Below are positions 1-64,000 of a DNA stretch of 64,000 nucleotides, piece after piece. Made by a program: the position numbers and the translations under genes. The DNA is taken from the NCBI GenBank assembly GCA_025059995.1, contig JANXCF010000001.1, positions 1-64,000 on the forward strand, read 5' to 3'. This stretch comes from Leptospiraceae bacterium (GTDB lineage Bacteria; Spirochaetota; Leptospiria; Leptospirales; Leptonemataceae). Each line of letters opens with the position of its first letter. Position 1 is the stretch's first letter. A model generated the notes under the pieces. It did no database searches and was not told the origin of the DNA. It was given only the letters and a program-made list of their open reading frames with translations.

Positions 1-1
1 T

Positions 2-544
2 CCAAGACCAAAAGGTGATCCAAAATTTTATGGTGGTAATATCCCAAGGTTAATGGTTCAAGATGTTACAAGAGATTACAAATATGTTATTCCAAGATTA
101 GATTATTTAACTCTTGAAGGTGCGAAAAAAAGTAGATTCCTTCCTAAAGGAACAGTAATAATCCAAGTTAGTGGTAATCCAGGAACACCTTGTATATTGG
201 GAATTGATGCTTGTATACACGATGGTTTCGCTGCATTGATTGATTTAGATAGGACAAAAATTAATGATGAATTTATTTTTTATTATTTCGACTACTCTAA
301 ATCATTATATAAACAATTAGCATTTGGAGCGATATTTCAAAATTTACAAACATATTCAATAAGTAAATTTTTAATCCCTATTCCTCCTCTCCCAGAACAG
401 AAAGTAATCGCTCATATTCTTCAAACCATTGATGATAAAATTCAAAAAGAAGAAGCAAAGAAAAAAGCACTTGAGAATTTATTTAAAAGCATGCTACATA
501 ATTTGATGAGTGGTAAGATAAGAGTTAAAAGCAGCATGGAATAA
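2..544 (+). CDS. hsdS: Type I restriction-modification specificity subunit HsdS, C-terminal part
   Basis: This is the C-terminal 180 residues of a DNA-recognition subunit; the frame is open to the left edge, so the gene begins outside the window. HsdS directs the HsdM/HsdR complex to its target site. The visible part starts inside a target recognition domain and ends with the family's conserved helix: the IPIPPLPEQKVIAHIL motif followed by a charged coiled coil that spaces the recognition domains. The first in-frame ATG (53) lies inside the conserved domain and is not a start. The stop is followed after two bases by the hsdR start codon, so the two genes are cotranscribed. An hsdM gene would be expected upstream. 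Family assignment is firm; target specificity cannot be read. Confidence 0.9.
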   Translation, partial: PRPKGDPKFYGGNIPRLMVQDVTRDYKYVIPRLDYLTLEGAKKSRFLPKGTVIIQVSGNPGTPCILGIDACIHDGFAALIDLDRTKINDEFIFYYFDYSKSLYKQLAFGAIFQNLQTYSISKFLIPIPPLPEQKVIAHILQTIDDKIQKEEAKKKALENLFKSMLHNLMSGKIRVKSSME

Positions 545-546
545 TT

Positions 547-3465
547 ATGAAATTCGGTTCTGAAAAATATGCGGTTCAGAATCCCATCCTAAGTTATGTT
601 CGTGAGGCACAGACAGAATATAATTTTGCGAACACGGGATGGCATTACATAAGCAAAGATGAGCTTAGTAAATTAAGACTTGATAATAACCAAATCATAT
701 TAGAAAACATATTCCTTTCTAAAATCAAATCACTAAATCCCTTTCTTTCTGACGATGAGGCAAAAGAGGTTTTAAAACAGCTTAAAGGAGTAAGACCAGA
801 TATTGAAGGAAATCTTACGGTCTGGCAATTCTTGAAAGGGCTTAGAAGCCTTTATATACAAAGTGAAAAGAGACAGAGAAACATACGCCTTATTGACACA
901 GAAAACATCAATAACAATGATTTTCATGTTACTGAAGAGTTTGAATTCACAAATGGCATCAGGTCTATAAGGCAGGACGTAGTATTTTTTATCAACGGCA
1001 TACCTGTGATTTTTATTGAAGCAAAAGCTCCTTATGTGCTTCAGGGAATGGATATTGCTCTTGAGCAGGTGCTTAGATACCATAGAGAATGTCCCGAGCT
1101 TTTAGCCGTTGAGCAGGTACTTGTCCTTACCCATCTTATTAAATTCCTCTACGGCTCTACATGGAATGCAAATTCAAAAAACCTCTATAACTGGAAAGAA
1201 GAATTACGGGGAGATTTTGAATCACTCGTAAAAGCCTTTTTTGATAGAGAAAGGATTGTCAGGCTTATCACTGATTACATTCTTTTTGTTCGCAAGGATG
1301 AACTTTTGCAAAAAGTAATCTTAAGACCACACCAGATGAGGGCAGTTGAAAGGGTCATTGATAGGGCAAAGGATAAACAAAAAAGGCGTGGTCTTATCTG
1401 GCATACCCAGGGCTCTGGAAAGACCTATACGATGATCGTTATAGCTAAAAAACTTATTGAAGATCCAGTTTTTGAAAACTCCACAGTGATTATGCTTGTT
1501 GATAGAAACGAGCTTGAATCCCAGCTTTTTGGAAATATTCAAGCTGTGGGTATAGAGCATGTAGAAGTTGCTGAAAGCAAAAAGCACCTGCAAAGAATCT
1601 TAAAAGAACAAAGAAAAGGGTTGATTGTTTCTACGATACATAAGTTTGAGGGAATGCCTGAAAAGATGAGCACAAGGGATAATATCTTTGTTTTGATTGA
1701 TGAGGCTCATAGGACTACTTCAGGAAAATTAGGAAACTATCTTATGGGTGCCCTTCCTAATGCTACTTATATTGGATTCACAGGCACACCAATAGACAAA
1801 ACATCTCGTGGCAAAAACACCTTCTTAATCTTTGGAAGAGAGGATCCCCCCAAAGGCTATCTTGATAAATATAGCATTGCTGAGTCCATCGAAGATGGGA
1901 CAACTGTCCCCATTCATTATAAACTTGCACCTAATGAACTTAGGATTGATAAGGAACTTTTAGAAAAAGAGTTTTTTGAATTGAAGGAAACAGAGGGATT
2001 AAGTGATATTGAAGAACTTAATAGCTTGCTGGATAAGGCTATAAACCTTAAAAATGCTATCAAAAGCGTAAACAGAATAGAAAGAGTAGCAGAGTATATA
2101 GCAAAGCATTATAAGGAATATGTTGAGCCCCTTGGTTATAAAGCCTTTGTTGTAGCAGTGGATAGAGAAGCCTGCGCCCTCTATAAAGAGAAACTTGACA
2201 AACACTTGCCAGAAGATTACTCAAAGGTTATTTACAGCCCTCATTATAATGATCCAGAATTTATGGCTCGATATCATCTCTCTGAGGAGGAAGAAAAGCG
2301 CATTAGAAAAAACTTCTTAGACCCTGAAGCGATGCCAAAAATATTGATAGTGACGAATAAACTGCTTACGGGCTTTGATGCTCCTGTGCTTTATGCAATG
2401 TATCTTGATAAGCCCATGCGTGATCATGTGCTTTTACAAACAATTGCAAGGATAAATCGACCCTACGAAGACAAAGAAGGTAGAAAGAAACCTGCTGGGC
2501 TTGTGATTGATTTTATTGGGATATTTGAAAGGCTTGAAAAAGCTCTTGCTTTTGATTCTACGGATATTGAAGGAATTATAAAAGATATTGAGGTTCTGAA
2601 AGAAAGGTTTTTAGAATTAATTGAAGAGGCAAAGACAGAATATCTTGAATACCTACGACAGCATGTACCTGAGGATAAGAAAGTTGAATTCATTCTTGGT
2701 TATTTCTCAGACAAAGAAAAGAGAGAGGATTTTTATAGTTTTTTTAAAGAGCTAAACGATATTTACAACATCCTTTCTCCTGATGAGTTCTTGAGACCTT
2801 ACCTTTCTGATATGGAAACTCTTACAAGGATATATAAGATTGTCCTCGAAGCTTACGATCCATCAGTAAAAATTAAAAAAGCACTTACAACCAAGATCGA
2901 AGAATTACTTAGAAAGAATGTTAAGCAAAGTGAGATAAAAGATGCCTTAGAGGTTTATGAAATTAATGAGCATACCATTAAGATACTTGAAGAAAAGAAT
3001 ATATCAGAGCAAGAAAAGGTCTTTAATCTTAGTAAAAGCATAGCTGTTCACATCCAGAAAGAAGGTCATAACTTCCCCTATCTCTTATCCATAGGTGAAA
3101 GGGCGGAAAAAATAATGAGTCAGTTTAGAAATAAGCAGATTACCACTAAGGAGGCTCTTTCAGAACTCAAAAAAATTTTAGATGAGATAAATCATTCTCG
3201 ACAAGAACAGATCGCAAAGGGTATGAAAAAAGATGAGTTCACCATATATTGGATACTAAAGCAGGAACAGGTAGAGACCCCTAAAGAGAATGCAAGGGAA
3301 TGCCAAATTATAATGGATCAGTATCCTTACTGGAAAAGTAATCAAGCTCAAGAAAGAGAAATAAAGAAAAGAATACTCGCACTTTTAGATAAAATTGTTG
3401 AACCAGAAAGAGCAAGCGCTATTCTTGAAAAAATTATTGATACCTTGAAGGAAGAAGGAAATTAA
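547..3465 (+). CDS. hsdR: Type I restriction enzyme HsdR (nuclease-translocase)
   Basis: This is the full-length (972 aa) motor and nuclease subunit of a type I restriction enzyme, which translocates DNA with ATP and cuts away from the recognition site. The N-terminal nuclease domain shows a PD-(D/E)XK core with Asp144 and the EAK triad near 158-160. The helicase part has Walker A (TQGSGKT, about 287-293), DEAH (about 385-388), motif III FTGTP, motif V TGFDAP and motif VI QTIARINRP. The C-terminal third is helical and should contact the methylase core. The ATG lies two bases after hsdS. All catalytic motifs are present, so the protein looks functional if hsdM is intact outside the window. Confidence 0.95.
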   Translation: MKFGSEKYAVQNPILSYVREAQTEYNFANTGWHYISKDELSKLRLDNNQIILENIFLSKIKSLNPFLSDDEAKEVLKQLKGVRPDIEGNLTVWQFLKGLRSLYIQSEKRQRNIRLIDTENINNNDFHVTEEFEFTNGIRSIRQDVVFFINGIPVIFIEAKAPYVLQGMDIALEQVLRYHRECPELLAVEQVLVLTHLIKFLYGSTWNANSKNLYNWKEELRGDFESLVKAFFDRERIVRLITDYILFVRKDELLQKVILRPHQMRAVERVIDRAKDKQKRRGLIWHTQGSGKTYTMIVIAKKLIEDPVFENSTVIMLVDRNELESQLFGNIQAVGIEHVEVAESKKHLQRILKEQRKGLIVSTIHKFEGMPEKMSTRDNIFVLIDEAHRTTSGKLGNYLMGALPNATYIGFTGTPIDKTSRGKNTFLIFGREDPPKGYLDKYSIAESIEDGTTVPIHYKLAPNELRIDKELLEKEFFELKETEGLSDIEELNSLLDKAINLKNAIKSVNRIERVAEYIAKHYKEYVEPLGYKAFVVAVDREACALYKEKLDKHLPEDYSKVIYSPHYNDPEFMARYHLSEEEEKRIRKNFLDPEAMPKILIVTNKLLTGFDAPVLYAMYLDKPMRDHVLLQTIARINRPYEDKEGRKKPAGLVIDFIGIFERLEKALAFDSTDIEGIIKDIEVLKERFLELIEEAKTEYLEYLRQHVPEDKKVEFILGYFSDKEKREDFYSFFKELNDIYNILSPDEFLRPYLSDMETLTRIYKIVLEAYDPSVKIKKALTTKIEELLRKNVKQSEIKDALEVYEINEHTIKILEEKNISEQEKVFNLSKSIAVHIQKEGHNFPYLLSIGERAEKIMSQFRNKQITTKEALSELKKILDEINHSRQEQIAKGMKKDEFTIYWILKQEQVETPKENARECQIIMDQYPYWKSNQAQEREIKKRILALLDKIVEPERASAILEKIIDTLKEEGN

Positions 3466-3734
3466 GAAAGGATAGAGAATTTACTAAGCCTGAAAATTGA
3501 ATTTATGGAATTGCATGATGATAAAGTTCAGTCAAATTTATGAAGCTCTGAGATATGAAAAAAGCTAATGTGTTAACATCAGAAGAAATAAATGAAAATC
3601 TTAAATCTTAAAAGAAAATTCAAAAAACTCATACTTTAAATTTAAACAGCTAAGTTTTTTTGGCTCATTTTTTTACTTAGAAGCAAATTCAAAAAAGTTA
3701 TATAATCTTCTTTTGAGAATTTTAGGGTTTAGTG
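3466..3734. other. Gene-free stretch downstream of hsdR
   Basis: This A+T-rich spacer holds no convincing reading frame, RNA gene or strong hairpin. Two short A-rich segments sharing the string attcaaaaaa occur near 3618 and 3680, but they are low-complexity. The stretch may be decayed coding sequence, as stops interrupt every frame. Confidence 0.4.
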
Positions 3735-4052
3735 ATGTATTTAGAGAAAAGCTATCCCGAAGATTCGAGATACATGGAAAGAACGAGGGAAAGCTTTAAA
3801 TCCTATGTCCTCAAGTGGGCTCAAAAGATAGGTGTTGCTAATAAGATTATGTCTATTCACCTAAGACCCATGAAGAAAAAAATTGCCAGTTGTTCAAGTA
3901 AAGGAAGGCTCACCTTCGATCCCGGTATCTTAAAAGAAAGTCAAGAAAAGATGGACTACATAATAGTTCATGAGCTCTTACACCTTAGATATCCTAATCA
4001 TGGAAAGATGTTTAAGCTTCTACTGAAAATTTACTTAAAGAAAAAAACTTAA
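3735..4052 (+). CDS. Short YgjP/DUF45-type metallopeptidase
   Basis: This small (105-106 aa) protein carries the metal site of the YgjP/DUF45 (M48-like) family: the HELLHLRYPNH motif supplies two zinc-binding histidines and the catalytic glutamate, with a third histidine downstream. An SCSSKGRL string matches the family's WGSCSSKG element, although the preceding Trp-Gly is replaced. Typical family members are about 230 residues, so this is a minimal version or lacks its N-terminal half. A GTG codon immediately precedes the chosen ATG and could also initiate. Such genes are often found beside type I restriction loci, as here; the substrate is unknown. An intact zinc motif argues against a random remnant. 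Confidence 0.7.
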   Translation: MYLEKSYPEDSRYMERTRESFKSYVLKWAQKIGVANKIMSIHLRPMKKKIASCSSKGRLTFDPGILKESQEKMDYIIVHELLHLRYPNHGKMFKLLLKIYLKKKT

Positions 4053-4225
4053 TGGTAAGCCGCTACCTTCCTTATAACCCTCTCCTCTTCAGACTCTTTA
4101 TCAACTCCTTTTCAAACTTTTAAAAGTCGGGATTTTCCCTTGAAGAAAAGGAATTTTTAGACATTTGAATAAGTAATTCTATTGTGCAAAATCTAAAAAA
4201 ATCAAAAGCAGATTTCATGCATTGA

Positions 4226-6160
4226 CATTTTTTAGAGTTTATAAGAAGAGTAATTAAGGATGAAAATTGGGTCAAAGAAAAGACGAATAAAATTCTGACT
4301 GGAAAAACTGGTTTGATTAACGAAGATAATCGAGATATCTTTGAAAATAAATTTAACTACCTTAAAAAGAAAGAGTTTGATATTGATGATTTATATAAAA
4401 AAGTCTTCGGTGGGAAAGGAGCATTCGGAATATACGAAATAAAGAATGCTGCGGGAGAATTTGGATTAAAAATAGCAGAAAACAACTATTTTGGAGTAAT
4501 AAATATTGGCTCTACCTCAAAATTTAAAGAGCAAATAGAAGAAAAAGGCATGAAAGTTTTTCAAGATGCAATATCAGGTTCTCTTTTTGACTCCATAAAA
4601 AAAGAAAATTCTTCCATAAACATCCTTATTGGTTCCAAGAAATTTATTGAGGGTTGGGATACCTGGCGAGTATCTTCAATGGGACTCCTTAATATAGGTA
4701 AAGAGCAAGGAACACAGATCATTCAATTATTTGGTAGAGGAGTAAGACTAAAAGGAAAAGACATGTCTCTTACAAGAAGTAATCTAAAAAATAATATTAA
4801 ATTATTAGAAACCCTTAATATTTATAGTATCAATGCAGATTACTTAAAAATATTTTTAGATACAATAAACAAAGAAGAAGTTGAGTTTGTAACAATAAAG
4901 ATACCCATAGAATTTCAACATGAAGAAAAATGGGAGGAGCTTTACATTCTCACAAAAAGAAAGGATAAAAGTTTTGTTGATGAGGAAATTATAGAACTCA
5001 AGCTAGATGATAAAATTAATTTCACAATAGACCTTTTACCAAAGATATCAGCATATTCATCAAAAGAAAGAAAAAAAGGAGGTATAGAGCAAGAGTATAT
5101 AAAAGCAAAATCAGAAGAGAAACTAACTTTAAAAGATAAGGTAGATTTATTAAACTGGGAGAAAATATGGGAAGAAATTTATAACTTTAAAAGCATAAGA
5201 GGCTATTGGAATTTGATCTTAAGAAAAGAAATATTAAAAAAATTACTTTTATCTGATAAATATAAAATTCAAGTTTTACCAGAAATGCTGGAGATAAAAA
5301 CTCAAAATGATCTAATGAGAATAGAAGAGATGGCATTATTAGTGATAAAAAAATACATTGACCTATATTATAGAAAACATGCAAAGAGATTTGAAACAGA
5401 GAATATACAATATAAGAAAGGTGTAGAACAATTGGAACTTTTTGTCTTTGAAAAATCAGAAGGCAAGTATTATTACAACTTACAAATTAATAAAAAACAA
5501 GGAGACCTGATTAAACAAATTAAGGAATTGGCTGAAAATCTAAATGAGCTCACTAAAAATGAAAATAAGTCACTGCCACGGATTTATTTTAATAGACACT
5601 TGTACCTCCCTATTCTTCTTCAAGATAAAAAAATAGGAAACATTTCGCCAACGGGACTTGTAGAAAGTGAAAAAGAATTCATTTTAGGATTACGAAATTA
5701 TTTGGAAAATAACAAAAATAATCTTTTAGATAAAGAAATATATCTTCTAAAGAATTATCCATTTTCTGGCATAGGGTTTCAACTTGATTGGTCGGGTTTT
5801 TATCCTGATTTTATTATGTGGATCTTAGATAACCGAACGAAAATTCAAAGAATAGTTTTTATCGATCCAAAGGGATTAGAACATGAAAAAGATTTAGATC
5901 ATGAGAAAATCAAATTTAAAGATGTTCTCAAAGACATAGAAAACAAACTTGGACGAAAGGACATAACTTTAGATTCTTACATTCTCTCTATAACCCCATA
6001 TATAAATTTAGTAAAAGGGAAAACTGATCCCAAAAAACAAATAGAGTATGAAGAACATCATGTTTTATTTTTGAACGACAACGATTGGCAGAGAAAACTA
6101 TTTGAACGAATAGGAATTAAAGAGAATAAATTGACTCAGAAAGACAGGTTAATTATTTAA
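4226..6160 (+). pseudogene. 5'-truncated type III-like restriction helicase-nuclease (Res)
   Basis: The open frame (about 644 codons) encodes the C-terminal half of a superfamily 2 restriction helicase of the type III Res kind. Visible elements are motif V (IEGWDTWRVSSMGLLNIG), motif VI (QIIQLFGRGVRLKG) and a C-terminal nuclease domain with YPDFIMWI followed by FIDPKG, matching the PD-(D/E)XK triad of type III endonucleases. The N-terminal RecA domain with Walker A and DEAD/DEAH is absent: an in-frame TGA stands at 4223-4225 and the sequence before it has no continuation in any frame. There is no plausible start codon with a ribosome site; the first candidate, TTG at 4313, lies inside the domain. 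No modification gene is adjacent. Without its ATPase site the product should not restrict DNA. Confidence 0.75.
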
Positions 6161-6219
6161 ACTTAATTAAGTATTCAAGTAGCATCCCCCTCACCATCAC
6201 GAGAATCAACGAGCATTAA

Positions 6220-6610
6220 CGACAAAAAAGAGAAGAGCTTTTTACTTTGAAAAATGTTTTTTCTACTTTAGAGGGGTTGTCAAAAGAAGTTTCTTTTCCG
6301 GAGCTCATGTCTTGGTTCCATCACGAAACCCCATCGTATTACAGAAAGATCCGATTTTCCCACCCAATTACTGAAGAGAAGTCAATCAATTTTGAGGGTA
6401 TTTGACCCAAAGTTCTTTCAAAAGAAACGTTTTCTTTAGACGAACTTTTTCTCGGCATCGGTTTTACTTGCTTATTCTTATGATTTGAACCCAGATAAAG
6501 TTTTGAGTTTTGTTAGGAATCTTGAATACAAAACTCTTTTGATCGTGATCTGTCCCAGTTTATAGAAAAACTTAGAGTCTCTTTGAAGGATTATTGTTTT
6601 CAAAAGAGTT
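6220..6610 (+). pseudogene. Frameshifted remnant of an unidentified gene
   Basis: Three consecutive open segments on the plus strand read like one protein broken by a stop and two frame changes. Frame 1 from 6220 reads through a segment containing SFPELMSWFHHETPSYYRKI to a TGA at 6403-6405 and continues with PKVLSKETFSLDELFLGIGF. A second frame then gives SVLLAYSYDLNPDKVLSFV, and a third gives SFDRDLSQFIEKLRVSLKDY near 6540. Amino acid composition is protein-like throughout. I do not recognise the family. It directly follows the truncated restriction gene and fits a decaying island. Confidence 0.5.
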
Positions 6611-9226
6611 TCAAGATCCCAACAACATCTTTCTGAGTTTTTTTGTTTCTTCTTTTTCGGGTGCGAGGGTGAGGAGTTGATTGAGAATTTTGACTGCTCT
6701 TCTGTTATCGCCCAGAAGATGGCAACAATTTATCATGAGAATCAAATTGGAAACATTATTTGGATCCCGTATGTACAATCTTTCTGCATGCTCAAAGGCT
6801 TTGCTATAATTTTTACTCAATAAATAGGATCGAGCTACTCTTATCAAAACATCATTATCGTAGGGATATACATTTAAATAATCTTCTCCGAGCTGAATAG
6901 TCTTTTGGTAGTTTTCTAATTTGTAGTTTGTCAGTATCATTTCTTTATACAAAAACTGAGAGCTATGATAAGATTGTTCTAAACTTTCTATGTATTCCAA
7001 AAGTTCATTCCATTTTTCATTATGTTGAAGCATTCGGATTTTGGATTTTATTTCGCTACTTATGGTATCTTGATGATGGGGTTGATCTTGTATGTCTTCT
7101 TTGTAGGTGATTTTGACAATGCTTATATCATCAATGATTTTTCCTCGGGAGGCGATGTTTTCTACAATCTTTTGTAAATCTCCTTGAGATTCTTCTATTA
7201 TTCGAAGAAATAAAGTTTCATCTTCATTTACCGCTTCTTTTCCATTAAGAGAAAACAAAATATCATCCTTTCCATCTGAACCAACAAAAACCATATCTCC
7301 TGGTTTTAATTCCTTCATAAGAATGTATACTTTTCCCACAAGTCCGGGAGTTCCAAATTTCTTGAATTCTGTTTGCTGATCCAAAAATTCAGCTCTGTTT
7401 TTTCGATACAAAACAGGATAAGGATGTTCTGCATACACGTAGTATAAAGTTCCTGTTTGCTCATCAATTAAACCCAAAAATCCTGACAAAAGCATTGAAC
7501 CATCAAAGGATTCAAAAACATTATGGAGTTCTATAAAAAGTTCTTTTAGCCATTTTTCAGGATATCGGTTTTGATACTCAGAATACAAAATTGTTCGAGT
7601 CAGAATGGATTTGATAATCACACCTGCAACAAGGGAACCGCCAGCACCTTGAAGGGATTTCCCCATGGCATCACCATTAAACACGAACACATAAGGTCTC
7701 TGTTTGAGGTTAATACTTTGAGTTATGATTACATCTCCGCCGATCTCTCGATGCCATTTTTTAAACTGGAATTCTTTTTTTTGTTTAAGGTAAGTTTGGA
7801 TTCCTACTACCTCTGAGTTCACATCATTAAAGATTAATGGCTGAACCAACAAGGAAGTGAGGAAATAATCGCCATCTTGTTGTTCTTTGAGCCTTCTAAT
7901 TTCATCTAAAGATAATTGTAGCTCTGCTGTTCTTTCTTTTACCTTTTCCTCTAAATGAACGTTTAACTCTTCCACTTCTTGATACACCCGTAAAAATTTG
8001 TTTGCCAAGACAAAAGCAATCCCAATCACAAAAGCAAAAAAACCATACCTTGCCAACTGATAGTTAAAAAGACCAATCCCCATGGCTCCAAGAATATCTA
8101 AAACGGCTGTTGATACAAAAATCATCATTCCTATCAAGAGCCTAATCGAGTCTTGATTTTTTTTAACAGAATAATAAACCACTATGCCTAATGCATAAAC
8201 TAATATCACAAGAGTTGTTTTCTGCCAATAACTCAAAACAAGAGAAGCTACATAATAATCAAATAGCCAAACACTGATAGTATAAAGCAAAATTATAGAA
8301 GAAATGATTTTTGCAAATAAAGTCAGTCTTAGGTAATGGAATTCTTCATAAAACAATAATCCCCAAATAGAGGTTAAAAAAATAGAAGAATAGTCTAACC
8401 TCAAAATCATTAAGGAATCTATACCCAGATTTTCTGCAAGGACATAAATATAGTTTGATCTCGTAACATAATAAAAACTAATGAACACAGAAAAAAGCCC
8501 AAACCACAAATTATATCTTTCTTTAGGTCTTTTTGAGTATAAAAGTAAGTGATATAAACCCACAAATAAGTATAAAAATGATAGCATGAAGGTAAATGCT
8601 TCAATATGAATTTTTATGTGTTCTTCGAAGTAGTTGATTTCAAAAGGAACATCGTTAAATTTTTTTTCTACATTCAAATTATAAGGATACAGGGTATAAA
8701 CAACGAAAATCAATTCATTTTCTTCGCGAAGAAGATTTGTCGGCAATACCACTAAAGCATGCCTTCGAAACCCCATCTTTTCATAGGTTTGATTTTCAAA
8801 ATTGACTTTTCCAAAACTGGCAATGAGTTGACCATTCAGATATACATCTGAAATGATCGTGAAGTAAGGAATATGCAAACTAATTTTATTATGTTGATAG
8901 TCAAGATTCAGTTCAGATAATTTAAAGGTTGTCAGAAACGAAAGTGCCACCAATGGTTTTTCAGCTGAAATTCGTTCGTATTTTATGGGAAAATCTATTT
9001 CCTTCCATTCTTTGGAATTGTATTCTTTTAAACCAGGAATATCTGAGGTTATTTCTGATAAATAAATCGGGTTGGCATTTTTCGTTGGATACGCTCCAAT
9101 CCGCATCTTCCAGTTTTTTAGTTCATACCCTTGTTTTGGACGATTTTCAAAAAAGTCAAAACTCAAGCTTGTTAAAGGGAAAGATACGAATAAAAGGCTG
9201 ATGATTTTCAATATGATTGTCCTCAT
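6611..9226 (-). CDS. 7TM-DISM receptor / PP2C (SpoIIE-type) phosphatase with TPR tail
   Basis: This 871-aa membrane signalling protein has, in order: a signal peptide (1-22), a periplasmic beta-rich 7TMR-DISM sensor (about 25-200), seven membrane helices (about 205-410), a coiled coil (415-450), a SpoIIE-type PP2C serine/threonine phosphatase (about 455-705) and TPR-like repeats to the end. The phosphatase has the first metal motif as GDAMGKS (Asp519) and the second as GSDGKDDI. The 7TM-DISM plus PP2C combination is characteristic of leptospiral genomes. It would sense a periplasmic ligand and dephosphorylate a partner such as an anti-sigma-antagonist; ligand and partner are unknown. It begins three bases after the pcrA stop, so the two are probably cotranscribed. 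Confidence 0.88.
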   Translation of the reverse strand: MRTIILKIISLLFVSFPLTSLSFDFFENRPKQGYELKNWKMRIGAYPTKNANPIYLSEITSDIPGLKEYNSKEWKEIDFPIKYERISAEKPLVALSFLTTFKLSELNLDYQHNKISLHIPYFTIISDVYLNGQLIASFGKVNFENQTYEKMGFRRHALVVLPTNLLREENELIFVVYTLYPYNLNVEKKFNDVPFEINYFEEHIKIHIEAFTFMLSFLYLFVGLYHLLLYSKRPKERYNLWFGLFSVFISFYYVTRSNYIYVLAENLGIDSLMILRLDYSSIFLTSIWGLLFYEEFHYLRLTLFAKIISSIILLYTISVWLFDYYVASLVLSYWQKTTLVILVYALGIVVYYSVKKNQDSIRLLIGMMIFVSTAVLDILGAMGIGLFNYQLARYGFFAFVIGIAFVLANKFLRVYQEVEELNVHLEEKVKERTAELQLSLDEIRRLKEQQDGDYFLTSLLVQPLIFNDVNSEVVGIQTYLKQKKEFQFKKWHREIGGDVIITQSINLKQRPYVFVFNGDAMGKSLQGAGGSLVAGVIIKSILTRTILYSEYQNRYPEKWLKELFIELHNVFESFDGSMLLSGFLGLIDEQTGTLYYVYAEHPYPVLYRKNRAEFLDQQTEFKKFGTPGLVGKVYILMKELKPGDMVFVGSDGKDDILFSLNGKEAVNEDETLFLRIIEESQGDLQKIVENIASRGKIIDDISIVKITYKEDIQDQPHHQDTISSEIKSKIRMLQHNEKWNELLEYIESLEQSYHSSQFLYKEMILTNYKLENYQKTIQLGEDYLNVYPYDNDVLIRVARSYLLSKNYSKAFEHAERLYIRDPNNVSNLILMINCCHLLGDNRRAVKILNQLLTLAPEKEETKKLRKMLLGS

Positions 9227-9229
9227 ACT

Positions 9230-11392
9230 TTATATTTTTCTTATTGAGTAGTGATCTGCAAGAAATCTTTTCTTTGAGCCGTTTTGAAATTTCAAAGTCA
9301 GTATCACTTTTCCTGCAACTTCTTCTAAGTTTTCTAATCTTCCAATCCCGTATTTTTCGTGTAAGAAGAAATCACCAATACGATATTCTTTGTTTTCTTT
9401 TCCTTCGGGTTCTTCGACTTCTTCGAAGTCTGATTTAGTTATTGTTTCCTCTTTGGGTAGGAGTTCCATCTCAATGAGAAATCGTGATGGTTGATTGGTT
9501 TCTACTTGTTCATAGCGGTCTCGTGTTTTTGCGTAGGAAAGATACAAGCGTTTTTTAGCTCTCGTCATTCCTACGTATAAAAGCCTTCGTTCCTCCTCGA
9601 TTTCTTCTTCGGAGGTAGATAAATAGTGGGGAAAAATCCCCTCGGCCAAACCTACAATAAACACTATTTCGAATTCCAGTCCTTTTGCATTGTGTAGGGT
9701 CATGAGCTGTATTCCTTTTTGATGGTGTTCATCGAAATTGACTTCTTCGGAACTCAACAATGCAATTTCTTGTAAGTAATCACGTAAGGTGATTTCTTGA
9801 TTGGCTTCCCGTTTTTTCTGTTCGTATTCCACTACACTTTGTATAAACTCTCTTATGTTTTCGATACGTGAGCTTCCTTCGGGACTTAAATCCTTTTCGT
9901 AATAGGCTATGACCCCGCTTTCTTCTACGATGGTTTTAACGAAATCTGAGAGAGCTACCTTATCGACTTTTTCCTTCCAAGCGTATAACTTTTCTTTAAA
10001 CTCAAGGAGCTTTTTAGGGTTTTTTATGACTTTCTCCTCGAGGATTTTTTCGACAGCTAATAAATAATCAGAATTGTGTTTTTTTGCGTATTCTTGAATT
10101 TTTTCTACGGTTTTTTCGCCAATGCCTTTGGGGGGATTTTCTATCATCCTGACAAAACTATCAAAATCATATGGGTTATAGAGAAATTGCAGATAGCTCA
10201 AAATATCTTTGATTTCTTTTCGATCAAAAAACCTAATCCCACTATGTATTACATAAGAAATTCGATTTTCCCTTAATACTTGTTCTATGATTCTTGATTG
10301 GGCATTGGTTCGATAGAAAATCGCCATTTCATCCAAAGGGCATTGGCTTTTTAATTTTTGGATTTCAAAAACAATCTTTTGGATCTCATCATGCTCATTC
10401 AAACCCGAGAAAAAAACTGGCTTTACCCCTTCACTTTTAGTATGTAATTTCTTCTCTATTCTACGTTGGTTATAGCGTATCAATTTATTTGCTAAATCCA
10501 AAATCTGTTGGGTGCTTCGATAGTTTTCTTCTAACTTGACGATTTTTGCTTGAGGAAAGTCTTTTTGAAAGTTCCAAATGTTTTCAATTTTTGCTCCTCT
10601 CCACGAATAAATACATTGATCGTCATCTCCCACCACCGCGATGTTCTGGTGTTTCTTCGAAATCATCATCACCAAGAGATATTGAACCTTGTTGGTATCT
10701 TGATATTCATCAATCATCAGGTATTTCCATCGAGCTTGGTATTCTTCCAACAACTCAGGATAATTCTCCAAGAGCTTGACGGATTCATAAAGCAAATCTC
10801 CAAAGTCTACGGCATTGTTAGCTCTCAGCTCATTTATATATTCTTTATAGAATTGATAGACCACATCGATTTGGTGGTTGTTTAGATTTTGTTCGTAGTA
10901 CTCATCTGGGTTTAAATAATCATCTCGAGCTCGATGGATTTTCTCTAAAAGCTGACCTATTGTAAAATCTGAAGCTTCGAGTTTTAGAGTTTTGGAGATT
11001 CGTTTTGCTAAGCTTTTTTGAGAAGCTTGATCATAAACACTAAAATTGGATTTTAAATTTAGCTTGCCATAATTTTCCCTCAAAATTTGTAATCCCAAGC
11101 CGTGGAAGGTTTTAATAGTGACTCTTTCTGAATAAGGTCCGATCAACTTCTGGACCCTTTCTTTCATTTCTTCGGCGGCTTTGTTGGTGAAAGTGACAGC
11201 CAAAATGGATTCAGGTGGAACCTCATAAATTCGTATCAGGTATGCAATGCGGTGGGTGATCACACGAGTTTTTCCAGAACCAGCACCCGCAAAAATCAAA
11301 AGAGGTCCTTGACGATGTTGGACCGCAATTTTTTGATTTGGATTCAAATTCTCTAATAATTCTTTTTTGATTTTTTCTTTTAAAGAAAGCAT
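9230..11392 (-). CDS. pcrA: UvrD/PcrA-family DNA helicase
   Basis: This superfamily 1 3'-5' helicase (720 aa, the usual length) acts in nucleotide excision repair and in clearing blocked forks. Motif I is AGAGSGKTRVITHR, motif II contains DEYQDTN, motif III is VGDDDQCIYSWRGA, motif IV includes the LEENYRS string and motif V is MTLHNAKGLEF. The C-terminus ends with a small Tudor-like domain (GDFFLHEKYGIGRLENL) as in PcrA, which binds RNA polymerase in firmicutes. The ATG has no Shine-Dalgarno sequence but sits six bases after a strong -10 box. It leads a two-gene unit with the PP2C receptor. PcrA rather than Rep is chosen because of the Tudor-like tail. Confidence 0.93.
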   Translation of the reverse strand: MLSLKEKIKKELLENLNPNQKIAVQHRQGPLLIFAGAGSGKTRVITHRIAYLIRIYEVPPESILAVTFTNKAAEEMKERVQKLIGPYSERVTIKTFHGLGLQILRENYGKLNLKSNFSVYDQASQKSLAKRISKTLKLEASDFTIGQLLEKIHRARDDYLNPDEYYEQNLNNHQIDVVYQFYKEYINELRANNAVDFGDLLYESVKLLENYPELLEEYQARWKYLMIDEYQDTNKVQYLLVMMISKKHQNIAVVGDDDQCIYSWRGAKIENIWNFQKDFPQAKIVKLEENYRSTQQILDLANKLIRYNQRRIEKKLHTKSEGVKPVFFSGLNEHDEIQKIVFEIQKLKSQCPLDEMAIFYRTNAQSRIIEQVLRENRISYVIHSGIRFFDRKEIKDILSYLQFLYNPYDFDSFVRMIENPPKGIGEKTVEKIQEYAKKHNSDYLLAVEKILEEKVIKNPKKLLEFKEKLYAWKEKVDKVALSDFVKTIVEESGVIAYYEKDLSPEGSSRIENIREFIQSVVEYEQKKREANQEITLRDYLQEIALLSSEEVNFDEHHQKGIQLMTLHNAKGLEFEIVFIVGLAEGIFPHYLSTSEEEIEEERRLLYVGMTRAKKRLYLSYAKTRDRYEQVETNQPSRFLIEMELLPKEETITKSDFEEVEEPEGKENKEYRIGDFFLHEKYGIGRLENLEEVAGKVILTLKFQNGSKKRFLADHYSIRKI

Positions 11393-11398
11393 ACTTTT

Positions 11399-11427
11399 GG
11401 AATAATGCGATGAGCAGGTATCTTCAA
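11399..11427 (-). promoter_or_regulatory. Promoter of pcrA, leaderless type
   Basis: On the minus strand TTGAAG (11427-11422) is followed after 17 bases by TATTCC (11404-11399). The -10 ends six bases before the pcrA ATG, so transcription should begin at or within one base of the start codon. No Shine-Dalgarno sequence is present. Confidence 0.55.
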
Positions 11428-11496
11428 GAAATAAATTAAATAGTTTTGCTCGTCAATTCAGTTCATTTTCTGGAAGAGATATCATCGAAAAAAAAA

Positions 11497-12897
11497 CTAC
11501 GTTTCTTTGTTTTTTAAAACATATTTTGTCCATACCAAGTAAAAGGGGATACCCATCAAAATTGCCAAAATTGCAACGCTACATTCAAAGGGACGACCAA
11601 TGAAGCTCACAACCATTGTGATGATAGAAAAGATGATAAAAATCAAAGGAAATAACGGATAAAGTGGCGTTTGGTAAGGACCTTTGAGGTTTCGATTTTT
11701 CTTTTTTAAATACATTAAACCAATTACAGATAATAAAGGAAAAACAGACAAAGCGAAGCCCATGTAGGTTTGGATCTGTTCGTAAGTACCGCTCCATATG
11801 TAAATGATGGCTAGGATTCCTTGTATCAGAAACGATATGATGGGTGTATGAAACTTTGGATGAAGGTGAGCTGCCGCTCGGAAAAATAAATTATCCCTCG
11901 CCATTGCATAGTAAACTCGTGGTCCCACCATGATGGTTGCAGAAATTGTCGAAAGAAGGATCACGAAAAATCCAATGTTGAAAAAAATGGTCACATGATT
12001 CCCAAAAAGGTTTTTTGCGGTAATAGCGGCAATGGCTTCTTTCCCTTCGAACTCAGTTGCTGGTGTTGACCAGTAATACAAAAGATTTAGCAAAAGATAT
12101 AAAATCATCACAATCACGGTTCCCCCGATGAGAGCTCGAGGTAGATTTTTCTCGGGATTTTGGATTTCTTCTGCTAAGTAAGTAGCACCATTCCAACCAC
12201 TATACGCAAACATGACGAAAAGAAGTCCTAATCCAATCCCATTCCAAGCAACAGGATCGTTTTTTAAGTTTTGTTGTATCTGATAATTTGAGTTTTGGAA
12301 GATCACCGAAAAACCTAAAAACAAAAACAATATAATCAAAGATACCTTCAAGATAGTCAGAAAATTTTGGATATACCCTCCTTTTTTAACTTCAATGATA
12401 TGTATTAATGTGAACAAAACAATCAAAGAACTTGCAAAGATTTTTCTTCCTTCTTCTTTGTCAAAAAAGTGTGTGATTTCGTGATGGGGATCGAAAACGA
12501 TCAAAGCCTTGTGTAAATACTCACTGGCTAAAAGTCCAGACGCTGCTGCAGGTGCAGAAAACGCAACTATGAAGGAAACCCAACCTGTCAAAAATGAGGG
12601 AAGCAATCCAAAGATATTTTTTAAGTAAACATACTCACCTCCAGCATGAGGCATCAAAGTAGAAAGTTCTGCGTAAGACAAAGCACCCGCCAAAGCGATG
12701 ATGCCCCCTATAAACCACAAAAACAAAACCATATATGAATTTTGAACTGCTGATTGAATGATACCTGTATTTCCGAAAATACCAGAACCTATCATGCTTG
12801 CCATTACCACAAACATTGCCGTCCATAAACCGATTTGGCGTTTCAGCTTCTCTTTCTCTTTTATCCTTGGTTGTTCTTTTACCTGAACTGGACTCAT
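11497..12897 (-). CDS. APC-superfamily amino acid permease
   Basis: This is a 466-aa inner-membrane transporter with about twelve predicted helices. The first helix carries the APC signature MIGSGIFGNTG, where the broken GSGIFG helix binds the substrate amine and carboxylate. The next helices include YAELSTLMPHAGGEY, the conserved element of the LAT/cationic amino acid branch. Substrate cannot be read from sequence; neutral or cationic amino acids are likely. The start is supported by an AGGA element seven bases upstream of the ATG and by a promoter 23 bases further up. The gene is monocistronic and divergent from a lipoprotein gene. Confidence 0.88.
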   Translation of the reverse strand: MSPVQVKEQPRIKEKEKLKRQIGLWTAMFVVMASMIGSGIFGNTGIIQSAVQNSYMVLFLWFIGGIIALAGALSYAELSTLMPHAGGEYVYLKNIFGLLPSFLTGWVSFIVAFSAPAAASGLLASEYLHKALIVFDPHHEITHFFDKEEGRKIFASSLIVLFTLIHIIEVKKGGYIQNFLTILKVSLIILFLFLGFSVIFQNSNYQIQQNLKNDPVAWNGIGLGLLFVMFAYSGWNGATYLAEEIQNPEKNLPRALIGGTVIVMILYLLLNLLYYWSTPATEFEGKEAIAAITAKNLFGNHVTIFFNIGFFVILLSTISATIMVGPRVYYAMARDNLFFRAAAHLHPKFHTPIISFLIQGILAIIYIWSGTYEQIQTYMGFALSVFPLLSVIGLMYLKKKNRNLKGPYQTPLYPLFPLIFIIFSIITMVVSFIGRPFECSVAILAILMGIPFYLVWTKYVLKNKET

Positions 12898-12919
12898 TTT
12901 TTATTCCTATTGCAAGTAC

Positions 12920-12949
12920 AGGATAGCAAAAACCACAATTACGCGTCAA
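12920..12949 (-). promoter_or_regulatory. Promoter of the amino acid permease
   Basis: Minus-strand TTGACG (12949-12944), an 18-base spacer and TATCCT (12925-12920) form a good sigma-70-type promoter with a leader of about 15 bases carrying an AGGA ribosome site. The -35 box lies inside the left arm of a 9-bp inverted repeat. Confidence 0.55.
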
Positions 12950-12976
12950 TTCCTTATGGCAATTTCTAATTGACGC
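12943..12976. promoter_or_regulatory. Inverted repeat overlapping two divergent -35 boxes
   Basis: A perfect 9-bp inverted repeat, GCGTCAATT (12943-12951) and AATTGACGC (12968-12976), lies between the permease and lipoprotein genes, with a 16-base spacer. Each arm contains TTGACG, the -35 box of one divergent promoter. It could be an operator that covers both promoters, or simply two good -35 boxes back to back. Confidence 0.45.
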
Positions 12977-12998
12977 AAAAGAAAAAGTTAAATTTTAT
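12970..12998 (+). promoter_or_regulatory. Promoter of the 13007 lipoprotein gene, leaderless type
   Basis: TTGACG (12970-12975), 17 bases, then TTTTAT (12993-12998). The -10 ends eight bases before the ATG at 13007 and no Shine-Dalgarno sequence is visible, so the message is probably leaderless. Confidence 0.4.
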
Positions 12999-13006
12999 GG
13001 CTTCTT

Positions 13007-14221
13007 ATGTTTTTTCGAAGATACATTTATTTCATTGTAGCTTTTTTGGTTCTGCTGAATTTATCTTGCAAACATAAAGAAGTATCTTCAAAAAACTATG
13101 TAAAACCTCCTACCCCACCCGAGACAATAAGCGTCGGTATTCCAGTCCCCGAAAAACCTAAAACCATCGAGATTGATGAAACTCAAACATTTCTAGCCAA
13201 TCTTTTAGCCGGTAAAATTCATCCTCTTGAAGATCTTAATCCTCATCGGACAGTCGTCAATAGTAAATCCTATGCAATCCATTTTGAAGAAATGAAAAAG
13301 GCATGGAAAAATGCAGAAAACAAACGTTTCTACAAAATGAAAGAATGGGTAAAAAAAGAACTTCATTTTCTTTGCAAAAAAGAAGAAGTCATTTTTTATC
13401 CTTTTAGTGGTCCTGATTTTTTGAATGCACGTTTTATGTTCCCATGTGGAAAAGAATACATTCTTTTTGGTTTGGAACCCGTAGGAAAAATCCCTAACCT
13501 TGAACAACTTTCAGAAGAACATCGAAAGAGTTATTTTTATCATATTCGTGATAGTCTTCGTTCTGTTTTGAATTATTCATTCTTTCGAACAAATGATATG
13601 AAAATCGATTTCTTCAAAGAACTAAATGGCGTTATACCAGTATTGTTTGTGTTTTTAGCATATCATGAAAATGAAATTGTAAAGGTATCATACATTGAAA
13701 TGTCTCGAACAAACATTTATGAGATTTCGAACTTTCCTTCTTCTAAAGGCATTTCGGGTATTCGTATTGATTTTGTCCCTAAGAATAATAAAAAAGATTT
13801 GAGTTCCATTCACACCCTTATGTATTTTCAAATCAACATTTCTGATTCGAATATGAAAAATCATTCGTATTTCTTTGATCACATAAAAAAGAAAGGTCCT
13901 TTTATTACTTTTATTAAATCTGCTTCTTATCTAATGCATAGTGACCATTTTTCATTAATACGAAAATTCATCCTAGATAACAGCCATTATGTGATACAAG
14001 ATGACTCTGGCATTCCTATTCGCTTTTTTATGAATCCTCAGTGGCAACTTACGTTTTACGGAAATTATGTTTCTCCAATCAAGCTTTTCCAAAAACGATA
14101 TCAACCAGAACTAAGAAAAATTTACGAGACCTCAAAAGACATCAAACCTCTTCCTTTCGGCACTGGATATCATTTTTATCCGGGAACATCAAATTTACTT
14201 TTAGCAATAAAAAAGAAATAG
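13007..14221 (+). CDS. Putative lipoprotein, unrecognised
   Basis: This 404-aa exported protein starts with a basic, hydrophobic signal segment ending in FLVLLNLSC, read as a permissive spirochaete-type lipobox (Asn at -3 is unusual). A short Pro-rich linker (KPPTPPETISVGIPVPEKP) follows, as is common in surface lipoproteins. The body is rich in Lys, Phe and Tyr, with no motif I recognise and no membrane helix after the signal. It is a single gene, divergent from the permease and convergent with meaB. Function unknown. Confidence 0.65.
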   Translation: MFFRRYIYFIVAFLVLLNLSCKHKEVSSKNYVKPPTPPETISVGIPVPEKPKTIEIDETQTFLANLLAGKIHPLEDLNPHRTVVNSKSYAIHFEEMKKAWKNAENKRFYKMKEWVKKELHFLCKKEEVIFYPFSGPDFLNARFMFPCGKEYILFGLEPVGKIPNLEQLSEEHRKSYFYHIRDSLRSVLNYSFFRTNDMKIDFFKELNGVIPVLFVFLAYHENEIVKVSYIEMSRTNIYEISNFPSSKGISGIRIDFVPKNNKKDLSSIHTLMYFQINISDSNMKNHSYFFDHIKKKGPFITFIKSASYLMHSDHFSLIRKFILDNSHYVIQDDSGIPIRFFMNPQWQLTFYGNYVSPIKLFQKRYQPELRKIYETSKDIKPLPFGTGYHFYPGTSNLLLAIKKK

Positions 14222-14226
14222 AGTTC

Positions 14227-15294
14227 TCAGAAAGATAACGATAAGTATTTTTTTACCAATTTTTCGGCAGCTTCAAATGGTGTGATTTCGTTTTTTAAGA
14301 TCTGTGTTTTGAGAGCCTCATACTCGTCTTGGATTTTTTCAATCACGCTCCGTTTTACCTTTTCAAAAAAAGACTGATCAAACCAATAGAGGGATTGGAT
14401 GTTTCTTTTTTGTTCAAAATAGCTTCTTTTTGATTCGGGATGGATGGTGGTTTTTATTAGCCTTTCGTATTCATGAAGCATTTTGTGGATTTCTTCGAAA
14501 CCTAATTTGGTCCTGCTGGAGGTCAATATCACTGGTGGGGTCCAACCAATTTCGGAAGGTGGAAAGTAATGTAGAGCTCTTTGAAGGTCCGCTTTGGCAA
14601 TTTTAGATTTTTGGATGTTTTCTCCATCCACTTTGGTGATTAAGATTCCATCTGCCATTTCCATAATACCACGTTTGATTCCTTGAAGTTCATCGCCAGT
14701 TCCGGGTAAAATCAATAAAAGAAACACATCCACCATAGAATGAACCACCACTTCACCTTGACCTACCCCCACCGTTTCTACGATAATTCGATCAAAGCCT
14801 GCTGTTTCGCACAAAAGGATGGTTTCTCGTGTTTTTTTCGCTACTCCTCCCAAGGTTCCACGAGAAGGCGAAGGTCGAATATAAGCATTGGGATTTCGAG
14901 ATAGCTCCTCCATCCGGGTTTTGTCCCCCAAAATACTTCCTCCGGATTTTTCACTGGATGGATCTACTGCTAAAACAGCTACTTTATGTCCTTGCTGGAT
15001 GAGTTCCAACCCGAAAGCTTCAATGAAGGTGCTTTTACCCACACCGGGAATACCTGTTATTCCTATTCGAAATGAATCTCTTTGATTTTTCAAACAAAAC
15101 TTAATGATTTCCGAAGCCAATTCCATATCTTTGGGATTCTCACTTTCGATCAAGGTAATGGCTTTACTCAAAATGGTTCGATTGCCGTTGAGAATCCCAT
15201 CTATATATTCTTCAAAAGTATATTCTTTTTTTCGATATTGTTCTTTTTTAAGATACGGACTAATGGTTGGGGGAACTTGTGTGATTAAATTCAT
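14227..15294 (-). CDS. meaB: Methylmalonyl-CoA mutase-associated GTPase MeaB (ArgK)
   Basis: This 355-aa G3E-family GTPase loads and protects adenosylcobalamin in methylmalonyl-CoA mutase. Walker A is GIPGVGKST; the switch and base-specificity elements [28 protein letters not shown] and ITKVDG follow in the order usual for MeaB. The C-terminal dimerisation helices are present. The ATG overlaps the stop of the mutase large subunit by four bases (ATGA), so translation is coupled and the chaperone is made together with its client. It is the last gene of the mutase operon. Confidence 0.95.
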
Positions 15295-17465
15295 ATCTTT
15301 GTTGGTTCCATTCTTGTGCTAAGCAAGATTTCCATAATTTGAATGGCTGATTGGGAGATTACTGTTCCTGGTCCGAAAACAGCTGCCACTCCAGCCCGAT
15401 AAAGAAAATCATAATCCTGATGGGGGATGACTCCACCTACCACGACAATGATATCTTCACGTCCATATTTTTTGAGCTCCTCAATCACTTCTGGAACTAG
15501 GGTTTTATGAGCTCCAGCCAAGCTCGAAATTCCTAAGATATGCACGTCATTCTCTACTGCTTGACGAGCTACTTCTTCTGGGGTTTGAAAGAGAGGTCCC
15601 ACATCCACATCAAATCCTAAATCCGCAAAACTGGTAGCTACTACTTTTGCTCCACGATCATGCCCATCCTGCCCCATTTTCGCAACTAAGATTCTTGGTC
15701 TTCGACCCTCAAGTTTGTAAAACTTCTCTACTAACTCTTTGGCTTTCTTAAAGCTTTGATTTTCTTGGATTTCAGATGAATATACTCCACTGATCATTCG
15801 AATGGGTGCTTGGTATCTTCCAAAAACTTTTTCCATAGCATAAGAAATTTCTCCTAATGTAGCTCGTTTCCTTGCGGCGATCACTGCTAACTCCAAGAGA
15901 TTTCCTTGTCCTGTCCTTGCACATTCGGTGATGGCATTCAATGCTTGTTGGACCTCTTCTTCATTTCGTTCTGCTTTGACCTTATTGAGCTTTTCAATTT
16001 GCCTTTTTCGAACAGCTGTGTTATCAACAGATAAGATTTCAATGGGAACTTCTTTATCTGCTTGAAATCGATTTACCCCCACAATCACGTCTTTTCCGGA
16101 ATCAATTCGGGCTTGTTTTCTTGCGGCGGCTTCTTCGATTCGCATTTTCGGTAGTCCTTGCTCGATCGCTTTTGCCATGCCTCCCAATTCCTCTACTTCT
16201 TGTATTAATTTCCATGCTCTTCGAGCTAATAAGTGAGTGATGGACTCAACATAGTATGATCCAGCCCAGGGATCGATTGCTTTCGTGATTCCCGTTTCTT
16301 CTTGAAGGTAGATTTGGGTGTTTCGTGCTATCCTCGCAGAGAAGTCTGTTGGTAATGCGATTGCCTCATCCAATGAGTTTGTATGTAGTGATTGAGTATG
16401 TCCTAGAGCTGCTGACATGGCTTCTATACAAGTGCGAATGACGTTATTGAATGGGTCTTGTTCTGTCAAGCTCCATCCTGAGGTTTGACAATGGGTTCGC
16501 AAAGCCATTGACTTTGAATCCTTGGGTTGAAACTGCTTAACGATCTTTGCCCAAAGAATTCTTGCCGCCCTCATTTTGGCAATTTCCATAAAGTGATTCA
16601 TTCCAATCGCCCAAAAGAAAGAAAGTCTTGGTGCAAAATCATCAATGTTTAATCCAGCTTTTAATCCCGTCCTGATGTATTCCAAACCATCAGCCAAGGT
16701 ATAAGCCAGCTCAAGATCCGCAGTAGCACCTGCCTCTTGCATATGGTATCCACTGATGCTGATTGAGTTAAATTTCGGCATGTTCTTGGAAGTATAAGCA
16801 AAAATATCGGCTATAATCCTCATGGAATGTTCAGGCGGATAAATGTAAGTATTCCTTACCATGAATTCTTTTAAAATATCGTTTTGGATGGTTCCCGAAA
16901 GTTTATGAGGCGGAACCCCCTGTTCCTCAGCAGCAACAATATAAAATGCCATTGTTGGGATCACCGCACCATTCATGGTCATCGACACAGAAACTACATC
17001 TAATGGAATTTGATCAAAGAGTATCTTCATGTCTTCTACAGTATCGATAGCAACACCTGCCATTCCTACATCCCCCACAACACGGGGATGATCTGAATCA
17101 TAGCCTCTGTGGGTTGCTAAGTCAAATGCCACCGAAAGCCCTTTTTGACCAGCAGCTAAATTCCTTCGATAAAAAGCGTTGGATTCTTCTGCCGTAGAAA
17201 AACCTGCATATTGTCGTATGGTCCACGTTTGTAGAGTATACATGGTGGCATAGGGACCTCTTAAAAAAGGAGGAATCCCTGCAACGTAATCCAAATGTTC
17301 TAAGCCTTCCCAGTCCTCTATGGTATATACTGCCACTGTGGGAACCTTCTCAGGAGTTATCCATGGCTTTGGAATGCTTTTGTATAGGAGTTCTTCAAAC
17401 TCTTCTTCGGTGATTTTTTTCAAAGGTTCTTTATGAAAGTGTATTTCTTTAAAATTAGGTCTCAT
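15291..17465 (-). CDS. mutB: Methylmalonyl-CoA mutase large (B12-binding) subunit
   Basis: This subunit interconverts L-methylmalonyl-CoA and succinyl-CoA with adenosylcobalamin. The N-terminal TIM barrel has the family string [27 protein letters not shown] and [13 protein letters not shown] with the catalytic His. The C-terminal cobalamin domain has [12 protein letters not shown] (DxHxxG). I chose the ATG at 17465 (724 aa) because GAGGAG stands seven bases upstream; an ATG at 17516 would overlap the small-subunit gene and lacks a ribosome site. The segment usually read as YxFRPWT is YTLQTWT here, so a normally conserved Arg is Gln. The rest matches mutase rather than the isobutyryl-CoA enzyme, but another acyl-CoA substrate is not excluded. 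Confidence 0.93.
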
Positions 17466-17484
17466 AAAAACTCCTCGAGTTTGT

Positions 17485-19395
17485 TTATAAGTTAAAAAAA
17501 AGTTTTTGGTATTCAATCAATTTTTCGTAGAGATTACTTCTAATGTGTATGAAGTCATATATCCCTAATTGTCTGAGTTGATCTGCTGTTTCGGGTAATC
17601 CTGCAACAATCACAGGCACCTCTTTCGAAAGTATTACATCACGAATTTCCTTGAACATTTCTAAATATTCAGGATCACTCGAGCAAAGAACAAAAGTCTT
17701 GATTCTTGGGTTATTGAATTTTTCGATGAAATCAAGGATTTCTTGCTTGGATTTGAGATCACCCGGATCATCTACCTCAAACCCGCCACAACCAAAGAAA
17801 TTCAAAATAAAAGATGCCCGAGCTCTTTGCATTGCCAAATTCCCAAAGGGAATCAATTGAACCAAAGGAATACCTTTTTCTTCCGATAGAAGCTCTGTTT
17901 TGAGCCTCAATTCTTCGAAAAATGTCGCAGCACGAAACAATTGGATGGTTTTCGTAGAATTGTGGTTTTCGTTGTATTTCCCCATGAGTTGTAGAGTGGG
18001 AAATTCTTTGATAATAAAATCCTTTGGATTGGGAAATTGATTAACACCCAATAGAAATTCCCTTCGAGATTTGATTTGTTCAATACGTGATTTTTGGAAA
18101 TCCTTTATTTGTTTTTGGATATATCCGTTTTCAATGGCTTTACGAAATCCTCCTTGATCTTCTATCTCGAGAAAAATTTTCCACGCCTTATCCATTATCA
18201 GGTCAGTTAAGTTTTCAATGTAATAAGAACCACCAGCTGGATCTACTACGTAATCAAAATGACTTTCGTATTTTAAAATCAACTGAGTGTTGATGGCTAT
18301 CCTTCGAGAAAATTCATCATCTGTTTGATTTACGGCAGTGATGGGAAAAACCACCAAACTATCAACACCACCCAAAATAGCTCCCATCGCTGAAAGAGTG
18401 TTTCTCAAAATGTTGTTATGAATGTCATAGATGGAATGATGAAACAAAGAAGACACAGCAAACTGCTTCGGTCCTTCTTTATAATCAGTGACAGAAAATC
18501 CTTGCAAAACAAAAGCTATTAGCCTTCGGGTAGCTCTGAGTTTGGCAATCTCAAGAAAGTAAAGTGAACCGATTGCTTGAACCAACGTAATCTTTGGTAA
18601 AACTTCCACCAAGGGAATCCCGCCATCATGAAGGATATTTAAAATCTCTGCAAAAGCACTTATGGTAAATCCTAACTCCATTGCAGGTGGTAATCCACTA
18701 TGCTGAAAGACATCTCCACGCACTGCAATAAAAGCAAAAGGAGAAGTAAGATTTTTCTTAACAATCTCCAAAAGTTCGCTTTCATAGATTGAACCATCTT
18801 CATCAAGTAGGTAATCCAAAAAAGGATCAAAAAGAATATTTCCCTTCACCCCATACGTATCTATGAGTCGATATAAATCAATGCTACTTCCCACAAAATG
18901 AGTTTGGAACGAAAAGTTTTTTAGATAACTCTGCAATTCAGCAAACTGACTCAATGAAATAGAACTTCCATAAAAAATAAAAGGGTAGTTACGATCTCCG
19001 ATAGGTAATAATAAAGCATCAGCACCTCGCCTTGTTGTTTGCTCAATCTTTTCTTGAATTTCTTCTAATTCCCCTTGAATGTATTGAACAACTTCCCAAC
19101 TCTGAGTAAACTTTTTGCTTCTCGTAAAAGGATAAACTCCAGGATAATCTAAGATGAATTTCAAGTTTTCTAAATCTTCTTTTCGATAAAAGGGAGGAAC
19201 TACAAATCCATCTAAGGTTTTCCATGAAATAGCTGATAAATCCTTTGGCTTGCCTGACTTTTCGAGAACCTTATAAATTTCGTTTAACCATTCTTCTTTG
19301 GTGTTTGGAGGAAAATCATTGAGAAAAATTTGCTCTTCAAAGCTTGGATATTCATTTTTTAACTCATCTAACGATTTCTTTAATTGTTGATTCAT
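17485..19395 (-). CDS. mutA: Methylmalonyl-CoA mutase small subunit
   Basis: This 636-aa protein is the non-catalytic beta subunit of heterodimeric mutases. It keeps the barrel fold ([34 protein letters not shown]) and a flavodoxin-like C-terminal domain, but the DxHxxG cobalamin motif is missing, as expected for this subunit. It is the first gene of the operon, 19 bases ahead of mutB. The ATG (MNQQL) has no clear Shine-Dalgarno sequence. Together with mutB and meaB it forms a complete mutase module; epimerase and carboxylase genes are not in the window. Confidence 0.92.
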
Positions 19396-19536
19396 GAGTT
19401 CATTTTTTACTATGAGAATTTTCTTTCTATAATTTTCTCATTCAAACATTTCTGTAAATAAATGCAGTTCAACAAAAAAATTCGGAAATAGAATATAAAT
19501 TCTATAACAAAAATTTTAACAACTCATTTTTTTGTG

Positions 19537-19565
19537 TTGACAATGGATTGAAAAAAAAATATTCT
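19537..19565 (+). promoter_or_regulatory. Strong promoter of the ODP-cyclase gene, leaderless type
   Basis: A consensus TTGACA (19537-19542), exactly 17 bases of mostly A, then TATTCT (19560-19565). The ATG at 19577 begins only 11 bases after the -10 and there is no Shine-Dalgarno sequence, so the leader should be about 4-5 nt. Confidence 0.65.
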
Positions 19566-19576
19566 CTTTTTTTACC

Positions 19577-21208
19577 ATGAATTACCTAAGACCAATACAA
19601 GTTGTCGAAGATATATTTTGGATCGGTTTCCCTGATTTCGAAGCAGGATTTTCAAACAATTCTTATTTACTTTGCCATGGAAATGAAAGTGTTCTTTTTG
19701 ATCCCGGTCCAGCTTATCCCATGTTTCGTGATATTCTGATCGAAAAAATCCAACAGATTTGTCCTTTAGAAAATATACGTTATATCGTTGTTCATCATCA
19801 GGATCCTGATTTATGTGGAATGATACCATATTTAGAGAAATACCTATCTCCAGATTTGATTATCATTGCACATGGAAGAACAAGTTTGTTCCTACCCTAT
19901 TATGGTATTCGTAAGCCTATTGCAAGTGTTCAAGATGGTGATGTATTGGTTTTGCAATCAAAGCGAAGAATTCGGTTCATATTTACTCCTTACATGCACT
20001 TTGCAGGAAGCATGATGTCTTATGATGAACAAACCCAAACTTTATTTAGTTCAGACATATTTGGCGTTTTGGACAAAAACTGGAAGCTCTATGCAGACGA
20101 AGAATTGATCCAAAGAGCTCAGTTTTTCTTAGAATATTATACTGATAGCAAAGAAGCAGCTATGTATACCTACAATAAGCTAAAAGAACTACCTATTTCG
20201 AAAATCCTACCCCAACATGGTTCCATCATTGAAGAAAAATTAGTAAGTAAATTCATAGACATGTTATCAAATCTAAATCCAGGAAAACTTCTATACGTAA
20301 AGTCTGTAAACTCGAAGGAAAGAAAAATAGGAAACGAAATACTTCAAGAAATCCGAGACTTTTTAAAATCTATTTTGGATACAGAAATAAATACTGATAA
20401 CTTACAAGAAATCTTTCATATTACTGCAAAACATAGCATTACTTCTTTACTACACCTTTATGATTTCATTGAAAATTTGGAAAAAAAATATGGAGTAACT
20501 ATTCTAAATCAAAACCAAGAGTTATCTTATGAAACGATAAAAAACCGTTCTTTAAACACAGAAGAATTTATAAAAAAAGTTTATAAAAAACTTAATATTC
20601 CTTCAAAGAAAATTTCTTCGTCAAGAATTCAAAAATTCAACGCTTTCAAAAAAAATTTAGTAATAATGAATTTCGATATTCGAAGTTTTACTTATTGGTC
20701 ACAAACCCAATCCCCAGAAGTTGTATTTAAAGTTTTAAATAAAGAAATATCTGTTGTTTCCGATATCATCCAAACCTACCGAGGAAGAGTGAACAAGGTT
20801 TTAGGAGATGGAATCTTGGCATACTTCAATGAAGAACATATCAATTTTGCATTTAGTTGTGCCATACGAATTCATAATAGAATTTTCAAAGATGGCCTGC
20901 TTCCTGCAGGAATCAGTTTTGATATGGGAGAAACTATTGTCGGTGATGTTGGATTTGAAGAAAAATTTGATTATACCTTGATTGGGAATAACGTAAATCG
21001 TGCTTTTCGTTTAAATGATATTGCTGGTAAAGGGGAAATTTCCATGTCGAAAGATTTTTTTTCTAAATTAGACACAAAAGTTCAAAATAAAATCTTACAA
21101 AATGAATATTTAGAACAAAATGTTTTTCAATATGGGAATGAAGAACCTTTTGAGTATATAAAATTTAAAGTAGTCAAATACAAAGACAACGTTAAGTTAG
21201 CTATTTAA
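19577..21208 (+). CDS. ODP-like diiron metallo-beta-lactamase domain fused to class III nucleotidyl cyclase
   Basis: Residues 1 to about 235 form a metallo-beta-lactamase fold of the FprA/ODP type: HHQDPD (73-78), His141 in MHFAG, Asp160 in SSDIFG and His214 in LPQHG match the metal ligands of oxygen-binding diiron proteins. A helical linker (240-355) leads to a class III cyclase domain with all key residues: Asp367 (FDIRSF) and Asp411 (GDG) for metals, Lys407 and Asp465 for adenine selection, and Asn474/Arg478 for the transition state. The Lys/Asp pair predicts cAMP. No membrane segment is seen, so this is probably a soluble cyclase gated by O2, NO or redox state. It is divergent from the mutase operon and transcribed alone. 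Confidence 0.85.
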   Translation: MNYLRPIQVVEDIFWIGFPDFEAGFSNNSYLLCHGNESVLFDPGPAYPMFRDILIEKIQQICPLENIRYIVVHHQDPDLCGMIPYLEKYLSPDLIIIAHGRTSLFLPYYGIRKPIASVQDGDVLVLQSKRRIRFIFTPYMHFAGSMMSYDEQTQTLFSSDIFGVLDKNWKLYADEELIQRAQFFLEYYTDSKEAAMYTYNKLKELPISKILPQHGSIIEEKLVSKFIDMLSNLNPGKLLYVKSVNSKERKIGNEILQEIRDFLKSILDTEINTDNLQEIFHITAKHSITSLLHLYDFIENLEKKYGVTILNQNQELSYETIKNRSLNTEEFIKKVYKKLNIPSKKISSSRIQKFNAFKKNLVIMNFDIRSFTYWSQTQSPEVVFKVLNKEISVVSDIIQTYRGRVNKVLGDGILAYFNEEHINFAFSCAIRIHNRIFKDGLLPAGISFDMGETIVGDVGFEEKFDYTLIGNNVNRAFRLNDIAGKGEISMSKDFFSKLDTKVQNKILQNEYLEQNVFQYGNEEPFEYIKFKVVKYKDNVKLAI

Positions 21209-22656
21209 GTTGATATGAAATCATTTCGAATTTGCTCATAAATTTTTTCGTAATCATAATAAAAAATCGGATAAGTTCGATCAAAAAAAATCCTTCGATG
21301 ATAATCTGCTTCTTGAGCTTTTTTTAGCATGCTCATGAGATTTCTTTTGATCCCCAATGAATATAAATGCATCTTATGATTTAACTTTAAAAATTCTTGA
21401 TGTAGGTGATACCCATAGCTTTCTGAAGATTCTTGGATTCTTTTTTGTAAATCTACATATTCATTTTTTATATTGTGATTCAACCAACTATCATCGAAAA
21501 CATAATTCCTTTTGATTTTTTGGAATTGAGAGTCAAGATAGTTTTTTAGATGAATCAAATATAGCTTTTTCAGTCTTAATTCACAATCATTATCAAGAAA
21601 GATTTCGGGATTGAATTTCCATTTTCGTAGTTTTCTCCGAATTTCTTCTACAGAAGGATAATCCACAGAAAATGAAGCCTTTGGTTGTAAATAAAACGTT
21701 GATGTTGTCACAACACAAGGAGAAGGTTTTTGCTCTAAAAATCTTTCGATGATCGTTTCTGTAACTTGGTCGTAAAAACCTCCACCCGTTCCATGTATCA
21801 TCAAATCACTCAAAAACATTCTTATAATGAAGCTTAGCATAAATGCCTTTGGAAAAATATAGGGAATTTCACTCAAATCATCATTGACTTTTAAGGTTTC
21901 TCTTTTATACCCATCACTCTTCCATAAAGGGAGTTCATCATTTTTTAAATATGAAAAAAAATATTCATGATACTTTTTTCGAAATTCATCTAATGTTTGA
22001 TTATAAATTAATTGAAAAATTTTATAATTTTTTTTTATAAAGTCAACCAAATAAAAAAAGCTTTGGGTCTTGATGATTTTCGATAGATAGATAGGTTGAA
22101 CATGAAAACCCAATTCCTTCATGATAAATTGGTTGATTCCTGTTGAGAGTTCGGATATGGTAAGTTGGTTCTTTTTTGAGAAGAGTTCTTCAGTAAAATC
22201 TAATGCCTTTTGGATTTTGGGAACTACGCTTGGTTCAAAAAGGGAATATAAATGTAATCTCCACTCTCGGATTTTTTCGAAAAGCTTTTTTTTAAAATCA
22301 CCTTGCAAGATTTGATTTAATAAAACTTCTTTAGGATTGCTCAGTAAAAAATCTTCCCGATAAATACCATTTTGAAACCATAAAAACTTCCAATCAACAA
22401 ATTGTTGATCCACATCCAAAACTATGTAATAACAGCGGCCACCTATATGACATGAAATCAAATACGCCAGTATTAACTTCGTAAATATACCTGGATAGTA
22501 AAGTATCGGCTGATGCCCTGTGATTACCACCCTCTCTCGGGTAGGTATACCAAGTTCCTCACGAAATCTTATGGAAAGACTCCCCCACTCATCTTTCCTA
22601 ACCCTTGATAAATTTTCCTCTATCTCCTTTATACTATGTGATACATAAAATTTCAT
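21205..22656 (-). CDS. BshC-like GHQP-family protein, function unknown
   Basis: This is a 483-aa soluble protein. Near the N-terminus it has ITGHQPILYYPGIFTK, which resembles the TGQQPG start of the Rossmann domain in BshC (cysteine-adding enzyme of bacillithiol synthesis). A second landmark, IHGTGGGFYDQVTE around residue 290, matches strings I recall from uncharacterised planctomycete proteins that also carry a GHQP start, rather than classical BshC. The C-terminal 120 residues are a helical, probably coiled-coil region, as in BshC. It is the last gene of the argJ operon, downstream of a PIG-L/BshB1-like deacetylase. A role in ligating an amino acid to a sugar is inference only. Its stop overlaps that of the cyclase gene. 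Confidence 0.6.
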   Translation of the reverse strand: MKFYVSHSIKEIEENLSRVRKDEWGSLSIRFREELGIPTRERVVITGHQPILYYPGIFTKLILAYLISCHIGGRCYYIVLDVDQQFVDWKFLWFQNGIYREDFLLSNPKEVLLNQILQGDFKKKLFEKIREWRLHLYSLFEPSVVPKIQKALDFTEELFSKKNQLTISELSTGINQFIMKELGFHVQPIYLSKIIKTQSFFYLVDFIKKNYKIFQLIYNQTLDEFRKKYHEYFFSYLKNDELPLWKSDGYKRETLKVNDDLSEIPYIFPKAFMLSFIIRMFLSDLMIHGTGGGFYDQVTETIIERFLEQKPSPCVVTTSTFYLQPKASFSVDYPSVEEIRRKLRKWKFNPEIFLDNDCELRLKKLYLIHLKNYLDSQFQKIKRNYVFDDSWLNHNIKNEYVDLQKRIQESSESYGYHLHQEFLKLNHKMHLYSLGIKRNLMSMLKKAQEADYHRRIFFDRTYPIFYYDYEKIYEQIRNDFIST

Positions 22657-22685
22657 TAACTATGTTTTTTTTAAAAACCATCACC

Positions 22686-23531
22686 TCAGAGTGGGGAAGT
22701 CCCTTTTTGTTTTTCGTAATATTCCATGAAAAGTGCTAAAAAGATTCCCACAAACAACCCTGCGACCAAGGAACTCCCAATCACAAGAAGGGGATTTAAT
22801 CCTGTGGGTTCTTCGGGCTTCTCTGGTAAATAAAACACAAAAAACTCTTCTTCATTGATTAGCTTTAGTTGAAACTCAAAACTCTTCAAATCTAAAAAGT
22901 TCAACTTTGAACCACTTGATAAATCCAACAGATATTGCTGTCTTCCTGCCAAGAGTGTATCTGTGATTTTTCTACCCAAATTAATGCTTTTTTCAAGTTC
23001 CATTAAAGATTGTTCTTTAAAATTCTTTAATATTTCTTTTTTCTCAATAATCAATGGATAATTGTTGAGATATCCTCTTACCTCATTGATCACTTGATCC
23101 AATTCTTCTTTTTTTCTTACCTCAATAGTAATTTGAATATGATTTTGACCTTGAGTTAATTGACCTAACTTAATTTTATAAGGCAATTCATTTACTCTTG
23201 GATTGATTTTAGAATCATACTTGATTTTCAGAATATTCATCAACACATCAGTATTGATTCCCAAGTTTAAACCAGGAGAAGTAATAATTAGTGGATTGAC
23301 TTGAACCATAATTAGTGGATTGACTTGAACCATGAAAGCATATTTGTACTTTTTTGGATAAACAAAGAAAATCAATACACCCAAAACAAAAAATGCCAGT
23401 GTGGTAATTCCTATCAGCTTTTTTTTCTTATTTAGGGTTTGGATGATCTCAAACAAATCTATTTCTTCATCTACGGGAACTGCTTGCACAGGGATTTCTT
23501 GATTTGTGTCTTTTGCTTGTGTTTTTACCAT
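22686..23531 (-). CDS. Wzz-like polysaccharide chain-length protein
   Basis: This 281-aa inner-membrane protein has the Wzz/PCP layout: a short cytoplasmic N-terminus, a helix at about 37-57 (LIGITTLAFFVLGVLIFFVYP), a periplasmic alpha/beta and coiled-coil domain, and a second helix near the C-terminus preceded by PEEPTGLNPLL, a proline-rich element typical of the family. Such proteins set the length of O-antigen or capsule chains. A 24-bp tandem duplication inserts eight residues (repeat of MVQVNPLI) just after the first helix. Polymerase and flippase genes are not nearby. It lies between the PIG-L-like and GHQP genes in the operon. Confidence 0.8.
   Translation of the reverse strand: MVKTQAKDTNQEIPVQAVPVDEEIDLFEIIQTLNKKKKLIGITTLAFFVLGVLIFFVYPKKYKYAFMVQVNPLIMVQVNPLIITSPGLNLGINTDVLMNILKIKYDSKINPRVNELPYKIKLGQLTQGQNHIQITIEVRKKEELDQVINEVRGYLNNYPLIIEKKEILKNFKEQSLMELEKSINLGRKITDTLLAGRQQYLLDLSSGSKLNFLDLKSFEFQLKLINEEEFFVFYLPEKPEEPTGLNPLLVIGSSLVAGLFVGIFLALFMEYYEKQKGTSPL
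23284..23331. repeat. Perfect 24-bp tandem duplication inside the Wzz-like gene
   Basis: Two adjacent identical 24-base copies (23284-23307 and 23308-23331) add eight codons in frame. The absence of any mismatch suggests a recent slippage event or selection. Confidence 0.95.
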
Positions 23532-23578
23532 GTTTCAAAATTTCGATATTCAAGTTAATTGTCAAGACCATATTTTTT

Positions 23579-24259
23579 TCATTGATAACCTAAGGGCCAT
23601 TTTTTGTATAAAGGGATTTCTTTTTGGAAGAAGGGTTCGGCAGCAACTACATTCGCTTGTTTACCCCAGTATTTGTTTTCCAAAAATAGTAGCTCAAGGA
23701 TTGATTCTCTTTTGGATAAAAAAAATTGCGACTCATAGCAATAAACTGCTTGCCTTTTGATTTCCAGATATTCTGATATATCCACCAAAAAAGAAGGCAT
23801 AATTCGTAGTCGAATATGCAAAGGAAAGTAATAAATCACTCTTTGAGGGTAAAACGGTTCACCGGGAATATCTGACTTTGTCAATTTCGCATAAAACCTT
23901 GCAGCATCCGCTAATTTTGAGGCAGCAACGTGATCTGGATGAGCATCGTCAAAATAAGGAGCAAAGATATAGTTAGGTCGAAATTCTCTTATCACTTTGG
24001 CAATTTTTTTTCGATTTTCTATGGTATCTTCTAAGTAGCGGTTTGGCATATCAAGTGTGAGTCTTTGAGCTCTCAAGATTTCCGCTGCCTTTTGGGCTTC
24101 TTTTAAGCGGATTTCGGGAGAACCATGAGGTGTAGGTTCACCATCTGTTAGGTCTAAAATTAATACTTCATATCCTTGTGAGGTGAGTAATGCCACTGTT
24201 CCTCCCATTCCCATTTCCACATCATCAGGGTGTGCTCCAATACAAAGTATGCGATACAT
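23579..24259 (-). CDS. PIG-L/BshB1-like zinc deacetylase
   Basis: This 226-aa enzyme belongs to the LmbE/PIG-L family of N-acetylglucosaminyl deacetylases. The zinc and base residues are in GAHPDDVEMGMGG (AHPDD motif) and in DDAHPDHVAAS with the second histidine pair. The GSPEIRLKEAQKAAEIL and FAPYFDDAHPDHV strings are closest to the BshB1 branch, which deacetylates GlcNAc-malate in bacillithiol synthesis. No BshA glycosyltransferase is in the window, so the substrate could instead be another GlcNAc glycoside or a polysaccharide intermediate, given the Wzz neighbour. It starts eight bases after the TIGR02757 gene. Confidence 0.85.
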   Translation of the reverse strand: MYRILCIGAHPDDVEMGMGGTVALLTSQGYEVLILDLTDGEPTPHGSPEIRLKEAQKAAEILRAQRLTLDMPNRYLEDTIENRKKIAKVIREFRPNYIFAPYFDDAHPDHVAASKLADAARFYAKLTKSDIPGEPFYPQRVIYYFPLHIRLRIMPSFLVDISEYLEIKRQAVYCYESQFFLSKRESILELLFLENKYWGKQANVVAAEPFFQKEIPLYKKWPLGYQ

Positions 24260-24267
24260 ATGAGTCC

Positions 24268-25026
24268 TTACTTAAAGAACTTTTTACTTAATATTTCTCT
24301 TGTAATGTAAAAATCATATTTTACGGGATCTTCGGGTGAAAACTTTTCAAAGAACTTTGTAATTGCTATGGCATTTTTACGAGAAACAAAAGGATTTTCG
24401 ATAATCCTGTTTTGATAGCTAAAATTCAAAATATGAATGTCAAGAGGAAAAATCAGCTTTTTCGGTGGGATAAAATCATAAATCCCAAAATCAGGAAAAT
24501 CCCTACGCACCATCCAACGAAAAAAAAGACAATATCGCTTTGCCACAGTCATGTGTTCTGATAAACAAAAAAGATGACGAATTCCATCTGTAATATACTT
24601 TTTTGGGATTAGACTCAAAACTTCTTTTCGAAAACGATCAATGGGATCATAAATGTTTTCATCTACGTTTGAATATTTCCATAAATTTACAAATGCGAAT
24701 TTATCTTTTCGCTCAAGTAATTCTTTAATAAAAAGAATAGTTGTTTTGATATCTTTTCTTGTCTGGAAACGATAATGATAGGGGAAAGAAGTGTTTTCTT
24801 TAAAAGACAAAATTCTCTCAGTAGGATTTGAGCCTAAAAATTGAAGGAACAGCTCTAAAAAATTCATCATCGCAACAACATTACCATAAGCAAACAGAGA
24901 AACCAAAAAAGCAATCAACTCTATTTCGTAGGGACTTTGAAAACGATACACAAATTTAATGGGATCAGTTTGAATGTATTTTGGATCATGATAGCGAATT
25001 TCGATTGATCTTAAGTAATCTTTCAT
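24268..25026 (-). CDS. TIGR02757 (DUF2400) family protein
   Basis: This 252-aa protein matches the TIGR02757 family, found in spirochaetes, Bacteroidetes and deltaproteobacteria. Recognisable strings are TDPIKFVYRF, IAFLVSLFAYGNV and RDFPDFGIYDFI with LIFPLDIHI. It is predicted to be a soluble all-helical protein; its HhH-like arrangement resembles DNA glycosylase folds, but no biochemical role is known to me. It overlaps the stop of the PP2C gene by four bases (ATGA), so the two are translationally coupled. Confidence 0.85.
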   Translation of the reverse strand: MKDYLRSIEIRYHDPKYIQTDPIKFVYRFQSPYEIELIAFLVSLFAYGNVVAMMNFLELFLQFLGSNPTERILSFKENTSFPYHYRFQTRKDIKTTILFIKELLERKDKFAFVNLWKYSNVDENIYDPIDRFRKEVLSLIPKKYITDGIRHLFCLSEHMTVAKRYCLFFRWMVRRDFPDFGIYDFIPPKKLIFPLDIHILNFSYQNRIIENPFVSRKNAIAITKFFEKFSPEDPVKYDFYITREILSKKFFK

Positions 25027-27491
25027 TTCTCGTAGCTCTTGGGTAATACTTTTTCCAAGATTGTTTCTAAAAAGGTTCGTGGGGGATCATATTCTAATAC
25101 TAAAAATGATGTATCATCTTGAGGGGTTTTTGAATTCCGAAAGGCATTTAGCTCATCCAAAAGTTTTTTTGTTATTTCTATGAGGGGTAGGTGGTGATTA
25201 TTTTTTATGAACTCAAGAAAACGTTCTTCGCCAAAAAATTCGCCATTCTCGTCTAAGGTTTCATAAACTCCATCAGAACAAAGAAATATTTTCGTTTTTG
25301 GTTTGATGTTGTAAAAATATGTTTCATACCCCATAGGATTAAGACCAAGGATTCGTTGAGTTTTTTCCAGTTTGACAATATCTCCATTCGGAGGTTTGAT
25401 AAGTATCCCAGAGTGAGCAGCATTTATGAATTCAATCTTTCCTTTTGGGACATCTAAGATAAAAGCAGATAAAGTAAAAAATTCATATCCCTTGTATCTT
25501 TCGGATAAGAACAGATTGATACAATTTATTGTATCTCTTAGTGACTGTTGATTTTTCATGACGTAATGAACGATCGAGCGAATAGCGCTAACCAAATAAC
25601 CTGTTCCAAGTCCATGACCACTCACATCTCCTAAAAATACTGCTATACGATTGCTATCCAAAGAAAGAATATCAATATAATCTCCTGAAACAGACAACGC
25701 AGGCTGATTCACATAATGAATAGAAACACCATTTGGGTAATTTTTCGTATGAACACTTAATTTTCGCTGAAATTTCCCAGAATGAAGAACATATCTGATT
25801 TTCTTTCGCTTTTCAACTTCTAAAAATAAATTATAAATATTCTTTAATAACAAAGAAGCTAATCTACTTACTTCTTGGACATAACGCAATTCTTTCAAAA
25901 GGAATTTATTTCGATCTTTTGGAAATCCAAAAAGGATGGCTGCTTTGGGGATTTGATGACTTAGGAGTTTTTGATATATTTCCAATTCTTCTCTTTTGAA
26001 AATTTTATAAAATTTACTAACTATAAGAAGAGCTTTTTGTCTAATGAACTCAGTAAGATTAGGTCTTTCTCCTAATCCCACCATGAGGAGAATTTGATTT
26101 TGATACAGAAAATCGAAGAGTTGCTTTCGATTGCCAGTTGAATAAACAATATAAGTAGTTGCCATCATTTTCTCTGGTTGAACGTAGCTCCAAATCACAT
26201 TTGATGAAGGAAGAGATAATACATACTTACTTTCGATTTTCATAGAAGGAATGTAAGAATCAGGAAATAAAAAAAAACATCTATCAATTTCTAAAGTCTT
26301 TTGAACTTCTTTTAAAAAAAGTTCCAGTGCCAAAACAGGACGATATATTCTTGAGAGGATGTTGGATAACCTCATCAAAGAGTCGATGTATTTTTTTTCA
26401 GGAATCAAAAACTTCTTTCTGAAAAATAGATATACCCTTTCCCTTAGAGGCTCAATCGCTAAAACCAAAAATGCTAAAAAAATCAAATCATAGAGGATTC
26501 TGTATTTTTCCAAATGTCCAGGAAAAGAGGCATTATAATGATAAATCAAAAGAAAGTAGAACAATACGAAAAAAAGAGAAAATACGCCAAATACAAAGGT
26601 CTTTGTAATGATAACTTGTGTTGGCAGAATATACATTCGATAAAGACTATAAGTAATCAATGAGGGATAAAGAAAGTAAAGAAACAAATATATAACCACA
26701 TTCACACTTTTCAAATTCAAAAACAAAACCAGAGGGAGGGCACCAAAAATATTGCCAAAAAGAAAACTCAAGATTTTGAGTTTTTCAATTCGATCCAAGT
26801 TTTTCTGGAAAAGCCGTATTATATTAACTACCAAAAAGACAAAGAAGGCAATAAAAAAGCTATTTTGATATAGGTTCAGTAAATCACTTGGTCTAATGGG
26901 AACATCTTGTAACAAAAGTAATAGAGAAAAAAAGAAAAAAATGATTGCTTCTATTAATAAGATAAAAGTATTAATACTTTTGCCCAAAAAACGTATATTT
27001 ATGTTGATATAAGAGATGACTGTCAGAATTGTTACGATATTCCACAAAAGAAAGTAAAAGAAAACCTCAGGATAATAAAGAGTCAATAATGACAGAAAAA
27101 GAAAAATACTCTGTAGAAAGAAAAATAAAGAAAAAAAGAAATCCTGTAGATTTTCATAAAACCATATTCCATAGAACAAAAGAATCAAACTAAGAATGAT
27201 GGGAACATAAAATGTTTTTATAAACTTTTCAAAATTATAAGCAACTTTATCAACCACTAAACTTTGATGATTGGTAATCAAAAGAAGTTTATTGGGTTCA
27301 ATTTCTTGCAAAAATTCAATGATTTGGAGATTTAAGTTTAAATATTCTTTTTCTGAATAATAGATTTTATTATCATGGAAATAAAAAAACGGCTCCCGAT
27401 AGAATTCATGGTGAAAAAACTTATAATATAAAAAAATGAAAAAAATCAAGCTTGCAAAATAGATAACAAAAACATTCCAATAACTCTTCAT
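25023..27491 (-). CDS. Membrane-bound PP2C (SpoIIE/RsbU-type) phosphatase
   Basis: This 822-aa protein has an N-terminal membrane helix and short extracytoplasmic segment, then a multi-helix membrane region (to about 350), a GAF-like region (about 370-530), a linking helix and a C-terminal SpoIIE-type PP2C domain. The phosphatase is intact: the SGDYIDI metal string, GDVSGHG (621-627), SDGVYET (about 739) and the final TPQDDTSFLVL. It should dephosphorylate a partner protein in a partner-switching pathway. It lies two bases downstream of a gene for a degenerate PP2C protein, suggesting the two act together. No anti-sigma or STAS protein is next to it. Confidence 0.88.
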   Translation of the reverse strand: MKSYWNVFVIYFASLIFFIFLYYKFFHHEFYREPFFYFHDNKIYYSEKEYLNLNLQIIEFLQEIEPNKLLLITNHQSLVVDKVAYNFEKFIKTFYVPIILSLILLFYGIWFYENLQDFFFSLFFFLQSIFLFLSLLTLYYPEVFFYFLLWNIVTILTVISYININIRFLGKSINTFILLIEAIIFFFFSLLLLLQDVPIRPSDLLNLYQNSFFIAFFVFLVVNIIRLFQKNLDRIEKLKILSFLFGNIFGALPLVLFLNLKSVNVVIYLFLYFLYPSLITYSLYRMYILPTQVIITKTFVFGVFSLFFVLFYFLLIYHYNASFPGHLEKYRILYDLIFLAFLVLAIEPLRERVYLFFRKKFLIPEKKYIDSLMRLSNILSRIYRPVLALELFLKEVQKTLEIDRCFFLFPDSYIPSMKIESKYVLSLPSSNVIWSYVQPEKMMATTYIVYSTGNRKQLFDFLYQNQILLMVGLGERPNLTEFIRQKALLIVSKFYKIFKREELEIYQKLLSHQIPKAAILFGFPKDRNKFLLKELRYVQEVSRLASLLLKNIYNLFLEVEKRKKIRYVLHSGKFQRKLSVHTKNYPNGVSIHYVNQPALSVSGDYIDILSLDSNRIAVFLGDVSGHGLGTGYLVSAIRSIVHYVMKNQQSLRDTINCINLFLSERYKGYEFFTLSAFILDVPKGKIEFINAAHSGILIKPPNGDIVKLEKTQRILGLNPMGYETYFYNIKPKTKIFLCSDGVYETLDENGEFFGEERFLEFIKNNHHLPLIEITKKLLDELNAFRNSKTPQDDTSFLVLEYDPPRTFLETILEKVLPKSYEK

Positions 27492-27492
27492 C

Positions 27493-28710
27493 TCAAAGTC
27501 CTTTAAATTCTATCCCCAATAAGTAATGTGTTTTATAAAACAGCTCATAAATCACGTTTTTTTCTAAAAAGATTTTTTCTTCATTCGTTATTCGATAAAG
27601 CTTATTTTTGGATTTTCGAAAGTAGTAGCTTCGATTATCTTTGCAGTAGGGTAGGATATAATCTTTTTGATAACTAAACTTCAAAATAAGAGCTTCAATT
27701 GGATAGTTATCGTTATCCAATTCATTTTTTTCACTCAAGAATTGAAGGATATTTTTAGGATTCAATGCTTCCCTGTTTTGTTGGATATAGGCATAAAGAT
27801 ATCCTAATTTTCCTGACAATATCATAGCAGAAACTCCATCAACCTTCGGAGTTGATAATAGGATTAAGTAATAATCTGATTCTATCTGCACTCCTTCCAT
27901 GATGCATGCTGGATAAATGTTTGATGTGTAAAATTCAAAGTGAGGTATGTTAGGTAATTGATATGTTTGAAGCATTTTTCGAACTTTCTCAGCAACCTTG
28001 ATTTCTTCTTCGTATTGGGTAATGTTTTGCATTCTTGCTTTAAGGATTTCATAATGAATTAATAATGCTACTTTTGTTGCGTAAAGTTCCAAAGCTTTGT
28101 TGGCATGGGGATTTCTGGTTGGATGATGAAAAGAAATAAAACCCATGAACTTATTGAAATGAAAAAAAGGAACTACGATATATACATTGAATTTTTTTAA
28201 TAATCTTATTTCTTCTTCTCTAAGTAAAGTAATATTAAGATGTATGATTTCTTGATATCTTCGAGCAAATTTCGTAATATAAAAAATCCTGCGTTTGGGA
28301 ATTAAATGAACATTTTCTATTTTTCCTTTATGGTAAAGATACATCGTAAAACTTTTACGATCGGGATTCAAAATGAAAAGCCTTGCTTCGGGGATTTTTA
28401 ACCATATCATGAGCTCAGGTGTGATTTTCTCAATCACATCTTTTAAAGAGAAATTTCCTGATAAAAACTCAAAGTGATGGAATTCCGAGCCCATCAAATC
28501 ATCCCAATTGAAACCAACGAAATGATAAGATGAAACGTAATCCTTGATGGTAAAAAGTAAAAACAAAACCACACCCGAAAACAAAACAAAAAGAATTTCT
28601 CTCTGAATGAAATGAGTCAAAACAAAATGAAAAAACAAATAAAGAATAAGGATCAAAACCAAAATCAAAAATGAAACTTTGTTTCTCTTGAGAAAATACA
28701 AAAAACCCAT
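27493..28710 (-). CDS. GAF protein with degenerate PP2C-like domain
   Basis: This 405-aa protein has two N-terminal membrane helices (about 12-50), a GAF-like domain (about 85-215) and a C-terminal region that aligns in order with SpoIIE-type phosphatases: a helix of the AEKVRKMLQTYQLPNIPHFE type followed by beta strands. The catalytic sites are lost: the usual GGDFYD is replaced by EGVQIESDYY, the GDVSGHG loop by LSTPKVDGVSAM, and SDG and QDD are missing. It therefore looks like a pseudophosphatase. It starts directly after the argJ stop and ends two bases before the intact PP2C, so it may regulate or localise that enzyme. Confidence 0.65.
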   Translation of the reverse strand: MGFLYFLKRNKVSFLILVLILILYLFFHFVLTHFIQREILFVLFSGVVLFLLFTIKDYVSSYHFVGFNWDDLMGSEFHHFEFLSGNFSLKDVIEKITPELMIWLKIPEARLFILNPDRKSFTMYLYHKGKIENVHLIPKRRIFYITKFARRYQEIIHLNITLLREEEIRLLKKFNVYIVVPFFHFNKFMGFISFHHPTRNPHANKALELYATKVALLIHYEILKARMQNITQYEEEIKVAEKVRKMLQTYQLPNIPHFEFYTSNIYPACIMEGVQIESDYYLILLSTPKVDGVSAMILSGKLGYLYAYIQQNREALNPKNILQFLSEKNELDNDNYPIEALILKFSYQKDYILPYCKDNRSYYFRKSKNKLYRITNEEKIFLEKNVIYELFYKTHYLLGIEFKGL

Positions 28711-29997
28711 TTACGTTGTATATTCTGAATTGATTTTTACATAATCATAATTTAAATCACAACCCCAAAAGCTTTCGTTAGCATTCCCTTGGTTCAAGTC
28801 AATATCGATATAGATTTCTTTTTGCTTGAAGTACTCAGACATTTCTTCTAAATCCATGATTTTGGGATAAAACTCTTTTTGATTACAATAAAGCTTGATT
28901 TTCGAAATATCAAAATGAGCATCCACTACCTTTCCAATCCCCATTAAAAATCTTCCCCAGTTAGGATCACCTCCAAATATGGCAGTTTTGATCAAAGGGC
29001 TATTGATGATGGATCTTCCGATTTTTTCAGCAATTTTCGCTGTGGGAGCATTTAGAACATTCACACGAAAGATTTTTGTTGAACCCTCACCATCAGAAAC
29101 GATCTTTTTTGCTAACTGCATACTTAACCCCAAAACATTAAGCAAGAAATCTTTTGATTCTTCTGTAAAGTGAATTCCTCGAAATACTTCTCTTTTCACT
29201 TCTTTGAGTAAATCTTTATTTTCTTCGTTCGAATAATTGATTAATAATAAAAATTGCTTTTTCGTAAAAGAAAATAATTTTTTCCATTCTTCAATCGGGT
29301 ATGAAATAGCTTGCTTTGATTTGCCATTCGCCATGATAACGAAAGTATCACTAGTTGATGTGTCTGAGTCCACAGAAATCCGATTAAATGTCTTGTTTGC
29401 TACAAAATGAATGAGTCTTCTTAAATCAGAAGAAGAAATCTTTACATCTGTAATTATATATGCCAACATAGTTGCCATGTTGGGATGAATCATCCCTGCA
29501 CCTTTGGCAAAACCTGCTATTGTATATGCTTCATTGCTATAATATCCTGTTTTTGGAAATCGATCTGTGGTCAATATGGCTTCAGCAAAATCAAGAGGCT
29601 TTCGATCAAGATAATGAGGGATTTTAGAACAAGCATTTTCTATGACTTTTGAATCCAACTTTTTTCCAATCACTCCTGTGCTCGAGGGTAAAACATCCTC
29701 TGGTTTGATTTTTAAAGATTTTGCTGTCCACTTACAAGTATCGTAAGCTAACTTCAAACCTTCTCTTCCGGTAGCTACATTGGAATTTCCTGAGTTTACT
29801 ACAATGCACTGCAATTTTCCATTTTTGATGTGTTCTCTCCCCACGATGATTGGGTTTCCAACAAATTTGTTTTGTGTGAAAACTCCTGAAGCACTTGCTA
29901 ACGTTTCACTGAATATAAAACCAAAATCTTTTGAGTTCGTATTTTTTTTGATTCCTGCATACCATCCATTGGCATAAAAACCCTTAGGTAGCTCCAT
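28711..29997 (-). CDS. argJ: Glutamate N-acetyltransferase / ornithine acetyltransferase ArgJ
   Basis: This 428-aa enzyme transfers the acetyl group from N-acetylornithine to glutamate, recycling acetyl groups in arginine synthesis. The self-cleavage site is the ATML string with nucleophile Thr176 (KGAGMIHPNMATML), which splits the precursor into alpha and beta chains. STGVIG (106-111), the oxyanion-hole element, is present, as is the late GGDPNWGRFLMGIGK block. It is the first gene of a seven-gene leftward operon whose other members are signalling and envelope genes; no other arginine gene is adjacent. Confidence 0.95.
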   Translation of the reverse strand: MELPKGFYANGWYAGIKKNTNSKDFGFIFSETLASASGVFTQNKFVGNPIIVGREHIKNGKLQCIVVNSGNSNVATGREGLKLAYDTCKWTAKSLKIKPEDVLPSSTGVIGKKLDSKVIENACSKIPHYLDRKPLDFAEAILTTDRFPKTGYYSNEAYTIAGFAKGAGMIHPNMATMLAYIITDVKISSSDLRRLIHFVANKTFNRISVDSDTSTSDTFVIMANGKSKQAISYPIEEWKKLFSFTKKQFLLLINYSNEENKDLLKEVKREVFRGIHFTEESKDFLLNVLGLSMQLAKKIVSDGEGSTKIFRVNVLNAPTAKIAEKIGRSIINSPLIKTAIFGGDPNWGRFLMGIGKVVDAHFDISKIKLYCNQKEFYPKIMDLEEMSEYFKQKEIYIDIDLNQGNANESFWGCDLNYDYVKINSEYTT

Positions 29998-30053
29998 AGG
30001 TTCTTTTATTTTTTTTGGATTACGAAAAAAGGCAAGGACGAATTGCGAAAAGC

Positions 30054-31421
30054 TTACTTCAATGTTTTTTCTTTTTTTTGTTCTCTTTGGTGATAAAGTA
30101 AAAAAACATTGTTTTTTTCGCTCCTCAAAATTTTTTTCGGAGTTTCGTAGTAAATCTCTTGAAAAACCTCAAAAGGTAAATCTTGCATGATCTCGAAATA
30201 CTTTTTGTAATCAGGAATACTCATTTTTCCGCAAAGCAAGTTCGTTTGGAAATAATAAATTTTTCTTTCGATCAGAAATTGTAGGGTTTCTATATCTTCT
30301 ACCGCTTCAGCGGTGATAATGGCATCTCGATTGTTTGCCAAGTGTTGACAGTAGTCAATGAAAGCTAAATTATCCAAAAACTTGATTTGATCTTCATCTT
30401 TCTTGTATTGAAAGCTCAAGGGATCCAGCTTGATTTCTTTAATCATCAATCCTAATTCCAAAACTACCTGATGGCTTTGACTTCTCACACCAAAATCATC
30501 TGCAGAAAAACTGAATCCATAATCCCAGAAAAATTTACAAACTTCCTTTAGCTTGATGTCTTTTTCTTCAAAAGGTTTCTCTATGAGCTCTATGCGAATA
30601 TTTTTTGGTTCTAAGTTTCTACTTTTTACTAAACCATGAAATCTCTTCACACGAATGAGGTCTTTAAAGATTTCTATAAAAGACTCTGGAGAAATATTAA
30701 ACTTCAAGGTTCCTTTACAACCTTCACTTGCTAAGATGAGCTTTTCTAAAATCAAAAGTTCAAATCGATGGATATTTTGATCTGAAGGAATATCTTTAAT
30801 CAAATCTTTATAGCTATGATATAATCCTCCCCCAATGAATACTTCTCCGCCCACAACCGAAAACGTTTTTTTCTGAGGATGAAAATAGATTGTTGGTTGA
30901 ATAACAGCTTCTTTGGATGAAGAAGAAAGATAAGTATTAGCTCGATTTAAAAATGTCCACTTCCACCTTGTTAGGTTATCATCTAAATTTTTTTTTGAAG
31001 CTGTATATAATTCTTGATAAATTTCATCACTCTCAGAGATAAAATTACAAGCAGTTCTTCCAATGCCAAAACGAAATGAAATTTTTTTGTGTTTTTCGTA
31101 ATAGTCTAAAAATTTACCAACAGCATTGTCCAAATTGGGGAATTCATGTTCACTCCAACCACTAAATGGAGAGATTGCAAGAAGCAAAAATTCTTCTTTT
31201 TGATTAAGAAAAAATCCAAAATCGATACTTGTCGTATTAACCAAAAAGTGGATTTCGTTTTGTAATATCTCCGCAAATTTATGATACGTAGTTCCCTTCA
31301 AAAACTCGAAACGGATCAAAAAAATAGGTTTTCCTCTATGGGGTGCAATATGAGTTTTTTTGAATAGCTCTTCATCTTCATAGATTTTATTCTGTAGTTG
31401 TATCTCTCGTTTAGCTTCCAT
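30054..31421 (-). CDS. EAL-domain protein (c-di-GMP phosphodiesterase-like)
   Basis: This 455-aa soluble protein has an N-terminal region (1-175) that I do not recognise and a C-terminal EAL domain (about 185-440). The signature EAL is altered to EVF (GGEVFIGG), but the metal and catalytic residues can be followed: Asn in FNISPESF, Glu in IRIELIEKPF, DD in SADDFG, Lys in IKLDP, Glu in ITAEAVED and Gln in YYFQTNLLCG. It may be active, but the changed signature and the absence of the usual QGY make reduced activity or a binding-only role possible. No GGDEF, PAS or receiver domain is seen. It is a single gene, divergent from mdh. Confidence 0.75.
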   Translation of the reverse strand: MEAKREIQLQNKIYEDEELFKKTHIAPHRGKPIFLIRFEFLKGTTYHKFAEILQNEIHFLVNTTSIDFGFFLNQKEEFLLLAISPFSGWSEHEFPNLDNAVGKFLDYYEKHKKISFRFGIGRTACNFISESDEIYQELYTASKKNLDDNLTRWKWTFLNRANTYLSSSSKEAVIQPTIYFHPQKKTFSVVGGEVFIGGGLYHSYKDLIKDIPSDQNIHRFELLILEKLILASEGCKGTLKFNISPESFIEIFKDLIRVKRFHGLVKSRNLEPKNIRIELIEKPFEEKDIKLKEVCKFFWDYGFSFSADDFGVRSQSHQVVLELGLMIKEIKLDPLSFQYKKDEDQIKFLDNLAFIDYCQHLANNRDAIITAEAVEDIETLQFLIERKIYYFQTNLLCGKMSIPDYKKYFEIMQDLPFEVFQEIYYETPKKILRSEKNNVFLLYHQREQKKEKTLK

Positions 31422-31521
31422 GAAAGCTTTTTTAATTACAGAAATTTTATTTTTTTCACTTGTAAATTATCTTTTTTACGATCTTTTTTCTATCATTGTA
31501 GAAGCTAATAAAAAAGTATCT

Positions 31522-31549
31522 TTGACATCATTTTATTACTGCATATTCA
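31522..31549 (+). promoter_or_regulatory. Candidate promoter of malate dehydrogenase
   Basis: TTGACA (31522-31527), 16 bases, TATTCA (31544-31549). This predicts a leader of about 115 nt before the mdh ATG; the leader ends with an AAGGTG ribosome site. The leader shows no recognised riboswitch. Confidence 0.45.
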
Positions 31550-31646
31550 AATCAGTATGAAGCCAAAAACTCATTTTGTCTGATGTCCAAAAAAAAATGC
31601 AAAACAAGAATTGACTAATCAAAAAGTTATCAAAAATCAAGCTTGA

Positions 31647-32621
<975 letters not shown>

Positions 32622-32646
32622 AGCGATCTTTCGATCGCTTTTTTAT
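32622..32646 (+). terminator. Intrinsic terminator after mdh
   Basis: A 7-bp perfect stem, AGCGATC and GATCGCT, with a TTTC loop (32622-32639) is followed by a T-rich run. It starts one base after the mdh stop codon. The leftward operon ends at 32643, so the hairpin may also help to stop transcripts coming from the other side. Confidence 0.8.
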
Positions 32647-33653
32647 TTCATTATTTTCTGAACAGCTACAATAACGTGATGGATTTTCCAATATTCTTTC
32701 CGTTTTAACTCATATTCGTATAAATACTCTACTTTATAGCCTGGCTTTCCTCTTAATACTTCTACAAATACTTTTGCCACATGTGGCTGAAGATAATGAA
32801 CTTCCTTGATTTGAAAACGAATGATAGGATCAATTGGTTGATTTTTGAGAAAATTTTTAAATTCATTTAATAAATTTTGTTTTGTTTTTATATCAGCTCT
32901 TCTATAATCCCTCTCAAAAAGTTCATACGATAAAATAAAATCCTGTAGCTCAATATACTTAAAATAATTATCCCAGTTTTTATAATACTCTGCCATCAAA
33001 AATAAATACACAACCTCATCAGGTGAAGGAATGGCTTCTTTGGGGATTTCTTGATCATCAACAAAACGAAAAACACTCTGTTCTTCTGTTATTGTGAGGG
33101 TGATTCGATTTTTACTAACAAATCGCAGTTGGCTCTTATAATTCTCATCATAAGAATAGGGAATAAAATATCCAACGATACGATATTCTCCTACAGGTAA
33201 ATTTTTTATATAAAATGTTTTAGTGAATATTTCGTTGGGATGAAGGAGTATTTCTTTAACAGGATTGCCATTTAGGTTCTCTACTAAATTTTTCTGTAAG
33301 GACGTGATTTCAAAATCAGGATGATTCAAAACTTCGACTTGCTCTTGAATTTCCTTGCCATTTGCATCAAGGATTTCTATATAAAAACTTTCTGTAAACT
33401 TTTGATTCACATAGAAACGAAAACTCAAAAAACCTTGATTTTGAATTTGAAAACTCACTGGTATCAGTTCATTTGCTTGATATAAATTCCTTTCGGTTTG
33501 GATTTGAAAAACCAAATGTTTTTGTATGTCATCAATTGTGTATTTACCATGAACATTTCGTGTGCTCCTACCAAAAAGAGAAAAAACAAAAAAGACCATC
33601 AAAAAAAGAAAAACTCCAATCCGCATCTCTAACTTTATCGATGAATTACTCAT
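32643..33653 (-). CDS. Exported protein with beta-sandwich (Ig-like) region, unrecognised
   Basis: This 336-aa protein has an N-terminal signal segment (MRIGVFLFLMVFFVFSLFG, after ten polar residues). The middle (about 45-200) alternates strands in a pattern like intracellular protease-inhibitor/Ig-type sandwiches (ANELIPVSFQIQNQG, LPVGEYRIVGYFIP). The C-terminal third (about 205-336) resembles a small alpha/beta fold. No enzyme motif is seen. It overlaps the TPR gene stop by four bases (ATGA) and is the last member of the LptF operon, so an envelope role is likely. Confidence 0.65.
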   Translation of the reverse strand: MSNSSIKLEMRIGVFLFLMVFFVFSLFGRSTRNVHGKYTIDDIQKHLVFQIQTERNLYQANELIPVSFQIQNQGFLSFRFYVNQKFTESFYIEILDANGKEIQEQVEVLNHPDFEITSLQKNLVENLNGNPVKEILLHPNEIFTKTFYIKNLPVGEYRIVGYFIPYSYDENYKSQLRFVSKNRITLTITEEQSVFRFVDDQEIPKEAIPSPDEVVYLFLMAEYYKNWDNYFKYIELQDFILSYELFERDYRRADIKTKQNLLNEFKNFLKNQPIDPIIRFQIKEVHYLQPHVAKVFVEVLRGKPGYKVEYLYEYELKRKEYWKIHHVIVAVQKIMK

Positions 33654-35611
33654 AAATTTAAATTCTCTCGATAAAATATGTCCTGTGGAGTAAGCTTTTT
33701 GGATTCACCTTTTATTAATTCCAACAATGACGTGTAAGGATAGACTTCCTTTACTCGATAATACTGATTTTGGTTTTTGAATATATCATCTTTTTTTATT
33801 AGGTCAATTTTTCCAACGTTGATTGCTATATTCCCATTGTGATTTCCTATGTATTTTGCCTTTAATGGGACAGAACGAAGCAAGAATTGCTTTAAAAACA
33901 CACCCAGCTTTTCTTCTTGTTTAGGATTGTTTGAAATAAAGCTGTCTTTTTTGATGATGTAGCCATCACGTGACCTTAAAACAAAATCGATTTGGAATCG
34001 ATTAGGTGATATTCGATAAAAGCTTTCTAACAAAAAATGAACAGAAACTTTTTTTTCATTTTCCCACTCCTTTAAAACAGGTAAAAGCTCAGGCTGATAA
34101 AAAAGATAATACCGAGACTCTCGAAAAAACATGGTTTTTAGATGGCTCCAATCCTCTTCTTTAATAGTTTGAAAATAGTGTATAAAATTTATAAAATTTT
34201 TTATATAGTTTCTCAAAATCTCTGGCTCTTTAAAGTGAAGTTCATTTTGCTCCAGAGGATATGGATTGAAAACCAAAATTGTTTCTTTTTCTCGCTGATA
34301 GAAATCTTTCAAGTTAATCCAATGAGCTCCAGTAAGCCTCAAAAAAGGATAATCCTTCATTTCTTCTAAAAACCTTCGCATAAGAATTCGCCAACGGACT
34401 TCCTCTGGCTCACTTCGTATCAACTCATGCAATGTTAGAAAAAAGTCTTCATAATAGTGATTGTCTTGATAGTACTCTAAATACTCTTTTTTTATCTCTA
34501 TGTTTTTTGGATAAAAGAGCTCAGCATATTTTAACGAAAAGAGAAAGTTTTCATTGTCTAATTTCTTTTTATATTCTTTTGCTTTTAGGTAATAAAATTT
34601 GTTTCGATTGAGGGACTCAAATGGAATTCTTTTCTCTAAAAGAAACAAATCATACCTTGGACATGAGAAAAAATATTCTGTTCTTGAACAAAGATCCTTT
34701 AAAGTGCTTGCATTATCTAATTCTAAAAAGTCATTTTTGTTGGCTAACAACAATAGATCGTTTGTTTCGAAATCGAACTCACTTTTTATACTCTGGATTT
34801 TATCTTTACTATTGAGTAAATAAGCAATTAGCATTAGCTTATTGAGGAGCTCAGGATTTCCGCCAGTATAGTTTACATAGGTTTTTAGATTTTGATAGGC
34901 TTCGTTTAGGTTTTTTTGTTTATTGTTGGTTTCTATGAATGCTTTTTTGTAGTGAATTTCTCCATTGATTTTATAAACTTCAATAGAGTCGAAAAAAAGT
35001 TTTTGAAATTCTCTTGCATATTCTTCTGCTTTTGAGATTTGATTTTGGGCTAATAAATTCTGTATTATTTTTCTATAGATACGCTTATCTAAGGGATTTG
35101 ACTCTAAGTATTTTTTATAAAAAAAATCAGATAATGCATATTGATTGAGCTTGAAGTAATAATTTCCTTTTAGTTCAAAAAATTCTTGTTTTTGAAGGTT
35201 TTTTGCATCCAATTCATTGATGAGATTTTCGGCTTCCTTGAGTTTTCCTTCCTCTACAAGGACAAATCCATGAAGTATTTTGAAGATATTTTGATCTGGA
35301 TATATCTTTAGATTTTTTTGGATTCGATTTTTGGCGTTTGAAATATCGTTTAAATGTAAATAGCTTTTTATCAACAATACTTCGGCTTCAATTTTGGCTG
35401 GTTGTCTTTCAAGGTATTCGGTTAAGTATAAAATTACGTTATTATATTTTTCTTCTTGATAGTTTTTTTCTGCTAATCTGAATAGCTCATTTGAAGGAAT
35501 CTGATTTAGGGGTTTATTCGTAGATACCGTTCGAAAACCAAAATCCTGGGTCCATAGCCAAATGGGGAAAAACAACAAAAAAAGCACTTTTTTATGGAAT
35601 TGTATAGCCAC
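33650..35611 (-). CDS. Exported TPR-repeat protein
   Basis: This protein of about 653 aa has a signal peptide (HKKVLFLLFFPIWLWTQ) and then tandem TPR-like helices: NELFRLAEKNYQEEKYNNVI, AEVLLIKSYLHLNDISNAKN and others to about residue 420. The C-terminal 230 residues are a separate alpha/beta region ending in strands. I chose the GTG at 35611: a GGAGGGG ribosome site lies nine bases upstream, while the in-frame ATG at 35629 has none. It overlaps the preceding gene's end by 20 bases. It is likely a periplasmic scaffold. Confidence 0.7.
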   Translation of the reverse strand: MAIQFHKKVLFLLFFPIWLWTQDFGFRTVSTNKPLNQIPSNELFRLAEKNYQEEKYNNVILYLTEYLERQPAKIEAEVLLIKSYLHLNDISNAKNRIQKNLKIYPDQNIFKILHGFVLVEEGKLKEAENLINELDAKNLQKQEFFELKGNYYFKLNQYALSDFFYKKYLESNPLDKRIYRKIIQNLLAQNQISKAEEYAREFQKLFFDSIEVYKINGEIHYKKAFIETNNKQKNLNEAYQNLKTYVNYTGGNPELLNKLMLIAYLLNSKDKIQSIKSEFDFETNDLLLLANKNDFLELDNASTLKDLCSRTEYFFSCPRYDLFLLEKRIPFESLNRNKFYYLKAKEYKKKLDNENFLFSLKYAELFYPKNIEIKKEYLEYYQDNHYYEDFFLTLHELIRSEPEEVRWRILMRRFLEEMKDYPFLRLTGAHWINLKDFYQREKETILVFNPYPLEQNELHFKEPEILRNYIKNFINFIHYFQTIKEEDWSHLKTMFFRESRYYLFYQPELLPVLKEWENEKKVSVHFLLESFYRISPNRFQIDFVLRSRDGYIIKKDSFISNNPKQEEKLGVFLKQFLLRSVPLKAKYIGNHNGNIAINVGKIDLIKKDDIFKNQNQYYRVKEVYPYTSLLELIKGESKKLTPQDIFYRENLNL

Positions 35612-37601
35612 CTTCAGATACCCCTCCATATTGCATATAATTTAGTTTTACTCGGACATTTATATAAATATCTTTCAAATTCTCCTTGTATTCAAGGGGT
35701 GTTTTGTATGTCAAAAGGTAATGAGTCTTCGAACTTTTTAGTAAAGCTTCAAAGATGTTTTTGTAGTTTTGATCAAGCAAAAAGCTATAATATTTGCCTT
35801 GTATGTTTTTAAAGAATTCTTCCCATTCCAAATGCCGTTCAAAAGAAATCACAAAGATTGGAACCTGATGAATCAGAGAAAGATTGATGAGTTTTTTATA
35901 ACTTTCTTCACTTTCGTAAACCAAATTTCTGTTCGTAAAATACACAATCCCTTTGTTTCCCTTTTTGGGGATTAACCACTGCATTCCTTCTATAAGAGAT
36001 TGAACGTCATTCGGTTGATTTTTGGTTTTGATGGTCGCATTCAAGAGATTATCATAAATTTCCAAGTTGTATTTTGAGTTACTGATGATTTTTAAGTTAT
36101 CCCCTGCAATGCTAAAGTAGACTTCATCGTTGATACGAAAAGAACTAAAGAATTCCATTATTCTTTGTTTAAACAGCTTTTCGAAATTCTTGGGAACTCG
36201 AAAATCAGGGTCTTTAATCATTAGCAGATTTAATTTGTTTTTGTAGATTTCATAATTCTTTGAATTAACAACATAGATTCGTTTGTGGTTTTCGTAGATT
36301 TCGAAATGTCGATTTTCTAAATTGGGCATTGGATTTACATCGGGATTGAGTATCAGAAGTTGAACAGCAATATTGGGAAAGTCATGAACTTCGATATTGA
36401 GAATCTGCATTATGATATTTTCTGTTAACTTTCTTTGTTTTTTGAAACTATAAATCTTCCCTGTGATGTCAGAGATGGCAAAATAAGTCTCATCAAAGAT
36501 GATACTCGACAAAAATCTCCAATCTTGAATTTCTACACCTCCATCAGGTGGTAATGTTAAGATACTAAAAAAATTTTTCCATTCCCGAAATGGGGCATAC
36601 GAAAACCAAACATTTCCTTCTTCATCCAAAAGAAACATAATGGTATTAAAAACAAAAAAATCTTTCACTTTGTAGGGTATTTCTAACGTTTCTAAATAAT
36701 AACCAGAAAGATCAATCTTTTGAATCTGAAACCGATCCAACATGTAAATGGAGTTTCCATCTGTTTCGAATTTAGGATTTTCAATAGAGACATTATTATT
36801 TTTTATTGATAAATTTTGCAAAATATTACCATCGGGTAGAAGTTTATAAAACTGTTTTTCTTTCTGACTCCATACGTATAAAATGCCATCTAAAAAAAAC
36901 ATACTGGTTGGATAGGAAACACTCACACGTTTTTCTAAATTTAAATTTGCTTTATTGATAATTAACACCTCATCTTTCCCCATATCAGATACATAGAGGA
37001 AACTACCATTCACAACAAGGCTTTTGGGCTTATCGATGGAGAAATTGATGCGATTTATTGTTTTCGAAACTAAATTTCCTTCATAATCAAAAACATAAAT
37101 CCCACCAGGTTTGTAAGATAAAACGTAGAAAAACTTTTCATCAGCTCTAATGTTGATAGGAAGCCATTCAGTTTCTCGAATGTCGGAAGCAGTAACTACC
37201 CGATCAAATATATAATGAAAGTCATCATTGCTGATAATATCTCCTAATAGAATTTTCTCAATTGAATGGATTTTGTTTTGAGTAATTTCATCATGAGGTA
37301 TTTGTTCTTTTAAAATTTCATATTCCTGCAAAGAATTTTCTAATTCTCCTGATAGAAAATATGAGTCTGCCAAAAATCTACGAGCAAAATAAAAATCAGG
37401 CTTTTCGTTGAGTGATTTTAGAAAAAAGAATTTTGCGGTTTCATATTGATTTTGATTAAATAACGACACACCTTGTAAAAAATATTCGTAAGAACGTTTC
37501 TGCCCCTTCTCGAATAAAGGTATTTGATGATATGCAAGTGGAATGGCAAAAACAAGCGACAAAAAAAAGAAAAACAACAAAAAGAATGAAAGTTTTCTCA
37601 T
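35592..37601 (-). CDS. Exported TPR / beta-propeller / VWA-like protein
   Basis: This 669-aa protein has a signal peptide (MRKLSFFLLFFFFLSLVFA), two TPR-like helices pairs (about 38-110), an NHL-like six-bladed propeller (about 140-395; repeats such as LVVNGSFLYVSDMGKDEVLI) and a C-terminal domain with the strand order of VWA-related domains (KGIVYFTNRNLVYES, VPIFVISFER, KTHYLLTYKTP). The MIDAS DxSxS motif is not evident, so metal binding is doubtful. It precedes the TPR gene, with which it overlaps, and follows a coiled-coil protein gene. Function unknown; a periplasmic interaction platform is inferred. Confidence 0.68.
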   Translation of the reverse strand: MRKLSFFLLFFFFLSLVFAIPLAYHQIPLFEKGQKRSYEYFLQGVSLFNQNQYETAKFFFLKSLNEKPDFYFARRFLADSYFLSGELENSLQEYEILKEQIPHDEITQNKIHSIEKILLGDIISNDDFHYIFDRVVTASDIRETEWLPINIRADEKFFYVLSYKPGGIYVFDYEGNLVSKTINRINFSIDKPKSLVVNGSFLYVSDMGKDEVLIINKANLNLEKRVSVSYPTSMFFLDGILYVWSQKEKQFYKLLPDGNILQNLSIKNNNVSIENPKFETDGNSIYMLDRFQIQKIDLSGYYLETLEIPYKVKDFFVFNTIMFLLDEEGNVWFSYAPFREWKNFFSILTLPPDGGVEIQDWRFLSSIIFDETYFAISDITGKIYSFKKQRKLTENIIMQILNIEVHDFPNIAVQLLILNPDVNPMPNLENRHFEIYENHKRIYVVNSKNYEIYKNKLNLLMIKDPDFRVPKNFEKLFKQRIMEFFSSFRINDEVYFSIAGDNLKIISNSKYNLEIYDNLLNATIKTKNQPNDVQSLIEGMQWLIPKKGNKGIVYFTNRNLVYESEESYKKLINLSLIHQVPIFVISFERHLEWEEFFKNIQGKYYSFLLDQNYKNIFEALLKSSKTHYLLTYKTPLEYKENLKDIYINVRVKLNYMQYGGVSEGGYTIP

Positions 37602-37648
37602 TTTTTTTCTTATCGGTTTGTATAAAAATTCACAAAGAAAAAAGAATG

Positions 37649-38521
37649 TTAACTTATGTCTTTTGGAAAATAACTTTCTCTTGGTGGGAGTCCCAGTTTT
37701 TTTCTCAATTCTTGATTTTCTTTGTATAATTCTATGATTTCAGCATCAGTAATGATATTCAGTCTTTGTAAAGCTTCGATGATTTTTTCTCTTTCTATGT
37801 TTTCTTGTCTGCTAATTTCTAATGCAATCTCGGTTGCTTCTAAGGATTTTCTTGTTTCCATTAATTCCCGATCACGAAACTCTCCTAAACGCTCTAACGC
37901 CTTTATTGTTGAATGTAGTTCAATCATTTCTTTTTCTTTCAATTGGAATGCTTCTTCTAAAGCTTTATTTATCTGTTCTTCAAAGACTCTATATTTTTGT
38001 TCAAATTCCAATAAATGTTGATAGGCTCTTGATTCATTTTTTGCATCTAATAATTCTGTTCTAATAAGCTGGATATACCCCTCAAGAAAATCTCTATATT
38101 TCCTGACTTGAGTAGAAAACTCTTGGATGATTTTTCGGTACCTTTCTGATTTGACTAAAAATTCTAACAAAACTTTTAGTGTTGTCGATTTTGTTTGATC
38201 ATCTAATACATATGTTCTTTTTTTTACCTCTAATTTTGAATGAAATTCTTCTAATAATGATTCTGGTAATATTACAACCTTGATATATGGTATAATAATA
38301 GGATTTTTGTTGATAATCTCCAACACCTCAGTTAAATCGTCGTCATAAGATTGAAACACTAAAATATTCACTTCGTCTTCATTAAAATCAATAGATTTTA
38401 TCTTGCTTAAATCTTCTTCTATAATTTGAACCCTTACGTTTTTTTCGGATAAATTATCTACTTTAATTTTAAGAGGGAATCGTAAATTTTTCGAAAAATG
38501 CCAAATTTTTATTTCTGTCAT
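37649..38521 (-). CDS. Cytoplasmic coiled-coil protein with receiver-like N-terminus
   Basis: This 290-aa protein has an N-terminal alpha/beta segment (1-120) whose strand-helix order is like a response-regulator receiver, but the phosphate-accepting Asp is missing (NILVFQSY at the third strand). The rest (120-275) is a long continuous coiled coil, rich in Glu and Arg. There is no signal or membrane segment. It starts three bases after the LptF/G gene stop. I do not recognise the family. Confidence 0.6.
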   Translation of the reverse strand: MTEIKIWHFSKNLRFPLKIKVDNLSEKNVRVQIIEEDLSKIKSIDFNEDEVNILVFQSYDDDLTEVLEIINKNPIIIPYIKVVILPESLLEEFHSKLEVKKRTYVLDDQTKSTTLKVLLEFLVKSERYRKIIQEFSTQVRKYRDFLEGYIQLIRTELLDAKNESRAYQHLLEFEQKYRVFEEQINKALEEAFQLKEKEMIELHSTIKALERLGEFRDRELMETRKSLEATEIALEISRQENIEREKIIEALQRLNIITDAEIIELYKENQELRKKLGLPPRESYFPKDIS

Positions 38522-38524
38522 TCC

Positions 38525-40096
38525 TTACATTGTTTTATTTGTATTTTTAATCTTAGCAACTATTTTTTTTATAAATTCTATGGCTTTATAAAAAATTTTT
38601 TCCCCATAAATAAACCATGGATGATTGTATAAATACTTTCTGTAAAAGGTTTCCATCAAGGTGACGAAAAAACCCAAGGGACGGATTTCATCCGTTTTCA
38701 CGGAAAGTAAATAATTCCCAACCAAAAAGAGAACTACATTGGGAAGCCAAGCACTCATAATCGGATTCCAACGTCCATCAAAAGCATTACTCGTTCCTAA
38801 TGAAACCAAAGAGTAATACAAAAAAAACACAATCAAAGCTAAAGAAAAGCTCATGCCTCTGCCAGCTCTTTTCACTACCAATCCCAGTGGGAAAGAAAGA
38901 TAAAAAAACAAAAGAACTGATACCGGTATAGATAAACGTCTTTGAATTTCGAACTCAAACTTTCGTTTCGTTTTTTCTACATCCTTTATGAAAATTTCCA
39001 ATCGAAATACTAACTGTGCTACTTGATTAAATTCTTGTAAAGATGGTCCATTTTCTTTTCCAACTGAACCATAATTTTGAACCAACCAGATTTTTTGTTG
39101 GTTTAAGTAGCCTTTCATCTCTCCAATAGATGGAAGCTTTTGCCCGGTGAAAATGTCATCGAGCTTAACAGCACCAACGCCATCAGAGTGAAAAAGATCA
39201 ATTCGATGTTCTCCTTGATCCAATTTATATAAAAATTCCCACAGCTCCCAGAAAGTATAATTTTCGGGTTTCACATCTAACTTTATTACTTTTTTATAAA
39301 GCTTGGGGAGGATATAATCCATGAAACCATTTCGAAAGTCTGTAATTTCTAACTTGGTCCAATTGGGATGGGACTCAATCATGTAGCCCTTTTCCAATCG
39401 GATGAAGTTCTCTACTTCGCCATTTTCTTTAATCCTTGACATGATGGTTCCTTTCTCAGCAAAAATGATTTGCACAATTCTTGATTTGATGCTAGATCCA
39501 AGTTGTTCGGCTCCTTCGAAGGAATTTTTCCATCTTCGAATGTGAACATTCTTCAAATGGGAACCATCTCGATATTGAACATAAATGTCTTGTCCATAAT
39601 CCCCCATGGATTCTGTATCAGAAACATTCATGAATCTTCCCGATTTCACCAAACTAAGACTATAGTAGGTTTTAAGCCATTCTTCGAAGTCATATCGAGC
39701 TTTGCTACTCAGAGGTCCAAGATAAAAGTAAAATACTCCAACGAAGAACATAACTACCACACCAAAAAGCAAGTAAATCGCATGGATTCTTTTGAAGCTT
39801 ATACCCGAAGCTCTCATAGCAGTGATTTCTGAGTCAGATGAAAGCCTCCCTGTTGCTAAAATCCCCGCAAGCAAACTCGCAATAGGAATCGTAAATGTGA
39901 TTTTTTCTCCTATAAGATAAACGAGGTATTCAAGAATTTTGAGAGTATCTATTCCTTTACCGATCAATTCTCCAATCAAATCTTTGAAGATCAAAACAAT
40001 AAAAAATAAAGTCCAAAACAGCAACATCACAAAAAACGTAGTAAGAATCTCTTTTAAAATGTAGATATCTATTGTTTTAAGTCGTGGGAGGTTCAT
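38525..40096 (-). CDS. LptF/LptG-family LPS export permease
   Basis: This 523-aa protein of the YjgP/YjgQ family forms the membrane half of the LptB2FG exporter that extracts LPS from the inner membrane. It has the typical six helices: three N-terminal (LKEILTTFFVMLLFWTLFFI, followed by the SLLAGILATGRLSSDSEITA string with the family's Ser-Asp-Glu-hinge), a periplasmic beta-jellyroll domain (about 130-350), and three C-terminal helices. At 523 aa it is longer than E. coli LptF (366) because the periplasmic part is enlarged. LptF versus LptG cannot be decided. It is the first gene of a five-gene operon and is divergent from a glycosyltransferase gene. Confidence 0.88.
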   Translation of the reverse strand: MNLPRLKTIDIYILKEILTTFFVMLLFWTLFFIVLIFKDLIGELIGKGIDTLKILEYLVYLIGEKITFTIPIASLLAGILATGRLSSDSEITAMRASGISFKRIHAIYLLFGVVVMFFVGVFYFYLGPLSSKARYDFEEWLKTYYSLSLVKSGRFMNVSDTESMGDYGQDIYVQYRDGSHLKNVHIRRWKNSFEGAEQLGSSIKSRIVQIIFAEKGTIMSRIKENGEVENFIRLEKGYMIESHPNWTKLEITDFRNGFMDYILPKLYKKVIKLDVKPENYTFWELWEFLYKLDQGEHRIDLFHSDGVGAVKLDDIFTGQKLPSIGEMKGYLNQQKIWLVQNYGSVGKENGPSLQEFNQVAQLVFRLEIFIKDVEKTKRKFEFEIQRRLSIPVSVLLFFYLSFPLGLVVKRAGRGMSFSLALIVFFLYYSLVSLGTSNAFDGRWNPIMSAWLPNVVLFLVGNYLLSVKTDEIRPLGFFVTLMETFYRKYLYNHPWFIYGEKIFYKAIEFIKKIVAKIKNTNKTM

Positions 40097-40144
40097 CGTT
40101 TCTTTTTGATTTTTTTAGTTTTATGTCTACTTCAAATATTTTTT

Positions 40145-41239
40145 ATGGAAGCAATGAAGCAATCTGAACTATTGAACTTCATCCAAACTCATGATCACAT
40201 CAAAATCTTAGTGATACAAACTGCTTTTATTGGAGATGTAGTTCTCACAACCCCCATGCTCAAAATCCTCAAAAAACACTTTCCTAATTCAAAACTATCC
40301 GTGTTGGTCAAGCCCGAAGCAAAAAGCATTTTAGAAAACTTATCATTCATAGATGAGGTCATAGTTATCGACAAACAAAACGAACACAAATATTTTGGAA
40401 TGATAGAAATCATAAGAAAAATTCAAGAAAAAAATTTTGATATTATATTATCTCCTCATCAATCTTTTCGAACTTCTTTGATTGTATATTTTTCACGAGG
40501 GAAATTCAAAGTTGGATATGATACAGCTTCATGGTCCTTTGTTTATGACTACCATGTTTCTCGAAATCCTCATCAGCACGAAATCCATCGATTATTAAAG
40601 TTTCTAAAAGATTCCCTTTTGCCTGAGTTCAAGGACTTTACCAACACACCTATCTTAGAAGAAACTGAAGATGGCATACGAAAAGCAAAAGAACTTCTTA
40701 AGTTTTTCACAACAAAGCCAGTAGCCTTTGCCACATCATCCATTTGGCCCACCAAACGATGGACCAGTTGGGGTTTCGCCGAACTTGCTGTAAAAGTGAT
40801 AGACAAACTGAAAGCTCCAGTTATCCTTATTGGTTCGAAAGCTGATTATGAAGTCTCAGAACATATACGAAACTTTGTAAAACTTCTTTATCCTGATCAT
40901 TACTATCATAAAATCCATAATCTTTGTGGGAAAACGGATCTTCCGACGTTGTATTCTCTTCTCAAGCGTTGCAAACTTTTAGTCTCGAATGACTCAGCTC
41001 CCGTTCATTTTGGTTGTGCGGCTGGTATTCCCGTTGTAGCCATTTTTGGTCCGACAACCAAGGAACTGGGATATGCCCCCATTTGTGATAATAGCGCGGT
41101 GGTAGAAATTGAAGGATTATACTGTAGACCTTGTGGAACTCATGGAGGGAAAAAATGTCCAGAAAAACATTTTCGATGTATGAGAGAAATCACACCTGAT
41201 ATGGTAATTGCCGCTATAGAAAAATTGAAAATCAATTAG
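40145..41239 (+). CDS. Glycosyltransferase family 9 (heptosyltransferase-like)
   Basis: This GT-B enzyme of the WaaC/WaaF family transfers heptose or a related sugar to lipid A-core or another glycolipid. Key strings are TAFIGDVVLTTPMLKILKK at the N-terminus, TSSIWPTKRW in the middle and the sugar-nucleotide site SNDSAPVHFGCAAGIPVVAIFGPT. A cysteine cluster follows (YCRPCGTHGGKKCPEKHFRC), typical of heptosyltransferase II. I prefer the ATG at 40145 (364 aa) to a TTG at 40106, which lacks a ribosome site. It ends convergently with the aminotransferase gene. Its neighbour is the LPS export permease. Confidence 0.87.
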   Translation: MEAMKQSELLNFIQTHDHIKILVIQTAFIGDVVLTTPMLKILKKHFPNSKLSVLVKPEAKSILENLSFIDEVIVIDKQNEHKYFGMIEIIRKIQEKNFDIILSPHQSFRTSLIVYFSRGKFKVGYDTASWSFVYDYHVSRNPHQHEIHRLLKFLKDSLLPEFKDFTNTPILEETEDGIRKAKELLKFFTTKPVAFATSSIWPTKRWTSWGFAELAVKVIDKLKAPVILIGSKADYEVSEHIRNFVKLLYPDHYYHKIHNLCGKTDLPTLYSLLKRCKLLVSNDSAPVHFGCAAGIPVVAIFGPTTKELGYAPICDNSAVVEIEGLYCRPCGTHGGKKCPEKHFRCMREITPDMVIAAIEKLKIN

Positions 41240-42576
41240 ACAAAAACCTTCGTTTTTGCTGAATTATAGTATTCAACAATAGCATCAGCAATGGTTGTGT
41301 AGGTTTGGATAAAAACGTCATCATCTTGTTCAAGCAAGGTGCAGCGAAAACCCTGTAGTGGCGTAACAAACGTGGATAAAGGAACTACGCAAATCTGCTT
41401 TGCTCCGAGAAGATAATAAACAAATCGTTGATCATTAGACAAAGACGGATTACTACACAGAGTCTCCACAAACTCTCGAACTTTTTTGTCAGGAATTTCT
41501 AACTTCATATCTTTTGTTATTGGCTCTTCAAAAACTATACTGGCATAAAAAGCTGCCTTTGGAGGATTGAACTTGATACCTGGAACCTTTGAGAAAATTT
41601 CTTGTAGCATTTCGCTTCTTTTTTTGTAGAACTGATTTCGTTGGTTTAGCCAATTTGGGTATTCTGGATGGGATAGAATGTCGGGAATGACGTATTGAGG
41701 CAGTGTTGTGGAGGATACTTCCAACATCTTTGCATTCAAAATACTTTTGATGTATTGTTCAAACATGGGATTTTTGCGATGATTATAAATTTCAATCCAA
41801 CCACACCTTCCTCCTGGCCATGGGAGCTCCTTGGATATTCCCTTCATGGAAATAGCAGGAACATCTTCAATGGTTTTTGCAATGGGAATAGCTCCTGTGC
41901 CATTATAAGTCATATTGATGTAAATTTCATCCGAAAGGATGAATAAATCGAATTCTTTGGCTATCCTTACAATTTCTTTCAGGACCTCTTCTGGGAAGAC
42001 AGCACCAGTGGGATTATCAGGATTGATAATCATAATGCCCGCAATGGATTCGTTGTATTTTACTTTGTTATATAGTTCCTCCAGATCGGGCATCCAATTG
42101 TTATTAGGATCTAATTTGTAGGTGATGGGGGGTGAGCCAGCATGAGCTGCTTCCGCAGAAGAATGTGTTGGATAAGCGGGAGATGGTCCAATCACTCTTG
42201 CTTCTTTTCGTAAAAATCCGTAGATTTTGCTGACGGCATCCCCTAAACCGTTAAAAAATATGATATCCTCAGGATCAATTTGGACATATCCTTCTTTGTT
42301 TACTTTTTCTGCTAAAAACTCTCGAGTTCGTTTTAAACCTTTCGTCGGGCTATATGCATAAACTTCATCTTTATTGATGGCTTGATGTATGATTTCTTTC
42401 ATCCAAAGTGGGATTTTTTCTCCTTTTTGAACGGGATCACCGATGTTTTCCCAAATAATGGGTCTTCCCGTGATTTGTTTGATTTTTTCGGCAACGGAAA
42501 CAATCCCCCGGATCTCGTAGCTTAATTCTGTAGCTCCAATATGAACTATATTCGTCCTCATAAAGATTACTGCCAT
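41236..42576 (-). CDS. Class I/II PLP-dependent aminotransferase
   Basis: This 446-aa fold-type I enzyme shows the AAT-family blocks: YSPTKGLKRTREFLAEK, INPDNPTGAVFPEE, LSDEIYINMTYNG, the PLP-lysine string SMKGISKELPWPGGRCGW (Lys in GISK) and a late Arg for the substrate carboxylate. The segment YLLGAKQICVVPLSTF near the end is typical of alanine-type aminotransferases. Substrate is uncertain: aspartate, alanine and others are possible. The ATG at 42561 (MRTNIVH) is an alternative start; neither has a clear ribosome site. Confidence 0.85.
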   Translation of the reverse strand: MAVIFMRTNIVHIGATELSYEIRGIVSVAEKIKQITGRPIIWENIGDPVQKGEKIPLWMKEIIHQAINKDEVYAYSPTKGLKRTREFLAEKVNKEGYVQIDPEDIIFFNGLGDAVSKIYGFLRKEARVIGPSPAYPTHSSAEAAHAGSPPITYKLDPNNNWMPDLEELYNKVKYNESIAGIMIINPDNPTGAVFPEEVLKEIVRIAKEFDLFILSDEIYINMTYNGTGAIPIAKTIEDVPAISMKGISKELPWPGGRCGWIEIYNHRKNPMFEQYIKSILNAKMLEVSSTTLPQYVIPDILSHPEYPNWLNQRNQFYKKRSEMLQEIFSKVPGIKFNPPKAAFYASIVFEEPITKDMKLEIPDKKVREFVETLCSNPSLSNDQRFVYYLLGAKQICVVPLSTFVTPLQGFRCTLLEQDDDVFIQTYTTIADAIVEYYNSAKTKVFV

Positions 42577-42590
42577 GAAATTGCGATTTT

Positions 42591-43388
42591 CTATTCCGTC
42601 AAAACAAAACTCAATCCAACTTGAGCTGCTGAGACTATGATTTCTCCACGTCTCGGATTTACCAAAACTTTTCGTCGATCAATCAAATTCGAAGTTCCTG
42701 TTTTCACTGTTGAAGCCAAGTTTTTTATCATGAGAATGAGTTGGTGGTTTCTAAATACTTCATATCGAGTTCCCAAAGATAAAATCCCATGAGCTTCTTG
42801 AACATAGGGACCCGAATACGAAAGCTTCCCAAACCCCAAACCGACACCACCACCAAAAAAGAAATCAAAACTTTCCACCCGAAAAAATGTGTAATGATAA
42901 AAAATGTCGAATTGAACCACACTCGCCAGCAAAGTTCGGTCTTTTAAGTCTTTCGTGACTGGCAAGTAGAAAGGACTTTCTGGGTAGATGCGACTTACAT
43001 TCAAATACGTCTGGGGTAGAATCAAATCAAAACCCAGATCAAAATAACCAACACTTAGTCCGTATTCATTTCGATTGTGCGTTTTTCCCCATTGGAGCTC
43101 AAATGAAAATTGAGTTAAGTCAAAATCTTGATTTTGATAAATCGGTCCTATTTGCTGGATAAGTGGGGTCCAGATGGGGGAGAACAAAAATCCAGAATTA
43201 ATCCCTCTTTCAATCAACCTCAAGCCCTCTCCAGCTCCGTTGATGATGTTTCCTGTTCCGTAAAGTCCATACCCCATCATAATCCGAAAAAAGGAATTCT
43301 CTGAAAAAAGTGACTTCGCAGGAAGAAAACCAACAACACCTACAAACCACCAGATCCAAAGATTCTTATGACTTAGTATGAAGCTCAT
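42591..43388 (-). CDS. Putative outer-membrane beta-barrel protein
   Basis: This protein (265 aa from the chosen start) has a signal segment (LWIWWFVGVVGFLPAKSLF) and then alternating hydrophobic strands with Gly and aromatic residues, ending in QVGLSFVLTE, a barrel-like C-terminus. I chose the ATG at 43388 because AGGA stands eight bases upstream and because the longer frame (43478) would run into the preceding bpt gene. No family is recognised; it is similar in style to spirochaete OmpA-like or OmpW-sized barrels. Confidence 0.6.
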   Translation of the reverse strand: MSFILSHKNLWIWWFVGVVGFLPAKSLFSENSFFRIMMGYGLYGTGNIINGAGEGLRLIERGINSGFLFSPIWTPLIQQIGPIYQNQDFDLTQFSFELQWGKTHNRNEYGLSVGYFDLGFDLILPQTYLNVSRIYPESPFYLPVTKDLKDRTLLASVVQFDIFYHYTFFRVESFDFFFGGGVGLGFGKLSYSGPYVQEAHGILSLGTRYEVFRNHQLILMIKNLASTVKTGTSNLIDRRKVLVNPRRGEIIVSAAQVGLSFVLTE

Positions 43389-43425
43389 GGGGAAATCCTT
43401 TGTTCTTATTGATGAAAAATCATAA

Positions 43426-44277
43426 TTAGGTTTGAGCTGATCTTTGGTAGTCCTTATCGTTGAGCTTTTTGATTTCATACGGCTGAAATTGATTTTTGTA
43501 GCTCATCTTTTTTGAGTCTTTGATGTAATAACCAATGTAGTAGTAACTCAAGCCCATGCTTTTTGCTATCTCAATTTCTAATAAAACCGAGAAGGTTCCA
43601 ATGCTCCATTTTCGATAATCAGGATCATAACAAAAATAAACACTAGACCACGCATCGTCTACAATATCGAAGATACCAAAACCTATCAATTCTTGATTGT
43701 AATAAATCTGGAGTTCTTTCGTCAAACCTTCATCTAAACAACTATCAACAAGAAATCCTTGGTAGTCTTCTTGGAAGCGATCAATAACTGCTCTTTTTTC
43801 TTCTGATGTTAGTAAGTAATATTCTTTGGTCAGGAGTTTTTTTACGATCACATCTTGTTCGTTTATATCAGGATACATTTTTTTCCAATACTCATCATGC
43901 ACTGCCTTTATGTAACGAAGATAGAGAGAAAGTTTCTCAAAACTAAAACTTGGAGCTTCAATCTTATAATTCACAAAGGGATAAACTTTTCTCCATGTTC
44001 TTTTTTGGGTTTTACTCATTTGAAAATCTTTCACGGGAACCCTCAGAATTTGACATTCCAAACAATTCAAACAATAAGGCTTATAAACGTAAACCCCACT
44101 TCTTCGAAATCCTTCATCCAAAAGTTCCTTGTATCTTTTTCCTGATAACTTCGAGTAAAAAAAATACAAACTATGATTTCGATCTTTAAGATAAGAACAG
44201 AGACCATTATTGATACCAATAAAAACTAAATCCGAATAATGCTTAACTTGATGTTCAATTTTTCCATAATAAATCAT
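43426..44277 (-). CDS. bpt: Aspartate/glutamate leucyltransferase (Bpt)/arginyltransferase family
   Basis: This 283-aa enzyme transfers an amino acid from aminoacyl-tRNA to the N-terminus of proteins, marking them for ClpAP-type degradation (N-degron pathway). The N-terminal Cys cluster is YKPYCLNCLECQILRVP; the C-terminal GNAT-like domain has CYDPDYRKWSIGTFSVLLEI and YYIGYYIKDSKKMSYKNQF. Bacterial members with this short form add leucine to Asp/Glu. It is divergent from serC (42 bases) and upstream of the outer-membrane protein gene. Confidence 0.88.
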   Translation of the reverse strand: MIYYGKIEHQVKHYSDLVFIGINNGLCSYLKDRNHSLYFFYSKLSGKRYKELLDEGFRRSGVYVYKPYCLNCLECQILRVPVKDFQMSKTQKRTWRKVYPFVNYKIEAPSFSFEKLSLYLRYIKAVHDEYWKKMYPDINEQDVIVKKLLTKEYYLLTSEEKRAVIDRFQEDYQGFLVDSCLDEGLTKELQIYYNQELIGFGIFDIVDDAWSSVYFCYDPDYRKWSIGTFSVLLEIEIAKSMGLSYYYIGYYIKDSKKMSYKNQFQPYEIKKLNDKDYQRSAQT

Positions 44278-44319
44278 TATTATCTTTACAACTGAGTTAG
44301 AAGAAAAATCAAGTATTTT

Positions 44320-45417
44320 ATGAATCGAGTTTATAATTTTTCTCCTGGACCTGCGACTTTGCCATTGGAAGTATTAGAAGAAGTTCAGAAAGAATTTACG
44401 AATTACAAAAATACAGGAATGTCCATTATTGAAATGTCCCATCGGGGAAAGATTTTCGAAGAAGTCCACTTTGAATCAATGAACCTATTAAGAAAAATAG
44501 CTAACATCCCTGATCGTTTTGATATTCTCTACATGACAGGGGGAGCTTCTACCCAATTTGCGTTAATTCCCTTGAATCTCACCGGAAACCGCTTCAATCA
44601 GAAATCTGGAAAGGCTGGCTACATCCTCACGGGAGAATGGGCGAAAAAAGCCTATGAACAAGCAAAAATCCAAAACGTAAATATTGTGGTTGTTGCCTCC
44701 TCCGAAGATAAAAATTTCTCATACATACCCAAAAACTACGAAATTCCCGAAGGTTTAGATTACCTCCACATCACGTCCAACAACACAATTTACGGAACAC
44801 AATTTCATGAACTTCCCAAACCCAAAGATACTAAACTTGTGATCGATATGAGCTCTGACTTTCTATCCAGACCGATTGATTGGACCCATATTGGTTTAGT
44901 ATATGCGGGTTTGCAAAAAAATGCCGGACCTTCAGGAATGACAGTAGTAGTGATCGACAAAGAATATTATCAAAGGGAGTATGAGTACCTTCCTACGATG
45001 TTTCGTTATTCCACCTTTGGGAAAAACCAAAGTTTGTATAATACCCCACCAACCTTTCAAATTTATATGTTCAATTTGGTTTTGAAGTGGATTGAAAAGA
45101 AGGGAGGATTAGAAGAGCTCGATAAAATCAACCGAAAGAAAGCAAAATACATTTACGACGCCATTGATGAATCTGAGGGATTTTATTATGGTCATTCTGT
45201 TAAAGAAGATCGTTCTTTGATGAATGTGACATTTCGACTAAAGAACGAAAGCCTGATGGACGAATTTTTAAATGAAGCCAAAAAGCATAATCTCTATGAG
45301 CTAAAAGGTCATAGAAGTGTGGGAGGTTTGAGGGCTTCTATTTACAATGCAATGCCGGAGGAAGGTTGCAAAATATTAGCAGAATTTATGAGGGATTTCC
45401 ACCGAAGAAAAGGATAA
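44320..45417 (+). CDS. serC: Phosphoserine aminotransferase SerC
   Basis: This 365-aa PLP enzyme makes phosphoserine from phosphohydroxypyruvate and glutamate; it may also act in PLP synthesis. Strong signatures are YNFSPGPATLPLEVLEE at the start, YMTGGASTQFALIPLNL, and the PLP lysine in YAGLQKNAGPSGMTVVVI. The C-terminal GHRSVGGLRASIYNAMP is also typical. The ATG has no Shine-Dalgarno sequence. It is followed after one base by a small gene that is probably coupled to it. Confidence 0.95.
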   Translation: MNRVYNFSPGPATLPLEVLEEVQKEFTNYKNTGMSIIEMSHRGKIFEEVHFESMNLLRKIANIPDRFDILYMTGGASTQFALIPLNLTGNRFNQKSGKAGYILTGEWAKKAYEQAKIQNVNIVVVASSEDKNFSYIPKNYEIPEGLDYLHITSNNTIYGTQFHELPKPKDTKLVIDMSSDFLSRPIDWTHIGLVYAGLQKNAGPSGMTVVVIDKEYYQREYEYLPTMFRYSTFGKNQSLYNTPPTFQIYMFNLVLKWIEKKGGLEELDKINRKKAKYIYDAIDESEGFYYGHSVKEDRSLMNVTFRLKNESLMDEFLNEAKKHNLYELKGHRSVGGLRASIYNAMPEEGCKILAEFMRDFHRRKG

Positions 45418-45418
45418 T

Positions 45419-45625
45419 ATGTTATGGCTTAAATTAGGAAAAAAAGAACTCATCAACTTAGCACATGCGAGATCCATTCGAAAAGGACCCAACTCTACAA
45501 TTGAAATTTATATGGATCCAGTTTCGGGGAAACGGGTTCTTCCCTTCCCTGATGATGCAAAAAGAGATGAAGTTTTTGATAAATTGGTAGAAAACCTAAT
45601 CAAGCTTCGGATGGCATTAGAATAA
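45419..45625 (+). CDS. Small hypothetical protein coupled to serC
   Basis: This 68-aa protein (MLWLKLGKKELINLAHARS start) begins one base after the serC stop, with an AAAGGA element in front of its ATG. Composition and strand alternation look like a real small beta-rich protein (STIEIYMDPVSGKRVLPF). No family recognised. Its tight coupling suggests a genuine gene; the role is unknown. Confidence 0.6.
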   Translation: MLWLKLGKKELINLAHARSIRKGPNSTIEIYMDPVSGKRVLPFPDDAKRDEVFDKLVENLIKLRMALE

Positions 45626-45629
45626 ATCA

Positions 45630-45920
45630 CTATTCTCCAATCATTCCACAACCAAAACGAATGGGAAAGCCCTCCAAGTGAAAGTTCAAACGTAAATCCG
45701 CAGGCAAATGAAAAAAAACAAGTTGAATTTGAAAAACTTCACAAAACACCTTCAAAAAAGAAAATACTTCTTGATGGATAGATTCTAAGTTTTCGAAATA
45801 AATCCCCACTGGAGCTACGGCAAGCCCTTGACTTTCGTAAAACTCTAAGATATCGTGAGCTATTTTTAACGCATTTTCTTCGTTTAGGTGAGAAAAGGGA
45901 TAATTCAGCAAGAGTGCCAT
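45630..45920 (-). CDS. Small hypothetical protein
   Basis: This 96-aa open frame is convergent with the serC unit (five bases apart) and divergent from the alpha/beta hydrolase-like gene. It has amphipathic helices (EENALKIAHDILEFYESQG) and hydrophobic strands (LAVAPVGIYFENL, IQLVFFHLPADL), which is protein-like, but no family is recognised and there is no clear ribosome site. It may be a real small cytoplasmic protein. Confidence 0.45.
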   Translation of the reverse strand: MALLLNYPFSHLNEENALKIAHDILEFYESQGLAVAPVGIYFENLESIHQEVFSFLKVFCEVFQIQLVFFHLPADLRLNFHLEGFPIRFGCGMIGE

Positions 45921-45962
45921 AAAAATACTTCACAATCATTTTTTCTATTGAAAAATGGTAGT

Positions 45963-46706
45963 ATGAATCATCCGTCAAGGAAAAAAGTGATCATTTCTTG
46001 GATCATAGAAGTTCTTCTTTTGGTATTACAGCTTTTTACATTTTATCTCTATATTCCTCTCTTGCCCTACAAGAAAGGAAAAAAGGGAACAATTTTGATT
46101 GTTACAGATATTTTGACTCCGCCTTTTTTTTATTTTATCATGAGGCATTATTTCAAAAAGAGTGATTATCAGGTTTTTTTTTATTATTGCTATAATCCTT
46201 TTGTAAGTATATACAAACATTCTCAAAGATTATCTCAAAAATTGACACAATCAGATTTGAAAAAAATCACCCTCATCGGACATGGCAATGGTGGTTTAAT
46301 TTCTCTTTCACTTTCAGACGAAGCAAGAAAAAAGATCCATAGAATCATCACGTTGGATACTCCCTTTTGGGGTTCTCAGATATATAGATATTTAACTTTT
46401 CTTCCCATTTTTAAAGATATTGTTCCGAGAAGTGAATATTTGCTAACTTATAAAATGAATGCTCTTTTATATGAGGAATTTTATCCGATTGTGGCATGGC
46501 AGGATGAGTGGATTTTTCCCGAAACCCTCCTGAAGTTCGGTCAAGGACGAGACATCATCTTGGATATTCCCGGCAGACTGAATTTAATTCTTCATTTCGA
46601 AAACATACAAACCTTAGTTCAATTTTGTGATCAATTTTTCATTCAGAAAACCACTAAAAGTGCACCATTGAAATCAAAAACTTCAAAAAAAACACAAAAA
46701 ACATAA
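45963..46706 (+). CDS. Alpha/beta hydrolase-like protein lacking the nucleophile serine
   Basis: This protein (247 aa from the ATG at 45963) has one N-terminal membrane helix (VIISWIIEVLLLVLQLFTFY) followed by an alpha/beta-hydrolase core. The nucleophile elbow, normally GHSMGG in lipase-like proteins, reads LIGHGNGGLISLS: the serine is replaced by glycine. The next strand (IITLDTPFWGSQIYRYL) and helix follow the lipase order, so the fold assignment is reasonable while catalysis is unlikely. The start at 45888 would overlap the divergent small gene. The basic Lys/Thr tail (STSKKTQKT-like) is low-complexity. Confidence 0.6.
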   Translation: MNHPSRKKVIISWIIEVLLLVLQLFTFYLYIPLLPYKKGKKGTILIVTDILTPPFFYFIMRHYFKKSDYQVFFYYCYNPFVSIYKHSQRLSQKLTQSDLKKITLIGHGNGGLISLSLSDEARKKIHRIITLDTPFWGSQIYRYLTFLPIFKDIVPRSEYLLTYKMNALLYEEFYPIVAWQDEWIFPETLLKFGQGRDIILDIPGRLNLILHFENIQTLVQFCDQFFIQKTTKSAPLKSKTSKKTQKT

Positions 46707-46748
46707 AAAAACTTTGTAAAATCATCAAAAAGATAGATTTTATTTAAT

Positions 46749-47438
46749 GTGAACACAAAATTTCCGTTTCAGAACCTCTCCATTAAAGAACTTCCTATTG
46801 AGGAAAGACCAAGGGAAAAACTCAAGCAAAATGGGATTTCCTCATTGACGGATTTAGAGCTCATGGCAATCATATTAGGTTCGGGTATCAAAGGACTTAA
46901 CGTCCTACAAATCTCCGAACAAGTGATTGATATTATTGACAAAACCAAAACCATACCTGAAATGGACGAATTCCTCAAAATCCCGGGAATTGGAGAAGCA
47001 AAGGCTTTATTGATTATAGCGGCAATGGAATTCTTTCGAAGAAAATGGAAACCCCTACCTCGGAAAGTTAGGAACGCTCAAGATGTATTCATGGCAATTT
47101 CTCATTTGGCTAATCGAAAACACGAATGCTTTGTCGTAGTAACCCTCAATGGCGCAAACGAAATCTTGAACGTTCATCTGGTAACAAAAGGACTTTTAAA
47201 TCGAACTATGATTCACCCCCGAGAGGTTTTTGCTTTAGCAATTGAAGATCGTGCCAATGCAATCATTATTGCTCACAATCATCCTTCAGGAAATCTTCTT
47301 CCAGGTGAAGAAGACATACAAACTACTCAAGCTTTATTGGATGCCAGTAAAATTTTAAATATCCCCATTTTGGACCACCTGATTTTTTCTGAAACAAACT
47401 ACTACAGTTTCGCCGAAAACCACTTGATACAAAAATAA
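46749..47438 (+). CDS. radC: RadC-family JAB/MPN protein
   Basis: This 229-aa protein has an N-terminal helix-hairpin-helix region (FLKIPGIGEAKALLIIAAM) and a C-terminal JAB1/MPN domain with the zinc motif AHNHPSGNLLPGEEDIQTT (HxH-x8-D). RadC proteins are widespread but their function is unsettled; a DNA-repair role was proposed and later questioned. The frame begins with GTG at 46749; no ATG fits. There is no clear ribosome site. Confidence 0.92.
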   Translation: MNTKFPFQNLSIKELPIEERPREKLKQNGISSLTDLELMAIILGSGIKGLNVLQISEQVIDIIDKTKTIPEMDEFLKIPGIGEAKALLIIAAMEFFRRKWKPLPRKVRNAQDVFMAISHLANRKHECFVVVTLNGANEILNVHLVTKGLLNRTMIHPREVFALAIEDRANAIIIAHNHPSGNLLPGEEDIQTTQALLDASKILNIPILDHLIFSETNYYSFAENHLIQK

Positions 47439-49008
47439 GAAAACGAACTTACATAAAGTAAGAAATATTATAAAACTGATTTATAAATTTGATTTATAAA
47501 GTTTTTATATGAATAGAAAATATTTTCTAAACTCAGCTAATTTCAAAATCAAAAAAATGTAGTGATTGTTTCAACTTATTAAGAATTAATCCCTCTTCAC
47601 AAAGCCAAATTTAAAAAATCAAAGTCAAAAAAACATAATAATACATACAAGCTCAAACTTCTTTCTATATTACACACAAAACGCAAGACATGTAAGTAAC
47701 AATAAATACATTTCGTAGCCTCTCAGATTTTTTTAGCTCCATTGAAACGAACAGTTTTATCTGAGGCATATTTCAAAAAAATTTTTGTAAAATACAAAAT
47801 TTTTCTCATTTTATGAAACAACTCTTTCTAACTTTAATCAATGATATGAAAACAACAATTTAAATGAAATAAAATTAAAAAATAACCTTAAAATTTACTG
47901 GTTAGATAATGAACGTCAAATTAACAACCTGATCAGCGACAATCAAGCTGGTGAGGGTTTATCCATTAAAGAGACTGGTAAAGAGACTGGTCGTGCTGAA
48001 CAACTCATGGCGATTAACAATATGAGCCAAAACATCATCGTGCTTGATGGTGATATTCTTCTTGGAGAAAGGAAGAACCGATAAGACACTCTTTTATTGT
48101 TAATCAAAGAAGTGAAAGTCTAATTGATACTTTTTGTATCGAAAGAAGACGATGGAGTGAGCCGAATATCAAAACCACTCTGAACATAGCAATAGCCTTC
48201 GATCCCATATCAGAAATTCTATCCAATCTTTAAGGGAAATCGAAGAAAGATTAGAAAATAATTTCTATCATTCAACGAGGAGAAGTTTGAGATTGTCCGA
48301 AGAGCTCTGAGAAATAGTAATATCTTGCAAGACGCAGTTCGGCATGGAGATATACAATATAGAAGCCAAAACTTTATGAATTCGAATTTTGGTCTTTCTT
48401 ATGGACTACGGCTTGAGATCATCAACAATCATAAACAGCAACATCTTTGACGAAGATTGAGGAAGAACTCACAAAAAAAACAAAATCTCACCGAAGATGA
48501 TAGCAGAATCTACGTCGGATATGAAAACAACCAGTACAGGTCCCAGAGAGTGCAAATAGAATGGTCGTAGCCTATGACGATGTCCCCGTAATTTACGAAA
48601 GTATTAGCAATAAAAAAGTCTTCCAAGAATATGCGAGCAAGTTCTTGAATGCTTATCTCATTGTAGCAATCAAGCCCAAAAAAATGAAAATCAAAACGTT
48701 TCTTAACAAAATTGACAGGATTTTGGAAACGATTGAAAACCAACAAAAACAGACCTCATCAGAAATCACAACCTGATATATCTAAGCGAAAATGGCGAAA
48801 AGGAAACCGAACAATCTCTAAAATACAAAATCCCATAAAGATTTAGGGATTGCTTACGTCTTGTTTCCAATGCCTAATGATAGGCTCTCTTTGGGGCTTT
48901 TTCTGAAATTACTTATCAAAATAACTCAGCAAAACAACAAGAATCAAAAAAAAGAACGTTTACATAAAATTACTTGATAGAAAAGAAAGTTTAGATTTAC
49001 AAAGAATC
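47439..49008. other. Gene-poor region with decayed reading frames
   Basis: About 1.57 kb without an intact gene. The first 400 bases are A+T-rich and include a possible weak terminator hairpin for radC (AAAC, TTTATAAA ... TTTATAAA, GTTTTT at 47473-47506). From 47845 to 48083 an 80-codon frame without a start codon reads like protein (it contains GLSIKETGKETGRAEQLMAI). Further protein-like pieces in changing frames follow: one around 48280-48450 (FEIVRRALRNSNILQDAV) and the 71-codon frame at 48561-48776 (DDVPVIYESISNKKVFQEY). They look like remnants of one or more plus-strand genes. I could not identify a family. Confidence 0.45.
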
Positions 49009-49536
49009 ATGAAAGTCTTAGATAGGATTGAACTTGTAAAGGGTGATATTACGAAACTTCATGTCGATGCGATTGTGAATGCTGCAAACAATACTTTACT
49101 GGGAGGTGGAGGTGTTGATGGTGCCATCCATAGAGCTGCTGGTCCAGAGCTCTTAGAGGAATGTAAAACACTTGGAGGTTGCGACACAGGCGATGCAAAA
49201 ATCACCAAAGGTTATCGACTACCTGCTAAATACGTAATCCATGCGGTAGGACCGATCTGGCGTGGAGGAAACAACAGAGAACCAGAACTACTCCAATCAG
49301 CCTACAGAAAAAGTATGTTATTAGCAAGAGAGTATCAATGTAAAACAGTCGCTTTCCCATCCATAAGCACAGGGGCTTACGGATATCCCATTGAGAAAGC
49401 GGTTCCGATTGCCGTCCATACTGTTTTGGAAGAATTGAAACAACATGCATTACCAGAGAAGGTGTTTTTTGTTGCCTTCACCGATGATGTATATCATGAA
49501 TATGAAAAATTGATTAACAAACTCAAAGAAGGGTAA
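49009..49536 (+). CDS. Macrodomain protein, O-acetyl-ADP-ribose deacetylase type
   Basis: This 175-aa single-domain protein belongs to the MacroD/YmdB class, which removes ADP-ribose or hydrolyses O-acetyl-ADP-ribose. The ligand loop strings are [27 protein letters not shown] and [13 protein letters not shown]; catalytic-type Asn, Asp and Gly residues are in place. No ADP-ribosyltransferase gene is next to it, although decayed frames lie upstream. The ATG has no Shine-Dalgarno sequence. It stands alone in a gene-poor stretch. Confidence 0.93.
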
Positions 49537-50110
49537 GAATACAGAATTGCCAAAAGAAATTTCACAATAAAACGAAAAAATAATCTTTCTGGACTTCGAG
49601 ATGATAATTGAGACAAAACGACGATACACCGAAACCGAACGTACAACCCCAGAATTAAGCTTCTATCATAATTATGACAATCGGCTTATGGTGGATTGTT
49701 TGAGTAGGCGAGTGATTTTTGTCTTCTATGACAGTTTACATCCGAGCTGAGCACCAATCATGAGAAAAACAACTCTATGTTCGCTTTTTAGTGTTAATTC
49801 GTAAATCAAGATTAAGACATTGTTTTCGATCCATTTCGTTTTGATGAAGCTTAGAATTTAAGTTTCGGTGTGAGTTTGAGAAACTTCATTTATCATTAAA
49901 TTGACTTTGATTTAAACAACAAACTTGAGATCAATTTTGTTTCACATCTAATGACTAAATGCTTAGGAACTCAATCATAAATTCATACACTAAAATATCA
50001 AAAAAATCAGCTCTATTTTCAATCTTTGAGTTATCAAACAATTCCTAAAAAATTATTATTTTTTCCCTTTTGTTCATAAAGTTGTAATTACGAAATGTCA
50101 TTATTTCTTG
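49537..50110. other. Gene-free stretch between the macrodomain and porin genes
   Basis: No convincing gene. The longest protein-like frame is a 49-codon frame with an ATG at 49601 and a stop ending at 49750 (starts MIIETKRRYTETERTTPE); it has no recognised family and no clear ribosome site. The remainder is A+T-rich, with no RNA gene seen. Confidence 0.4.
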
Positions 50111-50139
50111 TTGCAATGAAAAAAAAAAATGTTTAATTC
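50111..50139 (+). promoter_or_regulatory. Promoter of the porin-like gene, leaderless type
   Basis: TTGCAA (50111-50116), 17 bases, TAATTC (50134-50139), then nine bases to the ATG at 50149. No Shine-Dalgarno sequence is present, so the message may be leaderless or nearly so. Confidence 0.5.
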
Positions 50140-50148
50140 TATTCCTCT

Positions 50149-51711
50149 ATGAAGAAGTTCATAACATTTTTGATTGCCATATTCGTTTGTTTTAGTCTTC
50201 CCATCAGTTTGTTTGGATGGGAAACGGATTGGTTTGACAGAGAATGGGGACTCACAAACTTTCGATTACACGGGTATTTTTGGGTGGGGTTTGATAGCAT
50301 TGACTCTCAAAAAGGAGTTGTTGACACAGGTCCTACCCAAGGATTTACTTTGAGCCGTATTTTCGTTCGGATTGATGGAAGAGTCAAAGAAGGAAGATTC
50401 AAAGACTGGAGGTATCATATTACATTAGAAGGAGATGCCCTCCGTGGAAGTAATGACTTTCGAAGGACGTTTTTTAAATTTGCTTTTTTTAGCTTCCCTA
50501 TCGTCGCAAACCTCAACATGATTGTGGGGCTTCAAAATACTCCTACCACAACGGGAGGTAGATACAACTTAGAAAGCATTTGGAGGTTTCGTTATTTAGA
50601 TGAAGAAGGACGTTCCATGTGGGATCAAGTAGGGATTACTACAACGAGTGACATTGGAGCTGGTTTGGAGTTTATAAGCAAATACTTTTTGGGATATTTG
50701 CTTTTTGCTCATGGAGAAGGTGTAGGAAAAAGAAATGCTCAAGATATTCGAAACAAAACCCTACCCGATTTAGCAAGAGGAGCTGGGGATTCCTACGGAT
50801 ATAGCATCTATGGACGGGGAACTCTGATGCCATTGGGGGACGAGGAAAATCAACCATTGATGATTTTACTTCACATCCCTTTTTTTTATGAAAATGTGAT
50901 GGGTGTTCATCGAACGGAATATGAATATTTCAACAAGATTGACTTCATCAAAGGAGAATGGGAGATTTTACGAGGTAGTCCAAAAGCCAAAAGAGACGAA
51001 AGCGTTGGTTGGGAATTGGATACCCTCCTTCGAGGAAATAATTTGCGTTTTACATTGGGTGTGGGACAAATCTATAAAAAAGATCGAAGAAAAGCTTCAT
51101 ACAAAATTGATTCTTCTTTATTGAAAAAAATTTCAACTCAGAGTTTCAATCCATTGGATTTCTTAAACCAAAATTATTTCTTCACAGCGGATGCTTATGG
51201 TTGGGTAAATTATATTTACTTTCACACGAAACTTGGAGAATGGAGTTTAGTAGCTCGATACTACCTTACAACGGATAACGGGAACCATACTGGGCGATTA
51301 CAACCACAAGAAAGAATTTCCGTTCTCAATCAGTTTTTCTTAGAGGACTACAAAGAAAATGGAGTGATAGGAGACGTTAATTTGGAGAAATTAGTTCAAT
51401 GGGTTCGTTCAGAAAAAATTGATTTTGGGAAATCCCGCTTTTCTACGACTCTGATTGCGTTGGAATATAGTCCGAATGCTCGACTTCGAGTAGCGATTGG
51501 AGGTTCTGAAAAAACATCAACGACAAAAAATGGAGATCCTTACAAAATCACTCCACTACAAGCACGAAACATCGGAAGCTACACACAAAACAACTTCTCG
51601 CAGTGGATTGTTAATCAATTTGCTTTGCCAAATTTCCTTCAAGACAAGGATTTGATTGGTGCAAGAAAAGTAGATCGCCAATACTTCATCAAAAGCCAGA
51701 TAGATTTTTGA
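50149..51711 (+). CDS. Porin-like outer-membrane protein
   Basis: This 520-aa protein has a signal peptide (FITFLIAIFVCFSLPISLFG) and a body resembling phosphate-selective/OprP-type porins: an early FTLSRIFVRIDGRVKEGRF strand pair, the DWRYHITLEGD string and the paired glycine-aromatic strands of a large beta barrel. It ends in YFIKSQIDF, with the terminal Phe usual for barrel assembly. Substrate cannot be told. It is a single gene with its own promoter and a strong terminator. Confidence 0.78.
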   Translation: MKKFITFLIAIFVCFSLPISLFGWETDWFDREWGLTNFRLHGYFWVGFDSIDSQKGVVDTGPTQGFTLSRIFVRIDGRVKEGRFKDWRYHITLEGDALRGSNDFRRTFFKFAFFSFPIVANLNMIVGLQNTPTTTGGRYNLESIWRFRYLDEEGRSMWDQVGITTTSDIGAGLEFISKYFLGYLLFAHGEGVGKRNAQDIRNKTLPDLARGAGDSYGYSIYGRGTLMPLGDEENQPLMILLHIPFFYENVMGVHRTEYEYFNKIDFIKGEWEILRGSPKAKRDESVGWELDTLLRGNNLRFTLGVGQIYKKDRRKASYKIDSSLLKKISTQSFNPLDFLNQNYFFTADAYGWVNYIYFHTKLGEWSLVARYYLTTDNGNHTGRLQPQERISVLNQFFLEDYKENGVIGDVNLEKLVQWVRSEKIDFGKSRFSTTLIALEYSPNARLRVAIGGSEKTSTTKNGDPYKITPLQARNIGSYTQNNFSQWIVNQFALPNFLQDKDLIGARKVDRQYFIKSQIDF

Positions 51712-51751
51712 TCATAGCAAATTGTTTATGGCTAATAAAAATTCATAACTA

Positions 51752-51783
51752 AAATTTGTAAATTAGTTTTACAAATTTTTTTT
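51752..51783 (+). terminator. Intrinsic terminator after the porin-like gene
   Basis: An 11-bp perfect stem, aaatttgtaaa and tttacaaattt, with a 5-base loop (51752-51778), runs into a further T tract. It lies about 40 bases after the porin stop. Confidence 0.8.
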
Positions 51784-51789
51784 ACTATC

Positions 51790-51828
51790 TCAAATAAAAA
51801 AACCACAAAGGCGATTTGCCTTTATGGT
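51790..51828 (-). terminator. Intrinsic terminator after the TonB receptor gene
   Basis: A hairpin accacaaaggc / gcctttatggt (10 of 11 pairs, loop GATTT; 51802-51828) lies 27 bases below the receptor stop. On the minus strand it is followed by a T tract (complement of the A run 51793-51802). It faces the porin terminator across a few bases. Confidence 0.75.
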
Positions 51829-51855
51829 TCGGTGGGGTGCTATGACAGAATTTTA

Positions 51856-54837
51856 TTAAAACTTATAGCTGGCACTGAGGGAGTAGTCGGTTCCTCGCTT
51901 GTAGGATTCGTATGGCACTTTGTATCCGCCAAGGTTGGATTTTTGATAGGTTTCGAAGCCTTGATTATAAATGTTTTTGATGCTAAATTTCACATTAAGA
52001 TTTTCGATAGGACTATATGCAGCAACAAAATCCCAGAAACCTTTTCCTTTTTCGTAGACATCCGGTTCACCCGCTGTTCCAACGAATAGAACTCGATCAC
52101 TAAAATAATTATACAACAGTCCTACGTAGCCCAATTTCTTTTCTTCATCAAAGAAGTAATAAAACTTTAGGTTATAAACATTATCTGATTGTCCTTGTAG
52201 TGGACGTCTTAGGTTTGTAGGTGCTAAAGTAACTCGCTTATCATACAATGGGAAGAAACCACGAGCAATGAGCTCTCTTGTTATTGGTGATATCACTTCA
52301 ACATTCGAATCGATGAAATAAAAATTCAACTCTAATCGAAAGAACTTCAAGAAATCTTTACGAAAATCAAATTCCCATCCTTTAATCTCTCCTTTTTCGG
52401 AGTTGATGAAAGTATATATCTTATTTCCTCCACCTGTTCGTGGTGTTCCTACTAGTTCGATTGGATCAGTGATGTTTTTTATGAAGTAAGATACTCCTAC
52501 GTATTCTTCGGGAGTGATATACCATTCCCATCGAGCATCGTAGTTTTTCAATCGAGTACGTCTAAGGGTGCTGTTTCCTGCGTAGATTTCTCCTGCAAAG
52601 TAGGGAGTGAATAAAAATTCAGATAATTCTCTTGCATCGGGTCGAGTGATACTTTCATAATATGCCAAACGAATGTTTTGATCTTTAACCACTTCATAAA
52701 CTACGTTCAAAGACGGTAGGGTGTCTGTTGCTCGATAATCTCCTACTCCATAGTCGTCAATAGGACAGATTTTGTTATCTACCAAAATGAATCGAAAATC
52801 CGTAGGAAAGCCTTCTGGTGTGCACTGTTGATCGATATAATCAACCAAATTTGTGCTGGTGAGTTCTCGGGTCCATGTTTTTTGATAGGTTTCTTCTTGG
52901 CGAACCCCCGCAATCACCCGCAAGTTCGCTACTACAGGCAAGTCCGTTTGGATATAACGGGAATTTACTTCTAAGATGGACTCAAAAGCATCGGGTTGTA
53001 AAGCTGAACGTTCATAGAATTGATACTCATTTTCAAGCAAACGAAAGATATTAAATGTAAAATCTCCTGGGACAGGATAAAAGTCAAATTCATTTAAATC
53101 TTTTAATCGCTCTAATTTGTAGTCCTTGGATTTGAAGTTTTTTGTGCGTTCGTAAGTATCAATTCCAAATTTGAGTTTGGAATTTAACCCATCCCATTGA
53201 GGATATTCTAATTCGTAACTCACATTCCAGTTAGTGACATCATCCACTGCAAAGCTATAAAAGACAAACCCGTCGTTCTGTCCTACTTTCAAAGGTTCAT
53301 CAGTGCCAAAGCTTCTGGTCCAAACTCGGTTCTTTCGATCGGGTTCATCTCGAGAAGCCCCCGCAATGTTATAGTGCCATGTGAGGATATGGGGTCTCAT
53401 TTCTTGGATGTATTGGATTCCATGACGTCCTCCAAGAGTCACACTGAAAATTTCCCTTGCCACATAGTATGAAGTCTCTGTTATGAATAGTTGATTGTCA
53501 GGAACCACAATCCTCGAGAAAGAATCCCGAAAGTTTTTATCAGAATTGGTAGAAAAAAAAGTCTTCAAGTAAATCTGTTGTTGGTTTGTAATACGGTATG
53601 CCAAGTTGATGTTGTTTCCCCAAATCACTTTTTCGGAATTGTAGTTAGCAAGTCGAAGCTGGTTATAATCTGGTTCAATATATGCTAACTCTGGAAACCA
53701 AGTTCCAGCTAAAAGATAACTTCCATACCAACGATATTCAATCGCATTGTATTGTTCGTATTCTTTTTTGTAGTAGGTGCTATACAGATAACCAAATTTT
53801 CGATTAAAAACGGAATCTCCAATCGATAAATTAAAGCTGTAATTTTCGGGTGCCTTTATGTTGGCTGGTGCCCATCGTTGATCAAAAGATAAATATGCTA
53901 AGTCAGCAATTGAATCCGTCACAAAAAATCGCCCTGGGTTCAACGACACTGGCAAAGGCAGAGCTCCGGCAATACCTGGCAATCCCCATCCTTTGTTCAA
54001 ACCTAATATACTACTGGGTCCTAAGCCCAAGTAGTCATAGGGTTCTGTTCGCTTGATCTTTTGGAATTCTTTTCCCGTTGTGATGGAATTTCGTTCAATA
54101 CCGACCCCCACATTGAAAATGAATTCATCGGGATATTCGACAGTTTCAATCTTGACTAACCCACCTGAGAACTCAGCAGGGTCTTCTGGCACAAAACTTT
54201 TTATGATACGAATGTTTTTTACCAAAGGAGCTGGGAATAAATCCAAAGGCACGACTTTTTTTTCGGGCTCAGGAGATGGTAGGATGCTTCCGTTCAACAT
54301 GGTGTTGGAATACCTTTCTCCCAAACCACGAACGAAGACGTATTTACCTCCCACTACGGTCACACCTGTGACTCGTTTGACTACATCGCTCGCAGTTGAA
54401 TCGGGGCTTCGTTTGATGGCTTCTTGGCTGATTCCGTCTGAGACTACCGGAGCTTTCTTCTGTAATGCCAGTAGGCTGGCTTCGGTATCGTTGAGGGCTC
54501 GTTCTTCGACAATCACAGCTTGGAGGACCTGAACTTGAACCCCCATCGTGATGTTCAAAGAGAAGTTCTGACCGGCAGACACGGTAACTCGTTGGGTTTT
54601 GGTATCATATCCGATGATTTGAAAGATCACGTTGTAAGTTCCGGGAGGAACGCTTAAACTATAGCGTCCGTCAAAGTCAGTCTGCGTGAATGCCCCAATT
54701 TCCCGTATTACCACCGCCACTCCTAACATTGGCTGCCCTGTCTGTGCATCGATGACTCGACCTGTGATAGTGGCAGTCTGAGATAAAAGAGAAACAGGAG
54801 CCAATACCAACAAAAACAAAAATATCAGTCGCTTCAT
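51856..54837 (-). CDS. TonB-dependent outer-membrane receptor with CarboxypepD_reg-like domain
   Basis: This 993-aa receptor imports a bulky ligand such as a siderophore, cobalamin or glycan with energy from TonB. It has a signal peptide (LIFLFLLVLAPVSLLSQ), an N-terminal CarboxypepD_reg-like beta-sandwich (ITGRVIDAQTGQPMLGVAVV, to about 115), a plug domain with KRVTGVTVVGGKYVFVRGLG and a C-terminal 22-strand barrel ending in TDYSLSASYKF. The start at 54837 is supported by AAAGGAGT eight bases upstream; a longer frame from 54927 has no ribosome site. The CarboxypepD_reg domain is usual in Bacteroidetes-style receptors. It is followed upstream by lipoprotein and beta-helix genes, probably its partners. 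The ligand is unknown. Confidence 0.92.
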   Translation of the reverse strand: MKRLIFLFLLVLAPVSLLSQTATITGRVIDAQTGQPMLGVAVVIREIGAFTQTDFDGRYSLSVPPGTYNVIFQIIGYDTKTQRVTVSAGQNFSLNITMGVQVQVLQAVIVEERALNDTEASLLALQKKAPVVSDGISQEAIKRSPDSTASDVVKRVTGVTVVGGKYVFVRGLGERYSNTMLNGSILPSPEPEKKVVPLDLFPAPLVKNIRIIKSFVPEDPAEFSGGLVKIETVEYPDEFIFNVGVGIERNSITTGKEFQKIKRTEPYDYLGLGPSSILGLNKGWGLPGIAGALPLPVSLNPGRFFVTDSIADLAYLSFDQRWAPANIKAPENYSFNLSIGDSVFNRKFGYLYSTYYKKEYEQYNAIEYRWYGSYLLAGTWFPELAYIEPDYNQLRLANYNSEKVIWGNNINLAYRITNQQQIYLKTFFSTNSDKNFRDSFSRIVVPDNQLFITETSYYVAREIFSVTLGGRHGIQYIQEMRPHILTWHYNIAGASRDEPDRKNRVWTRSFGTDEPLKVGQNDGFVFYSFAVDDVTNWNVSYELEYPQWDGLNSKLKFGIDTYERTKNFKSKDYKLERLKDLNEFDFYPVPGDFTFNIFRLLENEYQFYERSALQPDAFESILEVNSRYIQTDLPVVANLRVIAGVRQEETYQKTWTRELTSTNLVDYIDQQCTPEGFPTDFRFILVDNKICPIDDYGVGDYRATDTLPSLNVVYEVVKDQNIRLAYYESITRPDARELSEFLFTPYFAGEIYAGNSTLRRTRLKNYDARWEWYITPEEYVGVSYFIKNITDPIELVGTPRTGGGNKIYTFINSEKGEIKGWEFDFRKDFLKFFRLELNFYFIDSNVEVISPITRELIARGFFPLYDKRVTLAPTNLRRPLQGQSDNVYNLKFYYFFDEEKKLGYVGLLYNYFSDRVLFVGTAGEPDVYEKGKGFWDFVAAYSPIENLNVKFSIKNIYNQGFETYQKSNLGGYKVPYESYKRGTDYSLSASYKF

Positions 54838-54919
54838 TAAATACTCCTTTGTGATCAGTTTTGAAATAATCGTTGAGATATAAACAATATAAGCAAGCAA
54901 TAATGAAGTTCTTTTATTT

Positions 54920-55447
54920 TTAATCATATTCGCCTATTCCTAAAATTTTATGTTGCCCATTGTGTTTGAGGATGGTTTTCACAAATCCAACACTGACGAT
55001 TTCGTCTCTGTGCTTGAGTAGCACCCTTCGCAAAAAATAAATCTCGTTGATTTCTTGGATTTGTGTATCTTCAATCTCATACGATGCGAATTGATGTTTT
55101 GTATAAGGAAAATTTCTTTTGACGTCTTGAACGTTCTTGTGGAAACCTACTTGTCTTAATCTCAAAAGGGTATCAAAATTACTACCTGCATCCAAAATCC
55201 TATCCCAACTCTCGTTGGACCAGTAAACTTTTAAGTACTCATCATCTGACACAAGATAGGGTTCGATATTTTTTGTGGTCTGTAGTTCCGTAAAAAATTT
55301 TCTCAGCAAATCCTCAATCGTAGGTTCTCCTCGGAAGCTTTCTTGAACCTTGCCACGATACTGAAGAACCCATTCTTTCCGTTTATCTATCTTGTCTTGG
55401 TAGCAAGATACAACTAAAACCGCAGACAAAAAAAACCAGACTTTCAT
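54920..55447 (-). CDS. Small lipoprotein beside the TonB receptor
   Basis: This protein (175 aa from the ATG at 55447) begins MKVWFFLSAVLVVSCYQDK, a classical short lipoprotein signal with Cys17-type lipobox (VVSC). The mature part is mixed alpha/beta with no family I recognise. The longer frame from 55627 would run through the end of the beta-helix gene and its terminator, so it is not used. There is no Shine-Dalgarno sequence in front of the ATG; a terminator hairpin lies only 14 bases upstream. It ends 83 bases before the receptor start. Confidence 0.65.
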   Translation of the reverse strand: MKVWFFLSAVLVVSCYQDKIDKRKEWVLQYRGKVQESFRGEPTIEDLLRKFFTELQTTKNIEPYLVSDDEYLKVYWSNESWDRILDAGSNFDTLLRLRQVGFHKNVQDVKRNFPYTKHQFASYEIEDTQIQEINEIYFLRRVLLKHRDEIVSVGFVKTILKHNGQHKILGIGEYD

Positions 55448-55450
55448 AAA

Positions 55451-55478
55451 CAAAAAAGAATGCCCCACGAATGGGGCA
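55451..55478 (-). terminator. Terminator hairpin after the beta-helix gene
   Basis: An 18-base hairpin tgccccacgaatggggca (55461-55478; 7-bp stem) is followed on the minus strand by TTCTTTTTTG. It lies seven bases after the beta-helix stop and 14 bases before the lipoprotein start, so it could act as a partial terminator or attenuator between them. Confidence 0.7.
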
Positions 55479-55484
55479 GGAGAT

Positions 55485-56966
55485 TTATTCATGCTTCCAA
55501 TAGGTCCAGTCTTTGGTCCAGTCAACTTGTTGATTGCCAACTTTAAAGGCTCGAATTTTTTGGAGATTAAACTCAGCTCGTTCGTAGTTTTGTAAGCTCT
55601 CGTTGTAAACTCTTGGAACAAGTTCAAAAATAGAATTAGCTGGTGGAGATGTTGGTCTCGTTCCTGTTGAGTTTCCTGATGCTGGATTTGTGATTTGAGT
55701 TATATTTTGATCATTGCATACAGGGGTACCGGTACCATTTATACATTGACTTCCATTAATCTTACGTTCAGCAGTATTATTTAAATTATCAGTTCCGAAA
55801 AAGTGTGTTCGAGCTGTAGTTTCAGGAGCTAGAGTACCCGCGGTAACTTGAACATCTTGAAGAGTAATTTCAGTTCGGCCTGTTGAGATGTCAGGGCAAC
55901 TCTGACCAGATGCGTTCGAAGGATTTTCAAATCTTCTCAAATATCCGAAAAACTGACCAAACCTTAAAGTAACCACTGCACAATTTCTTATGATTCCTTC
56001 TCTTACCTCATTAGAAGAAACAGGAACCCGGATACCACCTGTCACACTTTCCACAGCACCTACAAAAGTAAAATTTTCTACTATATAGACGCCTCCACCC
56101 CTTGATTCAAATGTCGCCCGAGCATTTTGGGTACTATCAACTCCATCTAATTCTACTCCTCTTGGATCATCAGAAAAAGAGACATTATACTTTGATGGAT
56201 ATTTATATCCCAATACATTTGTTATAGTTCCAAAGTATCCTGTGTCGACATCCAGGTCGTCATCTGCCATTCCCGTAATCAAAAGGTATTTTGGTTCAAC
56301 CCTTCCACCAAAGATCTCTACACCATCATCACGTCCCATGTGGGTTTGGATATATTGAACCGTTGTGCCTTTCCCGACGGCATACATTGATAAACTGTTG
56401 TAGTCATTTCCTGATGCATCAAAGATACCTCCTGCAAACTCAATGCGAACGTATTCCAACACTCCCGAGTTATCATTAGGTTCATTAGTCCCTGGTGGTC
56501 CATAAGAATATCTTCTCTCTCCTTCAGTAACTGGTGCAGAGGGAACAGCCTCAATGGGAGCTTTTCCGATGATGATGACTCCACCCCAGTCAGAGGGTCT
56601 TCTTTCCCCTTCTTTTTTTGCACTGGTGAATACAATGGGATTCTCTTTTGTTCCTCTGGCAATGATTTTCGCTCCGGGTAGCACTACGAGAAGGGATTTC
56701 GTTTCTGCTTTGATTACCGTTCCTGGTTCAATAGTCAAAGTAGCTCCTTCTTTTACCTCTACTATTCCTTTCATAGGTATTTCACCAGAGATGGTTCGAT
56801 CTGAGGTGATTTCCCCAGAGAGTTCATTTGGTGTTGGTGTCAACAAAGCCAACAACGCTAAATTCTGAGCTGTATTGTCTTCTTTCTTCTGCCGGCAATT
56901 GGTCAACCCTACCACCCCGATCAACAGGGTAATCAAGGTTATCGTGAATATTCTTGGTTTATTCAT
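55485..56966 (-). CDS. Parallel beta-helix lipoprotein
   Basis: This 493-aa exported protein has a signal peptide with lipobox GVVGLTNC and then a long right-handed beta-helix with repeats such as EVKEGATLTIEPGTVIKAET and GGVIIIGKAPIEAVP. The segment DDLDVDTGYFGTITN and a run of DxDxD-like loops may bind calcium. Similar exported beta-helix proteins occur next to TonB receptors in Bacteroidetes and spirochaetes and may help capture polymers or minerals. The ATG is preceded by GGAGG at ten bases. It is the first gene of a probable three-gene leftward unit with the lipoprotein and the receptor. Confidence 0.75.
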   Translation of the reverse strand: MNKPRIFTITLITLLIGVVGLTNCRQKKEDNTAQNLALLALLTPTPNELSGEITSDRTISGEIPMKGIVEVKEGATLTIEPGTVIKAETKSLLVVLPGAKIIARGTKENPIVFTSAKKEGERRPSDWGGVIIIGKAPIEAVPSAPVTEGERRYSYGPPGTNEPNDNSGVLEYVRIEFAGGIFDASGNDYNSLSMYAVGKGTTVQYIQTHMGRDDGVEIFGGRVEPKYLLITGMADDDLDVDTGYFGTITNVLGYKYPSKYNVSFSDDPRGVELDGVDSTQNARATFESRGGGVYIVENFTFVGAVESVTGGIRVPVSSNEVREGIIRNCAVVTLRFGQFFGYLRRFENPSNASGQSCPDISTGRTEITLQDVQVTAGTLAPETTARTHFFGTDNLNNTAERKINGSQCINGTGTPVCNDQNITQITNPASGNSTGTRPTSPPANSIFELVPRVYNESLQNYERAEFNLQKIRAFKVGNQQVDWTKDWTYWKHE

Positions 56967-57812
56967 AGTTTTTTAACCTCCAAAAAGGTTTTCATTTGGC
57001 TTCAAAATAGGGATTTGTTTTTACAACAAAATTACACAATATTGAATATTTTTTATTTTTTGCAATGCAAAAATCAAGATATTTTATTTACAATTTTTAA
57101 GATTGCATTAAAATCACCAATCAAAACTTAAAAAACGCTTTTGCGATGAAGATCAAACCTACGATAAACTTTTTTCTGAAATTCAAGTCTAATATTTTAT
57201 GTTATGTTCATAAATAATCAAAGATTTTTTACGATAACAAACTCAATCGAGATCAAAGATCAAAATTCGTCTTACAGCCAAAAACGGGGCACGAACGAGA
57301 TGAAAGGGAAAACCTCAACTCCCAAAATTCCTGTTTGATGGTGATTGTGATAGCATAATTTATGGTAATGCCTAAGAACAAATAAAACAAATTACTAAAA
57401 CCCAGAGTTCCATAAAACCTATATCATTGTGAAAATTAGCTTTGGAACTGAAGTTGTTATTTAGAACGAACAAAAGTCTTCAAACTGACTAATTTAACAG
57501 ATTGAAATGAAAATAATCAATCTTGCAAAGTGAGTCTTCACAAAACCTTATTTCCACGAAAACATTCTCTAAAATTTGAAGCTATTTTTCATTAAAGAAT
57601 TCGAAAAAACTTCAAAATCTCACCCTAAAAGCAAACCCAAAAAACACTACAAAACTACAATGGCAAAGTACACGTAATGGTAAGAAAAATCTCACATGAA
57701 TTCTTTTGTGATCTTGAAGACATGACTTGACTGTGGAAACGGCTTGGACTGCGGATTGGATCGCATTTTTTTATTTCTTATTGACATTGACAAACAAGAA
57801 AAAATCAGTAAT
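56967..57812. other. Intergenic region, promoter of the beta-helix gene included
   Basis: A+T-rich stretch with no convincing gene. Near its left end lies the beta-helix promoter (57036-57065). The rest contains several short, broken frames and no RNA gene that I can support. Confidence 0.4.
57036..57065 (-). promoter_or_regulatory. Candidate promoter of the beta-helix lipoprotein gene
   Basis: Minus-strand TTGCAA (57065-57060), an 18-base spacer and TATTGT (57041-57036) give a leader of about 63 nt. Near its end, AACCT and AGGTT arms enclose TTTTGG, so the GGAGG ribosome site could be paired in a small hairpin. Confidence 0.4.
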
Positions 57813-58844
57813 ATGAATTCAATGAATTTACTCCAAGAACTGATTGAAAAGCTCTCGAAAACTTTTCCCAAAGAACAAGCCAGTCAACTCGCTGAGGTCA
57901 TTTATGAAAGCTTTCAATATCTTCTTAAAGTCAATGACCTCAACGAACTCAAGGAACTTTACCGACAAACCCAATTTCAAATCCAAAAACTCACTGAGTC
58001 TGTTAATCATGTCTCAGAAGAACAAAAGAAAAGTAAAATCGAAACAGAACAAGCCCTAAAAGAACTCACAAAAGCTGTAAATGAACTCACAGAAAATCAA
58101 AAAATCCTTCAAGCCAAAGTTGACGAAAACTACATCAAAACTCAAAACGATATCAACGAACTAAGACAAGCCGTAAAAGAACTCACAGAAAACCAAAAAA
58201 TCCTTCAAGCCAAAGTTGATAATAATCAAAACGAAACCAACGAACTCAAACAAGCCGTAAAAGAACTCTCAGAAGCAGTAAAACAGCTCACAGAAAACCA
58301 AGGAAAAATGCGAGTTGAACTCGATGAACTCAAACAAACCGTAAAAGAACTCACGGAAAATCATAAACAACTACGTGCCGATGTTGATGAATTAAAAAAA
58401 CTTTACTATCGATTAGAAGCATCCCAAAAACGCTTAGAAAAACAAGTAGGTGGTCTTTCTGAAACAATCGGTGGTTCTTTGGAAGATTTTGCATTGGATT
58501 TAGTCCCCGAGCTTTTAAAGCAACATTGGAATATGCAAATTGAATCAGTGGAACGTCGAACTTTCGATTACAATGGAAAAACTTACGAAATCGATATCTT
58601 CATCAAAGGAAAAATTCAGGACCAAAACTACATCGTACTAGGAGAAGCAAAAAGCAATATCACCATTAACGAAGTGATACGTTTTGAAAAAATCACAAAG
58701 CGGATCCAAAAAAAACATAAACAAAACTTTCATGGCTATAAAATTCGATTGATTTTCTTCGGCTTTCGTGCAAGACCCGATGCCCTAGATTACATCAAAC
58801 ATCATAATTATAGCATGGTTTTTACAAGACATATTGTGATTTGA
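57813..58844 (+). CDS. Coiled-coil protein with PD-(D/E)XK-like C-terminal domain (DUF3782 type)
   Basis: This 343-aa protein has a short N-terminal helical part (about 1-55), a very long coiled coil (about 60-230) made of repeats of the KELTENQKILQAKVD kind, and a C-terminal alpha/beta domain with YEIDIFIKG and VLGEAKSNIT, matching the D-x(n)-E-x-K core of PD-(D/E)XK nucleases. DUF3782-type proteins with this layout are common in thermophiles and cyanobacteria; their role is unknown. I use the ATG at 57813 rather than TTG at 57744. The repeated coil segments are nearly identical at DNA level, implying recent expansion. Confidence 0.75.
   Translation: MNSMNLLQELIEKLSKTFPKEQASQLAEVIYESFQYLLKVNDLNELKELYRQTQFQIQKLTESVNHVSEEQKKSKIETEQALKELTKAVNELTENQKILQAKVDENYIKTQNDINELRQAVKELTENQKILQAKVDNNQNETNELKQAVKELSEAVKQLTENQGKMRVELDELKQTVKELTENHKQLRADVDELKKLYYRLEASQKRLEKQVGGLSETIGGSLEDFALDLVPELLKQHWNMQIESVERRTFDYNGKTYEIDIFIKGKIQDQNYIVLGEAKSNITINEVIRFEKITKRIQKKHKQNFHGYKIRLIFFGFRARPDALDYIKHHNYSMVFTRHIVI
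58083..58219 (+). repeat. Direct repeat inside the coiled-coil gene
   Basis: Two 41-base copies (58083-58123 and 58179-58219) differ at one base and are offset by 96 bases, or 32 codons, so the heptad register shifts but the frame is kept. Shorter, weaker copies of the aactcacagaaaa core follow at about 58290 and 58350. Confidence 0.9.
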
Positions 58845-58889
58845 TTTTTTCGAAATTGATAAGAAGTTAGCCTCAAGCCCAAAAAAACA

Positions 58890-60038
58890 TCAACCAAACT
58901 TAAACAAGTAATAAGCCGCACAAGCTCCTTCAGAAGAAACCATACACGAACCTAAAGGATTCTCGGGTGTGCAAACTTTACCAAATACAGGGCAATCATA
59001 AGGTTTATTCAAACCTTTGAGAATTCTACCACAAATGCATGCTTTATTTTCTTTTGCTTGTAAAATGTCGGGGATTCCTTCAAGTTCTTTTTGGAACTTT
59101 TTTTCTGCATCAAACTCTTCGTATTTTTTTTGCAACCTCAAACCGCTGAAGGGAATTTCTCCTAATCCACGCCAACGAAATGATTCTCGAAGCTCGAACA
59201 CTTCTGAAATTACTTGTTTTGCCCTTAGGTTTCCTTCACGTTTCACAGAACGAATCAATTCATTCATCAATTTGGGTTGTTCATCATTCAGAGCTCGAAT
59301 CAAATATAAGATAGATAGTAATAAATCCTCTGGTTCAAATCCAGAAATAACAATCGGTTTTTTGTATTTCTCTACAAAATCCTCAAAGGGTTCATAACCA
59401 ATGACGGTGCTTACGTGTCCAGGTCCAATAAAAGCATCGATCTGGACTTCTTCATGAGAATCCGAAGAACTCAATAAATGATGAAGTGCTGCAGGTGTAA
59501 GCACATGATTCGAAACCACTGAGAGATTAAGTATCATCATTTCCCTTGCTCGTTGAACTAAAACTGCCGTTGGTGGTGTGGTAGTTTCAAATCCAATAGC
59601 AAAAAAGACTACCTCTTTTTCGGGATTTTTCTTTGCAATCTCTAAGCATTCCAGTGGAGAATAGACCATTTTGATGTTGTAGCCTTCAGCTTTGAGGTGC
59701 AGAAGGCTTTTTCGTTTGCTTCCTGGAACCCGCAAAACATCCCCATAAGAACATAAAATCACATTCGGAAGTTTCGCTAATTCAATGGCTAAGTTGATTC
59801 TTTCCATTGCCAAAACACAAACTGGACAACCCGGTCCATGAATCATCTGCACGTTTTCGGGAAGTATATCTAAAATCCCAAACTTCAACAAAGAATGGGT
59901 ATGACCCCCACAAAATTCCATGATGCGATAGATCCGATCCTTTTGAACTTCTTGTTGGATTTTTTTTACTAATCCTTGAATTCGCTCTTTCTTAAAAAAG
60001 GCTTCATGGATTGAAACTTTTTGTTGAGCAAGCTTCAT
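58890..60038 (-). CDS. hypD: Hydrogenase maturation protein HypD
   Basis: This 382-aa iron-sulfur protein is the scaffold on which, with HypC, the Fe(CN)2CO unit of NiFe-hydrogenases is built. The conserved blocks are MEFCGGHTHSLLK, HGPGCPVCVLAME, CSYGDVLRVPGS and GFETTTPPTAVL; the 4Fe-4S cluster cysteines are near the end (ACICGRILKG, CPVFGKVCTPENPLGSC). It is the last gene of the hyp cluster and its start overlaps the hypB stop by four bases. Confidence 0.96.
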   Translation of the reverse strand: MKLAQQKVSIHEAFFKKERIQGLVKKIQQEVQKDRIYRIMEFCGGHTHSLLKFGILDILPENVQMIHGPGCPVCVLAMERINLAIELAKLPNVILCSYGDVLRVPGSKRKSLLHLKAEGYNIKMVYSPLECLEIAKKNPEKEVVFFAIGFETTTPPTAVLVQRAREMMILNLSVVSNHVLTPAALHHLLSSSDSHEEVQIDAFIGPGHVSTVIGYEPFEDFVEKYKKPIVISGFEPEDLLLSILYLIRALNDEQPKLMNELIRSVKREGNLRAKQVISEVFELRESFRWRGLGEIPFSGLRLQKKYEEFDAEKKFQKELEGIPDILQAKENKACICGRILKGLNKPYDCPVFGKVCTPENPLGSCMVSSEGACAAYYLFKFG

Positions 60039-60733
60039 TGGAGCCTCTCAATTTTCTTTTGATGGGTTTGGATGAGAAAATCAACAACTTCCTCAAGCCC
60101 TATATTTTTCTTTGCTGAGGTGAGGAATATCTTTGAATTCGGGTTGATCTGATGGATATTTTTCTTGATGAGTTCTACATCACATTCAACAGCCTCTGCT
60201 AAATCCATTTTTGTGATGATGGCACTTTGGGTTTTTCGAAACATACTTGGATATTTGAGGGGTTTGTCTTCTCCTTCTGTCACGGAAAGAAGCACAAAGT
60301 TCCAATCTGAACCTGTATCATAACTAGAAGGGCAAATCAAATTTCCCACATTCTCAATCAAGATGATATCCATTTCTTCGTCTTTGAGTTCTTCGATTGC
60401 TCCTAAGACCACGTTCGATGCTAAATGACAACTTCCACCAAACAAAGAAGTATTTATCAACGCAATAGGGATGTTGTGATGCTGGAGCTTTCTTGCATCA
60501 TTATCGGTTTGGACATCACCTTCAATAACTCCAACAGATATGCCTTTTTGCTTCAAAAGAGCAATTACCTTATCAAGTAACATAGTTTTTCCCGCACCTG
60601 GTGAACTCATGAAGTTAAACATGCTTTGACGTTTTTCATTGAGGATTTCTCGAATTCGATTCGCCAAAGCATTGTTTTTTTCTAACACATTCCTTACGAT
60701 TTTGATTTCTTTTGTTTGCGTAGTTGTGCTCAT
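60035..60733 (-). CDS. hypB: Hydrogenase nickel-insertion GTPase HypB
   Basis: This 232-aa GTPase of the G3E family delivers nickel to the hydrogenase large subunit together with HypA. The P-loop is MSSPGAGKTMLL, the metal-site region is GGSCHLASNVV, and IENVGNLICPSSYD follows as in the family. The long His-rich N-terminal store of some HypB proteins is absent; the N-terminus is only MSTTTQTKEIK. It is 20 bases downstream of hypA. Confidence 0.95.
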   Translation of the reverse strand: MSTTTQTKEIKIVRNVLEKNNALANRIREILNEKRQSMFNFMSSPGAGKTMLLDKVIALLKQKGISVGVIEGDVQTDNDARKLQHHNIPIALINTSLFGGSCHLASNVVLGAIEELKDEEMDIILIENVGNLICPSSYDTGSDWNFVLLSVTEGEDKPLKYPSMFRKTQSAIITKMDLAEAVECDVELIKKNIHQINPNSKIFLTSAKKNIGLEEVVDFLIQTHQKKIERLQ

Positions 60734-60753
60734 GATTAACTCCTCTGAAAAAT

Positions 60754-61092
60754 TTAAAATAATTCAATTTTATCAATATAAAGTTCACTTCCTTTGGTGA
60801 TTTCGATAGCAACCTGACAATCAGGACAGAGAAAGAACAATTCCTTCATCACAAATTCCTTTTGACAATTAGGACACTTTCCTTCTATTTCTTCTATCTC
60901 TATAATCAAAGTAGATTGTTTTAGTTTTGCATGTTCAACCTTGAAGATATCATAATAAAACATTAGGGATTCTGGCACGATTTGTTGTAATTTTCCAGCC
61001 TTTAAAAATACTTTATCTGCAACCTGATCTTCTTTCTCCAATTCTTCTAAAAGAATTTCGATGATAGATTGTGCTAAGCTCATTTCGTGCAT
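60754..61092 (-). CDS. hypA: Hydrogenase nickel chaperone HypA
   Basis: This protein is 112 aa from the chosen start. HypA carries nickel to HypB. The chosen ATG gives the family's invariant MHEMSLAQSI, whose His2 binds nickel; the longer frame from 61152 would hide it. The zinc site is CPNC and CPDC in the C-terminal half. The start is one base after the hypE stop and has AGGA about ten bases upstream inside hypE. Confidence 0.93.
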   Translation of the reverse strand: MHEMSLAQSIIEILLEELEKEDQVADKVFLKAGKLQQIVPESLMFYYDIFKVEHAKLKQSTLIIEIEEIEGKCPNCQKEFVMKELFFLCPDCQVAIEITKGSELYIDKIELF

Positions 61093-61093
61093 G

Positions 61094-62101
61094 TTAGCAA
61101 ATCCTAGGAAGTAGTTCATGAGATAACATCGATAAAATTCGCTTCCCACCAATTCTTGTGTGCATCACTACTTGACTGGGATATTTATGGGTGACTCTTC
61201 CAATGACGTTTGCTTCTTTGGTTTCAGGGAAACTTCTGAGGACCTCGAGAGCCTTCTTTGTTTCCTTTTCGGGAATGATCATGACGAACCTTCCTTCAGA
61301 AGCTAAATGCATTACATCAATTCCCAATAAATCACAAATGCCATGAACCTCATCTTTGATGGGAATTTCATTTTCGTAAATCTCTATTCCCCAATTTTGG
61401 TATTTTACGAATTCATTTAGGACCGTTGCCAACCCTCCTCTTGTGGGATCTCGAATCACTTTTACGTTTTTACATTCTCGCAAAACTGCTTCAACCTGAA
61501 AGTAAATGGAATCACAATCACTCGAAAGATTTGTTGCAATTTCCAACTGATTTCTTTCCAGATAAATGGTAGCTCCATGTTCTCCTACGTTTCCTGAAAG
61601 AAGAACCACATCTCCTTCTTCAACTTGATCTAAACCCAAAGGGGGATAATCCAAAAGCACACCAATCCCAGTGGTTGTGATAAACAAAGAATCCATTTCT
61701 CCCTTTGGGACCACTTTTGTATCTCCTGCTATGAAGAAAATTTGATGTCTTTGTATTTCTTCTGCCATCGAAAAAAGAATCTCTTTGAGTTTTTCTATCT
61801 CCAACCCTTCCTCGAGAATGAAACCTGCTGAGATAAATAATGGTTTTGCTCCCATGCATGCTAAATCATTGATGGTTCCCGTAATGGAAAGTTTGCCAAT
61901 GTTTCCACCTCGAAAGAAAATAGGTTTAACAACAAAAGAATCTACCGAAACAACTATTCGATTTTGAGGTAACGAGACCAATGCTCCATCCAAGTTCTTT
62001 AGATAAGGATTCGAAAAAAATGGACGAAACACATTATCGATAAGTTCATGGGTTTGTTTTCCACCATTTCCATGAGAAAGCGTAATGATATTCGTTTTCA
62101 T
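61094..62101 (-). CDS. hypE: Hydrogenase maturation protein HypE
   Basis: This 335-aa PurM-like ATPase dehydrates the carbamoyl group to make the cyanide ligand. The N-terminal GHGNGGKQTHELIDNVF, VVSVDSFVVKPIFF and GTINDLACMGAKP are typical, and the protein ends in the conserved LPRIC tail, whose last Cys carries the carbamoyl/cyano group. It overlaps the hypC stop by four bases (ATGA). Confidence 0.97.
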   Translation of the reverse strand: MKTNIITLSHGNGGKQTHELIDNVFRPFFSNPYLKNLDGALVSLPQNRIVVSVDSFVVKPIFFRGGNIGKLSITGTINDLACMGAKPLFISAGFILEEGLEIEKLKEILFSMAEEIQRHQIFFIAGDTKVVPKGEMDSLFITTTGIGVLLDYPPLGLDQVEEGDVVLLSGNVGEHGATIYLERNQLEIATNLSSDCDSIYFQVEAVLRECKNVKVIRDPTRGGLATVLNEFVKYQNWGIEIYENEIPIKDEVHGICDLLGIDVMHLASEGRFVMIIPEKETKKALEVLRSFPETKEANVIGRVTHKYPSQVVMHTRIGGKRILSMLSHELLPRIC

Positions 62102-62388
62102 GATGAAGGAAATTTGATGAATTTGGGTTCTGGATCATCTAAGTCCCAATCTTGAGGGAAAAGTTCTTCTCGAATTTTACTTTCTTCTTCTAAGATTTCC
62201 ATTGTTTTTTGGAATTCTTCTTCGTCGATTTTCTGGATGGCAAATCCTGTGTGAACTAACACAAACTCACCTTCGCAAACGGGTTGAACCAGAGAAACAT
62301 CAATCTTTTTTTCGATACCCTTATACTCCACCAATGCTTCTTGAGAATCAAACACCTTGATAACTTTCATAGGAATTGCTAAACACAT
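62098..62388 (-). CDS. hypC: Hydrogenase assembly chaperone HypC
   Basis: This small chaperone (96 aa) joins HypD and the hydrogenase large-subunit precursor. The ATG at 62388 gives the invariant MCLAIPMKV, with Cys2 at the metal contact; GGAGGTG precedes it. Members are usually 75-90 residues; here an acidic tail (EESKIREELFPQDWDLDDPE) extends the end. It overlaps the end of hypF by 41 bases. Confidence 0.93.
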   Translation of the reverse strand: MCLAIPMKVIKVFDSQEALVEYKGIEKKIDVSLVQPVCEGEFVLVHTGFAIQKIDEEEFQKTMEILEEESKIREELFPQDWDLDDPEPKFIKFPSS

Positions 62389-64000
62389 TTTCACCTCCTT
62401 TCATAAGTCTTTCGTTGGCAATAAGGATTTGACCAATGGAAAGGGATCCGTCCCCAGGTGGTAGTTCTTTATGCGTATGAACCTTCAAAGTAAAAAGATA
62501 TTTTTCGAAAAAATCAAGTAAAAAGGTATTTTGAAAACATCCTCCTGTCAAAACCACATCGTAAACAGAATAAAGTTGAGATAACTCCAACACAAGATCA
62601 GAATACGCTTTTGCTAATGTTCGATGAAAACGCAAAGCAATCAAAGATGAAGAAGCCCCTGATTCCAAATCCAGTAGAATATCACGTAGGATGTATCGCC
62701 AATCAAGATAACGAATTCCATTTTGATGAAAAACCCACTTGTAAGAATAAATTTTTTCATCCTCAACATCTTGAGGTTGAATGATTTGCTCTAATGAAAT
62801 TGCTGCTTGTCCCTCATAATCCGAAAAAAGACATACATTCAAAATGGCGGAAATCCCATCGAAAAGTCGACCACAGCTCGAGGTAGAAACCAACGATAAG
62901 TTTTTTTCCATCAAGGAAAGTAGGAGTCTGATTCGTTCAGAGTTTTCAAACAAGTGGGCTAGATATGGCTTTGATTTGAACCATTCCCAGAAATTTCCAT
63001 CCTTGTAGAAATATTGATAAAATTCATACAATAACGCAGTTCCAATTCTATCTACTTCTTTGATAGCTTTTTCTCCACCAATGAGCTTCATGGGAAGCAA
63101 ACTTCCCAGATGTTTAAAATCAAGATAGTCTGCAAGATATACTTCTCCTCCAACAACCTCTGGATGATCTTTCGTAATTCCAAATCCCGTTCCATCTAAA
63201 GCAATCCCTAAAACTTTATTTTGAAGGTGATTTTCCCACATGCACGCAGCAATATGAGAGTGATGATGTTGAACAAAAAGAATCTTTTCTTTTTGATGGG
63301 AAAATTTTTCTTTTGCCCATTGAGTGGATAAATAGTTAGGATGATAATCAGCTACAATAAATTCAGGTTCAAAACGATAAAGTTTTTTAAATAACTGCAT
63401 GGTTTCTAAAAAAGACTGAAAGGTATCCCAATTATCTAAATCTCCAATATAATGAGAAGTGATGAGCTTGTGATCCACTAAAATAGAGATGGAATTTTTT
63501 AATTCTCCTCCCAGAGCCAAGATCGGTTTATGGGGTTTGTCATAGGAAAATACTTTTGGGGTATATCCACGACTCATACGAAAAATGATGCTTTTCTTTC
63601 GATGAACTTTGATTACTGAGTCATCACACCTTGTGTGAATCCTTCGATTGTGGATAAGGACATAATCAGCAAGCTCGAAAATCTTTAAAAAATTCTCATC
63701 CTCTTGATAAAAAATAGGCTCATCAGAAAGATTCCCGCTGGTCATAATCAATGGTTTTTGATAGAAATGCATGATGAGAAAATGCATTGGAGCATATGGC
63801 AAAAAAGCTCCTATGTAATTTTGTGATCCTGGTATTCGTGGTATCACATAAGAAGAAAAAGGAAATTTGGACCTTAAAAGCACAATGGGTGCTTGAGGAG
63901 AAAGAAGTAATGCTTTTTCTTCCTCATTCACGTAAGCATACGCCTCAATAGACGAAATATCCTTGAACATCAGAGCAAAGGGTTTTTGTTTTCGTTTTTT
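62348..64000 (-). CDS. hypF: Carbamoyltransferase HypF, N-terminus outside the window
   Basis: This is the C-terminal 550 residues of HypF, the enzyme that moves carbamoyl from carbamoyl phosphate to HypE. The frame is open to the right edge and starts with KPFALMFKD, the usual beginning of the YrdC-like domain, so the ATG at 63970 is internal; the acylphosphatase and zinc-finger domains should lie further right. Visible are the YrdC-like domain (TSGNLSDEPI) and the Kae1-like domain with HHHSHIAACMWEN, ALDGTGFG and VLTGGCFQN. The order hypF-C-E-A-B-D is one transcription unit. Confidence 0.95.
   Translation of the reverse strand, partial: KKRKQKPFALMFKDISSIEAYAYVNEEEKALLLSPQAPIVLLRSKFPFSSYVIPRIPGSQNYIGAFLPYAPMHFLIMHFYQKPLIMTSGNLSDEPIFYQEDENFLKIFELADYVLIHNRRIHTRCDDSVIKVHRKKSIIFRMSRGYTPKVFSYDKPHKPILALGGELKNSISILVDHKLITSHYIGDLDNWDTFQSFLETMQLFKKLYRFEPEFIVADYHPNYLSTQWAKEKFSHQKEKILFVQHHHSHIAACMWENHLQNKVLGIALDGTGFGITKDHPEVVGGEVYLADYLDFKHLGSLLPMKLIGGEKAIKEVDRIGTALLYEFYQYFYKDGNFWEWFKSKPYLAHLFENSERIRLLLSLMEKNLSLVSTSSCGRLFDGISAILNVCLFSDYEGQAAISLEQIIQPQDVEDEKIYSYKWVFHQNGIRYLDWRYILRDILLDLESGASSSLIALRFHRTLAKAYSDLVLELSQLYSVYDVVLTGGCFQNTFLLDFFEKYLFTLKVHTHKELPPGDGSLSIGQILIANERLMKGGENVFSNSYESYQGV

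Follow-up and report, generated by a model that had tools for sequence, protein, structure and literature searches.

The window, a stretch of 64,000 nucleotides from a Leptospiraceae contig (JANXCF010000001.1), encodes a soluble protein that, judging from its sequence, probably acts as a cAMP switch under the control of oxygen or iron. The gene is a single open reading frame on the forward strand (19577..21208, ATG start, stop included) coding for 543 amino acids. From the N- to the C-terminus, the product comprises an oxygen-binding diiron protein (ODP) domain of the MBL-fold diiron type (residues 1–236, 19577..20284), a helical linker of about 120 residues (237–355, 20285..20641) and a class III cyclase domain (356–500, 20642..21076). 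A sequence-only reading of this DNA had assigned an ODP and a complete class III cyclase to a single polypeptide. Profile matches, structure prediction, Foldseek searches and a family with members in several phyla all bear this out.

The front half matches the Pfam profile for ODP (PF19583) at residues 26–215 (19652–20221) with an E-value of 9e-49 and 166.4 bits (cut-off: 27.2). The back half matches PF00211 (Guanylate_cyc) at residues 359–500 with an E-value of 1.7e-7 and 31.5 bits (cut-off: 21.9). In sequence comparison with solved structures, the ODP 6qrq was the best match to the front half, and class III cyclases matched the back half. An AlphaFold2 model calculated from a 37-row alignment has a mean pLDDT of 86.4, with values mostly above 90 in both halves. 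Confidence is low at residues 311–353, and because the pTM is 0.51 the placement of the domains relative to each other is unsure. Structure prediction had been suggested as a check by the sequence-only reading, and it recovered both folds. By way of Foldseek, the best PDB match of the model is the Thermotoga maritima ODP 6qwo (E-value 4.7e-18, TM score by target 0.83), with 6qrq also at the top and the peroxy-diiron form 6r9n, the Treponema denticola ODP 6qnm and flavodiiron proteins among the further matches. Sequence comparison places the chemotaxis ODPs of T. denticola and T. maritima among the nearest solved relatives, and by fold they are the nearest of all. The cyclase half of the model matches class III cyclases, including 2w01. 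Between the two halves, the models place helices at residues 246–267, 276–286, 288–305 and 318–339, and a second model, calculated for the relative from Ca. Abyssobacteria (L096), shows similar linker helices.

The metal set of the front half consists of H74, D76 and D78 in the motif HHQDPD (residues 73–78, 19793..19810), H141 (19997..19999), D160 (20054..20056), a bridging Asp if the analogy with flavodiiron proteins holds, and H214, which follows an ODP-type Gln (Q213–H214, 20213..20218). The motif, H141, D160 and H214 sit exactly where the sequence-only reading had located them; Q213 and the residue at position 79 went unmentioned there. Alignment with the solved ODP 6qrq ("HQDPD") identifies H74, not H73, as the ligand His of this motif. 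Among 93 aligned ODP rows, the motif ligands are conserved in 91–92, H141 in 91, D160 and Q213 in 92 each and H214 in all 93; the ODP-specific ligand set is complete in 90. The site had been described as "FprA/ODP-type", and of this label only the ODP part stands. Because residue 79 is Leu instead of His and Q213 precedes H214, the metal set is of the ODP type and not of the flavodiiron type. The flavodiiron HxExDH motif with its third His is absent, and a hydrophobic residue occupies position 79. The unusual coordination of ODPs, with Gln replacing the third motif-2 His, has been described (PMC7785958). Pfam detects no flavodoxin domain in the window protein; the C-terminal place of such a domain is taken by the cyclase. 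Profile, predicted fold and conserved ligands together support the assignment of the front half as a putative diiron sensor domain of the ODP type.

The family alignment also confirmed that the cyclase half carries every catalytic and specificity residue of a class III cyclase, as the earlier reading had it. The two metal-binding Asp residues are D367 (20675..20677) and D411, the latter in the segment that starts with K407 (20795..20809), and the transition-state pair N474 and R478 lies downstream of T467, all three within 20975..21010. By sequence, K407 and T467 correspond to the adenylate-type Lys and Thr/Asp pair for base recognition, whereas alignment to solved structures shows E and G at these positions in the guanylyl cyclase Cya2. 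This K/T pair suggests ATP as the substrate and hence cAMP as the product.

A search for the same two-domain architecture, also proposed by the sequence-only reading, found it in several lineages. A scan of the genome collection with the single sequence returned no relatives, whereas an alignment-based scan did; the best 80 of its 430 confirmed relatives were kept. Scoring was limited to a few top candidates in each genome, so that all genome-search counts are minimum numbers. These 80 include at least six full-length or near-full-length ODP-cyclases, which come from Ca. Abyssobacteria, two Spirochaetales, two near-identical bacterial copies and a member of the Victivallales that is cut at the contig edge. 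All six retain K407, D411, T467, N474 and R478. The near-identical pair (L099/L100) contains Asn at the positions of D78 and D367, with the loss of an iron ligand and of one Asp in the cyclase. Within the phylum Spirochaetota (296 genomes), the distribution is patchy, with intact full-length copies in at least two genomes and decayed copies in at least three. An intact full-length copy occurs in another genus of the same family (G008, 42% identity). The copy in a genome of the same genus (G001:C20:13761-14951; L068:9762-10952) contains many stop codons and retains about 50% identity over its conserved parts. Viral contigs gave no match, and plasmids contained only partial ODP or flavodiiron matches, none of which covered 80% of the query.

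In an alignment of eight members, six including the window protein keep all ligands, and mean identity is 57% in the ODP, 46% in the cyclase and 28% in the linker. ODP-cyclases form a single group in each of two trees, with support of 100/100 for the ODP half and 99/97 for the cyclase half. Since both halves are monophyletic, the simplest reading is that one fusion event was inherited as a unit, with spread or loss since. On balance, we favor the view that these proteins represent an undescribed bacterial adenylate cyclase family of single origin, scattered over several phyla, with a non-heme diiron site at which O2 or Fe(II) directly gates the enzyme.

As to how the window protein may work, we consider it likely, based on sequence and models, that it is a one-component, soluble adenylate cyclase with a diiron sensor, gated by O2, Fe(II) or both. 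The N-terminal ODP would bind two irons by way of H74, D76, D78, H141, D160, Q213 and H214. The conformation of this domain would shift when O2 reacts with its diferrous form or when Fe(II) is gained or lost, and the helical linker would pass the change on to the cyclase. A homodimer of the cyclase could then convert ATP to cAMP, which would be read by the cNMP-binding proteins of the cell. For this scheme we infer the iron occupancy, the identity of the ligand, the direction of regulation, the homodimer, the ATP substrate and the responding effector. We likewise infer that the cyclase is gated, be it by O2, Fe(II) or NO. Of these candidates, NO had been put forward by the sequence-only reading, but nothing specific speaks for it: the published ligands of ODP, a sensor that has been recruited to signaling, are O2 and Fe(II) (PMC7319448, PMC7666581). 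The genome itself encodes 11 matches to cNMP-binding domains and one heme-copper oxidase, which makes an O2/cAMP circuit plausible. It also contains about 17 other cyclase-domain matches, so that the ODP-cyclase would be one of many cyclic-nucleotide inputs.

Iron availability instead of O2 could be the signal, with the cyclase responding to the difference between an empty and an Fe(II)-filled site. Muok et al., a reference of PMC7319448, name ODP in their title as a sensor of both Fe(II) and O2, and both apo and metal-bound ODP structures exist. On the other hand, published ODP also forms O2-derived peroxy species, and the sequence separates neither option from the other; we regard an exclusive iron signal as rather unlikely. 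Unlikely, too, and a shade more so, is the idea that the ODP half serves as a scaffold or dimerization module for a cyclase that is constitutive or controlled in another way. This idea draws on two phylum members (G258 and G267) in which the equivalents of H74, D76, H141 and D160 are gone while the cyclase residues are kept, and on an ODP-GGDEF protein (L062) that also lacks ligands. However, G258 and G267 are 99.2% identical at the DNA level and frameshifted at one common position, and therefore represent one decaying lineage. Their cyclase might work without a sensor, or the gene might simply be dying. The six members with complete ligand sets also argue against a mere scaffold. Finally, the front half shares its fold with flavodiiron proteins and might in principle be an O2 or NO reductase with a cyclase attached. 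We find such an enzyme very improbable, since the protein has no flavodoxin/FMN domain, carries Leu where the third motif-2 His would be and has the Gln typical of ODPs.

Local control of a neighboring operon was also considered. The ODP-cyclase gene is flanked on one side by a methylmalonyl-CoA mutase/MeaB operon, from which it is divergent as the sequence-only reading had described, and on the other by a cluster that contains bshB1. This arrangement is local only. In G008, the ODP-cyclase and the mutase genes are far apart, and the other members have unrelated neighbors; no neighbor gene common to the family was found. Three sister species (G001, G002 and G003) have different genes next to their counterpart bsh clusters and no ODP-cyclase there, and the mutase locus of G003 contains none within the stretch read. 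Because neighborhoods are not conserved among intact, decayed and distant copies, we dropped the proposed functional link to the mutase, and a role as local regulator of this B12-dependent operon is hardly credible. Linkage to the bacillithiol genes was likewise rejected. The bshB1 gene itself (23579–24259) matches its NCBIfam model above the cut-off, and by this sequence match the spirochaete probably makes bacillithiol. A 483-residue gene next to the ODP-cyclase (21205–22656) looks BshC-like by eye; no Pfam or NCBIfam model matched it.

The near-consensus promoter of the earlier reading is a real element (TTGACA-17-TATTCT, 19537..19565, forward strand) that matches the consensus at 10 of 12 positions, but its –10 box ends only 11 nucleotides before the ATG. 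Between positions 14000 and 26000, 34 such sites were found against 40.6 expected, so that they are no commoner than chance. We therefore rejected this promoter as evidence of regulation.

HemAC of Leishmania is a globin-coupled O2-sensing adenylate cyclase. The window protein would resemble it as an O2-gated class III adenylate cyclase, whereas HemAC has a heme globin sensor and a eukaryotic host. Catalytic fold and residues are shared with the class III cyclases Cya2 (2w01) and CyaC, but these proteins contain no ODP domain, and Cya2 is a guanylyl cyclase. The hemerythrin diguanylate cyclase VcBhr-DGC (PMC8846402) offers another parallel, since it also combines a diiron O2/redox sensor with a nucleotide cyclase that the sensor gates, as we propose here; its sensor fold is unrelated and its product is c-di-GMP. 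With the ODP chemotaxis sensors (T. denticola TDE2498 and the T. maritima protein; 6qrq, 6qwo, 6qnm, 6r9n), the window protein shares the fold, the ligand set including Gln, the lack of a flavodoxin and an apparent role in signaling. Unlike those sensors, which are separate subunits acting on a chemoreceptor and CheA, its ODP is fused to the cyclase.

The earlier reading knew of no characterized ODP-cyclase, and among the papers searched we likewise found none on an ODP with a cyclase output. ODP fusions as such are not new: PMC7319448, citing Muok et al. 2019, states that ODPs occur in operons with signaling genes or fused to signal-transduction domains. The window protein resembles these fusions, as far as they are known from that citation, in its N-terminal ODP input module; the cyclase group differs from them in having a single origin and a linker of its own. 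If the proposed gating is correct, a non-heme diiron sensor would directly couple cAMP signaling to O2 or iron. With sensor and readout on one soluble chain, signal transmission by ODP becomes an ordinary enzyme-assay question.

In the literature found, ODP has been characterized only as a separate chemotaxis subunit; our survey shows it to be a general plug-in sensor, recurring with cyclase, GGDEF, PP2C and kinase outputs. Among the best 80 of the 430 relatives, 38 loci encode an ODP of standalone length, and most others carry GGDEF, PP2C or histidine-kinase outputs; representatives received their domain assignment from profiles, the remaining loci from clustering and motif. Three standalone genes lie near chemotaxis genes: one overlaps an MCP gene (L103:102-2247), one follows a CheB gene (L108:4975-6693) and one overlaps a CheA-like gene (L170:4125-6708). 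These loci and the fusions agree with the statement in PMC7319448 on signaling operons and fusions.

ODP-GGDEF proteins, some with a receiver domain, are common and make up about 27 of the 80 top-ranked relatives (within L118–L175, for example L148, L154 and L131), and a 2022 census of c-di-GMP sensors makes no mention of ODP (PMC8846402). Homology between their linker and that of the ODP-cyclases was not established (hhalign probability below 3%). The ODP-GGDEF protein with most of its iron ligands lost (L062, genome G196) is a candidate for a ligand-independent or redirected sensor. The genome of the window encodes a second ODP protein of about 700 residues, in which the ODP is followed by a SpoIIE/PP2C phosphatase and TPR (G000:C2:125290-127400, L002), and many genomes of its family contain relatives of similar length. 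One ODP-PP2C frame (G003:C14:91657-92917, L065) is split near residue 125, by a frameshift or an assembly error.
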